Source: Cloacibacillus sp. An23 (lineage in GTDB: Bacteria > Synergistota > Synergistia > Synergistales > Synergistaceae). From it: a stretch of 64,000 nt of DNA. Below are positions 1-64,000 of this stretch, in pieces. The translations under genes and the position numbers were made by a program. The stretch lies in NCBI RefSeq assembly GCF_002159945.1, contig NZ_NFJQ01000002.1:248001-312000 (forward strand). The letters run 5' to 3'. A model generated the notes under the pieces. It was not told the DNA's origin and ran no database searches. It was given only the letters and a program-made list of their open reading frames with translations. Each line of letters starts with the position of its first letter. Positions within the stretch are counted from its first letter, which is position 1.

Positions 1-1381
1 CAATAGTTTTTGACATTATGATTGTACCTTGGCTTTTTGGGTTGCATTCTACTAAAATTTCTCTAAACTGCCAATTGGGTTTCTCCAGAGCGAAATCTAT
101 GGCTTCGCCTATAGTTCTGCCACCGTCATATACTCTTTGCTCACTTATTATTTCTTTTAAACGGCTATTGGGAATACTTGCAAAAGAATGATAAGCAGCA
201 GCAACCCTGGCATAATATTCACAGCAGTCCTTCACTTTGACATACGCAGTTTTTCTTTTATTAGCATCTTCAACCCAATCAAACACTTTTTCTTTGGTAA
301 GTTTATTGTAGATATTTGTATAGTATGCGGTGTCTTTTGCCTCCCCTGCACGGATGTCGTCAAGACATTTACGTAAAGTGTCAACTACATATTGTAATTT
401 CCCGTGGCGGTCTTTGTAATGTTTATACAGCGCTGGACTTGTTTTTAATACGTTTTCTGATAGCCTCCACGGCGCTTTCCCGTCAGAGGCTACTATACCA
501 TCTAGTTTTATAGCGTCATCTTCGAGGGAATAGAAGGCTTCATCTGCATCTTTTTTTTGCTCATCTGTAAGATATTTTACGTCAAAACCTCGAAGAGTAT
601 CCCCAGATGCAGCTTTTCCGCCTGTTGATGATGGATTAGAAGACATATTCGTAGCGGCGCTATTATTTTGAGTATTTTGCTGAGGTGTTTCTGCAAAAGA
701 GCGCCCCATTTCTTGCAGACGCAACTTAGCAATATCAGAACAATTTTTACCCCAATCAATAAAATTTGCATTGATTACCATTTCGTAGAATGTTGCAGCC
801 GCACCAAGCCTTTGTTCATCAGGTAAATCGAATACAAATGGACAATAATCTCTTCCATGAGTTAATGTCTCAGCTACGATAAATGCTGCAAGGAGATTTC
901 CTTTTTGAGCCATCTCATATAGTACATTAAAATCGTTGACGCTTCCTCCATACGGGCCATGCATTTTACAGTAATAATAAAGCACTGTGCCTTCTTCAGA
1001 ACCAAGTTGACTTGCCTTTAAAAAACATTGCATAGGTGTATCTGGCCTGGATACAACAGCCCATTTTGCTTTCCCGTATAGTATCCATGCGTTTGGGTCT
1101 TTGGAATTTTGCTGTACATATGCTTCTATCATTAACATATCCTTACCTGTCAAACGTTTCCCATAGTCGCTTTCTATATAAATATTTTTTAATTCTTCAA
1201 AACTTGGCAACTTTTGTGAATTGTTCAGGTTATTCATCAAAACTGATGGCAATTCATTGACTAAATTCTGTGGCACAGGTATGCCTTGTGGAGCTGGAAA
1301 TGCGTTGGCTGTTGATACATATACGCATATTACAACTAATGCTAGTGTCGATATAATTAACAATAGTGATTTTTTGTTCAT
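1..1381 (-). CDS. Exported Sel1/TPR-like protein, partial (3' end outside window)
   Basis: An open frame of 460 codons runs from an ATG at 1381 off the left edge of the window. The start follows an AGGAGA ribosome-binding site. The N-terminus MNKKSLLLIISTLALVVICV is a typical signal peptide, with likely cleavage after an A-N-A motif near residue 27, so the protein is probably exported. Residues about 90-180 hold helical repeats of Sel1/TPR type (for example WILYGKAKWA followed by CFLKASQLGS). A Ser/Asn/Thr-rich linker follows (about residues 235-262), then a Lys/Glu-rich helical domain that I do not recognise. It starts 44 bp after the GHKL ATPase gene on the same strand, so the two are probably co-transcribed. 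Function unknown. Confidence 0.8.
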   Translation of the reverse strand, partial: MNKKSLLLIISTLALVVICVYVSTANAFPAPQGIPVPQNLVNELPSVLMNNLNNSQKLPSFEELKNIYIESDYGKRLTGKDMLMIEAYVQQNSKDPNAWILYGKAKWAVVSRPDTPMQCFLKASQLGSEEGTVLYYYCKMHGPYGGSVNDFNVLYEMAQKGNLLAAFIVAETLTHGRDYCPFVFDLPDEQRLGAAATFYEMVINANFIDWGKNCSDIAKLRLQEMGRSFAETPQQNTQNNSAATNMSSNPSSTGGKAASGDTLRGFDVKYLTDEQKKDADEAFYSLEDDAIKLDGIVASDGKAPWRLSENVLKTSPALYKHYKDRHGKLQYVVDTLRKCLDDIRAGEAKDTAYYTNIYNKLTKEKVFDWVEDANKRKTAYVKVKDCCEYYARVAAAYHSFASIPNSRLKEIISEQRVYDGGRTIGEAIDFALEKPNWQFREILVECNPKSQGTIIMSKTI

Positions 1382-1425
1382 CCGTTCTATCTCCTGATAT
1401 AATGTTTTTTCTATTATTTATACCT

Positions 1426-3216
1426 TTAGTAACACTCTTTCATTGTGCGTGGTCTAAACTCTATTCCAAGTTTTTCTTTTAAGTATGTTTTCAAAACAAA
1501 TACTTCAATTTTTCGTGGTAATGTTTCATTATCCAAAAAATAACGTGTATGGTCTAGCCTATTATCTTCAGATGGCTTAACAACACGAAGGATGCGTTTT
1601 TTAGCGTTATCCTGAGTAATATCTAGCACTTCATCTCCATCATGTAGGGTATCGTCACTCTTTTTCTTTGCTAAATCCCAACAAATAATACTATTCAATT
1701 TCTCAAAAGAATGATTAAACCTTTTATCAAGGAGGTTTTTAAATTCGACATATGATTTATAACATTCTTTTAATGGCTTATTTAAATCTGCATTGTCTAC
1801 TACGATAGCATCAATACCAGATTTTGTATCGTAATCAAGAATGGTAAAAGGGAATAAGTTTGGCTCTATTTGAGATAACTGCATAAACAATGTGTAGACA
1901 CCAATCTCTTGCCTTGGCTCGACAAGCCTTATTCCTTTATAATCTGCTATCTTTGACTTATCGATATATTTTGTCCTTCTGTCAAAATCACGAATTTCTT
2001 TTTCTGTTGTATATATGGCGTTTATTTCTGTGTCAAGCATATCTAGGTCAGGTAAGGCAGTTTCGTGATATACCTTATCGTATATTTCCCACGCTTTTTC
2101 GCGCAGTGCTTCTAAAATATACGATTCGGTATTTTCAATAGACCCTCTATTAGCAGTTAATTTTAATGCCTGGCAATTTATAAAAGCATGAAATTTAGTA
2201 AACTCAGAGCCTTTTTCAACTATCCATTCATTTTTTCTTTGTACAGGGATGTAATCTTTGCAAATCCAAAGACCATATCTCTCCTGCACTGTATATGCAC
2301 CTGGTTTGGGCCTTAGTTTTTTACGCCTTATCATAGGGTTGTATTTGTATTTAACATTGTTTCCTTCTATATAAAAAACAGCTTGTATTGCAATATGCCC
2401 AGCTTGTCCATTCAGATAATCATTAACAACAATGACTTTTTTACAATAATGTTTTGCTGCATCCAGTGTATAGCTTTTTAATAAACTTTTGCTATTAGTA
2501 CTTTCAGGCGGAAAGACATGTCCAAATTCAATAACATCATATCCTGATTTTCTAGCATCCCAATCAATTCCTTTTAACTCTAGTTTAACGTCCTTATTTG
2601 TTAAAATTCCCAGTTCTTTTTCAATAGACCCCATTTTAGTGAACCATAATATGTAATCCCGAAGTCTATCATGTGTAAATTTATCAGCTTTATTTCCATT
2701 GTACCCTTTGATGATAATTTTTGTATAGTGTTCACTACTGGCTGTTATTTCTTCTGTAACTGTAACTTTCGGGATATTACCATCATATAATTCTCTACGT
2801 GGGTTGGACAAGGTTGCCCTATATATTTTATTTGTATCAGATGTTTGTTTTAATGTTTCTATTTCTATATTGTCACTATTAAAATATATTTTTGTCCCAT
2901 GCCCCTTTTCTCCTATAAAGGCGCAACTATGTGGATTTTTATCCTTCTCATGTTTTCGTGTCGAATTACCTAAATCAAAAAATGATTGTAAATCATCAAA
3001 ATCCATACCAGAGCCGTTATCTTCTATAATAATCTTAAACACATCATCGCCATGTTCTCTTATAACATCAAAACCAAGTTTGATGCGGTCTGCTCCAGCG
3101 TCAAAGGCATTACTAATTGCCTCACGCACCAAATCCAAGGGGTTTGCAAAATCAAGAGCTATTTCAATAAATTCTTGTGATGGTTTTACAGTTGGTATCA
3201 AGGTATGTTCTTCCAT
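1426..3216 (-). CDS. GHKL-fold (MutL/Hsp90-like) ATPase of unknown function
   Basis: 596 aa; ATG at 3216 preceded by AAGGAG. The Bergerat ATP-binding fold is clear in the first 110 residues: N-box REAISNAFDAGAD with E32 and N36, G1 box DNGSGM (D66-M71), and glycine-rich lid GEKGHGTKIYF (102-112). The remaining about 480 residues probably include an S5-like transducer domain and a charged C-terminal region, but no nuclease or kinase motif was recognised. This places it among stand-alone GHKL ATPases (MutL, Hsp90, MORC-like) rather than histidine kinases. It is encoded on a mobile element, divergent from an XRE regulator and upstream of an exported protein, which fits accessory or defence cargo, but the role is not established. 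No residue of the ATP site appears to be missing. Confidence 0.85.
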   Translation of the reverse strand: MEEHTLIPTVKPSQEFIEIALDFANPLDLVREAISNAFDAGADRIKLGFDVIREHGDDVFKIIIEDNGSGMDFDDLQSFFDLGNSTRKHEKDKNPHSCAFIGEKGHGTKIYFNSDNIEIETLKQTSDTNKIYRATLSNPRRELYDGNIPKVTVTEEITASSEHYTKIIIKGYNGNKADKFTHDRLRDYILWFTKMGSIEKELGILTNKDVKLELKGIDWDARKSGYDVIEFGHVFPPESTNSKSLLKSYTLDAAKHYCKKVIVVNDYLNGQAGHIAIQAVFYIEGNNVKYKYNPMIRRKKLRPKPGAYTVQERYGLWICKDYIPVQRKNEWIVEKGSEFTKFHAFINCQALKLTANRGSIENTESYILEALREKAWEIYDKVYHETALPDLDMLDTEINAIYTTEKEIRDFDRRTKYIDKSKIADYKGIRLVEPRQEIGVYTLFMQLSQIEPNLFPFTILDYDTKSGIDAIVVDNADLNKPLKECYKSYVEFKNLLDKRFNHSFEKLNSIICWDLAKKKSDDTLHDGDEVLDITQDNAKKRILRVVKPSEDNRLDHTRYFLDNETLPRKIEVFVLKTYLKEKLGIEFRPRTMKECY

Positions 3217-3271
3217 TAGCTATTTCTCCTTAGATTAAATTTGTAGATAGCATTCCCCAATAATTAATTGT

Positions 3272-3300
3272 ATTATATACATCTATTTCTTGGATATCAA
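3272..3300 (-). promoter_or_regulatory. Promoter of the GHKL ATPase operon
   Basis: On the minus strand, TTGATA (3300-3295) and TATAAT (3277-3272) are separated by exactly 17 bp, a near-consensus vegetative promoter 56 bp upstream of the GHKL start codon. It lies in the divergent interval shared with the XRE regulator, so that regulator is the obvious candidate to control it. Confidence 0.7.
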
Positions 3301-3351
3301 TGATTCTCTATAAAACTTTTATTTTTTATCATCTATATGTTGTTTTAGTAT

Positions 3352-3405
3352 AACCACTCAGCCGATACCATCATATATATGAGGTGATTGTATCTATGAG
3401 TGGTT
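3352..3405 (+). promoter_or_regulatory. 54-nt dyad covering the RBS and start of the XRE gene
   Basis: AACCACTCA (3352-3360) pairs with TGAGTGGTT (3397-3405), GATAC (3364-3368) with GTATC (3390-3394), and ATCA (3370-3373) with TGAT (3385-3388): 18 Watson-Crick pairs with two small internal loops and an 11-nt apical loop. The Shine-Dalgarno GAGG sits at the end of the apical loop and runs into the stem, and the TG of the start codon is in the basal stem. It can act as a DNA operator for an autoregulating repressor, as an RNA hairpin that hides the start, or both. Confidence 0.65.
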
Positions 3406-3797
3406 TTGACTACAGGAAGATAGGGGAGAATATCAAGCGGCTTCGAGCCGGAAAAGGACTGACACAGGCTGTATTTGCCGAGCAGCTTGATATTTCTATA
3501 GGCTATCTGTCTGAAATAGAGACAGGCAGACAAATGCCCTCTTCCAAGAAATTGTTTAAGATGATGGAACTATTAGAATGTACTCCTAACGAGATGATTC
3601 TTGGAGACGACCAGCCTAAAGTATATATTAGAGATAAAGACGAAAACTCAATAGACAATCTGGAGGACACTATGAAGTCAGTCATCGAAATGATGAAAAC
3701 AATGTCCCCAGACGAGAAATTTAAAATCTTCACGTATGCACGTGACCTGCATTTTGCAACGGAATATCTGAAATTAAAAAATAGACAAAGAGGCTAA
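3396..3797 (+). CDS. XRE-family (Cro/CI-type HTH) transcriptional regulator
   Basis: 133 aa from ATG 3396, chosen because GAGGTGA (3381-3387) sits 8 nt upstream; an in-frame GTG at 3384 overlaps that site. Residues about 5-62 form a canonical five-helix HTH: IGENIKRLRAGKGLTQAVFA, then the recognition helix region ISIGYLSEIETGRQMPS. A charged linker and a helical C-terminus follow, probably for dimerisation. No protease or ligand domain is seen, so it is not a LexA/CI-type self-cleaving repressor. It is divergent from the GHKL operon and convergent with the integrase. The dyad over its own start suggests autoregulation. It probably sets expression of the accessory operon; direct targets are inferred from position only. 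Confidence 0.88.
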   Translation: MSGFDYRKIGENIKRLRAGKGLTQAVFAEQLDISIGYLSEIETGRQMPSSKKLFKMMELLECTPNEMILGDDQPKVYIRDKDENSIDNLEDTMKSVIEMMKTMSPDEKFKIFTYARDLHFATEYLKLKNRQRG

Positions 3798-3816
3798 TTT
3801 TTTAAATTTATAAGTT

Positions 3817-4386
3817 TTATAAGTTCAAGTTGAGATAGACGTTATCTAAATCATCTCTGGTAATTCCGATATAAGACAACGTTATAGACGGGCTGGAATG
3901 ATTCAGCAGCTTTTGAATAATAGTAATATCCATGCCTTTTTTATAGGCATGGTAACCGAAAGTCTTTCTCATAGTGTGAGTTCCGATAGAATCCTTTTCA
4001 AGTCCTGCATGAGCCGCAGCTTCATTTAATATTCTCCATGCCTGAATACGAGAAATGGCCTTTTTCCCCTTACGGGACTGGAAAAGGTAATCAGAACCGG
4101 TATCATCATTCAATTCGCCAAGATATTCTTTGATAGCTTTAGCAGCCGTATCACTGATAGGGAAGTCCTTAGTCTTCCCCGTCTTCTGTTCAATAAGATG
4201 AATCCTATCTTTTAATTTGCCTTTATCAGCAACGTCATCAATTTTGAGGTTGAGCAAATCTGACACTCTAAGGCCGGAGTTGATGCCCAACACGAACAAA
4301 CAATAGTCACGAAGATTTTTGCCTTTGAGATACTTCTTCATTTTTTCGAGTTTTTTCATGTCCCTGATAGGCTCAACTAATTCCAT
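3817..4386 (-). CDS. Minimal tyrosine recombinase/integrase
   Basis: 189 aa; ATG at 4386 with GGAGG upstream. All catalytic residues of a tyrosine recombinase are visible: R40 (NSGLRVSDLL), K71 (KTGKTKDFPI), H137 and R140 (THTMRKTFGYHAY), H163 (LLNHSS) and nucleophile Y172 (LSYIGI). The protein is only the catalytic domain plus a short N-terminal helix; the usual arm-binding and most of the core-binding domain are absent. Similar short integrases are known in Firmicutes phages and elements. It should catalyse integration or excision of the surrounding AT-rich element, probably with the AlpA/Xis-like protein at 8323-8565. It converges on the XRE gene with a 19-bp gap. Confidence 0.92.
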   Translation of the reverse strand: MELVEPIRDMKKLEKMKKYLKGKNLRDYCLFVLGINSGLRVSDLLNLKIDDVADKGKLKDRIHLIEQKTGKTKDFPISDTAAKAIKEYLGELNDDTGSDYLFQSRKGKKAISRIQAWRILNEAAAHAGLEKDSIGTHTMRKTFGYHAYKKGMDITIIQKLLNHSSPSITLSYIGITRDDLDNVYLNLNL

Positions 4387-4419
4387 TCAGCAACCTCCAT
4401 GTATTTAACAAACAATGAT

Positions 4420-4444
4420 ATTATAGCATATTATGTTACATAAT
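4420..4444 (-). promoter_or_regulatory. Integrase promoter with overlapping palindrome
   Basis: On the minus strand an extended -10 element (TG-C-TATAAT; hexamer 4425-4420) lies 34 bp upstream of the integrase start. Immediately upstream is the palindrome ATTATG-TTA-CATAAT (4430-4444), which would lie between -35 and -10. A repressor binding there would block integrase transcription. The -35 match is poor, so this is a moderate call. Confidence 0.5.
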
Positions 4445-4524
4445 AGAAGGGCGAATTTTTTATAGGAAATAAGAAAAAGGCCATAGGCCTAGGCTATAAC
4501 TAGATTTATGGCTATTTTGTATAT

Positions 4525-4547
4525 GTAACACAATAAGATTGTGTTAC
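4525..4547. repeat. Perfect 10-bp inverted repeat
   Basis: GTAACACAAT (4525-4534) and ATTGTGTTAC (4538-4547) are a perfect inverted repeat around a 3-bp centre. The GTTAC core recurs in the smaller palindrome at 4430-4444. It may be a repressor or recombinase binding site; the 3-bp spacer is shorter than the 6-8 bp overlap expected between recombinase core arms, so an operator is the better guess. Confidence 0.6.
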
Positions 4548-5006
4548 TTTGAAAAATTTTCATGAAAAATATTTTTTTAGAAAATTAAGATGATACGAAA
4601 GAGGGGCAATTGGGATAAATTGAACTATATTATACATTATTTTCATTTTATAAACTTTATGCTATTATTGATGTGTGTTCGAGGAACGCAAAGCATGTGT
4701 TTTTCAAGCATAAATTGATATTGAAAGCGGTGAATGTTTTTGTATGGTTTTTATAGGCGATTGTATTGGTAACTAGTCATTACCGTATTAGTAATAATAC
4801 AGTACGTACTATGTGATTATAGATTACATTGTAATATTAGCTAGTATGAATAAAATCAGTGATATTCTAAAAAAATAGTTAATTTTATAATGCGGTTTTT
4901 TTGCTAAAGTATATTAAAGTTATTTAAGGTATTTATATATATAAAAAGCGAATATGCTTTATATATATAAAAGTGTGGAATAATAGTCGATTGTTCCGCG
5001 CGGCGA
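4548..5006. other. AT-rich non-coding stretch, candidate replication origin
   Basis: No convincing gene lies between the integrase and the replication gene. The stretch is very AT-rich and holds several symmetric elements: GGTAA-N7-TTACC (4768-4784), GTATTA-GTAA-TAATAC (4785-4800), and two 15-bp direct copies of TTTATATATATAAAA (4932-4946 and 4958-4972) 26 bp apart, just upstream of the presumed initiator gene. Iteron-like repeats and AT-rich unwinding DNA next to an initiator gene are typical of plasmid or element origins. The assignment is by position and composition. Confidence 0.4.
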
Positions 5007-6389
5007 ATGGAAAGGATGAATAAAAACATGAAAGTAATGTACAATCCTCAATCTATCTTTCAAAAATTACCTCTTGAAGCACAAATCTTTCATTTTGATG
5101 GGAATGATGATTATTTAAAAGTGCAGATAGCTTTAGAAAAAGAAGAAAATAGAAAAGGGTGGTTAAATGCAATTGAAAGAACAAAACAAGATGTGGAAAA
5201 CTTTATTTCTGTGCTTAATAAATCTAATAATATCATGAATAGTAACTTACTACAATATATATATAATCAAGAATTTATGCGATTAGCACAATTTCCGTCT
5301 ATCGATACTCTTTTATTGTGTTTTAATTGCTCACAAGAGAAATTTAATGCAAATTATATAAAATTAGTCATAGAGAGAGAATATGAACTATCGCTTAATA
5401 TTATAAGACAACAATATCCAGTATTATTTGAACAATATGAAAATATATTGTTTCCTAAAATATATGAAATCCTTCGACCTACTGAAATTAGTGGAATATC
5501 AATTGATAATACTCAATTAACGAGGGATATTTTTGGGGAAATTCAAGAGTATGAAAATCTTACTTTTCAATCTACTTTAAAAATGAGAAAGTTGATATTA
5601 AATATAGATGGAAAAATATTTTTAAAAAAGAATATTCAAAGAACAAAAGATGAATTAATGCTTGACTTATGTGTTTATAATGCAATTAATAGCCTGTATT
5701 ATAACAATAAAACACAATATGTGACAATAAAACAAATAAAGAATTTGCTATACGGAGATGATTCGCGTGTTTCAAAAAAACAGGAACAAGTTATAAAATC
5801 TAGTATTGATTTTCTGAATAATATCTCTTTAGAAATATCGTTTAATAACGTCAATAAATATATAGATGTTATTTTTAATACAAGGAAAGAAAATCTTAAA
5901 AAATTTATAAAAGATTATCTGGGAGATAATTATATATATAAAGGTCTTTTGCTAGATGTGTCTTATACACAATATCGAACAAATAATGGGAAAACTAGTA
6001 TGGCAATAAAGATTGAATCTCCTGTTGTGCCTTATGCATTTGCTCTGGCTCTAAAACAGATTATACATGTTCCATCTTGCATATTAAAGAAGGTCAATGA
6101 AGATTATGAAAGAATTGATGAATTAATTATGTTAAGTTCAATATATTTGTGCTCATTTACCAAGGCAAAGAAAATTGGTTACAGTGCTGTGAACAAAAAA
6201 CGTATATTGCGTTTGGATACATTGTTTGAGAAGCTAAATTTGACAGATGTCAGTAATCAGAATATCAGGAATGTAAGGAGTAAATTATATAAACATATAG
6301 GGTATGTTTTTGACAAATTGAAAGAGTATAAAATTATCAAGTCGTTTACCTATGAAAAACAACATAGAAAAATTTATTTTGAATCATAA
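5007..6389 (+). CDS. Probable replication initiator-like protein
   Basis: 460 aa from ATG 5007; ATG 5016 or ATG 5028 (10 nt after AAAGGA) may be the true start. I do not recognise a named family. The protein is Lys/Asn/Ile-rich in keeping with the AT-rich DNA. The C-terminal part (about residues 380-460) is helical and basic with a pattern resembling winged-helix DNA-binding domains of plasmid and phage initiators. It ends 16 bp before a primase-helicase gene, and is preceded by repeat-rich AT DNA. A role in origin recognition or helicase loading is inferred from this context alone. No HUH or relaxase catalytic motif was seen. Confidence 0.55.
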   Translation: MERMNKNMKVMYNPQSIFQKLPLEAQIFHFDGNDDYLKVQIALEKEENRKGWLNAIERTKQDVENFISVLNKSNNIMNSNLLQYIYNQEFMRLAQFPSIDTLLLCFNCSQEKFNANYIKLVIEREYELSLNIIRQQYPVLFEQYENILFPKIYEILRPTEISGISIDNTQLTRDIFGEIQEYENLTFQSTLKMRKLILNIDGKIFLKKNIQRTKDELMLDLCVYNAINSLYYNNKTQYVTIKQIKNLLYGDDSRVSKKQEQVIKSSIDFLNNISLEISFNNVNKYIDVIFNTRKENLKKFIKDYLGDNYIYKGLLLDVSYTQYRTNNGKTSMAIKIESPVVPYAFALALKQIIHVPSCILKKVNEDYERIDELIMLSSIYLCSFTKAKKIGYSAVNKKRILRLDTLFEKLNLTDVSNQNIRNVRSKLYKHIGYVFDKLKEYKIIKSFTYEKQHRKIYFES

Positions 6390-6405
6390 TATGGAGGTTT
6401 CAATA

Positions 6406-8253
6406 ATGTATGATATGAATAAAATTCCAGAAGACTTAAAGAGTATAAATCAGTGGATAGCCTTTAATGGTAAAGTCCCTGTCGATGCTAAGACTGGCAC
6501 AGCAATAGATGCAACAGATGAGCAGCACTGGCTTACTTTTGAGCAAGTTACAGAGGCTACAAAAGATACAGAATACAATATTGGTTTAGTTACAGGTGGT
6601 ACGTGTAATTTGGCAGTCGTTGATATTGATAAATGTATTGATGAAAGTGGAAATTTATCAGACATGGCACAGGACTGCATTGCAACAATTAATAGCTACA
6701 CTGAATATTCAAAAAGTGGAAATGGAGTACATATATATTTTTGGGGGACCTTACCAAATACATTTCGGAATAGATATAATGGCTTGGAGTTTTATTGGCG
6801 AGACAGGGCAATTATTGTCACTGGTAATGCCATTCCACAAACTCCGAGCACCGTTTTTGCCAGAGAAAAAGAAGCAATAATTATGCATTATAAATATATG
6901 CCTGGACATGCAGATGAATTAGGTAACGCCTTGAAAAAATTATTGCGTGATGAGGTATTTAACAGTCTCGCATCTATGCCGGTAAATCCTACTGAAGATA
7001 ATCCCAATGACGAAACAAATAATAGTAGTGTAGACCTGCGCCTGTGTAACTGTATCGCACAATATACAAAAGACCAAGAGGTAATTAAGAAAATATTATT
7101 TGACTTTACAAGTCGTTGTCGGAGTAAATGGTATGACAATAAGACATATTTAGATAGAACTATCGATTTAGCCTTGAATAAATTTATGGATAAAAAAGAT
7201 TCTCAAGAAAATTATAACAATATAGTAGACTGCTATGATTTGGATAGCGATAACTATTATTTAGAGAATAAGTATTTAAAAGATATTACAGAAAATGAAT
7301 TATCCTCTCATGGCAATACTGGATTTGATAACTTTGATGAGGTTACTGGTGGATTATTTGCCGGAGCATATATTGTAGCTGGAACATCTAGTGTAGGTAA
7401 AACAACATTTTGTCTGCAAATGGCGAATCAATTAGCAGAACAAAAGAAACATGTTTTATTTTTTAGTATAGAACAAACAAAAGAAGAAATGCTTTCAAAA
7501 AGTCTAACATATCTCTATTATAAAAATCTAACAGGTGGCGGAAATAGGTTAATATGTGCTAGGGACTTTCGTTATGGCAAATATGAAGCAATACGAGACC
7601 AATATATAGAAGAATATAAAGATAAAATTGCTCCATATATGAGAGTGGTATCATGTAATTTTAAAACAAAAATACATGATATTTCAGAGTATATCAAACT
7701 ACATATAGATACAATAAAAACAAAGCCTATTGTATTTATAGATTATTTACAAGTCATACGTACCGCTGAACATCATCGAGAAGAACGCCTTGTAGTGAAT
7801 CAAGTAATGGAAGAAATTAGGGAAATGGCGAAAATGTTTCGCATCCCTATAATTGTTATAAGTAGTGTCAATCGAAGCAGTTATTACCGCCCACTTGACG
7901 CAACTTCGCCGAAAGAATCTGGGCAGGTAGAGTTTACTGCTGATTGTGTTTTAGGTTTAGAATTAAATGTCTTTTACGATGAAGAATATAAGAAATTGAA
8001 AAGTGACGATGACAAATTAGCAGAGATTTCTAAAGCTGAAAATCATACGCCTAGATATGTAAACCTACGCGCTATGAAAAATCGCTTCGGTGATAAAAAT
8101 TTCACATGTAAATTTTGTTATTATCCGCAAGAAGAGCGATTTATGCCGTTAATTGAAGGTATGAAGAAAAACTATGAAGATAGGAAATCTAAAAAGGTAA
8201 AACCTAATGTTGATAAGATGACGGAAAGAGAAATATTTGATTTAACTCTTTAA
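6406..8253 (+). CDS. AEP-type primase fused to DnaB-like (SF4) helicase
   Basis: 615 aa from ATG 6406, chosen because GGAGG at 6393-6397 precedes it; the frame stays open up to ATG 6352 inside the preceding gene. The N-terminal half matches archaeo-eukaryotic primase/prim-pol proteins: metal-binding D73-x-D75 in LAVVDIDKC, SKSGNGVHIYF with H109, and the conserved AIIVTGN strand (135-141). The C-terminal half is a RecA-fold DnaB-type helicase: Walker A GTSSVGKTT (326-334) and Walker B PIVFIDYLQV with D446, followed by ISSVNRSSYY resembling the DnaB H4 motif. It should prime and unwind DNA for element replication. The gene follows the presumed initiator by 16 bp and ends before a strong terminator. 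Confidence 0.85.
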   Translation: MYDMNKIPEDLKSINQWIAFNGKVPVDAKTGTAIDATDEQHWLTFEQVTEATKDTEYNIGLVTGGTCNLAVVDIDKCIDESGNLSDMAQDCIATINSYTEYSKSGNGVHIYFWGTLPNTFRNRYNGLEFYWRDRAIIVTGNAIPQTPSTVFAREKEAIIMHYKYMPGHADELGNALKKLLRDEVFNSLASMPVNPTEDNPNDETNNSSVDLRLCNCIAQYTKDQEVIKKILFDFTSRCRSKWYDNKTYLDRTIDLALNKFMDKKDSQENYNNIVDCYDLDSDNYYLENKYLKDITENELSSHGNTGFDNFDEVTGGLFAGAYIVAGTSSVGKTTFCLQMANQLAEQKKHVLFFSIEQTKEEMLSKSLTYLYYKNLTGGGNRLICARDFRYGKYEAIRDQYIEEYKDKIAPYMRVVSCNFKTKIHDISEYIKLHIDTIKTKPIVFIDYLQVIRTAEHHREERLVVNQVMEEIREMAKMFRIPIIVISSVNRSSYYRPLDATSPKESGQVEFTADCVLGLELNVFYDEEYKKLKSDDDKLAEISKAENHTPRYVNLRAMKNRFGDKNFTCKFCYYPQEERFMPLIEGMKKNYEDRKSKKVKPNVDKMTEREIFDLTL

Positions 8254-8274
8254 AAAATTTATCTTATCCAATAG

Positions 8275-8311
8275 AGAAAGTCTGTGTGTTTTTCACACAG
8301 ACTTTCTTTTG
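8275..8311 (+). terminator. Rho-independent terminator of the replication genes
   Basis: A 14-bp perfect stem (8275-8288 with 8294-8307) around a T5 loop, followed by TTTT. It starts 21 bp after the primase-helicase stop codon. Being symmetric with an A-rich left flank, it may also stop the convergent xis transcript. Confidence 0.9.
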
Positions 8312-8322
8312 AGTAGTGCTAC

Positions 8323-8565
8323 TTAGAAAACAAGAACTTCAACTTCGCTTCCAGTATAATCTTTATACCAAGCATTCAGTGCAACTCTTGTCCACCGATA
8401 AGGCTCTGTTCCGCCAAGTTTCTCTCTTGAGAATTCACTATAATTAACGGGCTGCGGGAACTTGCCTTGACGAACCCATCGTTTTATAGTCTGTGGCGAC
8501 ATGCCAAGCGCTTCGGACACATACTTAATGTCACGAAAGAGCGGTTCTATTTTGTAGTCGCTCAT
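8323..8565 (-). CDS. AlpA/Xis-like HTH protein (excisionase candidate)
   Basis: 80 aa. Residues about 12-60 form a MerR/AlpA-type winged helix: IKYVSEALGMSPQTIKRWVR, then the basic QGKFPQPV turn and a PYRWTR element typical of AlpA regulators and excisionases. Such proteins direct tyrosine recombinases towards excision or activate integrase genes. The first in-frame ATG has no good ribosome-binding site; instead it lies inside a short upstream ORF with a strong one, so translation is probably coupled. It lies near the right edge of the AT-rich element, the integrase being about 4 kb away. Confidence 0.8.
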   Translation of the reverse strand: MSDYKIEPLFRDIKYVSEALGMSPQTIKRWVRQGKFPQPVNYSEFSREKLGGTEPYRWTRVALNAWYKDYTGSEVEVLVF

Positions 8566-8623
8566 ATTGATTGCTGCAATATGAACGAATTGAGATTTGA
8601 CTAACTCTTATGTCACGGCTCAT
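8531..8623 (-). CDS. 30-codon leader ORF overlapping the xis-like gene
   Basis: ATG at 8623 follows AAAGGAGGTA (8640-8631) at 7 nt, the strongest Shine-Dalgarno in this part of the window. The frame encodes 30 residues (MSRDIRVSQISIRSYCSNQY and ten more) and stops at 8531, 35 bp inside the xis-like gene in another frame. Ribosomes translating it would pass over and free the weak xis start. It may be a regulatory leader or a genuine small protein; the peptide resembles nothing I recognise. Confidence 0.5.
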   Translation of the reverse strand: MSRDIRVSQISIRSYCSNQYERLQNRTALS

Positions 8624-8651
8624 AGAGCACTACCTCCTTTCGTCATGATGT

Positions 8652-8680
8652 ATAGTAGCACAAGATATTCTAAAAGTCAA
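8652..8680 (-). promoter_or_regulatory. Promoter of the leader ORF/xis operon
   Basis: Minus strand TTGACT (8680-8675), 17-bp spacer, TACTAT (8657-8652) preceded by TGC (extended -10). It lies 28 bp upstream of the leader ORF start. Confidence 0.7.
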
Positions 8681-8690
8681 GTCGAGTTAA

Positions 8691-8716
8691 TTTTTATTAA
8701 AAATTTTTATTAAAAA
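8691..8716. repeat. Tandem 13-bp AT repeat upstream of the xis promoter
   Basis: TTTTTATTAAAAA occurs twice in tandem (8691-8703, 8704-8716), 10 bp upstream of the -35 of the xis promoter. It could be an UP element, or accessory recombinase or Xis binding sites near the element end. Confidence 0.55.
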
Positions 8717-8899
8717 TCACAAAACAGATTGGTAGCTTGTGTCTATATCAAATATGTGTTATACTACTAATGGTTGAATGATAAGATGTTAGACACTAAA
8801 ATTAGTTAAAAATTAGTAGATTTTGGAGCAAAGGGATTCTTTTGTTTCGTTTATGTCTAGTTATTGTAGTACCTTTCCCGCACCAAATAAGAAATCACC
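8717..8899. other. Right margin of the AT-rich element, no gene seen
   Basis: Base composition changes from AT-rich to GC-rich within about 8,840-8,900. No tRNA or other usual integration target is seen, and the left end lies outside the window, so no attachment-site repeat can be identified. Confidence 0.5.
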
Positions 8900-8940
8900 A
8901 AGGGCCGGAGCTGTTTATCTCCGGCCCTTGTCTTTCTTTT
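8900..8940 (+). terminator. Rho-independent terminator
   Basis: An 11-bp perfect stem AAGGGCCGGAG/CTCCGGCCCTT (8900-8910 with 8919-8929), loop of 8 nt, then a T-rich tail. The tail is on the plus strand, yet no plus-strand gene precedes it here. It may have ended a gene now displaced by the mobile element, or may terminate the minus-strand gene at 8981-9454 inefficiently. Confidence 0.75.
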
Positions 8941-8980
8941 AATGCCATGAGCGTTGCCGCATGGCGTACGTTTATGCTTG

Positions 8981-9454
8981 TTAGCCCTGTGTTTCCGTAC
9001 ACGACGCCTTCATCGTCTCGATCAGTTTTTCCGCCGCTTCGGTCAGCTCTTCCTTGCCCGCCGACTGCGACTCGAGCGTTAGCACGGCGTCCTTGCCGGT
9101 CTTTACGACCAGGCTCAGGCCGAGGACGGGGCGGCTTTCGAGCACCGCGTCCAGACCTGCGACAGTGAGCTGTTCCGCGCCGGATCCGTCGGGCGCGCCG
9201 CCTTCATTTATCCGCGAGACCGGCTTCCACAGCTTCGGCCCGGCTCCCTCCATCAATACGGCGAGGAATTTCGCGCCGCGCGCCGTCCTGTATTCACGTT
9301 CCTGCCATGTGCCGTGGCTGCCGGAGACGGCCTCCAGCTTCGTCTCGCGCAGCGTCCCGTTGGTCCATCCTTCTATTTCAGGCAGGCCGGCCGCGAAGGC
9401 CGCCGATGCAGCGAGCAGCACCGCCGCTGCGGCCGCAGTCAATTTTTTATACAT
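8981..9454 (-). CDS. Exported protein of unknown function
   Basis: 157 aa with a classic signal peptide, MYKKLTAAAAAVLLAASAAF, cleaved after an A-F-A motif near residue 22. The start follows GGAGGGAA at 8 nt. The mature part (about 135 aa) has alternating hydrophobic strands and an Ala/Glu-rich C-terminal helix (EELTEAAEKLIETMKAS), consistent with a small periplasmic domain, but I recognise no family. No lipobox, membrane segment or catalytic motif is present. It is the first chromosomal gene after the mobile element, divergent from miaB by 289 bp, with its stop 40 bp from a terminator hairpin. Confidence 0.75.
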   Translation of the reverse strand: MYKKLTAAAAAVLLAASAAFAAGLPEIEGWTNGTLRETKLEAVSGSHGTWQEREYRTARGAKFLAVLMEGAGPKLWKPVSRINEGGAPDGSGAEQLTVAGLDAVLESRPVLGLSLVVKTGKDAVLTLESQSAGKEELTEAAEKLIETMKASCTETQG

Positions 9455-9743
9455 GATCGCTTCCCTCCGTCACGTCATTTTTCGCCGCTAAGTATAGCGC
9501 TTAATGCGGTTTTTTAATATATCACGTCGTCCCACATCACGCAGTTGACCGTTCACCCGCGCCCGAAGCGGACGCGCGGGGATTTTTCGTTTTTTCGCCG
9601 TTTTCGCCGCGGCGCGCCGCAAAGACAAATTTTGCCGCGTAATGTAAAATACTAAAAATGGACGGGCGCGCGTGTTGCCGGGATATTTTCACGGCGGCGT
9701 TTCGGCGCGCCGGAAATAATATGAATCGAAGGAGCGGCGGCCT
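9455..9743. other. Divergent intergenic region before miaB
   Basis: Holds the regulatory DNA of the exported-protein gene and miaB. A GC-rich inverted repeat with a following T-run lies near 9,556-9,592 but no plus-strand gene precedes it. On the minus strand TATACT (9496-9491) is a possible -10 for the exported protein. No promoter for miaB could be assigned with confidence. Confidence 0.4.
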
Positions 9744-11066
9744 TTGCGTAAATTTTTTATCAGAGTTTTCGGGTGCCAGATGAATTCCTACGACGGGGAC
9801 AGGCTGCGCACCGCTATGAACCATATGGGGTGGACGGAGTCGGCTGAGGACGAGGCCGACGTCGTGATGCTCGTCACGTGCAGCATACGCGAGAAGGCGG
9901 AGCAGAAGGCCGCGAGCGAAATAGGCCGCTACGACCTGCAGCGCCGCAGGACGGGAAAGCCCTCAGTCGTCCTCGTCGGCTGTATGGCTCAGCGCATCGG
10001 GCGCGAAATGGCGAAAAAATTTCCCTGCGTCAAGCTCGTCTCGGGGCCGCGCCATCTCGGCCTCGTCCCGCAGGCCGCGGCGGAGCTGACGCCCGACTGC
10101 GCGCCGCGCTTTTTCATGGACGACGATCCGCGCGCGCTCATCGATCTCGAGGTCGTGCCGACGGCGCGCACGAACCCGTTCAAGGCATACGTCACGATAA
10201 CCTACGGCTGCGACCGCTTTTGCTCTTACTGCATAGTCCCTTACGTGCGCGGCAGGCTCCAGTCGCGCGCCCACGAGGATATATTGAACGAGATGAAGGC
10301 CCTCATCGACGGCGGAGTGCGCGAGATAACGCTGCTCGGGCAGAATGTCGATGCCTACGGCAAGGATCTGAAGAACGGCTACGGCTTCGCTTCTCTGCTC
10401 GCCGACGCGGCGGCTCTGCCCGGGCTCGAGCGCCTGCGCTTCGCTACCTCGCACCCGAAGGATTTCGACGCAGACATACTCGACGTGATGAAGGAGAGCC
10501 CGTCCATATGCCGCGCGATAAATCTGCCGGTGCAGTCCGGCAGCGACAGGATACTGCGCGAGATGAACCGCGGCTACACGTCGGGGCAGTACCTCGAGCT
10601 TGTGGACAGGATAAAGAGCGCGCTTCCGGACGTGAGCCTGACGACCGACTTGATAGTAGGCTTCCCGGGCGAGACGGAGGAGGAGTTCCGCGATTCTTAC
10701 AGGCTTCTTGAAAAGGTGAAGTTCGACATCGTCCACACGGCGGCCTACTCTCCGCGCGAGGGGACACGCGCCGCGATGATGGACTGTCAGGTAGACAATC
10801 GCGTCAAGGCCGCGCGCCTCAACGAGATAAACGCGCTGCAGGCGTCGATAGCGCGCGCCTCGAACGAGCAATATGTCGGACAGGAGTTCGATATACTGGC
10901 CGACGGATGGGCCCCGCGCGGCGAGGGCAAGATACAGGGCCGCACGATGACCGACAAGGTCGTCATAATCCCCGGCGGCGAGGAGGACTTCGGCAAAACG
11001 ATTCCGGTCACGATAACGCGCGCGAGCCATTGGTCGCTTGAGGGCGAGCGGAGGAGAAAGCCGTGA
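9744..11066 (+). CDS. miaB: tRNA-2-methylthio-N6-dimethylallyladenosine synthase
   Basis: 440 aa from a TTG start (AAGGAG at 9729-9734). MiaB is a radical-SAM methylthiotransferase that adds a methylthio group to N6-isopentenyl-A37 of tRNAs reading UNN codons. The UPF0004 domain carries three cluster ligands (C11 in FGCQMNSYD, C46 in VTCSIREKAE, C80 in VGCMAQR). The radical-SAM cluster motif is C156-x3-C160-x2-C163 (GCDRFCSYCIVPYVRG). The C-terminal TRAM domain spans about residues 370-432. TCSIREKAE distinguishes MiaB from MtaB and RimO. It is the first gene of a long operon and overlaps comEA by 4 nt. Confidence 0.95.
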   Translation: MRKFFIRVFGCQMNSYDGDRLRTAMNHMGWTESAEDEADVVMLVTCSIREKAEQKAASEIGRYDLQRRRTGKPSVVLVGCMAQRIGREMAKKFPCVKLVSGPRHLGLVPQAAAELTPDCAPRFFMDDDPRALIDLEVVPTARTNPFKAYVTITYGCDRFCSYCIVPYVRGRLQSRAHEDILNEMKALIDGGVREITLLGQNVDAYGKDLKNGYGFASLLADAAALPGLERLRFATSHPKDFDADILDVMKESPSICRAINLPVQSGSDRILREMNRGYTSGQYLELVDRIKSALPDVSLTTDLIVGFPGETEEEFRDSYRLLEKVKFDIVHTAAYSPREGTRAAMMDCQVDNRVKAARLNEINALQASIARASNEQYVGQEFDILADGWAPRGEGKIQGRTMTDKVVIIPGGEEDFGKTIPVTITRASHWSLEGERRRKP

Positions 11067-11761
11067 ATTTCCGCGCCTCCGGCAAGGTCCTGACCGCGGC
11101 GGGAATTATATGCTTCGCAGCGGCGTTTCTTCTGCTGAACTCATTTAAGGGAGAGTTCGGCAAGGATACGGCGGGGCTTTCGACGGAGCTGCCGCAGATG
11201 GAGGACACGCTCGACGTTACGCCGAAGGCCGCGGCGCCTGCGGCGCAGGAGCCGGAGCGTCTCGCCTCTGTTACGCAAAGTACCGCTCTGCCGCAGAAAT
11301 GGGTCGTCTACGTCACTGGTGCGGTGCGCAATCCGGGCGTTTACGAAATCGCGCCTTCGTCGCGCGTCTACGAAGCGCTGAACGCCGCGGGAGGATTTTC
11401 CGCCGATGCCGACCAGGAGGCGGTAAACCTCGCCGCTATGCTGACCGACGGCGTCCATATAAAATTCCCACGCAAGGGCGAGGCCGTTACGCCTCAGTCT
11501 TCCGCGCCCGCAGCTCCGGCGCGGGCCTCAGTTTCATCCGCGCCGCGCGCATCTGCCGCCTCCGGCAAAATCAACATCAACACCGCGGGCCTAGGCGAGC
11601 TCGACTCGCTTGCCGGGATAGGGCCGAAGACCGGGCAGGCGATAATCGACTACCGAGAGGCCAACGGGCCTTTCCGCCGCGTCGAGGATCTGATGAACGT
11701 CAAGGGCATCGGGCCGAAAAAGTTCGACGCGATAAAGGACGACATAACGGTTGGCGGCTAA
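11063..11761 (+). CDS. comEA: ComEA-like DNA-uptake protein (SLBB + HhH)
   Basis: 232 aa from GTG 11063, overlapping the miaB stop (GTGA). One N-terminal membrane anchor (about residues 10-28) precedes a Pro/Ala-rich linker. An SLBB domain follows (about 78-135; VVYVTGAVRNPGVYEI, LNAAGGF). A second low-complexity linker leads to a C-terminal helix-hairpin-helix pair (about 168-230; KININTAGLGELDSLAGIGP and VEDLMNVKGIGPKKFDAI). This is the standard ComEA layout: a membrane-anchored receptor that binds incoming DNA. comEC follows with an 11-nt overlap, so the two core uptake genes are coupled. Confidence 0.93.
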   Translation: MNFRASGKVLTAAGIICFAAAFLLLNSFKGEFGKDTAGLSTELPQMEDTLDVTPKAAAPAAQEPERLASVTQSTALPQKWVVYVTGAVRNPGVYEIAPSSRVYEALNAAGGFSADADQEAVNLAAMLTDGVHIKFPRKGEAVTPQSSAPAAPARASVSSAPRASAASGKININTAGLGELDSLAGIGPKTGQAIIDYREANGPFRRVEDLMNVKGIGPKKFDAIKDDITVGG

Positions 11762-13181
11762 GGAGGGGCCTCTCTCCTCGGCTCCCGCCTTTTTCATATT
11801 TTTATCTCTCTGCGCGGCGATCCTGCTCGGCGTGCGCACTTTCGCGCCGCCCGCCGCCGCGGCGCTCGCTTCGGCGCTTTTGTGCGCCGCGGCGATATTT
11901 GCGGGGACGGCCGGCGTCGTTCCCGGCTGGCGGCGGATGCTTTGCCTCGTGCTTATGATTTCATTCGCGGTTTCTTTCGTATCGATCCTCCGCGTGCGCG
12001 AGAATATCTCGTTTCCGGATCGAGTTGAGACCGCCGGAAAAGTCCTGCTCTCGCGCGAGTGGGGCAAAAGGCGTGCCGTGTTGATCGAGACTCCATACGG
12101 GCGCGCCGCCGCCTACACTCGCGAGAATCCGCGCGAAGGCGCGAAGGTTTGGCTGCGCGGCGCGTCGTTCGATTTCAAACGCGCGGAGGAGCGCGGCGGC
12201 TTCGACGAGATGCTTTTCTGGCGCGGCAAGGGCGCGGTAAAAAGGCTCGAGCTTTTCGAGATACGCGAGACGGCTCCGCCGTCCGGCGTCGCGGCGTGGC
12301 GCGGACGGCTCGACGGGGTTTTCGCCGGCCGGCTGTATCCCTTGAGCGCGGCCTATATGTCGGCGCTCACGACCGGGCGTCGCTCCGCCGCGATAGAGGA
12401 GCCGCACGAGCGCGCCGGCACTATACATCTGCTTTCCGTATCGGGCTTTCATGTCGGCGTGCTTGCGGGGCTGCTCTTCTTTCTCCAGCGCGGCGGCGCG
12501 GCGCGCACAGCCGTAGTATCGGCGGCGATGTGGTTCTACGTCGCGCTCGCCGGTTTCCCGCCCGGCGGTGTTAGGGCCGCCGTCATGGCGCAGATGTGTC
12601 TCGCGGCGGAGGCCCTCGGGCGTCCGTATTCGTCCTTCAACAACGTCAGCGCCGCAGGCTGCGTCATGCTGCTCTATAATCCGTGGAGCTTCTTCGACGT
12701 CGGGTGGCGTCTGTCTGTGCTCGCGGCGCTCTTCATAACGGCCGGAGCCCGCTTCGCTGGGCGCGGCTTTTCCGGCGCCGCTGCGCTCTCCGTGCTCGTC
12801 TGGTTCGTCAGCGCGCCTGTCGTGGCTGAGGTCTTTTCTTCCGTGCCGGTCGCCGGGCTTTTCATCAACGTCGTCGCCGTGCCGTATTTCGCTGTGATAT
12901 TTCCCTTGGTTTTCGCTCTGTCCCTGCCTCCGCTGCTCGGTCTTCCATTCTCGTCATTCTTCGCCGCGCTCTCCGAAATTATCCTGAGTTTCTCTCAGAA
13001 TGCGCTTGAATTCCTCGCCTCTCTGGCGCCGGCGGGCGTAGGCTGGTCTGCGATGCTTTTCGTCTTCGCCGCCGCCGTTTTCAGCGCCGCGGCCGCGCTC
13101 AGGTGCGGAGCCCCGGCTGGGCGCACGCCCTTCATCGTCCTCTTTTCCGTGATACTGCTGCTGTATCTCCGCTCCGTGTAG
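11751..13181 (+). CDS. comEC: ComEC/Rec2-family DNA-uptake channel lacking the lactamase domain
   Basis: 476 aa from TTG 11751, which overlaps comEA by 11 nt. The protein has two N-terminal membrane segments, an OB-like soluble region (about residues 85-180) and a Competence domain with many membrane segments (about 200-470), including the hallmark HLLSVSGFHVG and GFPPGGVRAAVMA. ComEC forms the inner-membrane channel for single-stranded DNA in transformation. Full-length homologues (about 700-800 aa) also carry a C-terminal metallo-beta-lactamase domain; that is absent here and the stop is followed directly by coaX, so this is a short form and not a frameshifted one. No later type IV pilus gene is in the window. 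Confidence 0.9.
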   Translation: MAAKEGPLSSAPAFFIFLSLCAAILLGVRTFAPPAAAALASALLCAAAIFAGTAGVVPGWRRMLCLVLMISFAVSFVSILRVRENISFPDRVETAGKVLLSREWGKRRAVLIETPYGRAAAYTRENPREGAKVWLRGASFDFKRAEERGGFDEMLFWRGKGAVKRLELFEIRETAPPSGVAAWRGRLDGVFAGRLYPLSAAYMSALTTGRRSAAIEEPHERAGTIHLLSVSGFHVGVLAGLLFFLQRGGAARTAVVSAAMWFYVALAGFPPGGVRAAVMAQMCLAAEALGRPYSSFNNVSAAGCVMLLYNPWSFFDVGWRLSVLAALFITAGARFAGRGFSGAAALSVLVWFVSAPVVAEVFSSVPVAGLFINVVAVPYFAVIFPLVFALSLPPLLGLPFSSFFAALSEIILSFSQNALEFLASLAPAGVGWSAMLFVFAAAVFSAAAALRCGAPAGRTPFIVLFSVILLLYLRSV

Positions 13182-13223
13182 TAAAATATAAAAATTGTAT
13201 TATCTCTCTGGGAGGAATGGCGG

Positions 13224-13994
13224 ATGCTTCTCGTCTTCGACATTGGGAACACAAATACGGTAATGGGCATCTACGACGGAGAAAAGCTCGTCGGACACTG
13301 GCGGCTGACCTCGCGCAAGCGCACCGCGGACGAGGTCGGCTTCATGGTGCAGGGGATGCTCTCGTCGTTCGGGATAGACAAGAGCGCCGTCGACGGCGCG
13401 ATTTTCGGCAGCGTGGTGCCGCCGCTCGACGAGATGATACGCGGAGGCGTAAAAAAATATATCGGCATAGACTGTATCCGCGTGACGGCGAAGCTCAACA
13501 CCGGACTAACGATAAAGATGAAGAACCCGACCGGCATCGGGGCCGACCGCATAGTGAACGCTGTAGCGGGACGCGCAAAATACGGCGCTCCGCTAGTCAT
13601 CGTCGACCTCGGGACCGCCATAACTTTCGATGTCATATCGGCGGAAGGCGCGTATCTCGGCGGCGCGATAGCGCCGGGAATGGAACTTGCGATGGAGTCG
13701 CTCTTCTCGCGCACGGCGAAGCTGCCGCAGATAGAGCTCACCGCTCCCGAGCACGTCATCGGCGGCAACACGGTAGAGGCGATACAGTCCGGCGTAATCT
13801 ACGGCACCGTAGGCATGGCCGATAAGATAATCAAGGGAATTTTCAAGGAGCTCGGAGGCCCATGCCGCGTTGTAGCGACAGGCGGCCACGCGCCGCTCAT
13901 CGCGAAATATTCGAACCGCATCGACACAGTGGACCAGTGGCTTACGCTCGACGGTCTGAGGATACTGTACGAAAGGAACCGCGTTGCTGACTGA
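13224..13994 (+). CDS. coaX: Type III pantothenate kinase
   Basis: 256 aa; ATG 13224 with GGGAGG upstream. It phosphorylates pantothenate in the first step of coenzyme A synthesis. The ASKHA fold is shown by the N-terminal phosphate-loop motif MLLVFDIGNTNT, the pantothenate-site GADRIVNAVAG (about residues 110-120), and VDLGTAITFDV (about 130-140). Type III enzymes use a monovalent cation and are not inhibited by CoA; length matches the family (about 255 aa). Downstream dus starts inside its last codons (11-nt overlap), so the genes are co-transcribed. Confidence 0.95.
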   Translation: MLLVFDIGNTNTVMGIYDGEKLVGHWRLTSRKRTADEVGFMVQGMLSSFGIDKSAVDGAIFGSVVPPLDEMIRGGVKKYIGIDCIRVTAKLNTGLTIKMKNPTGIGADRIVNAVAGRAKYGAPLVIVDLGTAITFDVISAEGAYLGGAIAPGMELAMESLFSRTAKLPQIELTAPEHVIGGNTVEAIQSGVIYGTVGMADKIIKGIFKELGGPCRVVATGGHAPLIAKYSNRIDTVDQWLTLDGLRILYERNRVAD

Positions 13995-15033
13995 GGCCGC
14001 AGGCGCGCCGCGCGATTTCGCTCCGCCGGGCTGGCCGAAAAAAGTCGGCGGCGTCGAGGTCGCCAATCCGGTATGGCTCGCGCCGCTCGCGGGAATAACC
14101 TTCAGTTCCTTCCGGCGCTTCCACCGGGCGCTCGGCGCTGGGCTCGTCCATACGGAAATGGTCAGCGCGCTCGGCCTCATATACAAGGGACGCAAGACGA
14201 AGGAGCTGCTCTACGGCTTCGACGACGAGCGCCCGTGCGCGCTCCAGCTCTTCGGCGCGAGCGCCGCTGACATGGCGAATGGCGCGGAGATCGCGCTCTC
14301 TATACGCCAGTTCGACGCGCTCGAGGTCAACATGGCCTGCCCGATGCCGAAGGTGACGAAGAAGGGCGCCGGCTCGAAGCTTATGGAATTTCCGGACGAG
14401 GCCGCGGCTATGATGAGCGCGCTGAAAAAATTCGGCCTCCCTGTGTGGGCGAAGGTGCGCGTCATGCCGCGCGGCTCGGCGCTCACTACCGAGCAGTTCT
14501 GCGAAAGGCTCTTCGACGCTGGGGCGGATTTTATATTCGTACACGGACGCACGCCGGCCCAGAGATACGAGGGGACCGCGTCGCGCGAGGCCGTAGGCGG
14601 GGTCGCCGCGATGTTTCCAGGAATGATAGGCGGAAGCGGCGACTGCTACGCGCCGGAGGATTTCGCGGACTATCTGTCGCGCGGCTGCGCCGCGGTGCTC
14701 GCGGCCCGCGGCGTGCTGCGCGACGCGCTGCTCGTGCCGCGCGCGCTGAAACTGCTCGGCGCGCCTGTGCCGGACGGCTTTTGCACTCAGTCCCCGGAGG
14801 CGCAGGCCGAAATTCTTCTCGAACTCGGTAGAAACATCTATAATACCGAGGGAGAGTCTCTCGCTCTCATGATAGCGAAGAGAATGCTCGGCGCTCTGTT
14901 TAAGGGCTTCGCTGGAGCGCCGAAGCTCCGCCGCGATGGCGCCATGGTCAGAAAATGGGAAGAAATGGAAAAACTCCTGAAAGACCGCGCATCTTGCGAA
15001 AGCAGCGAATGCGGCGCGGAAACGCGGCATTAA
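13984..15033 (+). CDS. dus: tRNA-dihydrouridine synthase (DusB-like)
   Basis: 349 aa from TTG 13984, overlapping coaX. Dus enzymes are FMN-dependent reductases that make dihydrouridine in the tRNA D-loop. The FMN-binding TIM barrel starts with WLAPLAGITFSSFRR, the family signature TEMVSALGLIY follows, and the catalytic cysteine is C119 in EVNMACPMPKVTKKGAG. K143-equivalent and phosphate-binding motifs VWAKVRV and FIFVHGRTPAQRYEG are present. The C-terminal helical tRNA-binding domain ends in a short Cys-containing tail (ASCESSECGAETRH). The subfamily (DusB rather than DusA or DusC) is judged from NMACPMPKV and length. Confidence 0.93.
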   Translation: MLTEAAGAPRDFAPPGWPKKVGGVEVANPVWLAPLAGITFSSFRRFHRALGAGLVHTEMVSALGLIYKGRKTKELLYGFDDERPCALQLFGASAADMANGAEIALSIRQFDALEVNMACPMPKVTKKGAGSKLMEFPDEAAAMMSALKKFGLPVWAKVRVMPRGSALTTEQFCERLFDAGADFIFVHGRTPAQRYEGTASREAVGGVAAMFPGMIGGSGDCYAPEDFADYLSRGCAAVLAARGVLRDALLVPRALKLLGAPVPDGFCTQSPEAQAEILLELGRNIYNTEGESLALMIAKRMLGALFKGFAGAPKLRRDGAMVRKWEEMEKLLKDRASCESSECGAETRH

Positions 15034-15087
15034 CGCAAATATGCGTCATCATAGAGTTTTAATAAACACACGGGAGATGTGATTCAA

Positions 15088-16605
15088 GTGGCAGAAGAGA
15101 AGAAGAACGCGCCGGCGCAGCAGAACGTAATGCCGGAAGAGGAGATTTTCCGCCAGCGCAAGGACAAGCTGACGCGCCTCCGCTCGGAAGAGGGCTACGA
15201 CCCCTACAAGCAGGACCACTACGAGGTGAAGCACAGCCTCGCCTATGTAAAGGAGAAATACGGCTGCCTCAAGCCCGAAGAGTGGGCCGACGAGGAGATT
15301 CAGACGGCGGGGCGCATAATAGTTCTGCGCCGCCACGGAAAGACCGCCTTCGCCACATTCGAGGACGGCTTCGACCGCCTGCAGCTCTGCTTCCAGTTCG
15401 ACGTGCTCGGCGAGAAGGACTACTCTTTCTTTAAGAAATGGGTCGATGCGGGCGATTTCATCGGCCTTGTAGGCGTTCCGTTCCGCACGCAGCGCGGCGA
15501 GCTTACGCTGTCGGTGCGCAGCTTCACGCTCCTGTCGAAAGCGCTGCGCCCGATGCCCGAGAAGTACCACGGCCTCAAAGATATGGAGGTCCGCTACCGC
15601 CAGCGCTACGCAGACCTCATAGCCAATCCGGAGGTGCGCGACGTATTCCGCAAGCGCACGAAGATAATACAGACCTTCCGCCGCGTCCTGGACAGCCACG
15701 GAACTCTCGAAGTCGAGACGCCTATACTCTCTACGATTGCTGGCGGCGCGAACGCGCGCCCCTTCATCACGCACCACAACACGCTCGACATCGACATGTA
15801 CCTGCGCATCGCGACGGAGCTTTACCTCAAGCGCCTCGTCGTCGGCATGATGGGCCGCGTCTACGAGATAGGCAAACAGTTCCGCAACGAGGGCATGGAC
15901 CTGCGCCACAACCCGGAGTTCACGACGATGGAGGTCTACTGGCCGTACGCCAATTACGAGGACATGATGAACCTCGCCGAGGAGCTGATAGTCGCTTGCG
16001 CCGACGAGCTCGGCGGCCGCGTCGTCAGCTATCAGGGGACGGAGATAAATCTCAACCCGCCATTCCGCCGCGCTACGATGGCGGAGCTCGTCAACGAGCA
16101 CGTAGGCGTAGACTTCATAAACATCACGGACGAAGAGGCGCGCCGTCAGGCCGCGCTGCGCGGTCTGGAGATCAAGCCGTCGTTCACGCGCTTCGACATC
16201 CTGCCGCTCTTCTTCGACGAATATGTCGAGGACAAGCTGATACAGCCGACCTTCGTCATGGGACACCCGACAGTCATATCGCCGCTCTCAAAGCGCAACA
16301 AGGAGAACCCGGACATCACGGACCGCTTCGAGCTTTACATCAACGGCTGGGAGATGGCGAACGCTTTCAGCGAGCTCAACGACCCGCTGGACCAGCGCGA
16401 GCGCTTCATCGACCAGGCGCGCAAGAAGGCCGACGGCGACGACGAATCGCATCCGTTCGACGAGGATTTCGTAAATGCGCTCGAATACGGCCTTCCGCCG
16501 ACCGGAGGAATGGGGATCGGCATCGACCGCGTCGTGATGATACTGACGGATTCCAAGAGCATACGCGACGTCATCTTCTTCCCGACGATGAGGCCGAAGG
16601 ACTAG
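15088..16605 (+). CDS. lysS: Lysyl-tRNA synthetase, class II
   Basis: 505 aa from GTG 15088, preferred over GTG 15079 because GGGAG (15072-15076) is then 11 nt away and not 2. The N-terminal OB anticodon-binding domain spans about residues 60-160. The catalytic core carries class II motif 2 (FRNEGMDLRHNPEFTTMEVY, about 270) and motif 3 (GGMGIGIDRVVMIL, about 475). The order and length match bacterial LysRS. It lies between dus and ligA in the same operon, with about 50 bp upstream and 21 bp downstream. Confidence 0.97.
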   Translation: MAEEKKNAPAQQNVMPEEEIFRQRKDKLTRLRSEEGYDPYKQDHYEVKHSLAYVKEKYGCLKPEEWADEEIQTAGRIIVLRRHGKTAFATFEDGFDRLQLCFQFDVLGEKDYSFFKKWVDAGDFIGLVGVPFRTQRGELTLSVRSFTLLSKALRPMPEKYHGLKDMEVRYRQRYADLIANPEVRDVFRKRTKIIQTFRRVLDSHGTLEVETPILSTIAGGANARPFITHHNTLDIDMYLRIATELYLKRLVVGMMGRVYEIGKQFRNEGMDLRHNPEFTTMEVYWPYANYEDMMNLAEELIVACADELGGRVVSYQGTEINLNPPFRRATMAELVNEHVGVDFINITDEEARRQAALRGLEIKPSFTRFDILPLFFDEYVEDKLIQPTFVMGHPTVISPLSKRNKENPDITDRFELYINGWEMANAFSELNDPLDQRERFIDQARKKADGDDESHPFDEDFVNALEYGLPPTGGMGIGIDRVVMILTDSKSIRDVIFFPTMRPKD

Positions 16606-18690
<2,085 letters not shown>

Positions 18691-18721
18691 CGGAATATTC
18701 CTCGCTCAAGGGGGTTCATAT

Positions 18722-19039
18722 ATGATTAAGAACATGGAGATGGACAGGGAGAGACTGCGCGAAGTGCTTACGCTGTCGCGCATCGGACTGCCCGAAGAGA
18801 AGTACCAGGAAGTCCTTGACCGCGTCAACGAGATACTGAGAATGTGCGATAAGATGCAGGAGCTGGCGGGCGAGGACGTGCCGCCGTTCGAGTGGGACGT
18901 GAAGAAGGCTCCGGCGCGCCGCCGCGACGAGCCCGTGAAATGGGACGGGCGCGACGCCTTTTTGGCGCAGGCGCCGGTGCGCGACGGCGATTTCTTCCGC
19001 GTGCCGCGTATAATCGCGCTCGAAGACGAGGAGGAGTAG
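18722..19039 (+). CDS. gatC: Asp/Glu-tRNA amidotransferase subunit C
   Basis: 105 aa; ATG 18722 after AAGGGGG. GatC is the small subunit that wraps and stabilises GatA in the GatCAB amidotransferase, which converts Glu-tRNAGln (and Asp-tRNAAsn) to Gln-tRNAGln (Asn-tRNAAsn). The family pattern is visible: VLTLSRIGLPEEKYQEVLDR then EILRMCDKMQEL and the extended C-terminus RRDEPVKWDGRDAFLAQAPVR, matching DxV..SL..E..L.NAP. gatA follows after 3 bp, gatB after another 12 bp. Confidence 0.93.
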   Translation: MIKNMEMDRERLREVLTLSRIGLPEEKYQEVLDRVNEILRMCDKMQELAGEDVPPFEWDVKKAPARRRDEPVKWDGRDAFLAQAPVRDGDFFRVPRIIALEDEEE

Positions 19040-19042
19040 CGC

Positions 19043-20506
19043 ATGGAATTTTATAAAATGTCCGCGCGCGAGATAGCAGAAGGCGTGAAGTCGAAGCGCT
19101 TCACCGCCGAGTCGGTCGCGCGCGAGTCGATAGAACGCATAAAGACGCTGGACAAAAAATACAACTCAGTCGTGACGCTCTGCGAGGATGAGGCTCTCGC
19201 CGCCGCGCGCAGAATCGACGAAGCCGTGGCCCGCGGCGAAGACCCGGGGCCGCTCGCGGGCGTCCCGTTCGCCGTAAAGGACAATTTCTGCACGAACGGC
19301 ATAGAGACCACCTGCTGCAGCAACATGCTCAAAGGCTGGGTGCCTCAGTACGACGCGACCGCAGTCAAAAATATGAAGGAGGCCGGAGCCGTCCTCGTCG
19401 GAAAGACGAACATGGACGAGTTCGCGATGGGCAGCACGACCGAAAGCTCGATATTCGGCCCGACGCTCAACCCGCGCGACACGGAGCGCGTCCCCGGCGG
19501 AAGCTCTGGCGGCAGCGCCGCCGTCGTAGCCGCGGGACTTGTGCCCGTAGCGCTCGGCAGCGACACAGGCGGCTCGGTGCGCCAGCCGGCGGCCTTCTGC
19601 GGCGTGCAGGGCATGAAGCCCTCGTACGGACAGATAAGCCGCTACGGCATCGTCGCCTACGCCTCGTCGCTCGACCAGGTCGGGCCGATAGCGCGCAACG
19701 TCGGCGACCTCGCCGTGATGATGGACGTGCTCGCGAAGGAAGACCCGAACGACTCGACCTGCGACGCATACGAGCGCCCGTCCTTCAGCGGCGCGCTTGA
19801 CGGAGCGTCGCTCGCCGGCAAAAAGGTCGCCGTGCTCACTGGCTACGACAAAAACAGCATTGACGCGCCTCTCGCCGCGGCGATAGACAGGGCCGTCGAA
19901 ATCTGCCGCGAGGCCGGGGCGGAGATAATCGAGGCGGCTTTGCCGATAACGATGGAGCACACCGTCGCCTGCTATTACATGGTCGCGCTCGGAGACGCCA
20001 GTTCCAAGCTCGCCTGCTACGACGGGATGCGCTACGGACATCACGCCGACGGACGGAACCTCTCCGAAATGTATAAAAAGAGCCGCATGGAGGGCTTCGG
20101 CGAAGAGGTGAGCAAGCGCATACTCGTCGGCACCTGCATACTCACGCGCGGCTACTACGAAAACTATTTCGTCCCCGCCACGAAGGTGCGCCAGCTCATC
20201 TCCGACGAGTTCAAAGAGCTCTTCCGCACGGCGGATTTCCTGATATGCCCGATAACGCCGGTGCTCGCATACAAGCGCGGCCTCAGCGAAACCGACCCCG
20301 TAAGGATGTACCTCGGCGACGTCTTTACTACGATAGCGAACCTCGCCGGGCTCCCGAGCATGAGCCTCAACCTCAGCTTCACGCCGGAAGGGCTGCCGGC
20401 GAACGTGCAGATACTTGCGCCGCGCTTCGGCGACGCGGAGCTCCTGGCCTGCGCCTCAGTCATAGAAAAAGCCGCCGGAGAGCCAGCGCCCGTCGAAACG
20501 GAATAG
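19043..20506 (+). CDS. gatA: Asp/Glu-tRNA amidotransferase subunit A
   Basis: 487 aa. This is the amidase subunit that releases ammonia from glutamine for GatB. The complete amidase-signature catalytic triad is present: K79 (GVPFAVKDNF), S154 (PGGSSGGSAA) and S178 (SDTGGSVRQPA), at the same residue numbers as the well-studied Staphylococcus enzyme. QGMKPSYGQISRYG and LDQVGPIARNV follow. The gene is between gatC and gatB and probably translationally linked to both. Confidence 0.97.
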   Translation: MEFYKMSAREIAEGVKSKRFTAESVARESIERIKTLDKKYNSVVTLCEDEALAAARRIDEAVARGEDPGPLAGVPFAVKDNFCTNGIETTCCSNMLKGWVPQYDATAVKNMKEAGAVLVGKTNMDEFAMGSTTESSIFGPTLNPRDTERVPGGSSGGSAAVVAAGLVPVALGSDTGGSVRQPAAFCGVQGMKPSYGQISRYGIVAYASSLDQVGPIARNVGDLAVMMDVLAKEDPNDSTCDAYERPSFSGALDGASLAGKKVAVLTGYDKNSIDAPLAAAIDRAVEICREAGAEIIEAALPITMEHTVACYYMVALGDASSKLACYDGMRYGHHADGRNLSEMYKKSRMEGFGEEVSKRILVGTCILTRGYYENYFVPATKVRQLISDEFKELFRTADFLICPITPVLAYKRGLSETDPVRMYLGDVFTTIANLAGLPSMSLNLSFTPEGLPANVQILAPRFGDAELLACASVIEKAAGEPAPVETE

Positions 20507-20518
20507 GAGGTCAACGAG

Positions 20519-21976
20519 ATGAAAAGAAAAGTCGTCATAGGACTTGAAATACACCTTCAGCTCAAAACGAAGACGAAGCTCTTCTGCGGCTGCTCGACGG
20601 ACTACATCGGCGCGACCCCGAACACGAACGTCTGCCCGATATGCCTCGCCGTGCCCGGCACGCTGCCGGTGATCAACGACCACGCGGTCGACCTCGCCGT
20701 GAAGATGGGGCTCGGCCTCCACTGCGAGATACAGGACGGCACGCGCTTCCACCGCAAACACTATTTCTACGCCGACCTTCCGAAAGCCTACCAGATAACG
20801 CAGTACGAGCACGCCATAGCGCAGGGTGGATACCTCGACGTGATAGCCGAGGGCAAGCCGAAGCGGATACGCCTCGACCACCTGCACCTCGAAGAGGATG
20901 CCGGCAAGCTGGTACACCCGACCGCCGACGGTAGGCTTTCGGGCGCGGCCTATTCGCTCGTCGACTACAACCGCGGCGGGATGCCGCTCTCCGAGATAGT
21001 CTCGATGCCGGACATGAACTCGCCCGCCGAGGCGATAGCCTACGTCACGCAGATACGCCAGCTCGCGCGCTATCTCGACGTGTCGGACGGCGAGATGGAA
21101 TCCGGCTCGCTGCGCGTCGACGTCAACGTATCGCTCTGCAACCCCGACGGCTCGTTCGGCACGCGCGTCGAGCTGAAGAACATAAACTCGCTGAAGTCGA
21201 TAGAGCGCGCGCTCGAATACGAGATAGCGCGCCAGAACCGCGTGCTCGACGAGGGCGGCGCGCTCGTGCAGGAGACGCGTCTCTGGGACGACGCGGCGGG
21301 CGTCACGCGCTCGATGCGCAGCAAAGAAGGGGCCCGCGACTACCGCTACTACGTCGAGATGGACCTCGCGCCGATAGACGCGAAGCCGGACTATGTGGAA
21401 CGCATACGCGCCTCGCTGCCCGAAATGCCGTGGGACAAACGCGACCGCTTCATGGAGCAGTACGGCCTCTCGCTCGAGGAAAGCCAGCAAATCACAGAAC
21501 AGCGCGAGATGGCCGACTACTACGAAGAGATGGTCAAGGCCGGAGCGCCCGCCGCGAAGGCAGCGAACTGGGCCCGCATGGAGGTGCAGCGCATACTCCA
21601 CGAAGAGCAGCTCGACATCACGAAATTCCCGATCCCGGCAAAAGAGCTCGGCACGCTCATAGCAAAGGTGGAGAAGCGCGAACTCTCCAATACTCAGGCG
21701 AAGGATGTGCTCGCCGCGATGTTCGGCGAAAAACTCACGCTCGAAGAGGCGATGAAGAAATGCGGCGCTTCGGGCGGACGCATGACGGGCGACGCGCTCG
21801 CCGCCGTCATCGACAAAGTCTTCGCCGCGCAGCCGGAAGCGGTCGAAACGATCAGAAAAGGCGCGGACAAGAAGGGCGCGAAGGCGAAATTCCTTCAGGG
21901 GCTCGTAATGCGCGAAACGCGCGGAAGCGCAGACCCTGCGGAAGTCGCGAAGACGATAGCCGAAAAACTGGGATAG
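20519..21976 (+). CDS. gatB: Asp/Glu-tRNA amidotransferase subunit B
   Basis: 485 aa; ATG 20519 after AGGAGG. GatB binds the misacylated tRNA, phosphorylates its side chain with ATP and transfers ammonia. It begins with the signature VVIGLEIHLQL, a zinc-binding set of cysteines (FCGCS, CPICLAVPG), then the kinase-like cradle motif FHRKHYFYADLPKAYQITQY. The C-terminal helical and YqeY-like tail domain spans about residues 330-485. A strong terminator lies 25 bp downstream, ending the operon that starts at miaB. Confidence 0.97.
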   Translation: MKRKVVIGLEIHLQLKTKTKLFCGCSTDYIGATPNTNVCPICLAVPGTLPVINDHAVDLAVKMGLGLHCEIQDGTRFHRKHYFYADLPKAYQITQYEHAIAQGGYLDVIAEGKPKRIRLDHLHLEEDAGKLVHPTADGRLSGAAYSLVDYNRGGMPLSEIVSMPDMNSPAEAIAYVTQIRQLARYLDVSDGEMESGSLRVDVNVSLCNPDGSFGTRVELKNINSLKSIERALEYEIARQNRVLDEGGALVQETRLWDDAAGVTRSMRSKEGARDYRYYVEMDLAPIDAKPDYVERIRASLPEMPWDKRDRFMEQYGLSLEESQQITEQREMADYYEEMVKAGAPAAKAANWARMEVQRILHEEQLDITKFPIPAKELGTLIAKVEKRELSNTQAKDVLAAMFGEKLTLEEAMKKCGASGGRMTGDALAAVIDKVFAAQPEAVETIRKGADKKGAKAKFLQGLVMRETRGSADPAEVAKTIAEKLG

Positions 21977-22001
21977 TCCCGCGCGTTTTATAAAAATCAC
22001 T

Positions 22002-22046
22002 GACGGAGCCGGACGGACACGCAGAATCCGCGGCTCCGTCCGTTTT
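22002..22046 (+). terminator. Terminator after gatB
   Basis: GACGGAGCCG (22002-22011) pairs with CGGCTCCGTC (22031-22040), followed within 2 nt by TTTTT. It ends the miaB-gatB operon. Confidence 0.88.
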
Positions 22047-22075
22047 TATCCGCCGGCGGACGCGGCGCTTCCGCG

Positions 22076-22975
22076 CTATATGCGGCGCCGTGTTTCCTTA
22101 AAAATGTCCTCCTTCAGCTCGCGCAGAAAAGCGTCGAGCAGCTCGCCGCCGTGCGCGGCCCTGTGGTAGACGCCGAACGAAAGCGGCTCGGCATCTTCAA
22201 ACGGGACGCTCGTGATTTCGAGAGTCTTCGGCAGAGAGAGGTCGGGCAGCACCGAGACGCCGAAACCGGCGTCGACGAGGACGACGATCGCCTCGCCCGA
22301 GTCGCAGAAATAAAACTCCGACGGCGCGCGTCCTCCCATCAGCGCGCCCTGCGTCTGCGCGATAAGCGGCGATGTGCGCGACGGCGTGAACATCACGAGT
22401 TTTTCGCTGCGAAGGTCGTCTGCCGTGACGCGGCCGAGCCGCGCGAGCGGATGGTCTTTCCTGCACACGCAGACGACCGGGACTTTGCCTAGCTCTTCAT
22501 AAGCTGCGGAGATTTTCATGGAATCCGATTCGCGAAAGCTGACTACAGCGTCGAGGCCGCCTTCCTCCAGCATTCTGTAAATACGGAGAAACGGCACGAC
22601 CTGAAGGCGCGGATGGAAATTCGGAAAGGCCGCGGCGAGCTTGCCGAGAGCGCCCGTGAGCAGGAAAAGACACGGATAATTGTAGCAGCCGATCGAAAGA
22701 GTCTGAATTTCGCCGTAAGCGGCGTGCTCGAAACGCTTTACGGCCCGCTCGTAAATTTCCGACATCTGCCTCGCGTCGTTGAAAAAGCTCTTGCCCTCTT
22801 CCGTCAGCCTCACGGCGCGCGTCGTCCGCGTAAAAAGCCTCGCGTTCAGCTCTTTCTCGAGCGCGTGTATCTGCTGCGTCACCGCCGGCTGCGTCACGTG
22901 GAGCTGTTCGGCCGCCCGCGCGAAGCTCAGATTCTCGGCCACTGCCAGAAAACAGTTTATCTGAAAAATATTCAT
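22076..22975 (-). CDS. LysR-family transcriptional regulator
   Basis: 299 aa; ATG 22975 after GGAGGG. Residues 1-60 are the LysR winged HTH (MNIFQINCFLAVAENLSFAR, then AAEQLHVTQPAVTQQIHALE, LFTRTTRAVRLTEEG). The rest is a two-lobed co-inducer domain. Length is typical. It is divergent from a MATE transporter gene with a 152-bp gap; LysR proteins commonly regulate their divergent neighbour and themselves. The inducer cannot be told from sequence. Confidence 0.93.
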   Translation of the reverse strand: MNIFQINCFLAVAENLSFARAAEQLHVTQPAVTQQIHALEKELNARLFTRTTRAVRLTEEGKSFFNDARQMSEIYERAVKRFEHAAYGEIQTLSIGCYNYPCLFLLTGALGKLAAAFPNFHPRLQVVPFLRIYRMLEEGGLDAVVSFRESDSMKISAAYEELGKVPVVCVCRKDHPLARLGRVTADDLRSEKLVMFTPSRTSPLIAQTQGALMGGRAPSEFYFCDSGEAIVVLVDAGFGVSVLPDLSLPKTLEITSVPFEDAEPLSFGVYHRAAHGGELLDAFLRELKEDIFKETRRRI

Positions 22976-22999
22976 CTCACGCAGCCCTCCAAAAGATTA

Positions 23000-23014
23000 A
23001 TAACGTTTGCTTAT
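23000..23014. promoter_or_regulatory. Candidate LysR-type binding site
   Basis: ATAA-N7-TTAT dyad (23000-23014), containing a T-N11-A core, 25 bp upstream of the lysR-type start in the divergent interval. It has the symmetry expected of a LysR recognition site. Confidence 0.45.
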
Positions 23015-23034
23015 CAATAATAACATACGCTAAA

Positions 23035-23062
23035 TTCACCGCGCAGGGTAAATCCATATAAT
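23035..23062 (+). promoter_or_regulatory. Promoter of the MATE transporter gene
   Basis: TTCACC (23035-23040), 16-bp spacer, perfect -10 TATAAT (23057-23062), 65 bp upstream of the likely start. The weak -35 fits activation by the divergent LysR regulator. Confidence 0.5.
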
Positions 23063-23127
23063 AGTCGGTGCGGCCCGCGCTTCGGGCGTCCGCCGCAAAT
23101 CTGATAAAAAGCGAGTGGAACATCTTA

Positions 23128-24504
23128 ATGTTTAACGACAAAACGGAAAAGAGGAAATCGTTCACTGAGGGGCCGGTCGCGCCGTCGCTCGTAAGATTCG
23201 CGCTGCCCGTGCTCGGCGCGCTAATACTTCAGGCCGCCTACGGGGCTGTAGACCTGCTCGTAGTCGGTTGGTTCGGCGACGCGTCGAGCATTTCTGCGGT
23301 CGGTACGGCGAGCGCCTTCATGCAGCTCGTCACATTCGTCGTCTCCGGCTTCGCGATGGGGATAACGGTAGTCGTCGGGCATCATCTCGGAGAAGGCCGC
23401 GGCGACCTCGCCGGAAGAGCGATCGGCACGTCGCTGCTGCTTTTCACGGCCCTCGGCATCGTCCTGACAGCGGCGCTCGAGCTTTTCGCCGGCGACATAG
23501 CCTCGCTGCTGAGGGTGCCTCCGGAATCGCACGCTAAGGCCGTAGCCTATCTGCGGATATGCTGCGGCGGCCTGCTTGTCATAATTTTCTACAACGTGAT
23601 AAGCGCCGTCATGCGCGGCGCGGGCGACGCGAACCTTCCGCTGCTCTTCGTGGGGATAGCCTGCGTCGTGAACGTGATAGGCGACCTCCTGCTCACGGGG
23701 CTGCTCGGCATGGATGTCGCGGGTGTCGCCTCAGCCACGGTCTTCGCGCAGCTCGTGTCGGTTGCAGCGTCGCTCGCCGTGCTGCGCAGCAGAAAACTGC
23801 CGTTCCGCTTCTCGCGCGAATATCTGTGCATAGACGCGGCGGAGCTGAGACGGATCATGCGCGTCGGTGTTCCTATAGCGATACAGGAGACTACGGTTCA
23901 GCTTTCCTTCCTGGTTCTCAACATGATAGTGAACGGCATGGGGCTGCTTCCTTCCGCCGGCTACGGAGTGGCGCAGAAAGTCGTCGCGGTAATAATGCTC
24001 GTGCCGTCGTCTATCATGCAGACCCTATCGGCCTTCGTAGCGCAGAACATCGGCGCCGGGCGCGCGGACAGGGCGGCGCAGGGCTTCCGCGCTTCCGCCG
24101 CCATAGGCTGCGGTTTCGGTTTCTTCATGTTCTGCGCCGGGTTCTTTTTCGGGGACGCGCTCTCGTCGGTCTTCACAGGCGACGCCGGAGTAATAGTGCG
24201 CAGCGCTGATTACCTGCGTGGCTTTTCGCCGGAATGTGTGCTTACCTGCGTGCTTTTCAGCGCCATCGGATATTTCAACGGCTGCGGCGTCAGCATGCCA
24301 GTCATGGCGCAGGGCATTACCTCCGCGCTCTTCGTCCGCATCCCGCTGAGCCTCTTCATGGCCGGTCTCCCCGGAGCCTCCCTATCGCTGGTCGGCCTGG
24401 CCGCACCTCTCACCTCGCTCTACGGCATAGCCTTTTTCGCTCTATGCCGCTTATGGATGATGAGAGGGCGCAGAAGAGGCTCCGCATCTCACTGCAATAA
24501 TTAA
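23128..24504 (+). CDS. MATE-family efflux transporter
   Basis: 458 aa from ATG 23128; the frame is open back to a GTG at 23068, but that codon lies 6 nt from the -10 hexamer. Twelve membrane helices in two homologous halves are visible. The first begins GPVAPSLVRFALPVLGALIL, with VDLLVVGWFGDASSISAVG in helix 2; the second half begins with RIMRVGVPIAIQETTVQLSF. These are the standard signatures of MATE (NorM/DinF-like) antiporters that expel cationic drugs or metabolites with Na+ or H+. The DinF-versus-NorM branch and substrate are undetermined. Regulation by the divergent LysR protein is likely. Confidence 0.92.
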   Translation: MFNDKTEKRKSFTEGPVAPSLVRFALPVLGALILQAAYGAVDLLVVGWFGDASSISAVGTASAFMQLVTFVVSGFAMGITVVVGHHLGEGRGDLAGRAIGTSLLLFTALGIVLTAALELFAGDIASLLRVPPESHAKAVAYLRICCGGLLVIIFYNVISAVMRGAGDANLPLLFVGIACVVNVIGDLLLTGLLGMDVAGVASATVFAQLVSVAASLAVLRSRKLPFRFSREYLCIDAAELRRIMRVGVPIAIQETTVQLSFLVLNMIVNGMGLLPSAGYGVAQKVVAVIMLVPSSIMQTLSAFVAQNIGAGRADRAAQGFRASAAIGCGFGFFMFCAGFFFGDALSSVFTGDAGVIVRSADYLRGFSPECVLTCVLFSAIGYFNGCGVSMPVMAQGITSALFVRIPLSLFMAGLPGASLSLVGLAAPLTSLYGIAFFALCRLWMMRGRRRGSASHCNN

Positions 24505-24782
24505 AATATCTATTTGAGCCTCGCGCGAACGATTGCAAAAGGCGCGTATAAATACGCCATCGGTTGATATCTAACCTGAAGCCTGCATACTGTGCTCAAA
24601 GAAAGGACTCTGTTCAAATACGCGGAATTTATTTCGAAACGTGCAGTTCTCATCTTATCCCTCATAAGTCTAGCTGTTCTTTGCTGGCAGGCAAGGAACT
24701 GTAGGCGAATACATCATGATTCAGCCTGTTTATTAAAAATCTTACCTGGGTGCATTCGATTAGGTTTACAAGTTTTCAAAAG
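24505..24782. other. Non-coding stretch with a small palindromic hairpin
   Basis: Lower in GC than its neighbours. GCGTAT-AA-ATACGC (24543-24556) is a possible weak terminator for the MATE gene but lacks a T-run. No gene with a credible ribosome-binding site was found. Confidence 0.4.
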
Positions 24783-25009
24783 TCAGCCGGACCGTATTTC
24801 GGACTCGACGGCTGTGGCAAGGGACTTACCGGTTTGCGTCAATCGATACAGAAGCGGCGGAAACACGGCAAAAAACGCGGCGTTGTGATATTCGTGCAAA
24901 GGGGTGTTGCTGCGTTAATTTCACAAACAACCTTCCAGCCATACGGTTGTTTCAACGCAATCATCTGGGCGCTTATATACGAGCCGCGCATTGCTTTATC
25001 TCGTTTCTT
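24783..25009 (-). pseudogene. Remnant of an HxlR/MarR-like winged-helix regulator
   Basis: Two minus-strand frames carry fragments resembling an HxlR regulator. One reads LRSYVKKRDKAMRGSYISAQ (about 25,020-24,960), like the helix pair ahead of the GIS-x-KML recognition helix. The other reads AVFPPLLYRLTQTGKSLATA and ends at the TGA at 24783, like the wing motif EVPPRVEYxLTxxGxSL. They are joined by a frame change, and no start with ribosome-binding site is seen. The similarity is by eye and short, so other winged-helix families are possible. Confidence 0.4.
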
Positions 25010-25037
25010 GACGTAACTCCTTAATGCAAGTATTATC
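25009..25037 (+). promoter_or_regulatory. Near-consensus promoter of the EF-G-like gene
   Basis: TTGACG (25009-25014), exactly 17 bp, TATTAT (25032-25037); 61 bp upstream of the EF-G-like start. It overlaps the 5' part of the decayed regulator on the other strand. Confidence 0.7.
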
Positions 25038-25098
25038 AGTGAGTCATAAATGAACAAGTTATACCTAATGCTTCATAGCACAAGAAGGAGTGAAAGTA

Positions 25099-27186
25099 AT
25101 GGGGACACGCAAACCTGAAGACATCCGCAGCATCGCGCTCATTTCACATGGAGGTGCGGGGAAGACCACGCTGAACGAGGCGTTTTTGTTCGACGCCGGG
25201 CTTATAAGCCGCATGGGAAGGGTCGAGGACAAGAACACGGTTTCTGACTTCGATTCCGAGGAACAGAAGCGCGGTATTTCCATCAGCACCTCTCTCTCGA
25301 CCGTTCCGTATAAGGACAAAACTTTTTATATTCTGGATACTCCCGGCTTTGCCGACTTTGTAGGAGAACAGCGCTGCGCGATGCGCGTCGCCGACGGTGC
25401 GCTCGTCCTCGTTAACGCTACTTCCGGCGTCGAAGTACAGACCCACAACGTCTGGGAATTTGCTGAGACATTCGAGACGCCGGCGATTTTCTTCATCAGC
25501 AAACTTGACAGAGAAAATACCGACTTTGACAACGTCGTGGCAGATATACAGGAAAACATTTCAGACAAGGCCGTACCGCTCTATCTGCCGGTAGGCAGCC
25601 AGCAGAATTTCAAGGGCCTCGTCAACGTTCTTACCGGAAAGGCCTATATGTATAAGGGCGACGGAAGCAAGGAGTTCACCGAGGGAGAGGCTCCCGCCGA
25701 CATGGCGGACGCGATAGCTTCGGCGCGCGAGACTCTTATCGAGCGCGCGGTTGAAGCCGACGACGAGCTTATGATGCGCTATCTCGACGGCGAAGAACTT
25801 TCGATAGATGAGCTTCTCGGCGTGCTGCGCAAGGCCGTATGCGCGCGCGCGCTGTTCCCGATAATACCTGGGTCGGGCACGCTCAACATCGGCGTCGTCC
25901 AGCTCATGGACATGATAAGCGATTATATGCCGTCTCCGAAGGATATGCTTCACCGTGCCGCGCTCAACGGCGACGAGGTCGTCAACATCCCGCCCGACGA
26001 AAACGCTAAATTCCTCGCCTTTGTCTTCAAGGTCATGGTCGACCCGTATGTTGGAAAGCTTTCGTTCGTCAAGGTCTTCTCCGGCAAGCTCACCAGCGAC
26101 CAGACTGTCTACAACGTCAACGAAGAGACGGAAGAGCGCATCAGCACCTTCCGCTTCATGCGCGGCAAGGACAGCACTGAGGGCAAGGAGATAATCCTCG
26201 GAGATATAGTGGCTATTCCGAAGCTTGAGAGCACCATTGCCGGCGATACGCTTGGGATGAAGGGCGAGACGCTCAAGTTCCGCCCGATAAAGTTCCCGAA
26301 GCCGGTCTACAGCGTAGCCGTCTTCCCGAAGAGCCGCGCCGATGAAGACAAGCTCGGAAACGCCATCACCAAGATGCTCAAGGAAGACCGCACGCTTTCG
26401 TATGAGAAGAATCCCGAGACCAACGACGCCGTGCTTTCCGGCATGGGCGACATGCACCTCGATATCGTACTCTCTAAGATAAAGGAGCGCTACAAGGTCG
26501 ACCTCGAGACGCGCACGCCGAAGGTGCCGTACCGCGAGACGATAAAGAAAAAGGCGAGCGCTCAGGGCAAGCACAAGAAGCAGTCCGGCGGACGCGGCCA
26601 GTACGGCGACGTATGGTTCGAGCTTGCGCCGCTCGATAAGAACGCCGGCATCGAATTTATAGACAGGATAGTCGGCGGCGCGGTTCCGAAGAACTATATC
26701 CCGGCCGCTGAAAAAGGTCTCCGCGAGGCCGCTGCGCGCGGATACCTCGCCGGTTATCCAGCGACGGACTTCTCCTGCGCTATATTCGACGGCTCGTATC
26801 ACGACGTGGACTCGTCGGAAATGGCCTTCAAGATCGCCGCTTCGATAGCCTTCAAGAAATGCATGGAGCAGGCGAACCCGGTGCTCATGGAGCCTGTCAT
26901 GAACGTCGAAGTCACGGTTCCCGAGGACTGCCTCGGCGACGTAATGGGCGATTTCAACAGCCGCCGCGGGCGTATAATGGGCATAGACAGCGAAGGAAAA
27001 CTTCAGATAGTCAAGGCTCAGTGCCCGCTCTCCGAGATGTTCCGCTACGCGATAATCCTTCGTTCGATGACCTCTGGGCGCGGCTCCTTCTCGATGGAGT
27101 ACAGCCACTACGAAGAGGTTCCTGGCGACATCGCGAAGAAGGTAATCGAGCAGGCCGCACAGGAACGCAAGGACGAAGAAGAATAA
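25099..27186 (+). CDS. Elongation factor G-like GTPase (EF-G paralogue)
   Basis: 695 aa from ATG 25099, 8 nt after AAGGAG; the in-frame GTG at 25090 overlaps that site. Five-domain EF-G architecture: G domain with G1 SHGGAGKTTL (canonical EF-G has AHIDAGKTT), G2 RGISISTS, G3 DTPGFADF, G4 SKLDREN; then domain II, domain III, domain IV (QSGGRGQYGDVWFELAP) and domain V (LGDVMGDFNSRRGRIMGID). The altered G1 and lack of a str-operon context place it in the EF-G-like (FusA2/EF-G II) group, whose role is less defined than that of canonical EF-G. It is monocistronic, with its own strong promoter and terminator. Confidence 0.9.
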   Translation: MGTRKPEDIRSIALISHGGAGKTTLNEAFLFDAGLISRMGRVEDKNTVSDFDSEEQKRGISISTSLSTVPYKDKTFYILDTPGFADFVGEQRCAMRVADGALVLVNATSGVEVQTHNVWEFAETFETPAIFFISKLDRENTDFDNVVADIQENISDKAVPLYLPVGSQQNFKGLVNVLTGKAYMYKGDGSKEFTEGEAPADMADAIASARETLIERAVEADDELMMRYLDGEELSIDELLGVLRKAVCARALFPIIPGSGTLNIGVVQLMDMISDYMPSPKDMLHRAALNGDEVVNIPPDENAKFLAFVFKVMVDPYVGKLSFVKVFSGKLTSDQTVYNVNEETEERISTFRFMRGKDSTEGKEIILGDIVAIPKLESTIAGDTLGMKGETLKFRPIKFPKPVYSVAVFPKSRADEDKLGNAITKMLKEDRTLSYEKNPETNDAVLSGMGDMHLDIVLSKIKERYKVDLETRTPKVPYRETIKKKASAQGKHKKQSGGRGQYGDVWFELAPLDKNAGIEFIDRIVGGAVPKNYIPAAEKGLREAAARGYLAGYPATDFSCAIFDGSYHDVDSSEMAFKIAASIAFKKCMEQANPVLMEPVMNVEVTVPEDCLGDVMGDFNSRRGRIMGIDSEGKLQIVKAQCPLSEMFRYAIILRSMTSGRGSFSMEYSHYEEVPGDIAKKVIEQAAQERKDEEE

Positions 27187-27207
27187 TATTTTTGCCGAAT
27201 CTGCATG

Positions 27208-27235
27208 GGCGCCCTCTTTTGAGGGCGCCTTTTTT
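27208..27235 (+). terminator. Terminator after the EF-G-like gene
   Basis: GGCGCCCTC-TTTT-GAGGGCGCC (27208-27229) followed by TTTTTT. It is 21 bp after the stop codon. Confidence 0.95.
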
Positions 27236-27249
27236 GAAGGATGAGAGGA

Positions 27250-28398
27250 ATGAATAAGAACAGCCGACAGATTTTTCTTATCTTCTTGGCCTATTATGGT
27301 ATGACCTGCGTTTCGAACGCATATTTTCTTTTCGGCCCGTTCTACGAATCGCTTGGGGCGACTCCGCAGCGCGCGGGGCTGTTCCTAAGCGCGTTCTATA
27401 TGGTCACGCTGTTCTGCCGTCCGCTCGGAAGCGTTGTGATGGAGAGGTTCGACATTCGGCGGACGCTCATAGGGAGCGCGCTGCTTTGCGCTGCGGCGAC
27501 CGCCGGCATAGCGCTGACTCTGGGCGGCGGCGCTTCGCTGCTTGTGTTCCGCGCGCTTAGCGGAATTTTTTTCAGCGTATTCATCGTTGCAACCGTAGCG
27601 GCTCAATCCATACTTCTCGACGAAAAATCTCGCGGCATAGGCTTCGCGCTCTTTACAACGGGCTCGATGCTTCCTCTCGCGACGGTCGTGCCGCTTTGCG
27701 AGCAGCTGATAAAAGGCGGTTTCGGAACGCTTTATGTATGGACGCCGGTAGCCATTTCCGTTATCTGCGCCGCAGTCGGTTGGAAGGTCAGCGACTTGAA
27801 TTACACCGGCAAGGAAAAAAGCTCGTGGGGAAGCTATGCAGATCTGTTTCGGACTAAAGGTTTCGCCGTGCTTCTGCTCACCGCGATAATAATGTCGCTG
27901 GCGGACGCCGGGACGCTCTCCGTCGCGTCGCTCGCTGGCGCGCGCGGAGTATCGGTTTCCTACTTCATGGTGGCGAGCGCGGCCTCGGCTGTCGCCATCC
28001 GCACGCTCGGCTTCGGCCTCATATCCAAAGCTCCGCGCGTCAGGCTCGCCGCCCCTTCGGTCGCTGTTATGGGGTTCGCGCTCTCGGGGCTGGCATTTTG
28101 CTCGTCCGCGTGGATGTTCGCATTTTTCGGAGCTTTGTTCGGTCTCGGCATCGGCGTCGCCTATCCGACGAATTTCTCGCTCGTCGGCGACCTCATGCCT
28201 CCGCAGTATCATCCTAAGGCGACTGGGCTAGTACTGCTCGTCATAGACGTCGGATGGATAGCGAGCCCGCTCATGTACGGCTACCTCTCGCCCGTCCTCG
28301 GCGTAAGCAACACGTACCGTTTCACCGGCCTGCTCGTGTGCGCCGCGTCCGCCGCGTTGTACTGGAAATATTGGCGCGTGTTCGGCGCGCGCGTATGA
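27250..28398 (+). CDS. MFS transporter
   Basis: 382 aa from ATG 27250 (AAGGA at 27237-27241); ATG 27241 is in frame but too close to that site. Twelve hydrophobic segments in two six-helix halves are seen. The MFS motif-A region between helices 2 and 3 reads LFCRPLGSVVMERFDIRRTL. The helix-10/11 region is GALFGLGIGVAYPTNFSLVG. It is a secondary transporter of unknown substrate; resemblance to drug- and sugar-efflux members is general only. The next gene starts 22 bp later on the same strand. Confidence 0.9.
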   Translation: MNKNSRQIFLIFLAYYGMTCVSNAYFLFGPFYESLGATPQRAGLFLSAFYMVTLFCRPLGSVVMERFDIRRTLIGSALLCAAATAGIALTLGGGASLLVFRALSGIFFSVFIVATVAAQSILLDEKSRGIGFALFTTGSMLPLATVVPLCEQLIKGGFGTLYVWTPVAISVICAAVGWKVSDLNYTGKEKSSWGSYADLFRTKGFAVLLLTAIIMSLADAGTLSVASLAGARGVSVSYFMVASAASAVAIRTLGFGLISKAPRVRLAAPSVAVMGFALSGLAFCSSAWMFAFFGALFGLGIGVAYPTNFSLVGDLMPPQYHPKATGLVLLVIDVGWIASPLMYGYLSPVLGVSNTYRFTGLLVCAASAALYWKYWRVFGARV

Positions 28399-28420
28399 CC
28401 GCTCCAGCGGTACGGCTGCT

Positions 28421-28861
28421 GTGAAACACATAGCGAAGCCTCTCGCGGCGGCGCTCGTCATCTTCTGCGTATGCTTTTTCGCTCTTCCGCGCGCAGCCGG
28501 CTCTTACGCTTACGTTTCGCTGATATTCAAAATCAACGAAAACGAGCTCGAACGTGCGGCCGCAGCGCTCCGCGCCGGCGGCGCGCCGAGCTTGGACGGG
28601 CTATGCGGCGTGCGCGGGCCGTCCGTCATAAGCGCGGACGGGACCGTAGACTTTGCCTGTGCCTCATTCGGAATAGCCCCAGCCGGATGGTACGCCGGTA
28701 TATATAATTCACCCGACGGAGCGCCGAAGGGCTTCAGAGGCGTGGAAATGAAACTCCGCCGCAGCGGCGGGGGATGGGAATACGCCGAGCCAGGCGGAGA
28801 CAACCGCTATATAACCCGCCGTATAATAGGGAACTGGTATTATTACAGGATGAGCTTTTGA
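28421..28861 (+). CDS. Small exported protein of unknown function
   Basis: 146 aa from GTG 28421, with no strong ribosome-binding site, suggesting coupling to the MFS gene 22 bp upstream. Residues 1-27 are a signal peptide (KHIAKPLAAALVIFCVCFFA, then a Pro-Arg-Ala stretch). The mature part is about 115 aa and contains a Gly/Asp-rich central region and an aromatic end (NWYYYRMSF). No known family was recognised. It ends at a strong bidirectional terminator shared with htpG. Confidence 0.65.
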   Translation: MKHIAKPLAAALVIFCVCFFALPRAAGSYAYVSLIFKINENELERAAAALRAGGAPSLDGLCGVRGPSVISADGTVDFACASFGIAPAGWYAGIYNSPDGAPKGFRGVEMKLRRSGGGWEYAEPGGDNRYITRRIIGNWYYYRMSF

Positions 28862-28874
28862 AATATACTAAAAA

Positions 28875-28907
28875 AGCGCCCTTCATACGAAGGGCGCTCA
28901 GTTTTTT
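28875..28907. terminator. Bidirectional terminator between the exported protein and htpG
   Basis: AGCGCCCTTC-ATAC-GAAGGGCGCT (28875-28898), with TTTTTT on the plus side and a run of A (T on the minus strand) before it. It serves both converging genes. Confidence 0.93.
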
Positions 28908-28913
28908 GCGCCG

Positions 28914-30785
28914 TTATTTCTCGAGCATCCTGCTGAGCAGAGCCGTGAATTTCTTGCCGTCGGGGACGGGCTGTCCGTCGGCTATCGAGGCGAGCCCCAT
29001 GAGGACGCTCGACCAGTCGTTTGCGTTGAAGTCCGGCTTTTCGGATTCCTCGGCGATTTTTTTGATTAGCGCGTGGTCAGGGTTTATCTCCATGACGCGC
29101 TTTTCCTCGGGGACTTCCTGTCCCATCGCCTTGAAGAAGTTGCGCATTTGCGGAGAAATCTCTTCGCCCTTCTGGACGAAGCAGACGGGGGAGTCTACGA
29201 GGCGGTCTGAGACCTTTACGTCTTCGACGAGGCTTCCCAGCGCGTCTTTGAGTTTCTTTACGAGTCCGCTTTTTTCGACTTCTTCCGAATGTTTTTCTGA
29301 ACTCTCCGAGCCTTTCGGAAGTTCCACGTTTTCTGCCGAGGCGGAGACGAAGTCATACTTGTCGAATTTGCGCGCGTTGTTCACCCATATCTCGTCTACT
29401 GGGTCGGAGAGCAGCAGTACGTTGACGCCGCGTTTTTTGAAGGCTTCGAGCTTCGGCGAGCTGCGGAGGTTGTCGAGCGACGAGCCGGTGAGGTAGTATA
29501 TTTTGTCCTGTCCGGCCGGCATTTTTATCACGTAGTCTTCGAGCGTCGTTTTTTCGCCGTTTGAGCCTTCGAAGGTGCAGAGCTTCATTATCTCTTCGCG
29601 GTGGCGCGTGTCGGATATTATTCCTTCTTTTAGCACGACTCCGAAGGTCTGCCAGAATTTAGCGTATGTCTCAGGTTTGTCCCTGCGCAGCTTCGAGAGC
29701 GTGTCGAGCACTTTTTTCGTTAGGCTGTTTTTTATCTGCGCCGTCTGGCGGTCCTGCTGGAGCATTTCGCGCGAGACGTTTAGCGAGAGGTCTTCGGAAT
29801 CTACCACGCCTTTGATGAAGCGCATGTATTCCGGAATCAAGTCCTTGCAGTCGTTCATTATGAAGACGCGGCGGATGTAGAGCTGAACGCCGTGTTTGCC
29901 GTCCTGATAGAACAGGTCCATCGGCGGGCGCGACGGTATGAAGAGCAGCGCGCGGAACTCGCTGACGCCCTCGGCCTTGTAATATATGCGTTCGAGCGGA
30001 TCTTCCCAGTCGTGCGAGATGTGGCGGTAGAATTCGTTGAATTCTTCGTCGGTTATTTCTTTCTGAGGACGCGTCCAGAGAGCCTTCATCGAGTTGACTG
30101 GCTCTTCCTTTCCGTCTTTTTTGTCGTCCTCCGCGTCTTTGACGTAAATCGGATATGTCACGAAGTCGGAGTATTCCTTGATGATGCCGCGGATGGTCCA
30201 CTCTGAGAGGTAGTCCTTGAGATCCTCGCCCTCGTCGTCTTTTCCGGCGGGCTTCATGTGCAGCGTTATCGTAGTGCCGTTAGTCTCGCGCGTACCGTTG
30301 TCTATGGTGTATGTGCCGTCGCCGTCCGATTCCCACTTCCAGCTTTCCTGCGAACCGGCTTTACGCGTATCTACAGTCACCTTGTCGGCTGCGATGAAGC
30401 TTGAGTAGAATCCGACGCCGAACTGCCCGATGAGGTCTCCGGCGGAGCCGTTCTTCGCCTCCTGCAGCGCCTTGATGAACTCGCCTGTGCCGCTGCGCGC
30501 TATCGTTCCAAGGTAGGAGACTAGGTCGTCGCGGCTCATGCCTATGCCGTTGTCGGAGAATGTCAGAGTTCCCGCTTTTTTGTCTATCGTTATGTCGATG
30601 CGCCCGTTTTTCGCGTATTCCGCGAGCGACTGGTCGCTGAGGCTCTCTATGCGGAGTTTGTCGAGCGCGTCGGAAGCGTTCGACACGAGCTCCCTTACGA
30701 ATATGTCGGGGTTGGAGTAGACGGAGTTGATCATCAGCTCCAGAACCTGTTTGGCTTCGCTTTGGAATTCCATCTTTTCAGCCAT
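28914..30785 (-). CDS. htpG: Molecular chaperone HtpG (bacterial Hsp90)
   Basis: 623 aa; ATG after AGGAGGGAA. HtpG is the ATP-dependent cytosolic chaperone of the GHKL family. The N-terminal ATPase has [17 protein letters not shown] (N-box), [16 protein letters not shown] (G1) and [16 protein letters not shown] (lid). The middle domain has [20 protein letters not shown] with the catalytic arginine. The C-terminal dimerisation domain is complete. On the minus strand TATAAT (30824-30819) lies upstream of the start. No CIRCE-type inverted repeat is present, so HrcA control is not indicated. Confidence 0.97.
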
Positions 30786-30860
30786 GAATATCTTCCCTCC
30801 TAAAAATTTGCAGCAGTCATTATAAATAAAAATCTTGATTTTTTACAGCCGCGCGGGCCG

Positions 30861-30895
30861 TAAAAAGCCGGACGGCTGGCTGCCGCCGTCCGGCT
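30861..30895 (-). terminator. Terminator after clpB
   Basis: On the minus strand an 11-bp stem, AGCCGGACGGC/GCCGTCCGGCT (30895-30885 with 30876-30866), is followed by TTTTT. It lies 25 bp after the clpB stop and separates it from htpG. Confidence 0.92.
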
Positions 30896-30920
30896 CGTTC
30901 TGATTCGGTTGTTTGTCCGT

Positions 30921-33557
30921 TTATTTGTCTTCGTTCTCCGCGGGGGCGTTCTCGAATGTCATGTCGAGCCTGCCCTCGTTGTCTATGACGTGTATCGTGC
31001 CGCCGTCGCGCACCTCGCCCGCAATTATCGCGCGCGCGATGCGTGTTTCTAGCGCTTTCTGAACGTATCGTTTCAGCGGGCGCGCTCCGTACACCGGGTC
31101 GTATCCGTTTTTCGCGCAGAGATCGAGCGCCGCATCGGAGACGTCGAGCCTGATTCCCTGGTCGTTGAGCCGCTGCTCAAGCTGGCGCAGTATCAGACGT
31201 ACTATCTTACGCAGGTTGTCGAGCGTCAGAGGCTTGAAGCAGATTATCTCGTCGATGCGGTTAAGGAACTCGGGGCGGAACTTCGACCGCAGGATGGACA
31301 TAACCTCGTCTATCGCGCTCTGCGGCAGCTCGCCTTTGTCGTTCATGCCCTCTATCAGGATCTGCGCGCCGATGTTGCTCGTCATTATTATCACGCAGTT
31401 CTTGAAGCTAACCGTGCGCCCGTGGCTGTCAGTGACGCGCCCGTCGTCGAGTATCTGAAGCATGATGTTGAAGACGTCGGGATGCGCCTTTTCGATTTCG
31501 TCGAAGAGCACGACCGAGTACGGATGGCGGCGAACCGCTTCCGTAAGCTGACCGCCCTCTTCATATCCGACGTATCCCGGAGGCGCTCCGACGAGGCGAG
31601 AGACCGTATGCTTCTCCATATACTCGGACATGTCTATCCTTATTATGTTGTCCTCCGAGTCGAAGAGCGCTTCCGCGAGAGCGCGCGCAAGCTCCGTCTT
31701 TCCGACGCCGGTCGGGCCGAGGAAGATGAAGGAGCCTATAGGCCGCTTCGGGTCTTTGATGCCGGAGCGCGCGCGCAGGACGGCGTCCGCGACGAGGCTT
31801 ACGGCTTCGTCCTGGCCGACTACGCGCTCGTGCAGGATATTGTCGAGGTGGAGAAGCTTCTCACGTTCACCTTCGACGAGGCGCGCGACCGGTATCCCGG
31901 TCCACTTCGATACGATTTCAGCTATCTCGTCCTCGGTGACCTCTTCGCGCAGTAGTTTCGGCTTGCCGCCGTCGGCCTCCTGAAGTTTCTGCTCTTCTGC
32001 CTTCAGTTCGGCTTCAAGCTTGTTCAGCGTGCCGTAGCGGAGCTGCGCCGCAAGGTTGAGGTCGTAGCTGCGTTCCGCGTCCTCTATCTGATGGCGGACT
32101 TTCTCTATCTCTTCGCGGACGTTGCGAATCTTAGAAATGTCCTGCTTTTCAGCCTCATACTGGGCGCGAAGCGTATTCGCGTGCTCCTTCGCGTCGGCGA
32201 GCTCCTTCTGGAGATGTTCGAGACGCTCCAGGCTCGCCTTGTCCTTTTCGAGCTTCAGCGCCGCCTCTTCTATTTCGAGCTGCATCACGCGTCTGTTGGC
32301 CGTGTCTAGCTCCGCCGGCAGAGAATCGATGTCCGTGCGTATCATCGCGCATGCTTCGTCGATAAGGTCGATGGCCTTGTCGGGCAGGAACCTGTCGGTG
32401 ATGTAGCGGTTTGAGAGCACCGCCGCCGCTACGAGCGCGCTGTCCTTGATACGCACGCCGTGGTGAACCTGGAAGCGCTCTTTCAGTCCGCGCAGGATGG
32501 AGACGGTGTCCTCTACGCTCGGCGGCTCGACCAGCACAGGCTGGAAGCGCCTTTCGAGCGCCGCGTCCTTCTCTATGTACTGGCGGTACTCCTCGAGCGT
32601 CGTCGCGCCGATGCAGTGCAGCTCGCCGCGCGCCAGCAGCGGCTTAAGCATGTTGCCCGCGTCGAGCGCGCCGTCCGTCTTTCCGGCTCCGACTATCGTA
32701 TGGAGCTCGTCTATGAAGAGGATGATGCGTCCGTCGCTCTTCTTGACCTCGTCGAGCACGGCTTTCAGACGTTCCTCGAATTCGCCGCGGAACTTCGCGC
32801 CGGCGATCAGCGATCCCATGTCGAGCGCGAAAATTATACGGTCTTTGAGATTTTCCGGAACGTCGCCGCGCATGATCCTCATCGCGAGCCCTTCGGCGAT
32901 CGCCGTTTTCCCGACGCCCGGCTCGCCTATGAGCACGGGGTTGTTCTTCGTCTTGCGGCTCAGTATGCGTATCGTGCGGCGTATCTCTTCATCACGTCCT
33001 ATGACTGGGTCAAGCTTGTTCTCGCGCGCGGCTTTCACGAGGTCGCGTCCGTATTTCTCAAGCGCGTCGTAGGTGTCCTCCGGGTTGTCGCTGGTCACGC
33101 GCTGATTGCCGCGTACTTCAGATAGCGTCTTCAAGAAATTCTCCGGCGTTACGCCGAATGTTTCGAAAACCTTTCCCAGCGGACTGCCCTTCGTCTCGTA
33201 CAGTATCGCGAGGAAAATATGCTCCACCGATATGTATTCGTCCTTGAGTCCGTTTGCTTCGTCCTCCGCGCGCACCAGTATCTTGGACAGACGCTGTGAG
33301 ATGTAGATTTTGCCGCTCTCCTGTCCGGCTCCGGAAACTTTCGGCTTGCGGTTGAGTTCGTTTTCTATCGCCCCGGCTATGTTATTGACGGGAACGTTCA
33401 TTTTTTCAAGAAGGCGCGGGATAAGGCCGTTCTCCTGCTTAATAAGCGCCAGGGCTACGTTTTCAGCGTCCACTTCCTGGTGTCCGTAGCGGACAGCCAA
33501 GTTCTGCGCTTCATAGAATGCTTCCTGCGACTTCTGTGTCAGCTTGTTCATATCCAT
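30921..33557 (-). CDS. clpB: ATP-dependent disaggregase ClpB
   Basis: 878 aa from ATG 33557 ([14 protein letters not shown]), 8 nt after GAGGAG; the frame stays open to 33581. ClpB rescues aggregated proteins with DnaK. In order: Clp N-terminal repeats; AAA-1 with Walker [10 protein letters not shown] (about residue 200) and [13 protein letters not shown]; a long coiled-coil middle domain (about 405-520) that separates ClpB from ClpA; AAA-2 with GPTGVGKTE and [13 protein letters not shown]; and a C-terminal D2-small domain. No ClpP-binding loop was noted. Its own promoter lies upstream; no CIRCE element is visible. Confidence 0.97.
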
Positions 33558-33609
33558 TTCCATCACTCCTCGGTAAGCCATATTTAACCAATACTGACTT
33601 AACGGTGAT

Positions 33610-33638
33610 ATTATAATACATCAATGAATATCAAACAA
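33610..33638 (-). promoter_or_regulatory. Promoter of clpB
   Basis: On the minus strand TTGTTT (33638-33633), 17 bp, TATAAT (33615-33610), 53 bp upstream of the start. Apparent vegetative promoter; no heat-shock operator seen nearby. Confidence 0.6.
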
Positions 33639-33820
33639 TAGTTTCCAGAAAAAATTACAAGCTTGGATTGCTATTTTCAGCTTGAAATCGTAGGTCTGTA
33701 GAATTATTTTTAGAACGCATAAAAATCTCGCATTAAGAGATTGATTTATTTCGCTGTTTGTTATAGAATCAAAATTTTGATGAAAACCGATGAAAAAACA
33801 TTAGAATTCCGGTATTTTCC
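33639..33820. other. AT-rich divergent interval between clpB and the csp gene
   Basis: No gene seen. AATCTC-N7-GAGATT (33724-33742) is a minor hairpin of unknown meaning. Confidence 0.4.
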
Positions 33821-33847
33821 TTGACAAGCGCTTGATAAAAGTATAAT
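33821..33847 (+). promoter_or_regulatory. Promoter of the cold-shock gene
   Basis: Perfect TTGACA (33821-33826) and TATAAT (33842-33847). The spacer is 15 bp, 2 bp short of optimum, which may itself limit expression under normal conditions. Confidence 0.65.
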
Positions 33848-33857
33848 GTAAGCTCAG

Positions 33858-33871
33858 TCGGCGCAAGCCGA
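33858..33871 (+). promoter_or_regulatory. GNRA-capped hairpin in the csp 5' leader
   Basis: TCGGC-GCAA-GCCGA forms a 5-bp stem with a GNRA tetraloop about 7 nt after the likely transcription start. Cold-shock mRNAs often carry structured leaders; this could stabilise the mRNA 5' end. Confidence 0.5.
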
Positions 33872-33902
33872 TGAAACATATTTCCTGTTGGGAGGCAACA
33901 CC

Positions 33903-34106
33903 TTGAAAAGCAACGGCACAGTAAAATGGTTCAACGCGACGAAGGGTTACGGATTTATCACCACCGATGAAGGCAACGATGTATTCGTACACTTCAGCGC
34001 AATCCAGGGCGAGGGCTTCAAGACCCTTGACGAAGGCCAGAAGGTAAGCTTTGAAATCACGCAGGGAAGCAAGGGCCCCCAGGCTTCCAACGTGGAGAAG
34101 CTGTAA
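33903..34106 (+). CDS. Cold-shock domain protein (CspA family)
   Basis: 67 aa from TTG 33903, 7 nt after GGGAGG. The single OB-fold cold-shock domain has RNP1 (KGYGFITTD) and RNP2 ([10 protein letters not shown]), the aromatic RNA-binding surface, and the usual [11 protein letters not shown] segment. These proteins bind single-stranded RNA/DNA and melt mRNA structure. It is monocistronic, with its own promoter, leader hairpin and terminator. Confidence 0.96.
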
Positions 34107-34168
34107 GCTTCATCAACAAGTATTTCTTTCGTATTTATACATAGAAAAATATAAAGAAATCTGACAGC

Positions 34169-34200
34169 AAGGGAGAGCGCGCGGCGTTCTCCCTTTTTCG
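34169..34200 (+). terminator. Terminator after the csp gene
   Basis: AAGGGAGA (34169-34176) pairs with TCTCCCTT (34189-34196) and continues into TTTTT. Confidence 0.85.
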
Positions 34201-34322
34201 TTATGTAGGGGGCGGTAAAGCCGTATATAATCTGTCCCCTAAATTATTTCGCTGTGATATAATTCAGCAATTGACTAATATTAACTTTTATCGCCGGTAT
34301 GGCGGTAAACAGGAGGAGCTTC

Positions 34323-36857
34323 ATGTCCCTTTCAGAAGATAGAAAACTTCCGGCAAGCAGTCTTCGCCGTCAGGCAAACCTCAGCGCCCTGGGATTCAGG
34401 ACGACGAAGGGGCTGGACAAGCTTTCCGGGCTTATCGGACAGGAACGCGCGGTTCGTTCCGTCAATTTCGGATTGTCCGTTCAGAGCAAAGGATACAACA
34501 TATTCATGGTCGGGGAGCCGGGATGCGGACGCACGACCTACGCGCTGGAAGAGCTTCGCCACGCAGCGGCGTCGATGCCGGCGCCGGACGACTGGGTCTA
34601 CGTCTACAATTTCGACGATCCGAGCGTGCCGCTTGCGCTCAGACTTCCAGCCGGCAGGGGGCGCGAGCTTGCGAAGGACGCGGCTGACGCTGTTGAGGAA
34701 TTGAAGACCGCTTTGTCGAAGGCCTTCGACAACAACGAGTTCGAGGACAGTAAAGCGCATCTCGTCAAGGCTTTCCAGGACGAGGTCAACTCTATAATGG
34801 AAGAGCTGCGTAAATGGGCCGAGTCGAAGAATTTCGCTATCAAGCGCACGCCGCAGGGGTTCGTCAACCTTCCGCTCATAACGGCTCCGCCGCTTCCCGC
34901 GCCTGGAAGCGAAGCTGCGGAGGGCGAGGAGCCCAAGGAGGCGGAGCCGGTGCTTCGCGAGATGCAGCAGGAAGAGTTTGAGAAGCTCTCCGAAAGCGAG
35001 CAGGCCGAGCTCCAAAAGGCGTCCGAGGAAATTTCTCAGAAGACGCTCGAAAAGCTGCGCCTCATCAGAGAAAAGGAAAAAGACCTGAAAGAAAAGATAC
35101 ACGAGCTGGAGAGCCAGATATGCCGCGTCGCGATAGCGCCGGTGATGTCTGAGCTTAGGACGAAATACCAGCCGAACGAGAAGCTCGAACGCTGGCTCGA
35201 CGATTTTTCCGAGGATCTGATAGCTAATTTCAACGTTTTTCTCGCCGCGGTGCGCGACGACCAGGCCGACGTAGATTTCTCGCGCTATGAGGTGAACGCC
35301 TTCGTCAGCAACAATCCGAACGACGGTGCGCCAGTCGTCTGCGAGACGAACCCCATATATTACAACCTAGTAGGCAAAGTTGATTACGAGAACCGCCAGG
35401 GCAATCTCTACACCGACTTCCGCCGCATAACGCCGGGCGCGATGCACAGGGCGAACGGCGGATTCCTGCTGCTCGACGCGGACGAGCTTCTGCGTCAGTT
35501 CATGTCGTGGGACGTGCTGAAGCGCGTCCTGCGCTACCGCGAGCTCGCCATAGAAAATCTCGCGGAGCAGCTCGGCTACATTCCTGTATCCTCGCTGCGC
35601 CCGGAGCCTATCCCGGTTGATATGAAGGTCGTCATCGTAGGTACTCCGTATCTGTACTACCTGCTGAACATATACGACCCCGAGTTCTCCAAAGTGTTCA
35701 AGGTCAAGGCTGAGTTCGACTCGGAGATGCCGCGTACAGATGAAAGCGAAATGCAGATAGCGCGCTTCGTCGCCGGCTTCGTCGAACGTGAGGGAAAGCT
35801 GCATTTCACGGCTGCGGCGGTCGGAGAGGTGATAGAGTGGGCCTCGCGCCTTGTAGAGGATAAGAACAAGCTTTCTACCCAGCTCAATAAAATCGCTGAG
35901 GTTCTGGTAGAGTCTACGGCGCTAGCCAAGGGCGCAGGAAAGCGACAGGTCGGCGTGGAGCACGTAAGGAATGCGCTCTCGGAAAAGCTGTTCCGCTCCG
36001 ACATGTGGGAAGAAAAGGTCTTAGACGAGTATAAAAACGGCGTAATAAGGATAGACACGGACGGTTTTGCGGTAGGACAGATAAACGGCCTGACCGTCTC
36101 TCAGCTTATAGATCATTCGTTCGGCTCGCCCGTGCGCATAACGGCCAACGTTTTCATGGGGACGGAGGGGGTCGTCAACATAGAGCGCGAGGTCCGCATG
36201 ACCGGGCCTATACACAACAAGGGGCTTATGACTCTTACGAGCTATCTCGGGCGCATGTACGCGAAGAAGTATCCGCTTTCGATAAGCGCGCGCATCGCCT
36301 TCGAGCAGACCTACGGCGGCATAGAGGGAGACAGCGCGTCGTCGACAGAGCTTTACTGCCTGCTTTCCGCGATAGCCGAAATTCCGCTCAATCAGGGGAT
36401 AGCGGTGACCGGTTCCGTGGACCAGCGCGGCAACATACAGCCTATAGGCGGCGTCAACGAAAAGATAGAGGGCTTCTTCCGCTACTGCGAGCACAATGGG
36501 CTGACGGGACGCCAGGGCGTCATGATCCCTGTGCAGAACGAACGTCACCTTATGCTCTGCCATGAAGTGACGGAGGCCGTCAGGAAGGGCAAATTCCATA
36601 TATGGAGCATTTCGACCATAGACGAAGGCATAGAAATACTTACCGGAGTCCCCGCCGGTACGCCTGACGAGAACGGAGACTACCCGAAGGATAGCGTGCA
36701 CGGGCGAGTGCAGGCGGCCCTCGAGGAATGGCTCGAGCGTTCGTTCCGCTATAAGAAGGTCATCGGCGACAGGATAGATCCTCCGAAGAAAAAGAGGCAG
36801 CCCAAGAAAGAAAAGGCGTCGCCGGAGTCCGCCGGTGGCGGCAGGGAGGCCGAGTGA
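34323..36857 (+). CDS. Lon-like ATP-dependent protease (AAA_32/Lon_C type)
   Basis: 844 aa from ATG 34323 (AGGAGGAG upstream); an ATG at 34299 lies ahead of that site. The N-terminal AAA region has the unusual nucleotide loop VGEPGCGRTTYAL in place of G-x4-GKT and a long charged helical insert (about residues 110-280). Walker B/sensor motifs appear in GGFLLLDADELL. The C-terminal Lon-type protease domain (about 560-770) has the Ser-Lys dyad: Ser in EGDSASSTEL and Lys in GGVNEKIEGFF. This layout matches the family distinct from classical LonA, found in many bacteria with poorly defined substrates. nth follows with an ATGA-type overlap. Confidence 0.9.
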   Translation: MSLSEDRKLPASSLRRQANLSALGFRTTKGLDKLSGLIGQERAVRSVNFGLSVQSKGYNIFMVGEPGCGRTTYALEELRHAAASMPAPDDWVYVYNFDDPSVPLALRLPAGRGRELAKDAADAVEELKTALSKAFDNNEFEDSKAHLVKAFQDEVNSIMEELRKWAESKNFAIKRTPQGFVNLPLITAPPLPAPGSEAAEGEEPKEAEPVLREMQQEEFEKLSESEQAELQKASEEISQKTLEKLRLIREKEKDLKEKIHELESQICRVAIAPVMSELRTKYQPNEKLERWLDDFSEDLIANFNVFLAAVRDDQADVDFSRYEVNAFVSNNPNDGAPVVCETNPIYYNLVGKVDYENRQGNLYTDFRRITPGAMHRANGGFLLLDADELLRQFMSWDVLKRVLRYRELAIENLAEQLGYIPVSSLRPEPIPVDMKVVIVGTPYLYYLLNIYDPEFSKVFKVKAEFDSEMPRTDESEMQIARFVAGFVEREGKLHFTAAAVGEVIEWASRLVEDKNKLSTQLNKIAEVLVESTALAKGAGKRQVGVEHVRNALSEKLFRSDMWEEKVLDEYKNGVIRIDTDGFAVGQINGLTVSQLIDHSFGSPVRITANVFMGTEGVVNIEREVRMTGPIHNKGLMTLTSYLGRMYAKKYPLSISARIAFEQTYGGIEGDSASSTELYCLLSAIAEIPLNQGIAVTGSVDQRGNIQPIGGVNEKIEGFFRYCEHNGLTGRQGVMIPVQNERHLMLCHEVTEAVRKGKFHIWSISTIDEGIEILTGVPAGTPDENGDYPKDSVHGRVQAALEEWLERSFRYKKVIGDRIDPPKKKRQPKKEKASPESAGGGREAE

Positions 36858-37543
36858 TGGCTCTGCACGACGTTAAGGAGATTCTTGACGGGCTCGAGGC
36901 TCTGTACGGCAACGAAGCCCGCCCTGCGAGCGATTTCTGCTACGAGGAGCCGCTCGACGACCTCATACTGACTATATTGTCGCAGAACACCAACGACAAG
37001 CTGCGCGACCGGGCATTCGCGAATATGAAGGCGCGCTACGCCTCATGGGACGAGGTCGCGGCCGCTGACATCGACGAGCTGAAGGAAGTGCTGCGCATCG
37101 CCGGAATGAGCGGCACGAAGCCGCCTCGCATACAGCAGATACTGGCGGCGGTGAAGGAGAGGTTCGGCGTCTACTCTATAAAGGAGCTGCGTAATTGGAC
37201 GCAGCCGGAGGTGCGCGCCTACCTCACGTCGCTGCCGGGCGTCGGCCCCAAGACCTCGGCCATCGTTGAATGCTTCGACCTAGATATGCCGGGCTTTCCC
37301 GTAGACACGCACATTACGCGGCTCAGCAAGCGATTCGGCTGGGCCGGGGAGAAATTTCCGCCGGACAAGATTCAGGGGCTTCTCGAGGCGGAGCTGCCTA
37401 AAGAGCGCTTTCGCGGCGGGCATTTGAATTTCCTCGAGCACGGACGAGGTATATGCAACGCGCGCCGGCCTCGCTGCGGAGAATGCACGCTTATACGGTG
37501 GTGCCCGTTTGGACAGAAAGAGCTTGAACACGTCTCTGATTGA
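36857..37543 (+). CDS. nth: Endonuclease III-like DNA glycosylase/AP lyase
   Basis: 228 aa from ATG 36857, overlapping the preceding stop (TGATG). The HhH-GPD fold contains LPGVGPKTSAIVE with the catalytic lysine and PVDTHITRLSKRFGW with the catalytic aspartate. The C-terminal [4Fe-4S] loop is C-x6-C-x2-C-x5-C (CNARRPRCGECTLIRWC). It should remove oxidised pyrimidines and cut abasic sites. The N-terminus is similar to archaeal and thermophile homologues; activity specificity (Nth versus other HhH glycosylases) is by motif only. It overlaps tilS by 35 nt. Confidence 0.88.
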   Translation: MALHDVKEILDGLEALYGNEARPASDFCYEEPLDDLILTILSQNTNDKLRDRAFANMKARYASWDEVAAADIDELKEVLRIAGMSGTKPPRIQQILAAVKERFGVYSIKELRNWTQPEVRAYLTSLPGVGPKTSAIVECFDLDMPGFPVDTHITRLSKRFGWAGEKFPPDKIQGLLEAELPKERFRGGHLNFLEHGRGICNARRPRCGECTLIRWCPFGQKELEHVSD

Positions 37544-38570
37544 GGCCAGGAAGAAATTTCTCGCTGCAGCCGGACGGCAGGGCTGGGCCGGCGCTGAGGG
37601 GATCGTCTGCGCGCTTTCCGGCGGCGGCGACTCCGTGGCGACGCTGTGGCTGCTCAAAGAATTTTTCAGCGGACGCGTCGTAGCTGCGCACCTCGACCAC
37701 TGCACCAGAGGCGGCGAATCACACCGCGACGCTGAATTCGCGCGCGGGCTCTGCCGCGAGTGGGGGATAGAGTGTTCGGTAAAAGTCGTCGACGTCCATG
37801 AGACGCGAGGAAAAGGCGAGTCTTTTGAAATGTCAGGCCGCCGCGCGCGCTACGAGCATTTCGAGGAGACGGCGCGCCGTTATTCCCTGCCTTTCATCGC
37901 CGTCGGTCACAACGCTGACGACGTCGTTGAAACGCAGCTTCTGAACCTTGCGCGCGGCACAGGAATAGCGGGGCTGCGCGGAATCCCCGAGCGCAGGGGA
38001 AACATAGTGCGCCCGGTCATAGATTTCACACGCGCCGAGCTGCGCGCGCTTCTCAAGGAAAACGGAGTGCAGTGGCGCGACGACGCGACCAACGACGAGT
38101 CCGATTATATGCGCAACAAAATCCGAAACATATTGATCCCATGGATAAAGGACAACCTCAATCCTGGCTTTGAAAACGTCATGCTCGGCCTGGCGCGGCA
38201 GGTCTCGGTCGAAACGGACGAGCGCGCAGCCGCGGCGCGCCGTGCGCTTGAAGCGGTATCGTTCACGCAGCCGCCGGCTCTCGCCGCATGGCGCGCCGCG
38301 CCTCTGAAGGAGCTGCCGGATACGCTGCTTTGCGAAATGCTTCGCGCGCAGGGTGCGGCGCTGTCGCTTCCCGTGCTTTCGCGCCGGCGCACGGAGGAGC
38401 TGCTTTCACTTATAAGGCGCGGCGGCTTCTGGCGCTTTCAGTGGGCTTTAGACGTCGAGACGTGTTATTCTGAGCGCGGCCTCGGATGGCTGCGCCGCGC
38501 CGACGTCGAGAAAACGCGCGCGCGCGGAAAAAGCCGCGGCGAAAATCATCTCCCGTGGTGGGCGGGATAA
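37509..38570 (+). CDS. tilS: tRNA(Ile)-lysidine synthase
   Basis: 353 aa from TTG 37509 (or TTG 37524). TilS modifies C34 of tRNA-Ile(CAU) to lysidine, which lets it read AUA. The N-type PP-loop is CALSGGGDSVATLWLL (about 33-48), followed by AHLDHCTRGGES and VGHNADDVVETQLLNLARGT, all family hallmarks, and NDESDYMRNKIRNILIP. It is short compared with E. coli TilS (about 430 aa), as the C-terminal domain is reduced. AUA codons are common in this chromosome, so the enzyme should be essential. It starts inside nth. Confidence 0.92.
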   Translation: MDRKSLNTSLIEARKKFLAAAGRQGWAGAEGIVCALSGGGDSVATLWLLKEFFSGRVVAAHLDHCTRGGESHRDAEFARGLCREWGIECSVKVVDVHETRGKGESFEMSGRRARYEHFEETARRYSLPFIAVGHNADDVVETQLLNLARGTGIAGLRGIPERRGNIVRPVIDFTRAELRALLKENGVQWRDDATNDESDYMRNKIRNILIPWIKDNLNPGFENVMLGLARQVSVETDERAAAARRALEAVSFTQPPALAAWRAAPLKELPDTLLCEMLRAQGAALSLPVLSRRRTEELLSLIRRGGFWRFQWALDVETCYSERGLGWLRRADVEKTRARGKSRGENHLPWWAG

Positions 38571-38634
38571 TTAAAGTGTGGTATCATTCTCTATTGTTGC
38601 AGACAGATTTTCCTCCGCGAGGGAGTGCTTGAGA

Positions 38635-39171
38635 GTGGAATATAGAATAGGCAGAACGCTTATACCCGAAGAAAAAATAAGAGAAAAGGTTAAAGAGCTC
38701 GGCGCGAAGATACGCGAGGACTATGCCGGGAAACAGGTCGTGTTCGTGTGCGTACTGAAGGGCGCGGTCGTATTCTTCTCCGATCTTATACGCGAGATGG
38801 GGCCGGACGTCGACGTACAGATCGATTTTCTCGCCATAGCTTCATACGGCGCCTCGACGAAGAGCAGCGGCGTAGTAAAAATACAAAAAGACCTGAGCAC
38901 CGACATCCACGGCAAGCACGTCGTGATAGTCGAGGATATACTGGATACCGGCCTTTCGCTCAACTACATCGTAAAACTCCTGCGCGAGCGCGGCCCGGCT
39001 TCGCTTGAAATATGCGTTCTGCTCGACAAGGCGGAGCGCCGCACGCAGCCTGTCGAAGTGAAATACTCCGGTTTCGTGATCCCAGACGAATTCGTCATCG
39101 GCTACGGCCTCGACTACGCCGGACGTTTCCGTCAGCTTCCCGCGATACATGTGGCGGAGCCGGCAGACTAG
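38635..39171 (+). CDS. hpt: Hypoxanthine-guanine phosphoribosyltransferase
   Basis: 178 aa from GTG 38635, 9 nt after GGGAG. It salvages hypoxanthine and guanine with PRPP. The PRPP-binding loop is VVIVEDILDTGLSLNYI (about residues 100-116), with the flexible catalytic loop at IASYGASTKSSGVV and VIPDEFVIGYGLDYAGRFR near the end, the purine-binding lid. The order tilS-hpt-ftsH is a widely conserved bacterial neighbourhood, which supports all three assignments. Confidence 0.95.
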   Translation: MEYRIGRTLIPEEKIREKVKELGAKIREDYAGKQVVFVCVLKGAVVFFSDLIREMGPDVDVQIDFLAIASYGASTKSSGVVKIQKDLSTDIHGKHVVIVEDILDTGLSLNYIVKLLRERGPASLEICVLLDKAERRTQPVEVKYSGFVIPDEFVIGYGLDYAGRFRQLPAIHVAEPAD

Positions 39172-39209
39172 TATAAAAAGGAAGAATAGGAAAGAGAGGA
39201 CAACATAGA

Positions 39210-41195
39210 TTGAAAAAAATTTCTAAGAACGTGGGGATGTACATTGTCCTGATCGTGCTGGTGGTCAGCCTGGTCAATGTGTTCCTCGGCCCCGACAGCG
39301 GTCAGAAATCGGCGCAGACGAACGTCATGCCGTACAACGTCATGCGCAGCGAGGTAAACAACGGTAATGTGACGAAGGTGCGTATAGACCCCGAAAAACT
39401 TACCGGAATGCTGAAATCCGGCGGAGAGTTTGTCACTTATATCGTCGATGCGTCGTCGCTCCCGGATTTTCTCTCGGAGAAGGGCGTCGAAGTGGAGGTC
39501 GTCCCGCCGCCTAAGAATTCCTGGCTTACCGCGCTGCTCACGTCGCTGCTTCCGACTCTGCTGCTTATAGGCGTATGGATATACTTCATCTACAACATGC
39601 AGGGCGGCGGCAGCAAGGTTATGGGATTCGCTAAAAGCAAGGCCAAGCTCTTCCTCGACAACCGTCCCAAGGTGACCTTCGCAGATGTGGCCGGATGCGA
39701 CGAATCCAAGGAAGAGCTCGAGGAGGTCGTGCAGTTCCTTAAGGATCCGGCTAAGTTCACGAAACTCGGCGCGAGGGTCCCGCGAGGCGTGCTTCTGCTC
39801 GGCGCCCCGGGAACCGGTAAGACGCTGCTTTCGAGGGCCGTAGCTGGCGAGGCGGACGTGCCGTTCTTCAGCATCAGCGGCTCAGACTTCGTTGAAATGT
39901 TCGTCGGCGTCGGAGCGGCGCGCGTGCGCGACCTGTTTGAACAGGCTCGCAAATATCAGCCATGCATAATATTTATAGACGAAATAGACGCCGTCGGGCG
40001 TCACCGCGGGGCTGGGCTCGGCGGCGGCCACGACGAACGCGAGCAGACTCTGAACCAGCTTCTCGTCGAGATGGACGGGTTCGAGGCAGGCTCCGGCATA
40101 ATACTGATCGCCGCGACCAACCGTCCCGATATACTCGACCCTGCGCTTCTGCGCCCCGGACGTTTCGACCGCCAGGTAGTCGTAGACAGGCCGGACGTGA
40201 ACGGACGCCGCGACATTCTTAAAGTCCACCTCAGAGACAAGAAGATAGAAGACGATGTCGATATCGACGTCATAGCGAGAAGGACTCCAGGCTTCGTTGG
40301 AGCCGACCTGGCCAACCTCGTTAACGAAGCCGCGCTCCTTTCGGCGCGCCGCGACAAAGAGAAGCTCGGCATGCCCGAGTTCGAAGAGGCGATCGACCGC
40401 GTAATGGCCGGTCCCGAGCGCAAGAGCCGCGTGATAAGCGAAAAAGAACGCGAGATAATAGCATATCACGAGGCGGGACACGCGCTCGTCGCCGCGAAGA
40501 TAAAGGGGACCGACCCAGTTCACAAGATTTCCATAATCCCGCGCGGACACATGGCGCTCGGCTACACGCTGCAGCTCCCCGAGGAGGACAGATTCCTCGT
40601 CTCCAAGCAGGAACTTTCCGACAGGATATGTGTCCTGCTCGGCGGGCGCGTGGCGGAGATGATACGCTACGGCGACGTGACGACGGGGGCTTCGAACGAC
40701 CTTGAGCGAGCAACGCAGATAGCGCGTCAGATGGTTACGCAGTTCGGCATGAGCGACAAACTCGGCCTCGTCACGCTCGGACGTAAGCAGCATGAAGTGT
40801 TCCTCGGACACGACATAGTCGACGACCGCAACTACAGCGAAGAGGTCGCGCATACGATAGACCTTGAAATACGCGCGATAATCGACAGCTGCATGAACAG
40901 GGCGCACGACATACTGACGGAGAACCGCGAACGCCTCGAAGAGATAACTCAGCGCCTTCTCAAAGAAGAGGTGCTTGAGGGCGACGAGCTCGACGAACTT
41001 CTCGGCTACCCGAAGAAGGAGCATCCGTCGCCGGAGGGCAAAGACGCCGCGAACGGCGGCGAAGAGACGGAGAAGCACGACGGTGCGGATGAGCCGCCCA
41101 GCGGGCCCGACGGAGATTCGGTCGTCCGCGAGCTGCCGGACATCGAGCAGGTCGATGAAAAAACGCTCAACGCGCCTATGGACGAAAGTAAATAG
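39210..41195 (+). CDS. ftsH: ATP-dependent zinc metalloprotease FtsH
   Basis: 661 aa from TTG 39210 (GAGAGG upstream). Two membrane segments (about residues 8-25 and 107-127) flank a small periplasmic domain. The AAA domain has Walker A GAPGTGKT (198-205), Walker [12 protein letters not shown] and the SRH region [20 protein letters not shown]. The zinc site is HEAGH (420-424) with a distal Asp in [12 protein letters not shown]. FtsH degrades membrane proteins and short-lived regulators. The C-terminal tail (about 600-661) is acidic and low-complexity. A terminator follows directly. Confidence 0.97.
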
Positions 41196-41205
41196 CAAAT
41201 ATTAC

Positions 41206-41235
41206 GGGCCGCTCCCACAGGAGCGGCCCAATTTT
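41206..41235 (+). terminator. Terminator after ftsH
   Basis: GGGCCGCTCC-CACA-GGAGCGGCCC (41206-41229), then AATTTT. It lies 10 bp after the stop codon. Confidence 0.9.
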
Positions 41236-41317
41236 ATGCAGTAGGGCATAAGCTGCCGGATTGTGCTAAAATTTAACGGTTTTAGTCTGATTGAGGAGGA
41301 TGTGCGGGAAAGACACC

Positions 41318-43369
41318 ATGGAAGATAAATTTAAGCTTACCGCGCCGTTCGGCCTCTCCGGCGATCAGCCGCAGGCCGTAGACAAGCTAGTGCGCGGCTT
41401 TCTCGAAAAGGACGGGACTCGTCAGACGCTGCTCGGCGTCACCGGCAGCGGCAAGACCTTCACCATGGCGAACGTCATCGCGGCGCTTAACCGTCCGACG
41501 CTCGTCCTCGCCCACAACAAGACTCTCGCTGCGCAGCTTTACAGCGAGTTCAAGGAGTTCTTTCCTGAGAACTCCGTTAATTATTTCGTATCCTACTACG
41601 ACTATTACCAGCCCGAGGCTTACATTCCCGCTTCCGACGTCTACATCGAGAAGGACGCCTCCGTCAACGAGCGCATAGAGAAACTGCGTCTCATGACTAC
41701 GAAGGCGCTTCTCGAACGGCGCGACGTGGTCGTCGTCGCGAGCGTCTCGTGCATATACGGCCTCGGCAAGCGCAAAAACTACGAGGACGCGATATTCCGT
41801 TTCGCCTGCGGGGAGCGCTGGGAGCGGCGCGACTTTATGATGAAGCTGATCGCAAATTACTACGAGCGCAACGACGTTTCGCTCGTTCCCGGCACATTCA
41901 GGAGCCGCGGCGAAACGATGGAGATATTTCCATCTTACAGCGACACGGCGCTGCGAATATATTTCTTCGACGACGAGATAGAGCGCATAGACGAGATAAA
42001 CCCCGTAACCGGCAACAGCGTCGCGCGCAAGGAAAAATTCGGGATTTTCCCGTCGAAGCATTACGTGACGAGCCCTGACGCGATAAAAAACGCCGCCTCG
42101 GCGATAGAGAAAGAGATGGAGGAGTGCTGCGCGCGCTTTACGAGTGAAGGAAAATATCTCGAAGCCGAGAGGCTCAAGATGCGCACGAAGTACGACCTCG
42201 AGATGCTGCTCGAAGTCGGCTATTGCTCCGGCATCGAGAACTATTCTCGGTACCTGGACGGACGCGAGGCGGGCGACCCGCCGGGGACGTTGCTCGACTT
42301 CTTTCCGAAAGACGCGCTCTTCTTTATAGACGAGTCGCACATGACGCTGCCGCAGGTGCGCGGAATGTACAACGGAGACAGGGCGCGCAAGGAGATACTC
42401 GTCGCGCACGGATTTCGTCTCCCGTCGTGCCTCGACAACAGGCCGCTGAAATGGGATGAGTTCGAGCCGGTGCTCAAAAACGCGCTCTTTATCTCAGCGA
42501 CGCCCGGAGACTACGAATTTGAACATTCTGACCACGTAGTAGAGCAGCTGATACGCCCCACCGGAATCCCGGACCCAGAGGTAGAGGTCCATAAGGCGAC
42601 CGGGCAGGTCGACGATCTGCTCGCGGAGATACGTCCCGTGGTAGACCGCGGCGAGCGGGCGCTCGTCTCAACCCTCACTAAGCGCTCGGCGGAAGACCTT
42701 GCGGAGTACATGGCTGAGCTAGGCATAAAGGTCAGATACATACATTCGGAACTCGACACCTTTGAGCGCGCCGAGCTGCTGCGCGACCTTCGTCTCGGCG
42801 TATTCGCAGTGCTCGTCGGCGTCAACCTTCTGCGCGAAGGCATAGACCTGCCGGAGGTCTCGCTCGTAGCGATACTCGACGCGGACCGCGAAGGCTATCT
42901 CCGCGCCCACCGCTCGCTGATACAGATGATAGGCCGCGCAGCGCGCAACAGCGCCGGCAAGGTTATACTCTACGCGGACGTGCTTACGGACAGCATCAAG
43001 CTTGCGATGCGCGAGACGAAGCGCCGCCGAGAGGCGCAGATCGCGTTCAACGAAGAACATAACATAGTCCCGAGGACGATAATCAAGTCCGTCAAGAACC
43101 TGCTGCCAGACGAGCTCACGGAAGACGGCGAAGAACGTTACGCAGGAATGCGCGCCGCCTCGCCGCTCGCGGAGAATAAGGAAAGCATTGCGGAGATGGA
43201 GCGCAGGATGTGGGAAGCGGTTGAGAAGCTGGACTTCGAGACTGCGGCTCAGCTTAGGGACGACATTCAGAAACTGAAAGGCGGAGGCACCATTGGAACA
43301 GGAAATAAAAATTACAGGAGCAAGGCAGCACAACTTAAAAAACGTAAGCGTAAATATACCAAAAAATAA
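41318..43369 (+). CDS. uvrB: Excinuclease ABC subunit B
   Basis: 683 aa from ATG 41318; ATG 41300 is also possible but touches the GAGGAGG site. UvrB is the damage-verifying helicase of nucleotide excision repair. Walker A GVTGSGKTFTMANV (about 38), the beta-hairpin YYDYYQPEAYIP, the DEAD-like motif DESH in LFFIDESHMTLPQ, and helicase motifs V/VI (LREGIDLPEVSLVAILDADR, QMIGRAARN) are seen. A C-terminal UvrC-binding UVR motif lies near 635-670 (MERRMWEAVEKLDFETAAQL). Its last 77 nt are shared with the start of uvrA in another frame. Confidence 0.96.
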   Translation: MEDKFKLTAPFGLSGDQPQAVDKLVRGFLEKDGTRQTLLGVTGSGKTFTMANVIAALNRPTLVLAHNKTLAAQLYSEFKEFFPENSVNYFVSYYDYYQPEAYIPASDVYIEKDASVNERIEKLRLMTTKALLERRDVVVVASVSCIYGLGKRKNYEDAIFRFACGERWERRDFMMKLIANYYERNDVSLVPGTFRSRGETMEIFPSYSDTALRIYFFDDEIERIDEINPVTGNSVARKEKFGIFPSKHYVTSPDAIKNAASAIEKEMEECCARFTSEGKYLEAERLKMRTKYDLEMLLEVGYCSGIENYSRYLDGREAGDPPGTLLDFFPKDALFFIDESHMTLPQVRGMYNGDRARKEILVAHGFRLPSCLDNRPLKWDEFEPVLKNALFISATPGDYEFEHSDHVVEQLIRPTGIPDPEVEVHKATGQVDDLLAEIRPVVDRGERALVSTLTKRSAEDLAEYMAELGIKVRYIHSELDTFERAELLRDLRLGVFAVLVGVNLLREGIDLPEVSLVAILDADREGYLRAHRSLIQMIGRAARNSAGKVILYADVLTDSIKLAMRETKRRREAQIAFNEEHNIVPRTIIKSVKNLLPDELTEDGEERYAGMRAASPLAENKESIAEMERRMWEAVEKLDFETAAQLRDDIQKLKGGGTIGTGNKNYRSKAAQLKKRKRKYTKK

Positions 43370-46112
43370 ACTCGTCGTCGTCACGGGGCCGTCCGGCTCC
43401 GGCAAATCTTCGCTTGCATTCGACACGATATACGCCGAGGGGCAGCGGCGCTACGTCGAGTCGCTTTCGTCGTACGCGCGCCAGTTCCTCGGAATGTCCG
43501 ACAAGCCCGACGTAGACGACATAACGGGCCTTTCTCCGGCGATCTCCATAGAACAGAAGGGTACGGGACACAACCCGCGCTCGACGGTGGGCACCGTCAC
43601 GGAGATATACGACTATCTGCGCCTTCTCTTCGGGCGCGCCGGCACGCCGCACTGCCCAAAATGCGGGCGTGAGGTGCACCGTTACAGTGTAGACGAGATA
43701 ATAGACCTGATATTCAAAGAATATGACGGGAAGCCGCTTGAGATATACTCTCCGGTCGTGAAAGGCAAGAAGGGCGAATACAGGAACCTTCTGCTCAAGC
43801 TGCACCAGCAGGGCTACATGCGCGCGCGCATAGACGGGACGCTCTACTGGCTCGAAGAGGCCGTCGAACTCGACAAAAAGCGCCGCCACACTATAGAGTG
43901 CCTTATCGACCGCATGAAGGTGCGCGAGGACAACCGGCTGCGCCTCAGCGAAGCCGTGGAGATGGCGCTCAAACTTTCGGACGGCTTCGTGCTGCTTGTA
44001 TCGGATGGTATGCCGGACAACGAGCTGACGGAAAAGTACGTTTGTCCGGTATGCGAGATAAGTCTGCCGGATATAGAGCCGCGCCTGTTTTCCTTCAACG
44101 CGCCTGTAGGAGCCTGCCCTGACTGCGGCGGCCTCGGCTTTCACATGCACTTCTCGCCGGAGCTGGCGGTCAACCCCGAACTGCCGCTCGCGGAGGGAGG
44201 CTTCATTCCGTGGAAGGCGATGAAGCACATGATCCAGAAGGCGGAGAAGCTCGCAGAGAAAAAAGGCTGGGACATCAGCAAGCCGTTCGGCGAGCTTCCG
44301 CGCGAGGCGCAGGAGGCCCTGCTTTACGGTTCGGACGAGGTGCTTCCTCTCGTCTTCACGGACCGCCACGGTGATTGGGAATACAACGGCAAGTATATCG
44401 GGCTCATCCCGTGGATAGAAAAACGCTATAACGAGACGGAATCCGAAAACTATAAAGAAGAACTGGACCGTTACCGTGTTGAGGACGTATGCGCGACCTG
44501 CAAGGGCGCGCGCCTCAAGCCGGAGGCGCTGGCTGTGACGCTCGGCGGGTACAACATCCGCCAGCTTACGGAAATGCCTGTGGACGAGCTGATAAAGGTG
44601 CTCGACGGCCTCGTGCTCGGCGAGCGCGAGCAGAAGATAGTCGGCGTCGCGCTCATAGAGGTGCGCAAGCGCCTCGCATTTCTCAACGACGTAGGGGCGG
44701 GCTATCTCAGCCTGTCGCGCCGCGCGGACACACTCTCCGGCGGCGAAAGCCAGAGAATACGCCTCGCCTCGCAGATCGGCTCGCAGCTCACCGGCGTCCT
44801 CTACGTACTCGACGAGCCGACGATAGGGCTGCACCCGCGCGATACGAACAGGCTGCTCGACACGCTGCGCGCGATACGCGACATAGGGAACACCGTCCTC
44901 GTCGTCGAACACGACCGCGACACGATGGCGGCGGCTGACCATATACTCGAGCTCGGCCCGGGAGCGGGCGAGCGCGGCGGCGAACTGATAGCGGACGGCA
45001 GCGCGGAAGAGATAATGAAGGGAAATTCGAGCACCGCGCTCTATCTGCGCGGAGAGGCCGACGGGACGTACATGCCGCATCCGCAGCGGCGGAAGCCCTC
45101 GTCGTTCGTCAAGGTGCGCGGCGCGCGCGAAAACAACCTGAAAAAGCTGAACATAGACATCCCGCTCAACACCTTCGCCTGCCTGTCGGGAGTTTCCGGC
45201 TCCGGCAAAAGCACACTGCTATACGAGATATTATATAAAGGGCTGCGCGGCAAGTTCGACCGCGATTTCCGCGAGCGTCCCGGCAGATTCGACTCGATAA
45301 CCGGATACGAGCCGCTGCGCAACATAGTGCTGGTAGACCAGAGCCCGATAGGACGCACGCCGAGGTCGAACCCGGCCACATACACCGGAGTGTTCACATA
45401 CATCCGCGAATTTTTCTCCGAGCTTCAGGAGTCGAAGCTGCGCGGCTACCAGCCCGGACGCTTCAGCTTCAACGTCAAGGGCGGACGGTGCGAGGCCTGC
45501 AACGGCGACGGAGTCATAAAGGTCTCGATGCTTTTCCTGCCCGACGTCTACGTCAAGTGCGACGTCTGCAAGGGAAAGCGCTACAACCGCGAGACGCTCG
45601 AGGTCAAGTACAAGGGGCTTTCCATAGCCGACGTGCTGGAGCTGACGGTGGACGAGGCGACGGAATTTTTCGGCGCAGTCCCGCGCATAGCGAACAAGCT
45701 CAAAACGATACAGGAAGCTGGGCTAGGCTACATACGCCTCGGCCAGCCAGCGACGACTCTCTCGGGAGGCGAGGCCCAGCGCGTCAAGCTCGCGACCGAG
45801 CTCGGCAAAAAATTCCGCGGCAATACGCTGTATTTGCTCGACGAGCCTACGACGGGCCTCCACTACACGGACGTGAAAAAGCTGCTCATCCTTCTGCACA
45901 AGCTTGTCGAACAGGGCAACTCCGTGCTTGCAATAGAACACAACCTCGACGTGCTCGCCTCGGCCGATTATATAATGGATCTTGGGCCCGAGGGAGGCAA
46001 AGGCGGCGGAAAGCTCATTGCGAAAGGTACGCCGGAAGAGGTCGCCAAGGCGAACGGCCCGACGTCGAAATATCTCGCGCAGTTCCTGGCGGAGATCAGA
46101 AAAGGAGCGTAA
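43293..46112 (+). CDS. uvrA: Excinuclease ABC subunit A
   Basis: 939 aa from TTG 43293, lying 77 nt inside uvrB; the N-terminus (EQEIKITGARQHNLKNVSV) matches the conserved UvrA start, so the overlap is real. Two ABC ATPase modules are present: Walker A GPSGSGKSSL (about 32) and SGSGKSTLLYE (about 634), with signatures LSGGESQRIRLA and LSGGEAQRVKLA. Zinc-binding cysteine sets appear at CPKCG (about 117), CPVC..CPDCGG (about 250-275) and CEACNGDG..CDVCKG (about 732-760). UvrA dimers find DNA lesions and load UvrB. rlmB-like gene follows after 2 bp. Confidence 0.97.
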   Translation: MEQEIKITGARQHNLKNVSVNIPKNKLVVVTGPSGSGKSSLAFDTIYAEGQRRYVESLSSYARQFLGMSDKPDVDDITGLSPAISIEQKGTGHNPRSTVGTVTEIYDYLRLLFGRAGTPHCPKCGREVHRYSVDEIIDLIFKEYDGKPLEIYSPVVKGKKGEYRNLLLKLHQQGYMRARIDGTLYWLEEAVELDKKRRHTIECLIDRMKVREDNRLRLSEAVEMALKLSDGFVLLVSDGMPDNELTEKYVCPVCEISLPDIEPRLFSFNAPVGACPDCGGLGFHMHFSPELAVNPELPLAEGGFIPWKAMKHMIQKAEKLAEKKGWDISKPFGELPREAQEALLYGSDEVLPLVFTDRHGDWEYNGKYIGLIPWIEKRYNETESENYKEELDRYRVEDVCATCKGARLKPEALAVTLGGYNIRQLTEMPVDELIKVLDGLVLGEREQKIVGVALIEVRKRLAFLNDVGAGYLSLSRRADTLSGGESQRIRLASQIGSQLTGVLYVLDEPTIGLHPRDTNRLLDTLRAIRDIGNTVLVVEHDRDTMAAADHILELGPGAGERGGELIADGSAEEIMKGNSSTALYLRGEADGTYMPHPQRRKPSSFVKVRGARENNLKKLNIDIPLNTFACLSGVSGSGKSTLLYEILYKGLRGKFDRDFRERPGRFDSITGYEPLRNIVLVDQSPIGRTPRSNPATYTGVFTYIREFFSELQESKLRGYQPGRFSFNVKGGRCEACNGDGVIKVSMLFLPDVYVKCDVCKGKRYNRETLEVKYKGLSIADVLELTVDEATEFFGAVPRIANKLKTIQEAGLGYIRLGQPATTLSGGEAQRVKLATELGKKFRGNTLYLLDEPTTGLHYTDVKKLLILLHKLVEQGNSVLAIEHNLDVLASADYIMDLGPEGGKGGGKLIAKGTPEEVAKANGPTSKYLAQFLAEIRKGA

Positions 46113-46114
46113 CG

Positions 46115-46912
46115 ATGGAGAAATTCAGAAAAAAGGGCGAAAAGCCGGCGGTGCGCGAAGCCGCGGCGGACGGAGAGCTCTGCTGGGGCCGCAATCCCGT
46201 CATATCGCTGCTTGAAGTTTCGCCGGAGCGCTGCATGAAGGTGCTCCTTTCGGAGACGATGCAGCCGCACATAAAAACTAAGATAATCTCCCTTTGCTGC
46301 GACAACGGAATAACCTTTCAGAATGTCGCGCAGGCGGCTCTGGACCGTCTGACCGGCGGAGAGAACCATCAGGGTACGGCGGCCTATCTGACGCAGGCGA
46401 AGCTTTGGGACGCCGACGAACTCATCGCATCTCTTCCGCCGGCGCCTGAGCCAGTCATGGTGCTGCTCTGCGATCACGTGCAGGACCCGCACAACCTCGG
46501 CGCGATGATACGCAGCGCCGAAGCCGCCGGCGCGTCCGCCGTGCTGATACCCAAACGCGGCGGCTGCCTGCCGACCGGCACCGTAGTCAAGACGAGCGCC
46601 GGAGCATCGCTCCGCCTGCCGGCAGCGCTTACCGGCAACGTGGCTCAGACAGTGCGTAAGCTTCAGGAGGCCGGATTGTGGGTGACCGGCCTAGACATGG
46701 ACGGGCGCGACACGCTCTTCCGCGAGGACCTGCCGCCGCGCAGCGCGATAGTCGTAGGCGCGGAGGGAAACGGCCTCGGCACGGCGACCGCGAAAGCCTG
46801 CGACGACGTGCGCTACATCCCGATGCTCGGTGCGGCGGGCTCGCTCAACGCCTCTGTAGCCGCCGCTCTTGCGATGTTCGAATGGGCACGCAGTGTAGGG
46901 AAGATTTCATAA
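46115..46912 (+). CDS. rlmB: TrmH/RlmB-family RNA 2'-O-methyltransferase
   Basis: 265 aa from ATG 46115 with AAGGAG 8 nt upstream and 2 bp after the uvrA stop. The N-terminal substrate-binding domain starts at LCWGRNPVISLLE. The SPOUT domain has its trefoil-knot motifs: LLCDHVQDPHNLGAMIRSAE (motif 1, with catalytic Arg), VVGAEGNGL (motif 2) and IPMLGAAGSLNASVAAALAM (motif 3). The family methylates ribose 2'-OH groups in 23S rRNA (RlmB, G2251) or tRNA (TrmH). Two-domain form and length favour RlmB; the exact target is inference. An extended frame upstream is only the open shadow of uvrA. Confidence 0.88.
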   Translation: MEKFRKKGEKPAVREAAADGELCWGRNPVISLLEVSPERCMKVLLSETMQPHIKTKIISLCCDNGITFQNVAQAALDRLTGGENHQGTAAYLTQAKLWDADELIASLPPAPEPVMVLLCDHVQDPHNLGAMIRSAEAAGASAVLIPKRGGCLPTGTVVKTSAGASLRLPAALTGNVAQTVRKLQEAGLWVTGLDMDGRDTLFREDLPPRSAIVVGAEGNGLGTATAKACDDVRYIPMLGAAGSLNASVAAALAMFEWARSVGKIS

Positions 46913-46928
46913 AACAGGAGAAAGTCAT

Positions 46929-47384
46929 ATGTACTTGGAATTGGTGAACAGTTATAAGACGACAAGAAAGTACGGCGAAGATATAAAGCCGCGTCTTCCA
47001 GTGAGCGAAACACAGATAACCGAGGCGGAGGAGCGTCTCGGCATCTCATTTCCTCCGGAACTGCGCGCCATACTCCTGGAAATGGACGGCGACTGCAACT
47101 TTCTGTTAGCGCTGGAAGAGATTATCGAATACAACGAGGCTATGCCCTCTGAGTGGTGGTTCGCCGGAGCGAAGCCGCTCTTCATCGCTACAGATGGCTC
47201 TGGCGGCCTTTACGGCTATGCAGTGAAGGACGGCGGCGCGGAAAACTCAAAGCTCGTTTTCTGGGATCACGAGACGGGCGAAATTTCAGACTGTGAAGGC
47301 GCGTCCTCTGATTCTCTCTATGAATTGATAAAGCAGTTTTACGATGTCAGCTTCAGCGAATTTTTGGACGGCGTCAGGCCTTAA
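46929..47384 (+). CDS. SMI1/KNR4 (SUKH-1) family protein
   Basis: 151 aa; ATG 46929 after AGGAG. The SUKH core is visible: VSETQITEAEERLGISFPPE, then LRAILLEMDGDCNF, FIATDGSGGLYGYAV and KLVFWDHETGEI, with a C-terminal helix SDSLYELIKQFYDVSFSEFL. SUKH proteins are typically immunity proteins against secreted polymorphic toxins. No toxin gene or toxin-delivery gene is adjacent: upstream is rlmB (16 bp), downstream a terminator. It may be an orphan immunity gene or have a housekeeping role. Its base composition is slightly lower in GC than its neighbours. Confidence 0.88.
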   Translation: MYLELVNSYKTTRKYGEDIKPRLPVSETQITEAEERLGISFPPELRAILLEMDGDCNFLLALEEIIEYNEAMPSEWWFAGAKPLFIATDGSGGLYGYAVKDGGAENSKLVFWDHETGEISDCEGASSDSLYELIKQFYDVSFSEFLDGVRP

Positions 47385-47456
47385 AGAGCGGCGCTAAGAG
47401 GCGCGGAATGTTGCTGGCCGCCGTCGCCCCGTTCCTGAGGCGCCTTACATACAAAA

Positions 47457-47497
47457 AATGCCGGGAAGCCTGTTGTCATGGCTTTCCGGCATTTTTA
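47457..47497. terminator. Bidirectional terminator between the SUKH gene and dpaL
   Basis: A 14-bp stem (47457-47470 with 47480-47493, one G-T pair), TTTTT on the plus side and AAAAAA on the left for the minus strand. Confidence 0.92.
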
Positions 47498-47548
47498 TAC
47501 GGCCAAGCAATCAACAGAATGGAACAAACGGCATTTCAGTGGAACCTT

Positions 47549-48769
47549 CTAAGCCTTGTCTTCGCGGCTTCCGCACGTCCCCTCCCAGACGACTTTACGG
47601 TAATTTTCCGGATCAGTTGCTCCCTCGGTGGAGAATAGCAAGACGCGCGAGTCCTTGCCGATTTTGAGTTTTTCGCGAAGCGTCGCCAATTCGCCGCCGC
47701 GCATGAGCGCGTAGAGAAAGCCGAGCGGCGCTGCGCCGGACTCGCCGGATATGACGCGCGGGTCGCCCGGCAGGGGGGCTCCAAGAATGCGCATCCCGTC
47801 CGCCGCGACTCGGTCTGGCAGCGAGGCGAAGGCGGCAACTTTGTCTTTGAGTATCTGCCACGAAGTTATGCTGGGCTCGCCGCACGCGAGCCCGGCCATA
47901 ATAGTCTTCATGTCGCCGCCGACCGTCCTTATTTCTCCGTCGCCGGCGCACGCCGACCTGTACAGACAGTCGGCTTGGTCCGACTCCACAACGACGAAGA
48001 CAGGCGTGTCTTTAAGATATTTGTTAGAGAAGTAGCCGACTACGGCGCCAGCGAGCGATCCCACGCCCGCCTGCACGAACACGTGCGTCGGCGCGGCCCC
48101 GGCGGAGCGCTCAAACTGCTCGCCGGCCTCCATCGCCATAGTGCCGTAACCCTGCATTATCCACGACGGTATCTCTTCATATCCCTCCCACGCCGTGTCC
48201 TGTATCAGCACGCCGCCCGGCGTCTCGCTCGCGGCCTTCGCCGCCTTGCGCACGCAGTCGTCGTAGTTTAATTCTTCTATCGTCGTGAGCGCGCCCTCTG
48301 CGCGGATATTTTCGAAACGCGCCGCCTGCGAACCCTTCGGCATCATAATCACCGACTTCTGTCCGAGCATCTTCGCCGCCCATGCTACGCCGCGCCCGTG
48401 GTTGCCGTCCGTAGCGCTGAAAAACGTTATCTCTCCTGTCTCCTCTTTCAATCCGCCGGAGGTGAGCTCGCCGTATCCGAGCTCTTCAACGGGGCGGCCA
48501 GTGATCTTGGAGACGTAGCGCGCCATGGCGAAAGAGCCTCCGAGCACCTTGAAAGCGTTGAGGCCGAAACGGTAAGATTCATCCTTAACGCAGAGCTTAC
48601 CGACTCCGAGGAAACCGGCGAGCCCGTCGAGAACCGCGAGCGGCGTTTCTTTATATTGCGGAAAACTCTCGTGGAACGAGCGCGCCGCCTCTACATTCCG
48701 AAGCGACATTATCTCAAGCTTCCCGCCGCCTCTCGGCATTCTGTTGTCCGTCCACTTGATGCCGTACAT
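47549..48769 (-). CDS. dpaL: 2,3-diaminopropionate ammonia-lyase
   Basis: 406 aa from ATG 48769 after GGGGGAG; the frame is open to 48799. A fold-type II PLP enzyme: the PLP lysine is in FGLNAFKVLGGSFA, the substrate/PLP loop in SATDGNHGRGVAWAAKMLG, and the glycine-rich phosphate cup in VQAGVGSLAGAVVGY. It converts D- or L-2,3-diaminopropionate to pyruvate and ammonia (E. coli YgeX/DpaL). KDESYRFGLNAFKVLGG is diagnostic against threonine deaminase. It suits an amino-acid-fermenting anaerobe. No related catabolic gene is adjacent. Confidence 0.93.
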   Translation of the reverse strand: MYGIKWTDNRMPRGGGKLEIMSLRNVEAARSFHESFPQYKETPLAVLDGLAGFLGVGKLCVKDESYRFGLNAFKVLGGSFAMARYVSKITGRPVEELGYGELTSGGLKEETGEITFFSATDGNHGRGVAWAAKMLGQKSVIMMPKGSQAARFENIRAEGALTTIEELNYDDCVRKAAKAASETPGGVLIQDTAWEGYEEIPSWIMQGYGTMAMEAGEQFERSAGAAPTHVFVQAGVGSLAGAVVGYFSNKYLKDTPVFVVVESDQADCLYRSACAGDGEIRTVGGDMKTIMAGLACGEPSITSWQILKDKVAAFASLPDRVAADGMRILGAPLPGDPRVISGESGAAPLGFLYALMRGGELATLREKLKIGKDSRVLLFSTEGATDPENYRKVVWEGTCGSREDKA

Positions 48770-48919
48770 CCTTACTCCCCCTCGTGCGATTGTGTGCATG
48801 ATATCCTGAATATAGCAACGGCCTCCCGGGCCGTCAACGGCGGAAAACTCCGCCTGCGGAAACTGGCGCGTGCTCTATGTGCAGATTTCCCGGCCGTAAA
48901 AAATTTTTTCGATTCGTTG

Positions 48920-48947
48920 TTGACATTATGGCGGATTCATATATAAT
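48920..48947 (+). promoter_or_regulatory. Promoter of the tRNA-Gln/tRNA-Glu operon
   Basis: Perfect TTGACA (48920-48925) and TATAAT (48942-48947) with a 16-bp spacer, 19 bp before tRNA-Gln. Confidence 0.8.
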
Positions 48948-48966
48948 ACTCCCTGTCCGGCCCGAT

Positions 48967-49040
48967 TGGGGTATGGTGCAACGGCAGCACGCCTGACTCT
49001 GGATCAGGTAATCGAGGTTCAAATCCTTGTACCCCAGCCA
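48967..49040 (+). tRNA. tRNA-Gln (anticodon CTG)
   Basis: 74 nt with encoded CCA. Acceptor TGGGGTA/TACCCCA, anticodon stem CCTGA/TCAGG with loop CTCTGGA (anticodon CTG, reads CAG), T-loop GTTCAAATC. It is probably charged by the Glu-tRNAGln/GatCAB route, given the gatCAB genes in this window. Confidence 0.95.
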
Positions 49041-49055
49041 CTTACTTAGTAAGAC

Positions 49056-49131
49056 GGTCCCTTCGTCTAGGGGCCCAGGACGGCGGGTTCTCAGCCCGTT
49101 AACAGGAGTTCGAATCTCCTAGGGACTGCCA
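49056..49131 (+). tRNA. tRNA-Glu (anticodon CTC)
   Basis: 76 nt with encoded CCA. Acceptor GGTCCCT/AGGGACT, anticodon loop TTCTCAG (anticodon CTC, reads GAG), T-loop GTTCGAATC. It lies 15 bp after tRNA-Gln, in the same transcript. Confidence 0.95.
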
Positions 49132-49137
49132 AAATAA

Positions 49138-49177
49138 ATGAGAGAGCGGAATGCCTTCTGGTGTTCCGCTCTCTCAT
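49138..49177 (+). terminator. Long hairpin after the tRNA pair
   Basis: A perfect 14-bp stem ATGAGAGAGCGGAA/TTCCGCTCTCTCAT (49138-49151 with 49164-49177), 12-nt loop. The downstream tail is AT-rich but has no T-run, so it may act as a terminator or processing barrier. Confidence 0.65.
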
Positions 49178-49189
49178 TATAAAGTATAA

Positions 49190-49600
49190 AATTTATTATG
49201 AGCCGTGAATTTTAAGAATACTGCCAGGAGAGTAAAATTTCCAGCCTGTGCGTGCGTATCGCGAATCTCTGCCCAAAAATGTTTTTATGCAAATGAACAA
49301 AGAAAACATTCTTGGCAGACGCTGTTAGTGAAAAGCGGCGGCCGCCGTTCAATGCGTAATTTTACAGTGCCGTTCGAGTAAGATTCATGTTATGCAGCCG
49401 AGCCGACGTTTGAAAGGCATAATTTAAATTATATGAGCATATCGAGTACTTTAATTAAGTAAATCAATCGGAATGCTTTTATAAACGAAATTTTGCGTTA
49501 AATTTACTATATAATGCGTTTTTAGAGAAATTGCTTTTATATATGCGTAATATGTGCCTATTTAACGGCTTGCGGTATATTTTATACAAATGCGTGAAAA
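49190..49600. other. AT-rich region upstream of the V-ATPase operon
   Basis: About 410 bp without a gene, much lower in GC than the chromosome around it. It holds a perfect TATAAT (49510-49515) without a matching -35, and many AT tracts. Its length and composition suggest regulatory DNA for the ATPase operon, but no specific site was recognised. Confidence 0.45.
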
Positions 49601-49629
49601 TTGACGCAATTAAAAAATGCCGCTAAAAT
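49601..49629 (+). promoter_or_regulatory. Promoter of the V-ATPase operon
   Basis: TTGACG (49601-49606), exactly 17 bp, TAAAAT (49624-49629), 59 bp upstream of the first gene. Confidence 0.7.
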
Positions 49630-49688
49630 CTATTAATGTATTGTGAAATATCTTCTAACTATAGAAGCTCTGGGAGGGGGTGACTTCA

Positions 49689-50015
49689 TTGGCGGATAAT
49701 CTTGCACAGGAAATTCGGGAGCAGGAGGCTTTGGCGAAGAGCATCGTCTCTGACGCGAAGGCTGAAGCAGCGAAAATGATCGCCGCCGCTCAGTCCGAGG
49801 CGGAGCAGTCTGTCAAGAGCACAAAACAGCAGTGTCACAGGCAGTGGCGCGAAAGGGTGGCGGAGGCCGAAAAAGAGGCGGAAGCCAGGGCTCTTGAGAT
49901 AACGCAGAAGGGCGAAAACGACGCGAAAGCGTTTTACGAAAGTAAGAAAAGAGATACGGACGAAGTAGCAAACTGGCTGGTTAGTGAGGTGATGGCGGCT
50001 TATGGCTCTCGCTGA
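49689..50015 (+). CDS. ntpF: V-type ATPase subunit G/H (NtpF-like stalk protein)
   Basis: 108 aa from TTG 49689, 7 nt after GGAGGGGGT; GTG 49680 is in frame but lies within that site. Nearly the whole protein is a charged coiled coil (LAQEIREQEALAKSIVSDAK, EAAKMIAAAQSEAEQSV), as in subunit G/H of the peripheral stalk, which pairs with subunit E. The stop overlaps the ntpI start by 14 nt. The operon order F-I-K-E-C-G-A-B-D is the same as the Enterococcus hirae ntp operon. Confidence 0.85.
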   Translation: MADNLAQEIREQEALAKSIVSDAKAEAAKMIAAAQSEAEQSVKSTKQQCHRQWRERVAEAEKEAEARALEITQKGENDAKAFYESKKRDTDEVANWLVSEVMAAYGSR

Positions 50016-52020
50016 AATGTGTAAGGCGCGGATAGCTGTACATAAATCCGTAGCCGATGAATTAGCGGCCGGCCTTCAGGCGCTGGGGTGCTGCGAATTT
50101 GCCGGGAAGAACGGCGATCCGTCCGTTCGCGCGGAGGCTATTGAACCGTTGCGTGAGCGGAAGCGCCGTATCGACGAGCTGATTGGAGACGCCAAGTTTA
50201 TTATTCGCCTTTTGGAGCCGTACGAAAGCAAGAGCGGCGGATCCTTGGGCAAAATGCTGAGCGGCGCTCCGGCCCGTACCTTCGGCGAATTGGCCGCGAA
50301 GATTGACGAACAGAAATTCGCAAAACTTACTTCCTCGATGAGGGAGGCTGAAAGGGAGCTCACCGAAACCCGAGCGGAGCTTTCCAGGCTGAAGGGGCTC
50401 CAGACCCAGATCGTTTTGCTTGAGAAGATCAAATACCCGCTTGAATTTTTTACTACGGGCACCGAAAGCGTAGCGGGCGCTATCTACGGAGTTCAGAAGA
50501 ATTCAGCCGCCGCGATGCGCGCGAAAATCTCCGAGACGCTTGGAGATTTGGCCGAGATACAGGAAATTCCAGGGGCCGAGAAGGACCCGAGCACCGTGTT
50601 CGCAGTACTTTACCGTAAGAGCGACTCGGACAGGCTTCTCGAAGTCGCGTCGGAGTTCGGAGCTGCGCGTATAGAGGTTCCTAAGGACTTCACTCTTACC
50701 TCGGCTGAAGAAAAAGAACGTATCAACGGGCAGATAGCGGCGTGCGAGGCGAAGGAAAACGATATCGCCGAGCGTCTGACGGCGCGCGCAGATTCAGCGC
50801 TTGAGGCCGCACGCGAGCACTGCGACTACTGGAGCATAGTGAGCCGCAGACTTGAGGCGATGGAGTCCGGCGAGCCGACGGACGACGTGCTGATATGGGA
50901 CCTGTGGACTCCGAGGACGGAGCTGCAGAAGGTCAGCGCCGCTGTCGCTCGTTACGAAGCCTACACCGAGTTTGCTGAGGTCGAGCCGGACGACGGCGAA
51001 GAACCTCCGTCGCTGCTCAGGAACCCGTCGTGGTCCGCGTGCCTCGAGCCGCTTACGATAATGTACGGAACGCCGACCTACGGCAAGATCGACCCGACCA
51101 CGCACATGGCCCCGTTCTTCTTCCTTTTTATGGGGATATGCTTCGGGGATGCGGGGTACGGGCTTGTCGTTGCGGCGATTCTAGGTTATTTCCTGATACG
51201 CTACCAGCTTCCGCCGACGCTTCGCAAGTTTTTCGTGATGATGGTCGCCGGCATGATGGTGGCGGTCGCCTTCGGCGCGATAACGGTGTCGTGGTTCGGC
51301 GATTCGCTTACGGTTTTCCCGTTCCTCAGCGGCGTCGCTCCTGTCGCGTCAAAAATCCAGCTGCTGAACCCGATGGGCGATCCTATAACGATGCTGACGA
51401 TTTCGCTCGTTCTCGGCTTTGTGCAGATACTGTATGGACTTCTGCTGGCCTTCTATCAGAACTGGAAGGCCGGAGACAAGTTCGCCGCCTGCGCCGACCA
51501 GGGCGGATGGATACTGCTTCTGTGCGGTCTCGTGCTGTTTGGGTGCGCGGCCGGCGGCTATGCTCCTGGTTCGATGCTGCTGCCTGGCAAGGTCGTTTCT
51601 ATATTAGGGGCGGTCGTCCTCGTGGCGACGCAGGGCAGGGAGAAGCCCAGCCTTTTCGGCAAGCTCTTCTCCGGCGTCATGAGCCTCTATAACGTTACGG
51701 GCTATCTGGGCGACGTGCTCAGCTACAGCCGCCTTCTGGCGCTCGGCCTCGGCTCCGCCGCTGTAGGCATGGTCATCAACCTTCTAGCGGGACTCGTTTC
51801 CGGCGTTCCGTACGTCGGCATCGTACTGGCGGTGCTCCTCTTCGTTCTCGGGCACCTGTTCAGCATCGCCGTCAACATTCTCGGAGCGTTCATACATCCG
51901 CTGAGGCTCCAGTATGTCGAGTTCTTCGGCAAGTTCTACGACGCCTCTGGGCGCAATTTCTCACCGCTCAACAACGCGGCTCAGTATTCCCGCATTACGG
52001 AAGAGTCTTCCGCAAGCTAA
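50002..52020 (+). CDS. ntpI: V-type ATPase subunit I (a-subunit homologue)
   Basis: 672 aa. The N-terminal about 330 residues are a soluble alpha-helical stalk domain; the rest holds about seven to eight membrane helices starting at HMAPFFFLFMGICFGDAGYG. GYLGDVLSYSRLLALGLGSA carries the conserved arginine that faces the rotor glutamate in the ion path. The subunit anchors the peripheral stalks and forms the ion half-channels. The start overlaps ntpF. Confidence 0.93.
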   Translation: MALAEMCKARIAVHKSVADELAAGLQALGCCEFAGKNGDPSVRAEAIEPLRERKRRIDELIGDAKFIIRLLEPYESKSGGSLGKMLSGAPARTFGELAAKIDEQKFAKLTSSMREAERELTETRAELSRLKGLQTQIVLLEKIKYPLEFFTTGTESVAGAIYGVQKNSAAAMRAKISETLGDLAEIQEIPGAEKDPSTVFAVLYRKSDSDRLLEVASEFGAARIEVPKDFTLTSAEEKERINGQIAACEAKENDIAERLTARADSALEAAREHCDYWSIVSRRLEAMESGEPTDDVLIWDLWTPRTELQKVSAAVARYEAYTEFAEVEPDDGEEPPSLLRNPSWSACLEPLTIMYGTPTYGKIDPTTHMAPFFFLFMGICFGDAGYGLVVAAILGYFLIRYQLPPTLRKFFVMMVAGMMVAVAFGAITVSWFGDSLTVFPFLSGVAPVASKIQLLNPMGDPITMLTISLVLGFVQILYGLLLAFYQNWKAGDKFAACADQGGWILLLCGLVLFGCAAGGYAPGSMLLPGKVVSILGAVVLVATQGREKPSLFGKLFSGVMSLYNVTGYLGDVLSYSRLLALGLGSAAVGMVINLLAGLVSGVPYVGIVLAVLLFVLGHLFSIAVNILGAFIHPLRLQYVEFFGKFYDASGRNFSPLNNAAQYSRITEESSAS

Positions 52021-52065
52021 CGATAAGCAGACGCAACACAATTTTTCAAGGAGGTAAAGTATACT

Positions 52066-52563
52066 ATGGAAACAATTCTCGCAACAATGGGTGAACAGCT
52101 TGGACAGATGCTGGTTATTCTCGGAGCGGCGCTAGCGGTCGGCTTCGCCGGTTCGGGGTCGGCGTGGGGTATAGGCCTCGCGAACGAAGCGGCCGCCGGA
52201 ATAATGACCGAGGATCCCAAGAAATTCGGTTACGCGCTCGTCCTTCTCGCCCTTCCCGGTACTCAGGGTATCTACGGCCTGCTTGTGGCCGTCCTCGCCA
52301 TGCAGAAGTCGGGACTTCTCGGCGGCGGCGCCGCGCTGACCGTATGGCAGGGACTCGGCATCTGCTTCGCCTGTCTCCCCATAGCGATAGTCGGTTTCTA
52401 TTCCGCTATTTGGCAGGGTAAGTCGTCCGCCGCTTCGATACTTATGATAGCGAAGCGTCCCGAGGAAATCGGTAAAGCGGTCATCCTCCCCGCCATGTGC
52501 GAAACCTACGCGGTCTTCGGCCTGCTTATCAGTATTCTGTTGCTCAACGGAATCCAGCTCTAA
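52066..52563 (+). CDS. ntpK: V-type ATPase rotor subunit K, Na+-type
   Basis: 165 aa; ATG after AAGGAGG. Four membrane helices arranged as two fused hairpins, as in the 16-kDa NtpK, so only the second hairpin keeps the ion carboxylate. The Na+-coordinating residues of E. hirae NtpK are all matched: L63, T66, Q67 (LPGTQG), Q117 (WQGKSSAAS) and E146 (MCETYAV) correspond to L61, T64, Q65, Q110 and E139. This supports a sodium-translocating rotor. Ion specificity is inferred from residues, not measured. Confidence 0.95.
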   Translation: METILATMGEQLGQMLVILGAALAVGFAGSGSAWGIGLANEAAAGIMTEDPKKFGYALVLLALPGTQGIYGLLVAVLAMQKSGLLGGGAALTVWQGLGICFACLPIAIVGFYSAIWQGKSSAASILMIAKRPEEIGKAVILPAMCETYAVFGLLISILLLNGIQL

Positions 52564-52581
52564 GCAAAGAAGCTGAACGTC

Positions 52582-53166
52582 ATGTCTTTAGCTCAGATTA
52601 CGGAAAAGATCAGGAACGACGCTCAGAAAGAGGCGGACGAGATCCTTTCTAAGGCCAAGGCTCAGGCCGGCTCCATAACAGGCAAGGCTGAGAAGGAGTG
52701 CGGCGAGATAAAGGCAGGATTCGACGCCCGTTTTGAAGCGGAACGTCCCGAGATCATAAAACGCGGTGAAATTGTCGCCAATATAGACGTGAGCAAGATG
52801 ATGCTGCGCGCCAAGCGCGATCTCATCGACGACGTGTACCGCGGCGCGCTCGAAAAAATGAAAGAGCTCCCGGAGGACCGGTACCTCTCCTTCTGCTCCG
52901 CCCTTCTGGACGGAGGCGTGACTGCCAAGGACGAAGAGGTAGTGGTTGGAAACGGAGAGAAGTATATCGACGCGGCGTGGATAGATTCTTACAACTCCGC
53001 TCACGGGACGAAGCTTTCCCTCTCGGATGAAAAGGCCGGCATATCGGGCGGCTTCATACTCAGGAGAGGCAGAATCAGCGTGAACTGTTCATGGGAGATG
53101 CTGCTTAAAGTTTCCCAGGAAAAACAGGAATCTGACGTTGTAAAGCGTTTGTTCCCGTCGGCGTGA
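52582..53166 (+). CDS. ntpE: V-type ATPase subunit E
   Basis: 194 aa. N-terminal coiled coil (LAQITEKIRNDAQKEADEIL) that pairs with the G/H subunit in the peripheral stalk, then a globular C-terminal domain with GGVTAKDEEVVVGNGEKY and AGISGGFILRRGRISVNCSW, the usual E-subunit end. It links the stator to the catalytic head. Only a weak ribosome-binding site precedes it, so coupling to ntpK (18-bp gap) is likely. Confidence 0.9.
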   Translation: MSLAQITEKIRNDAQKEADEILSKAKAQAGSITGKAEKECGEIKAGFDARFEAERPEIIKRGEIVANIDVSKMMLRAKRDLIDDVYRGALEKMKELPEDRYLSFCSALLDGGVTAKDEEVVVGNGEKYIDAAWIDSYNSAHGTKLSLSDEKAGISGGFILRRGRISVNCSWEMLLKVSQEKQESDVVKRLFPSA

Positions 53167-53181
53167 TGAGGAGGTGGCCTG

Positions 53182-54198
53182 ATGTCATATAAGGAGGCTT
53201 ACGGATATGCTGTGGCGCGAATACGCGCTATGGAGCTTCGCCTTCTTGACGCCTCTGTCTTCACAAGGCTGCTGGACGCCGATGATACGGCCTCCGTTAT
53301 GAAAATCCTTGGGGAGACCTCCTACGCGGCAGCGCTGACATCGGTCTCGGGCGACGGAGGCTTCGACAAGGTCCTCGAAACGGTGCTGCACGACACCTAC
53401 GAGGAGATCAACTCGTTCGCTCCGCAGAAGGAGCTCGTCGCCCTGCTTAGGCTGCCGTACGACTTCAGCAACGCAAAAGTCATGCTGAAGAGCGTTTTCA
53501 GCGTAAGGAGCGGAGGAAAGAAGCGGTGGGACCTTCTCACATCGCTGGGTTCGTACCCTGTCGACAAGCTTATCTCCGACGTGGAGACCGAGGACTATCA
53601 GCTCCTTCCGTTCGGGCTCAACACGCTCTTCCCGAAATGCCTTTCAGTCTGGGAACAGAGCAGGGATGTGCTAGAGACGGAACGCCTCCTCGACAAGCAG
53701 ATGTTCGCGGTGATGCTGGAGCAGGCCGAGAAGCTGGCTGTGCCGGAGGTCGTCGATTGGGTCAAGATCAGGATTGACGGCGAGAACATCCGTTCGCTGG
53801 TGAGGCTGAAGCGCTTCGGCTTCGACGCCGGACGCGCGCAGTCATTCCTCCACGACGGCGGAAACATAGATCTCGCAACTCTTGCTCAAATGCTGCCCGA
53901 GCCCTTTGAGACGTGGGGGAGGATGATAGATTACTCCGACCTTGCCGGACTCTTTTCCTCAATAGACGCGGGGGCGTCCTTTGCGGACGTTACGATGAAT
54001 CTCGAGCGCGAGCTCGACGACTTCTACCTCAGAACAGTTCTCGGAAGCCGCTACAGCTCCAGCGCCCCGTGCAACGTCATCGCCTACCTGTGGGCCAAGG
54101 AGCTCGAGGTTAAAAATATTCGCATGATCGCTGTTTCGAAGGCAAACGCCAAGGACGGCGGCCAGGTAAGGAGGCTTCTGCGTAATGTCGGCGCATAA
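53182..54198 (+). CDS. ntpC: V-type ATPase subunit C (central-axis socket)
   Basis: 338 aa; ATG after GAGGAGG. Entirely helical with three repeats of the C/d-subunit pattern: YAVARIRAMELRLLDASVFT, then VDWVKIRIDGENIRSLVRLK, and the C-terminal YLWAKELEVKNIRMIAVSKA. The last is the family signature. It caps the K ring and holds the DF shaft. ntpG starts within its last 14 nt. Confidence 0.92.
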   Translation: MSYKEAYGYAVARIRAMELRLLDASVFTRLLDADDTASVMKILGETSYAAALTSVSGDGGFDKVLETVLHDTYEEINSFAPQKELVALLRLPYDFSNAKVMLKSVFSVRSGGKKRWDLLTSLGSYPVDKLISDVETEDYQLLPFGLNTLFPKCLSVWEQSRDVLETERLLDKQMFAVMLEQAEKLAVPEVVDWVKIRIDGENIRSLVRLKRFGFDAGRAQSFLHDGGNIDLATLAQMLPEPFETWGRMIDYSDLAGLFSSIDAGASFADVTMNLERELDDFYLRTVLGSRYSSSAPCNVIAYLWAKELEVKNIRMIAVSKANAKDGGQVRRLLRNVGA

Positions 54199-54526
54199 GC
54201 AAAGAGCACCGATGGCGGCGGTCGGCAGCTATGAAAGCATACTGCCCTTCAAGGCGATAGGGCTTGACGTTGTGATCGTCACTGAAGAAAACAACGACGC
54301 CGTTCCGCAGACTCTGAATAAGTTCGCGCGCGCGGGATACGCCGCGCTGTTCCTGGAAGAGGCTCTTTACGCCAAATTCACGGAGGCCGTGGACGAAATA
54401 AACGAGTATTCCGATATCAGCATAATTCCCGTGCCGAATCAGAGCGGGTCGATGAACGTCGGTCTCCGCACGATTCGCCGCAACGTCGAGCGCGCTGTCG
54501 GAATGGACATATTCGGTGATAAATGA
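54185..54526 (+). CDS. ntpG: V-type ATPase subunit F (NtpG)
   Basis: 113 aa, overlapping ntpC by 14 nt. Small Rossmann-like fold: LPFKAIGLDVVIVTEENND, then GYAALFLEEALYAKF, and ISIIPVPNQSGSMNVGLRTI, the last being the usual C-terminal linker. It binds the central shaft (subunit D). The N-terminal extension MSAHKQRAPMAAVGSY may be partly untranslated; a later ATG at 54212 (MAAVGSYESI) is possible. Confidence 0.9.
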   Translation: MSAHKQRAPMAAVGSYESILPFKAIGLDVVIVTEENNDAVPQTLNKFARAGYAALFLEEALYAKFTEAVDEINEYSDISIIPVPNQSGSMNVGLRTIRRNVERAVGMDIFGDK

Positions 54527-54550
54527 TGATTATGATGGAGGCGATTTAAT

Positions 54551-56350
54551 TTGACCACACCAAACGCCGTTACCGGATATATTGAAAAGATATCCGGCCC
54601 GCTTGTTATAGCCGGCGGCATGGCAGGCGCGTGTATGTTCGACGTCGTTAAAGTCGGAAAAGCCGGCCTTGTCGGTGAAATAATAGAGCTTAAAGACGAT
54701 CAGGCGTCCGTCCAGGTTTACGAGGAAACGTCTGGACTCGCTCCCGGCGAGCCGGTCGTGAGCACGGGAGAGCCGCTCTCCGTCGAGCTCGCTCCGGGAC
54801 TGATAGAGGAATTTTTCGACGGCATCCAGCGCCCGCTTGAAGCCATCCAGGAGAAGGCGCAGAGTCCCTACATCCTCAGAGGGATCAGCGTTCCGGCGGT
54901 TAGCCGTACGCGTAAGTGGGCTTTTGAACCTGCAGCCAGGGAGGGCGAAGAGGTCGGCCCCGGGGACGTAGTCGGTATAGTGAAAGAGACTGTTCTCGTT
55001 GAGCATAAGATCATGGTTCCGCATGGAGTGGAAGGCGTCGTAAAAGAAATACGGCACGGAGAGTTTACAGTCGAGGAGACCGTGGCGGTCGTCGTCGATA
55101 AGAACGGCACAGAGCATGAGATAAAGATGCTCCAGCGCTGGCCGGTCCGTACGCCGCGCCCCGTCGTTAAGCGTCTTCCGCCTGAGGTGCCGCTCACGAC
55201 CGGGCAGCGTGTCGTAGACACCTTCTTCCCGATAGCGCGCGGAGGCACCGCCTGCGTCCCCGGACCGTTCGGCTCGGGCAAGACGGTCATCCAGCATCAG
55301 CTCGCCAAGTGGGCCGACGCGGAAATCGTCGTCTACATCGGATGCGGCGAACGCGGAAACGAGATGACGGACGTTCTTCTCGAATTTCCCGAACTCGAAG
55401 ACCCGCGCTCTGGGCAGCCGCTTATGAAGAGAACGCTGCTTATAGCGAACACCTCGAACATGCCCGTCGCCGCGCGCGAAGCGTCCATATACACCGGTAT
55501 CACGATCGCTGAGTACTTCCGCGACATGGGATATTCAGTAGCGCTTATGGCGGACTCCACCTCGCGCTGGGCCGAGGCTCTCCGCGAAATGTCGGGACGC
55601 CTTGAGGAAATGCCCGGTGAAGAAGGCTATCCTGCTTACCTCGGTACCCGTCTCGCCTCCTTCTACGAAAGAGCCGGCCGCGCGATCTGTTTCGGCAAGG
55701 ACGGGCGCGAAGGCGCTGTTTCCGTCATCGGAGCCGTTTCTCCTCCCGGCGGCGACCTCTCCGAGCCGGTAACGCAGAACACGCTGCGCGTTACGAAGGT
55801 CTTCTGGGGACTCGACTCGCAGCTCGCTTACCAGCGCCACTTCCCGGCTATCAACTGGCTTAACAGTTATTCGCTCTACGCGCAGAAGCTTGGCGATTAC
55901 TGGGACGGTTTCTACGATGGAGAATGGAGCGTCTACCGCACGGAAGCCATGTCTCTGCTCGAAGACGAAGACAAGCTCAAGGAAATCGTCCGCCTCGTAG
56001 GCGTCGACGCGCTGTCGAAGGAAGAGCGTATGGTTCTTGAGACTTCTAAGTCTATACGCGAAGACTTCCTGCATCAGAACTCCTTCCACGAGATAGACAC
56101 GTACGCCTCGATGGACAAACAGTTCAAGATGCTTCGCAACATTCTCACTTTCCATTCGCTCGGAATGCAGGTCCTGAAGCGCGGCGGCTCGATGCGCTCC
56201 GTATTCGATATGCCTGTGCGCGAAGAAATCGCCCGCATGCGCTACACGGAAGAGAACGAACTGGCCAAGCTCGACGAGCTTGAGGCCAAGATAAAAACAG
56301 AACTAGGCAAACTGCTGGCAATGGGAGGTGAGCACGATGAGGTTGCCTGA
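54551..56350 (+). CDS. ntpA: V-type ATPase catalytic subunit A
   Basis: 599 aa from TTG 54551 after GGAGG. Walker A is GPFGSGKT (238-245); the ATP-hydrolysing glutamate is in [13 protein letters not shown]; Walker B in [16 protein letters not shown]. The bulge domain specific to V/A-type A subunits (about 115-200, [10 protein letters not shown]-like [12 protein letters not shown]) is present, which separates it from F1-beta. With three B subunits it forms the catalytic hexamer. It overlaps ntpB by 14 nt. Confidence 0.97.
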
Positions 56351-57755
56351 GGAATATAGAACTATATCCAACCTTTCGGGCCCGCTTATGGTGGTCAACA
56401 AGGTTAGCGACGTCAGCTATGACGAGCTTGCCGAAATTACGCTCGCCAACGGCGAGCACCGCCGCGGCCGCGTGCTCGAAATCAACGGCGACCGCGCCCT
56501 CGTCCAGGTTTACGAGGGAAGCAGCGGGATAGACGTCAATACGACGCAGGTGCGCTTCCTCGGCGACGTTCTGAAGCTGCCAGTTTCAAGAGACATGCTC
56601 GGACGCATCTTCAACGGCCGCGGAGACCCCATCGACGGCGGCCCCGCGATAATTCCCGAAGCGACGCTCGACGTCAACGGGAACCCGATGAATCCGTTTT
56701 CGCGCGACTACCCGTCGGAATTCATTCAGACCGGTATATCGACGATAGACGGTATGAACCCGCTTGTCCGCGGGCAGAAGCTTCCTATCTTCTCCGGCAG
56801 CGGTATGCCTCACAACAGAATGGCGGCGCAGATCGCGCGTCAGGCCACGGTCATCAGCGGACACTCCGACTTCGCCGTCGTATTCGCCGCGATGGGCATC
56901 ACGTTTGAAGAAGCATCCTTCTTTATGGAAGACTTCCGTAAGACCGGCGCTCTTCAGCGCACCGTCATGTACGTCAACCTCGCGGACGACCCTGCGATCG
57001 AGCGCATATCGACTCCGCGCCTCGCCCTGACTGCGGCTGAATATCTTGCGTTTGAGAAGGGAATGCACGTTCTCGTCATACTGACCGACCTTACCAACTA
57101 CTGCGAAGCGCTTCGCGAAATCTCCGCGGCTCGTAAGGAAGTCCCAGGACGCCGCGGCTATCCCGGATACCTCTACACCGACCTTGCGACGATGTACGAG
57201 CGCGCGGGACGCCTTCGCGGCAAGACGGGTTCAATCACGCAGATACCGATTCTGACGATGCCCGAAGACGACAAGACGCACCCGATCCCCGACCTTACCG
57301 GCTACATCACGGAAGGGCAGATCATCCTCTCGCGCACGCTGCACCGCAAGGGCATCTATCCGCCGGTCGACGTCATGCCTTCGCTTTCGCGACTTAAGGA
57401 CAAGGGAATAGGCAAGGGCAAGACCCGCGAGGATCACGCCGACCTTATGAACCAGCTCTTCGCCGCCTACTCGCGCGGTAAAGAAGCGAAGGAGCTCGCG
57501 GTCATCCTCGGCGAAGGCGCGCTATCTGAAGAGGACAAGGCTTTCGCGCGGTTTGCGGATGATTTCGAAGACAGGTACGTTCGCCAGGGCGAGTACGACA
57601 ACCGCAGTATAGAAGACACGCTGCAGCTCGGATGGGAACTGCTGACCCTCGTCCCGGTCAAGGAGCTCAAGCGCGTCAGAGACGAATACATAGAGAAGTA
57701 CCTTAATCCGCTCGTCGAGGCACAAGAGGAACTCGCGCACCAGGAACAGCAGTAG
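56337..57755 (+). CDS. ntpB: V-type ATPase regulatory subunit B
   Basis: 472 aa from ATG 56337 (GGGAGG at 8 nt), inside the end of ntpA. Homologous to subunit A but without a Walker A lysine, as usual: the loop reads [38 protein letters not shown] and the interface arginine region [20 protein letters not shown] are conserved. The C-terminus ends in a Glu/Gln-rich helix. ntpD follows after 16 bp. Confidence 0.97.
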
Positions 57756-57771
57756 GAAGGGGTGACCTTCG

Positions 57772-58398
57772 ATGGCAAAGGCGCTTAACGTCAACCCCAA
57801 CAGAATGGAGCTGTCGCGGCTCAAGAGACAGCTCGTCGTAGCGAAGCGCGGACACAAGCTGCTGAAAGACAAGCAGGACGCGCTCGTCAAGGAGTTCCTT
57901 GTGCGCGCGAGAGCCACATACGAGCTGCGCCTCAGCGTTGAAAAAGAGCTGAGCGAATGCTACGGCGGCTTCCTGCTCGCGCGCGCCCAGACCCTGCCGC
58001 AGATACTGGAGCAGACTCTGATGGCGGCAAGCGGCGACCTGCGCGTGGACGTCGAATACAGGAACATCATGAGCGTCCGCGTGCCGGAGTACGCACTGCC
58101 GGAGCAGCACTCCGAACTCAACTACGGCCTCGCAGCGTCGCCGGGCAGTCTCGACGTAGCGCTTGAAAAATTCCTCGACGTGATGCCGAAACTTGTACGC
58201 CTCGCCGCCGAGGAAAAGGCTGTGCGCGCGATGGCGCTCGAAATAGAGCGCACCCGCCGCCGCGTCAACGCGCTCGAGCACGTTATGATACCGTCTTTCT
58301 CGGAGGCGATACGCTCCATATCGATGAAGCTTGACGAAATGGAACGCTCGACTCTGAGCAGGCTCATGGTCATCAAGGAAATAGTGAGAAATCACTAG
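57772..58398 (+). CDS. ntpD: V-type ATPase subunit D (rotor shaft)
   Basis: 208 aa; ATG after AAGGGGTGA. Two long antiparallel helices form the shaft: VNPNRMELSRLKRQLVVAKR with KRGHKLLKDKQDALVKEFL at the N-terminus, and IERTRRRVNALEHVMIPSF at the C-terminus, all family signatures. It is the last gene of the operon, ending 22 bp before a terminator. Confidence 0.95.
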   Translation: MAKALNVNPNRMELSRLKRQLVVAKRGHKLLKDKQDALVKEFLVRARATYELRLSVEKELSECYGGFLLARAQTLPQILEQTLMAASGDLRVDVEYRNIMSVRVPEYALPEQHSELNYGLAASPGSLDVALEKFLDVMPKLVRLAAEEKAVRAMALEIERTRRRVNALEHVMIPSFSEAIRSISMKLDEMERSTLSRLMVIKEIVRNH

Positions 58399-58420
58399 AA
58401 AACACAAAAGCATTATCGCA

Positions 58421-58446
58421 CGGCGCGCCTTCGGCGCGCCGTTTTG
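58421..58446 (+). terminator. Terminator of the V-ATPase operon
   Basis: CGGCGCGCC-TTC-GGCGCGCCG (58421-58441) followed by TTTTG; a 9-bp all-GC stem. Confidence 0.85.
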
Positions 58447-58466
58447 TATGCTCTTGCATTGACAAT

Positions 58467-58989
58467 ATGGCTGAAGCCGAGGGAAATACGCTTGAAAAAC
58501 CGGGTTGCGCGTTTCGCGCTCCGGCCTTGAGAAATTTCTCGACGAACAGCTTCGGAGGCTCAATACCGACCGTGCCGGCATATACCTGCTCCACAAACCG
58601 AGGGCGGGCGTGATACTCGCGGCTCTTCGAGGCTCGGACAGCTCAAGGGCTTCATCAGAATATTCGACGAGGCCGAGCCGGACGTAATGACGCACGAGGG
58701 GGAAGAGCTGATAACATCGCTTCGCGCGACCTTCGATGTTCAGTCCGCAATAGGCTGTACGGACTGCAAATACTGTCTGCTATGGTCCTAAGACAGTCCA
58801 TATTTCCAGAGCCTTCGTCTACTACGGCCTTTATATTAGAACTAAGGCCGAAATGTTAAAAAAGCGTACCGTTCCGGCACGCGCAAGGCTGACAAATGCG
58901 TCGGCCGCCGCCGGTGCGAGCGCCGCTGTCCGCAGGGGCTGAAGATAGCGGAGCTGTTGAAAGAGGTTCACGCCGTGCTCGAAGGCTGA
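58467..58989 (+). pseudogene. Decayed iron-sulfur aldo/keto reductase
   Basis: Fragments of a ferredoxin-containing aldo/keto reductase are readable in changing frames. LEKFLDEQLRRLNTDRAGIY and LLHKP match the segment before the catalytic region; the middle TIM-barrel part is deleted. LITSLRATFDVQSAIGCTDC then KYC matches the family's CTGCRYC stretch, and C-V-GRRR-C-ERR-CPQGLKIAELL matches the C-terminal 4Fe-4S motif with one cysteine replaced by arginine. Frame changes, an internal stop (TAA near 58790) and loss of about half of the protein show it is inactive. Family membership is by eye. Confidence 0.72.
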
Positions 58990-59000
58990 TGAGAGGCGCC

Positions 59001-59015
59001 GCCGCGTGCTATAAT
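59001..59015 (+). promoter_or_regulatory. Extended -10 promoter of rnpB
   Basis: TGC-TATAAT (hexamer 59010-59015) about 10 bp before the first base of the P1 helix of RNase P RNA. The -35 is weak. Confidence 0.6.
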
Positions 59016-59024
59016 ACACTGTTA

Positions 59025-59367
59025 GAGTATCCGAGCCAGCCGCCGGCGCATGGCGCGGGAGGAAAGTCCGGGCTCCGCAGGGCGTGATGCAGGAGAAATT
59101 CCTGCGGGTGCGAACCCAGGGAAAGTGCCGCAGAAAAGCAGACCGCCGCGAAAGCGGTAAGGGTGAAAAGGCGGGGTAAGAGCCCACCGGCCGCGAGGGG
59201 AACCCGCGGGCCTGGCAAACCCCATCAGGAGCAAGGTCGAATAGGGGAGGATGAGGCGGCCCGCCGACTCCCGGGTACGACCGCTTAAGTCCGCGTGCAA
59301 GCGCGGGATTAGATAAATGGCTGGCGGGGGCGCACGCCCCTTACAAAACCCGGCTTATTGGGTGCTC
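59025..59367 (+). ncRNA. rnpB: RNase P RNA (class A)
   Basis: The catalytic RNA that trims pre-tRNA 5' ends. The P1 helix pairs GAGTATCC (59025-59032) with GGGTGCTC (59360-59367). The conserved GAGGAAAGTCCGGGCTC block (P4 5' strand/CR-I) is at 59069-59085, the CR-II/III region AGTGCCGCAGAAAAGCAGAC follows, and ACAAAACCCGGCTTAT forms the P4 3' strand at the end. About 343 nt, as expected for a class A RNA. It lies in the opposite sense to no gene and has its own promoter and terminator. Confidence 0.95.
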
Positions 59368-59372
59368 TGCGC

Positions 59373-59406
59373 GCCGCGGAACGGGAAACCGCTTCGCGGC
59401 CTTTTC
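59373..59406 (+). terminator. Terminator after rnpB
   Basis: GCCGCG (59373-59378) pairs with CGCGGC (59395-59400), with an inner CGG/CCG, followed by CTTTTC. Confidence 0.7.
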
Positions 59407-59517
59407 ATATCCGCAGGCAGGGAACGGACGGTTCCATGTATTCCGCTCGTTTATATGAGCCGCGCGCCTCTTCGATAGAGCCGGCGGCGCGCTTATTGTC
59501 TGGATATCTCTCCGGCT

Positions 59518-59547
59518 TTGACGTTCACCCCGGCTGCGTTATAAAAT
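59518..59547 (+). promoter_or_regulatory. Promoter of the nif3-scp operon
   Basis: TTGACG (59518-59523), 16 bp, TATAAA (59540-59545), or TAAAAT (59542-59547) at 18 bp. It is about 32 bp upstream of the start codon. Confidence 0.6.
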
Positions 59548-59576
59548 AAATCAAAGAGACAATTTGAGGTGCTGTC

Positions 59577-60368
59577 ATGAAACTTTCAGATATTATCGAA
59601 GCCATAGAGAAAAGAGCGCCCAAAGAATGGGCGGAGCCGTGGGACAACCCTGGACTGCAGGCCGGAGAGCGCGGCGCTGAAGTGCGGCGGATAGCCGTCG
59701 CGCTCGACGCCTCGCCGCGAGCGGTCGCGCGCGCCGCGGAACTCGGCTGCGGGCTGCTGCTCACGCATCATCCGATTATTTTCCGTCCGGTCAAATCCGT
59801 GACCGACGACTGCCATGTGGGGAAGACGCTGCTCGCCGCCGTCAAGAACGGCGTGGCGCTATACGCGGCGCATACGAACTGGGACTCTTCGCCGGAGGGC
59901 GTTAACTTCGTCCTTGCGTCGCAGCTCGGACTTAAAAACATCAAGCCGCTGATACCGTCGCAGAGCGGCGCGTGGGGACTCGGAGCGGCTGGTGATCTGC
60001 CGCGCGGAGTACATTTCGGAGCGCTCGGCGAGCTTTTGCGCGAGCGTTGGAACTTGACGGAGCTTTCGCTTTACGGCGATTTGAACGGCTGCGTGCGGCG
60101 CGTCGCTCTGGGCGGCGGGGCCTGCATGGATTTCTGGCCAGAGGCGCTCGCGCTCGGAGCGCAGTGCTTCATTACCTCCGACGTGACCTACCACCCGCGC
60201 GAAGAGGCGGCTGAATCCGGGCTTTACGTCGCGGCATGCGACCACGGCGAAATGGAGCGCGTCTCGCTTCCCGCGCTCGCCGCCATCGCGGCCGGGCAGA
60301 CGGGGCTTCCGGTGACAATAATCGACGGCGGTGCGGAGGCTTCGGAGGCCGGCCTTGGCGGAAAATAG
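59577..60368 (+). CDS. Nif3-like dinuclear metal-binding protein
   Basis: 263 aa; ATG after GAGG. Nif3/DUF34 (YbgI) family: WAEPWDNPGLQAG, VALDASPRAVARAAELGCGL, LLTHHPIIFRPVKSV (first metal histidines), YAAHTNWDSSPEGVNFVLA, and VYVAACDHGEMERV near the end with the last His/Glu ligands. The proteins form hexameric toroids with two metals per subunit; a role in GTP cyclohydrolase-like or metal-handling chemistry is proposed but unsettled. The short form without the PII-like insert is seen. It overlaps scpA by 14 nt. Confidence 0.9.
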   Translation: MKLSDIIEAIEKRAPKEWAEPWDNPGLQAGERGAEVRRIAVALDASPRAVARAAELGCGLLLTHHPIIFRPVKSVTDDCHVGKTLLAAVKNGVALYAAHTNWDSSPEGVNFVLASQLGLKNIKPLIPSQSGAWGLGAAGDLPRGVHFGALGELLRERWNLTELSLYGDLNGCVRRVALGGGACMDFWPEALALGAQCFITSDVTYHPREEAAESGLYVAACDHGEMERVSLPALAAIAAGQTGLPVTIIDGGAEASEAGLGGK

Positions 60369-61143
60369 CGCCGCGTACACGCCGGAGGAGGGCAAAGAAG
60401 CCGGCTTCGAGGTACACCTCGGCAGCTTCTCCGGGCCGCTCGACCTTCTGTGCCATCTGGTAGAATCGCGCGAAATGGACGCCGTGAAGCTGAACCTCAC
60501 GGAGCTCGTAACTCAGTATATAGACTTTCTCGTGCGCGCGAAAGGAGCGACGCTCAACGAGCTCGCGGACTTTTTCTCCTTCGCGAGCCGCCTGCTGCTG
60601 CGCAAAGTCGATTCGCTCTTTCCGGACCGCGCTCCGGTCCAGGACGATTTTCCCCCGGATGAGGACGTTATAGCCTCCGAAGAGGAGCTTGAGTTCATAA
60701 TGAACCGCTACCGCCCGTACAGGGCGGCGGCGCGCTGGCTCGCGGCGTCGAAGGAAGAGCGCGAGCTCTGTTTCCTTCGCGTGACGGACGAAGAAGACAA
60801 CTATTATTATGATATAGGCGACCTCGAGATGCTCGCGACAAAGTGGTGGGAACTATACGCGCGCGTCGAAGAAAGCCGCGCCGCTGCGCGGTACGACGAA
60901 GAGGCTATGCTTTGGGAAGAGATTCCGGACGCAGTGCCGGAGGAACGTCAGATAGAAGAACGTATGGACGAGCTGATGCGAATAGTCGCGGGGCGGAGAC
61001 TTCCGCTAGGCGAACTGCTCGCGGAGCGGAGCAAAAAGGCGCTCATCGTTACGCTGCTTGCGCTGCTTGAGCTTTCGCGTCTCGGCATGGTGCATATAAT
61101 CCAGCCGGAGACGCTCGGAGGTGTTGAAATTGCCGCCTGTTGA
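60355..61143 (+). CDS. scpA: Segregation and condensation protein A
   Basis: 262 aa from TTG 60355 (GGAGG at 60344), overlapping nif3. ScpA is the kleisin that bridges SMC heads. The N-terminal signature is EVHLGSFSGPLDLLCHLVES, followed by LTELVTQYIDFLVRAKGATL and LLLRKVDSLFPD. The middle is acidic linker; the C-terminal winged helix (about 200-262) is LIVTLLALLELSRLGMVHII. The scpA-scpB pair adjacent to a pseudouridine synthase is a widely conserved order. Confidence 0.94.
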   Translation: MAENSAAYTPEEGKEAGFEVHLGSFSGPLDLLCHLVESREMDAVKLNLTELVTQYIDFLVRAKGATLNELADFFSFASRLLLRKVDSLFPDRAPVQDDFPPDEDVIASEEELEFIMNRYRPYRAAARWLAASKEERELCFLRVTDEEDNYYYDIGDLEMLATKWWELYARVEESRAAARYDEEAMLWEEIPDAVPEERQIEERMDELMRIVAGRRLPLGELLAERSKKALIVTLLALLELSRLGMVHIIQPETLGGVEIAAC

Positions 61144-61759
61144 CGAAAATATAGGACTGGGGCTCATAGAACGTCAGGTGGAGGCGCTGCTCTTCGTCTC
61201 GCCGCAGCCCGTTCCGGCGGAGACGATAGCTGCTCATCTAGGCATTTCGCCCGAGCGGGCCGAAAGCGCGATAAAGACGCTGCGCGCCCAATACGCGAAA
61301 GGGCGCGGCATAACGCTGCTGCACATTGGCGGAGGCTGGCAGATGGCGACTGCGCCCGACCTGGCCGATGCCGTAGAGAGCTTTGCGGCCTTCCTTTCGA
61401 CACAGCGCATCCGGCTCTCGCGCGCAGCTCTAGAAACGCTGTCGGTAATCGCATACAATCAGCCGATAACGATGTCCGAGATAGAGGAAATACGCTCCGT
61501 CCGCTGCGACCGCGTAGTCGAGACTCTTCTGAAAAACGGCCTTATAGACAGGCCGCGCAGCGACAGCCGCAAAAAATCCATGCGGCGCTACCGCACGACG
61601 AACAAATTTCTTGAAATATTCGGCCTTTCGAGCATCAGCGCTCTGCCGACGCTCGAAGAACTTCGCGGAGAATACGAGGAAGAAGACGCGGACGGCCACG
61701 CGCCGGAAAACGAAACGCCGGATGAAGAAACGCGGGAGGAGACGAACTGCGATGAGTGA
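61130..61759 (+). CDS. scpB: Segregation and condensation protein B
   Basis: 209 aa from TTG 61130, 8 nt after GGAGG and inside scpA by 14 nt. Two winged-helix domains: VEALLFVSPQPVPAETIAAH (first), then LSRAALETLSVIAYNQPITM and VETLLKNGLIDRPRSDSRKK (second). ScpB dimers stabilise the ScpA-SMC complex. The C-terminal tail is acidic and unstructured. The next gene starts 8 nt before its end. Confidence 0.94.
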   Translation: MPPVDENIGLGLIERQVEALLFVSPQPVPAETIAAHLGISPERAESAIKTLRAQYAKGRGITLLHIGGGWQMATAPDLADAVESFAAFLSTQRIRLSRAALETLSVIAYNQPITMSEIEEIRSVRCDRVVETLLKNGLIDRPRSDSRKKSMRRYRTTNKFLEIFGLSSISALPTLEELRGEYEEEDADGHAPENETPDEETREETNCDE

Positions 61760-62483
61760 GGGGACTGTGAGGCTCAACAGGTATCTCGCGATGTGCGGCG
61801 CGGGAGCGCGGCGCAAGGTCGAGGAATATATAACGGATGGGCGCGTGCGCATAAACGGCACGACGGTGACGGAGCCGGGACGTCAGGTCGCCCCCGGAGA
61901 CGTGGTGGAGCTCGACGGACGCGAGCTATCGCCGGTCGAATCTACATATCTTATCTTCAACAAACCGAAGGGCGTGCTCTCCGCTGTTGAGGACTCGCGC
62001 GAGCGCACCGTCATAGATATACTGCCGCCTTCGATGGACAGACTGCGCCTCTTCCCCGTAGGGCGGCTCGACCGCGACAGCGAGGGGCTGATGATTCTCA
62101 CGAACGACGGCATGTTTTCGCAGGAGCTCATACACCCGCGGAACGGCTTCACAAAGACCTACGAGGTTGAGCTCCGCCGCCCGATGGACGAGCCGGCGCT
62201 CATACGCTGGACGAAAGGCGTAGACGCCGACGGAGTGTTCCTCAAGCCGCTTTCCGTCCGCCGCCTCGCGCGCAATCCGATGCAGTGCTGGTTCGAGGTC
62301 GTCTTAGGCGAGGGGATAAAGCGCGAAATACGCCTAATGGCGCGAGCCCTGGGGAACGACGTTCGCCGCCTGCTGCGCCGCAAAATCGGCAAACTGACGC
62401 TGAAAACACTGCCCGCCGGAGAATTCATACCGGTAGACCGGGAGACGCTATGGCGCTATATAAAAGAAGGGAAGACGATATAG
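61752..62483 (+). CDS. rluB: RsuA/RluB-family pseudouridine synthase
   Basis: 243 aa from ATG 61752. An S4 RNA-binding domain (VRLNRYLAMCGAGARRKVEE, residues 6-60) precedes the synthase domain with catalytic Asp in FPVGRLDRDSEGLMILTNDG and EGIKREIRLMARALGNDV. The family modifies 16S (RsuA) or 23S (RluB, U2605) rRNA; scpAB neighbourhood and length favour RluB. An open frame continues upstream through scpB but is only its shadow. Confidence 0.92.
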   Translation: MSEGTVRLNRYLAMCGAGARRKVEEYITDGRVRINGTTVTEPGRQVAPGDVVELDGRELSPVESTYLIFNKPKGVLSAVEDSRERTVIDILPPSMDRLRLFPVGRLDRDSEGLMILTNDGMFSQELIHPRNGFTKTYEVELRRPMDEPALIRWTKGVDADGVFLKPLSVRRLARNPMQCWFEVVLGEGIKREIRLMARALGNDVRRLLRRKIGKLTLKTLPAGEFIPVDRETLWRYIKEGKTI

Positions 62484-62537
62484 ACGCAGGCGCAGGCGGG
62501 AAAGAAATCTTCCCGAGCAGCCGACGGAGCCGCAGAC

Positions 62538-63293
62538 TCAGCCGTTCAGCATTCCATCGGGCCACCCCTCGGACTCGCGCATGTTCCTCAGCGCGTGGAT
62601 GATGTTGCTCTTCAGCTCCGGAGTCTCCTCCATCAGACGTGCCAGCGTCGCTTTCGCCTCGTCGCGCTTCGTCGCGCCGCCGAAAGGACAGCACGAGCTC
62701 GTCACCGGCAGTGCGAGGCGCTCCGCTTCGAGCTTGATATTGCGCTCTTCGACATATATCATCGGCCGTATCACGCGGACCTGCGTCCGGCTCATATAAA
62801 GATGCGGGTGAAAACACTTGAAGCGCCCGCCGTAAAACAGATTCATCAGCACCGTCTCCGCCGCGTCGTCCTTATGGTGTCCGAGCGCCAGCACGTTGCA
62901 GCCGCAGGCTCGCGCGGCGTTCGCCAGCATTCCGCGCCTCATGTTGGCGCAGAGGCTGCACGGCGAACGTTCCCCGCGCTCCTTCATTATCTGATACGTC
63001 GGATGCGTCGTCACAGTCACGGGAATGCCGAGCGTTTCCATATACTTGAGCACCTCGCCCGTCCGCATCTCCCCGCCCGACTGGTCTATCATGCAGGCGC
63101 GAAGATCGAACTTCACCGGGCTGCGCTTCCGCAGCGCGGCGAGCGCGAGAGAAAGCAGAAGGCTGTCTTTCCCTCCCGACAGACCTATCATAACGCCGTC
63201 TCCTGCCTTTATCATGTTATAATCCCTTATGGCTTCGCCGACGAAGCGTGATATTTTTTTCGATATGGGGTAAAGCTCCTCAAAATCTTTCAG
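62538..63293 (-). CDS. TtcA-like tRNA thiolase, apparent CTG start
   Basis: 251 aa. PP-loop ATPase with VMIGLSGGKDSLLLSLALAA, the cluster cysteines CSLCANMRRG, VLALGHHKDDAAETVLMNLF, and a second cysteine pair SSCCPFGGATKRDEAK. The family uses ATP, an iron-sulfur cluster and sulfide or persulfide to make 2-thiocytidine-32 in tRNA (TtcA) or related thio-bases. The conserved N-terminus starts at about FEELYPISKKISRFVGEAIR. Between it and the upstream stop there is no ATG, GTG or TTG except an ATG overlapping the start codon of the divergent gene. A CTG at 63293 lies 8 nt after GGGGAG and is the best start; an ATT 6 nt before it is possible. Confidence 0.88.
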   Translation of the reverse strand: MKDFEELYPISKKISRFVGEAIRDYNMIKAGDGVMIGLSGGKDSLLLSLALAALRKRSPVKFDLRACMIDQSGGEMRTGEVLKYMETLGIPVTVTTHPTYQIMKERGERSPCSLCANMRRGMLANAARACGCNVLALGHHKDDAAETVLMNLFYGGRFKCFHPHLYMSRTQVRVIRPMIYVEERNIKLEAERLALPVTSSCCPFGGATKRDEAKATLARLMEETPELKSNIIHALRNMRESEGWPDGMLNG

Positions 63294-63358
63294 CGAAATC
63301 GCTCCCCTTCGGAGATATAATATTATGCTAACACAGAATATGCCGGAGGTGCGCCGCA
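63294..63358. promoter_or_regulatory. Compact divergent promoter region
   Basis: 65 bp between the TtcA-like start and the LuxR-type start. TATAAT (63316-63321, plus strand) and an overlapping AT-rich palindrome ATAATATTAT (63318-63327) could serve promoters in both directions. Confidence 0.5.
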
Positions 63359-64000
63359 ATGAAAAAAATCGAGATAATTCTCGCCGACGCCGAATCGCTC
63401 TTCACAGACGCGCTGCGCGCCGCGCTTGGCGCGGAAGAAGACTTCAGCGTAAAAACAACTGACGGAAGCGGCTCCGCGGCGCTTCGCGCGGCCTTCGAAC
63501 GCGATCCGGACGCCGTCGTGATACACCGGCTGACGCCGGACGCGGAAACGATACATACGCTGCGCGAGGTAAAAAGAAAGAAAAAAGAAATGCGGGCGCT
63601 GCTTATAGTGAGCGAGCCGACCGCAGACCTCCTGTCGCTCGCCGGCGAAAACGCCGGGATCGGCGTCATGTCCATAATGTCGGATATGACGGAGCTCGTC
63701 TCCGCACTGCGCTCCCTCACTCGCGGCGAGCGCTACATAAGCAAAAAAGTGCTGGCGGCTGCCGGAGGACGCGGCTGCGCGGAACGGCTGAACGACCCGC
63801 TCTGCGAAATAACCCCGCGTGAGCGCGAGGTCCTCTACTGGCTGGCGCACGGCCTAACCAACAAAGAAATTTCAAAAAAAATGATACTTTCCGAAAAAAC
63901 CATAAAGAACCACGTTAGCCACATACTGAAGAAGCTTGAACTGACAGACAGGACGAAGGCCGCCGCACTCGCGTGGCGCGAGGGGCTTCCTCAGATTTCC
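63359..64000 (+). CDS. LuxR/NarL-type regulator with degenerate receiver, partial (3' end outside window)
   Basis: 214 codons from ATG 63359 (GGAGG at 63344) to the window edge. The C-terminal HTH is intact: ITPREREVLYWLAHGLTNKE, then ISKKMILSEKTIKNHVSHIL. The N-terminus has the NarL receiver layout (IEIILADAESLFTDALRAAL), but the phosphoacceptor position in DPDAVVIHRLTP is H56 instead of Asp, the second acidic residue next to D10 is Ala, and the conserved lysine strand reads GVMSIMSDM without Lys. It should therefore not be phosphorylated in the ordinary way. Its control, and any partner kinase, are unknown. Confidence 0.85.
   Translation, partial: MKKIEIILADAESLFTDALRAALGAEEDFSVKTTDGSGSAALRAAFERDPDAVVIHRLTPDAETIHTLREVKRKKKEMRALLIVSEPTADLLSLAGENAGIGVMSIMSDMTELVSALRSLTRGERYISKKVLAAAGGRGCAERLNDPLCEITPREREVLYWLAHGLTNKEISKKMILSEKTIKNHVSHILKKLELTDRTKAAALAWREGLPQIS

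What the first reader, a model, noticed from the sequence alone, without database searches (positions are those of the whole stretch)
3352..3405. Start codon and RBS of the XRE regulator buried in an 18-bp imperfect hairpin
Three nested inverted repeats, AACCACTCA/TGAGTGGTT, GATAC/GTATC and ATCA/TGAT, close on an 11-nt loop holding the Shine-Dalgarno, with the start codon in the stem. This can give both DNA-level autoregulation and RNA-level translation control (for example thermosensing) of the element's switch gene.
Basis: partly seen in the sequence, partly recalled or inferred. Interest (0 to 1): 0.6.

Follow-up and report, generated by a model that had tools for sequence, protein, structure and literature searches.

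The report
Hairpin covering a regulator gene's start
A real and unusually strong hairpin covers the start codon of a DNA-binding regulator gene in a bacterial mobile element; it most likely keeps production of that regulator low by hiding the start site in the messenger RNA, which is a known kind of control and not a temperature sensor.

Summary
At 3352-3405 an 18-bp, three-step hairpin carries the XRE gene's ATG (3396) in its outer stem; half of the Shine-Dalgarno sequence (GAGG) is in the 11-nt loop. It is the most extreme of 394 gene starts examined in this genome. Thermosensing is contradicted: the predicted fold is intact from 20 to 65 C. DNA autoregulation through the dyad has no positive evidence: the arms occur nowhere else in the element, and the closest relative (79% identical XRE) lacks them. 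RNA-level control is the better reading. Homologues in the same phylum hide their ribosome-binding sites more than other XRE genes do, with unrelated sequences (z-scores p=0.001, pairing p=0.0001, window excluded; lineage-collapsed p=0.006). But the 79% relative has no strong hairpin, and the transcription start is unknown. Candidate promoters put it at about 3339, 3361 or 3378; only starts from about 3364 on mostly free the AUG. Most likely: an RBS-occluding hairpin that sets low translation of the regulator. Ordinary in kind; modest interest.

The parts
3352..3405 (+). 18-bp imperfect hairpin (9+5+4 bp, 11-nt loop) over the ribosome-binding site and start codon of the XRE gene
3352..3360 (+). 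5' outer arm AACCACTCA; overlaps the end of a candidate -10 (TATAAC 3349-3354)
3397..3405 (+). 3' outer arm TGAGTGGTT, holding UG of the AUG and codons 2-4
3381..3386 (+). Shine-Dalgarno GAGGTG; GAGG in the loop, TG in the stem
3396..3797 (+). XRE-type HTH regulator, 133 aa (HTH_3)
3326..3354 (+). candidate promoter TTATCA-17-TATAAC (9/12); would start RNA at about 3360-3361, inside the 5' arm
   Evidence: consensus match only
3304..3332 (+). candidate promoter TTCTCT-17-TATCAT; would start RNA at about 3339, so the whole hairpin is transcribed
   Evidence: consensus match only, not conserved in L014
3340..3345 (+). TTGTTT, a candidate -35 found at -50 to -56 in four of five core lineages; would start RNA inside the dyad
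   Evidence: 14 of 300 shuffle sets do as well
3272..3300 (-). divergent promoter TTGATA-17-TATAAT for the ATPase gene; conserved in L014
3274..3294 (+). candidate XRE operator TATATACATCTATTTCTTGGA, 18/21 shared with the 43% homologue L009
   Evidence: 6 of 500 shuffles do as well

Best explanation
The hairpin acts in RNA. In transcripts that start upstream of about 3358, the 5' leader folds back on the initiation region: the AUG is held in a 9-bp stem and half of the Shine-Dalgarno sequence is paired, so ribosomes initiate poorly and the XRE regulator is made at a low, set level. Shown here: the fold (as a model), its rarity, the predicted occlusion, and an excess of occluded start sites in homologous XRE genes. 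Inferred: that the RNA contains the 5' arm, that translation is really lowered, and that this matters for the element. Whether another factor (the XRE protein, an antisense RNA, a coupled ribosome) opens it is unknown.
For: Hairpin z -4.5 to -5.3 at the start, rank 1 of 394 gene starts. AUG unpaired probability is 0.34 with the hairpin and 0.17-0.33 in shorter RNAs starting at 3356-3361; it rises to about 0.75 for starts at 3364, 3377 and 3380, though not at 3370 (0.19). Homologues hide their start regions with different sequences: L012 has a 12-bp arm pair including the ATG (z -4.8 to -5.4); L009 a 17-bp stem over the SD with seven G-U pairs, -20.4 kcal/mol sense against -3.3 antisense, so a structure of the RNA and not a DNA dyad; L089/L114 an anti-SD arm kept through U-A/U-G/C-G changes. 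Group test without the window: z lower than in 42 other XRE genes, p=0.001; -16..+3 more paired, p=0.0001; collapsed to lineages p=0.006.
Against: The closest relative, L014 (XRE 79% identical, same neighbouring recombinase), has no strong hairpin (z about -0.7); L010, L011 and L013 have none either. The transcription start is unknown, and two of three candidate promoters start inside the dyad. Half of the SD lies in an open loop. The family test rests on few lineages and on start codons chosen by rule. Strong hairpins at host gene starts such as rmuC show that chance or other causes also give such starts.
Confidence: 0.47

Rival explanations
1. Fold-back protection against read-through. The gene's own promoter starts inside the dyad, so its own mRNA lacks the 5' arm and is translated; only transcripts entering from upstream carry the full hairpin and are silenced, as described for some insertion-sequence transposase genes.
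For: Candidate promoters TTATCA-17-TATAAC (start about 3361) and TTGTTT at -56 (start about 3376-3380) lie so that the 5' arm is promoter DNA. In L012 and L009 the 5' arm also coincides with the spacer/-10 region. The AUG becomes free (about 0.75) for starts at 3364, 3377 and 3380. TTGTT recurs at -50 to -56 in four of five lineages.
Against: The upstream gene is divergent, so read-through into the XRE gene is not expected in the present context. RNA starting at 3356-3361 or 3370 still hides the AUG (0.17-0.33). The TTGTT recurrence is matched by 14 of 300 shuffle sets. The window has no good -10 at the right spacing for it.
Confidence: 0.2
2. The dyad is a DNA operator bound by the XRE protein, giving transcriptional autoregulation; the RNA hairpin is a by-product.
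For: The arms are perfect Watson-Crick repeats (MFE sense -21.8, antisense -20.2), and the 5' arm overlaps a candidate -10 to +1 region. XRE proteins commonly bind dyads at their own promoter (established knowledge). Short dyads lie next to the SD in L010, L012 and L014.
Against: The arm sequence occurs nowhere else in the element, not at the divergent promoter either. L014, with an almost identical HTH, lacks both arms. Half-sites 45 bp apart are too far for one dimer. Another candidate operator (3274-3294) is shared with L014 and L009.
Confidence: 0.17
3. No function: a chance inverted repeat in AT-rich DNA.
For: Not conserved in the closest relative.
Against: Rank 1 of 394 starts; 2 of 300 shuffles of the region. 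Homologues show an excess of hidden start sites even without the window.
Confidence: 0.15
4. RNA thermometer that opens on warming.
For: The start region is inside a stem, as in known thermometers.
Against: The modelled outer stem stays paired from 20 to 65 C (unpaired 0.01 to 0.10) and the AUG unpaired probability moves only from 0.33 to 0.40. There is no Rfam match.
Confidence: 0.01

Closest known systems
mRNA leaders that hide the ribosome-binding site of mobile-element genes, e.g. ISPpu9 tnp of Pseudomonas putida (PMC8450116)
   Same: A mobile-element gene whose leader is predicted to pair with its own ribosome-binding site; in ISPpu9 weakening the structure raised translation.
   Different: Here the gene is a regulator, not a transposase; the hairpin is short and includes the start codon; no antisense RNA is known and nothing has been tested.
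Fold-back control of read-through transcripts of insertion-sequence transposases (IS10/IS50; own knowledge, not verified in the papers read)
   Same: Inverted repeat with one arm upstream of, and one arm over, the initiation region; possible start of the gene's own RNA inside the repeat.
   Different: The start site is not mapped; the upstream gene is divergent; the gene is not a transposase.
RNA thermometers (ROSE, fourU; e.g. PMC10586365, a fourU element in prophage SPbeta)
   Same: Translation start hidden in a stem-loop.
   Different: Much more stable here; not predicted to open at physiological temperatures; no Rfam thermometer match.
DicA / RstR-type XRE repressors
   Same: HTH_3 repressors of similar size; best NCBIfam matches.
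   Different: Scores (40 and 36 bits) are far below the curated cut-offs (101 and 80).

Membership tests
RBS-occluding cis hairpin (translation control) | Stable stem that pairs SD and/or start codon with upstream sequence | tested here: met
   MFE -21.6 kcal/mol; AUG in the outer stem, half the SD paired; predicted, not probed
RBS-occluding cis hairpin (translation control) | 5' arm is part of the transcript | tested here: inconclusive
   Candidate promoters give starts at about 3339, 3361 and 3378
RBS-occluding cis hairpin (translation control) | Structure kept in relatives by compensatory change | tested here: inconclusive
   Lost in L014; unrelated hairpins in L012 and L009; one-sided changes keep the stem in L089/L114
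RBS-occluding cis hairpin (translation control) | Breaking the stem raises translation | not testable with these tools
   Needs reporter fusions
RNA thermometer | Stem opens within the physiological temperature range | tested here: not met
   Closed from 20 to 65 C in the model
RNA thermometer | Match to a known thermometer family | tested here: not met
   No Rfam match at 3352-3405 at gathering thresholds
XRE operator (DNA autoregulation) | Same motif at the regulated promoters or in relatives with the same HTH | tested here: not met
   Arms occur only here and not in L014
XRE operator (DNA autoregulation) | Protein binds the site | not testable with these tools
   Needs gel shift or footprint
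IS-type fold-back control | Gene's own transcript starts inside the repeat | tested here: inconclusive
   Consensus scans only
DicA / RstR repressor family | NCBIfam curated cut-off | tested here: not met
   40.3 of 101 bits and 35.5 of 80 bits

The most novel reading that the evidence does not exclude
A family of XRE regulators in this phylum shows repeated, independent evolution of start-site-hiding hairpins, so that low translation of the regulator is the selected trait while the hairpin sequence turns over freely.
Probability: 0.25. Interest if true: 0.5.

Novelty: new member of a known kind. Interest (0 to 1): 0.3.

Why it matters
If true, the level of the regulator in these elements is set by RNA structure at its start codon, and the same solution arose several times in related regulators with different sequences. 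That would be a small, testable example of selection on translation-start accessibility rather than on sequence. It is not a new kind of control.

Tried and rejected
Thermosensing: rejected by the temperature series. Rfam: no family at the site. Dyad as operator: arms absent elsewhere and in L014. Looking for conserved copies of the site: none elsewhere in the own genome; the viral contig L016 is identical over 6399 bases, so it tells nothing about variation. Close XRE relatives in viral contigs, phages, plasmids and 188 genomes of the phylum: only L014 above 43% identity, so covariation on the hairpin itself could not be tested. The recombinase was tried as a bait for more XRE pairs: 40 of 183 genomes carry it, but none of the fetched flanks holds this XRE. 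Operator motif built from three divergent-promoter sites did not explain the dyad. TTGTTW as the true -35: only suggestive.

Full report
What is there. The Shine-Dalgarno GAGGTG (3381-3386) lies partly in the loop and partly in the stem; the ATG (3396-3398) has its A in an internal loop and its TG in the outer stem. The gene encodes a 133-aa HTH_3 protein. The start codon fits the relative L014, where the ATG lies at the matching place.

More than chance. As RNA the 54 nt fold at -21.6 kcal/mol, z -4.8, but these 54 nt were chosen by eye. Allowing for that, 2 of 300 dinucleotide shuffles of the 264-nt region contain any 54-nt window as stable. In the surrounding 17.7-kb AT-rich element the site is the sixth most stable place. 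Among 394 gene starts from 512 kb of the same genome, scored over -45..+10, it has the lowest z. The second is rmuC (named from its sequence, not by a search), a host gene with a perfect 10-bp repeat around its own start, so strong hairpins at starts do occur elsewhere.

Surroundings. The window belongs to a genome of 2.9 Mb whose phylum holds only 188 sampled species (I think Synergistota, from memory). The XRE gene lies near the right end of an AT-rich element that appears to begin with a 417-aa integrase-like gene at C2:238822 and to end near window 8.6 kb. To its left is a divergent GHKL-ATPase gene with a good promoter on the minus strand, TTGATA-17-TATAAT. To its right, convergent, is a 189-aa tyrosine recombinase. 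The same XRE-recombinase pair (79% and 87% identical) is in L014, and the divergent promoter is conserved there too.

The stem in relatives. L014 has neither arm and no strong fold (z about -0.7). More distant homologues differ: L012 (34-36% identical) has a 12-bp perfect arm pair including the ATG (z -4.8 to -5.4). L009 (42-43%) has a 17-bp stem over the SD with seven G-U pairs, -20.4 kcal/mol on the sense strand but -3.3 on the antisense strand. Such a stem exists only as RNA. L010, L011 and L013 have no such stem. A wider set of 15 full-length homologues was compared with 42 other XRE genes of the phylum. Without the window, the homologues have lower z (p = 0.001) and a more paired -16..+3 region (p = 0.0001); averaged over ten lineages, p = 0.006. 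In the orthologues L089 and L114 an anti-SD arm is kept although bases in it changed (U-A to U-G, U-G to C-G). These are modest numbers from few lineages.

RNA or DNA. Points against a DNA operator: the arm sequence is found nowhere else in the element, and L014, whose HTH is nearly identical, lacks it. A 21-bp stretch at the divergent promoter, 3274-3294, is shared 18/21 with L009 (6 of 500 shuffles do as well) and is recognisable in L014; it is a better operator candidate. Nothing here shows binding.

Where transcription starts. Consensus scans give three options: TTCTCT-17-TATCAT (start about 3339; whole hairpin transcribed; not conserved in L014), TTATCA-17-TATAAC (start about 3361), and a TTGTTT that recurs at -50 to -56 in four of five core lineages (start about 3376-3380), the last matched by 14 of 300 shuffle sets. 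In models, the AUG is mostly paired for starts up to 3361 and mostly free (about 0.75) for starts at 3364, 3377 and 3380, with 3370 an exception. The choice between plain occlusion and a fold-back device that silences only read-through RNA therefore rests on a start that I cannot map.

Temperature. From 20 to 65 C the outer stem stays paired and AUG accessibility hardly moves. A thermometer role is not supported.

Verdict. A real, strong hairpin; most likely an RNA structure that lowers translation of the XRE regulator (0.47), with fold-back protection (0.2), DNA operator (0.17) and chance (0.15) as rivals. Hiding of ribosome-binding sites in leaders is well known, for example in ISPpu9 (PMC8450116). 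The recurrence of different hairpins in one regulator family is the part worth a second look.

Noticed in passing
window 4387-4560, upstream of the 189-aa recombinase (3817-4386, minus strand); L014, L081, L025, L026: Repeated GTAACA/TGTTAC sites: the palindrome ATTATGTTACATAAT at 4430 next to the likely recombinase promoter, and GTAACACAAT-AAG-ATTGTGTTAC at 4525-4547, with a GCCATAAA..TATGGC hairpin between. Similar layouts precede the close copies in other genomes. They may be the recombinase's own sites or a structured leader.
   Followed up: partly
window 3817-4386: The 189-aa tyrosine recombinase holds little more than the catalytic domain (resembling FimB-type invertases and XerD) and is found in 40 of 183 genomes of the order, without this XRE gene in the flanks fetched.
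   Followed up: partly
L014 6751-9057: The nearest relative's 15-kb contig, filed under a Bacteroidales MAG, carries a 768-aa single-subunit (T7/N4-like) RNA polymerase close to the XRE-recombinase pair.
   Followed up: partly
G000:C1:114288-115724 (minus strand): A gene that reads as rmuC starts inside a perfect repeat TATGGGCATC..GATGCCCATA with the SD in the loop and TATAAT just upstream, the same fold-back layout in a host gene.
   Followed up: partly
L074, L075, L077, L078: Homologous XRE genes stand divergent to operons with secreted proteins, an SPFH-like protein, or a kinase/VWA/PP2C-like set (read by eye), so the family may control envelope or stress modules rather than lysogeny.
   Followed up: no
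window 5007-6389: A 460-aa protein before the primase-helicase has no match in Pfam, NCBIfam, PHROGs or PADLOC; by position perhaps a replication initiator.
   Followed up: no
window 8254-8330: The most stable hairpin of the element (-26.9 kcal/mol) lies between the convergent primase-helicase and AlpA-like genes; probably a two-way terminator.
   Followed up: no
L016 / IMGVR_UViG_2788500300_000002: The 127-kb 'viral' contig matches G000:C2:129233-256253 by length and position (identity checked over 6399 bases only) and seems to merge phage-like regions with the separate AT-rich element.
   Followed up: partly
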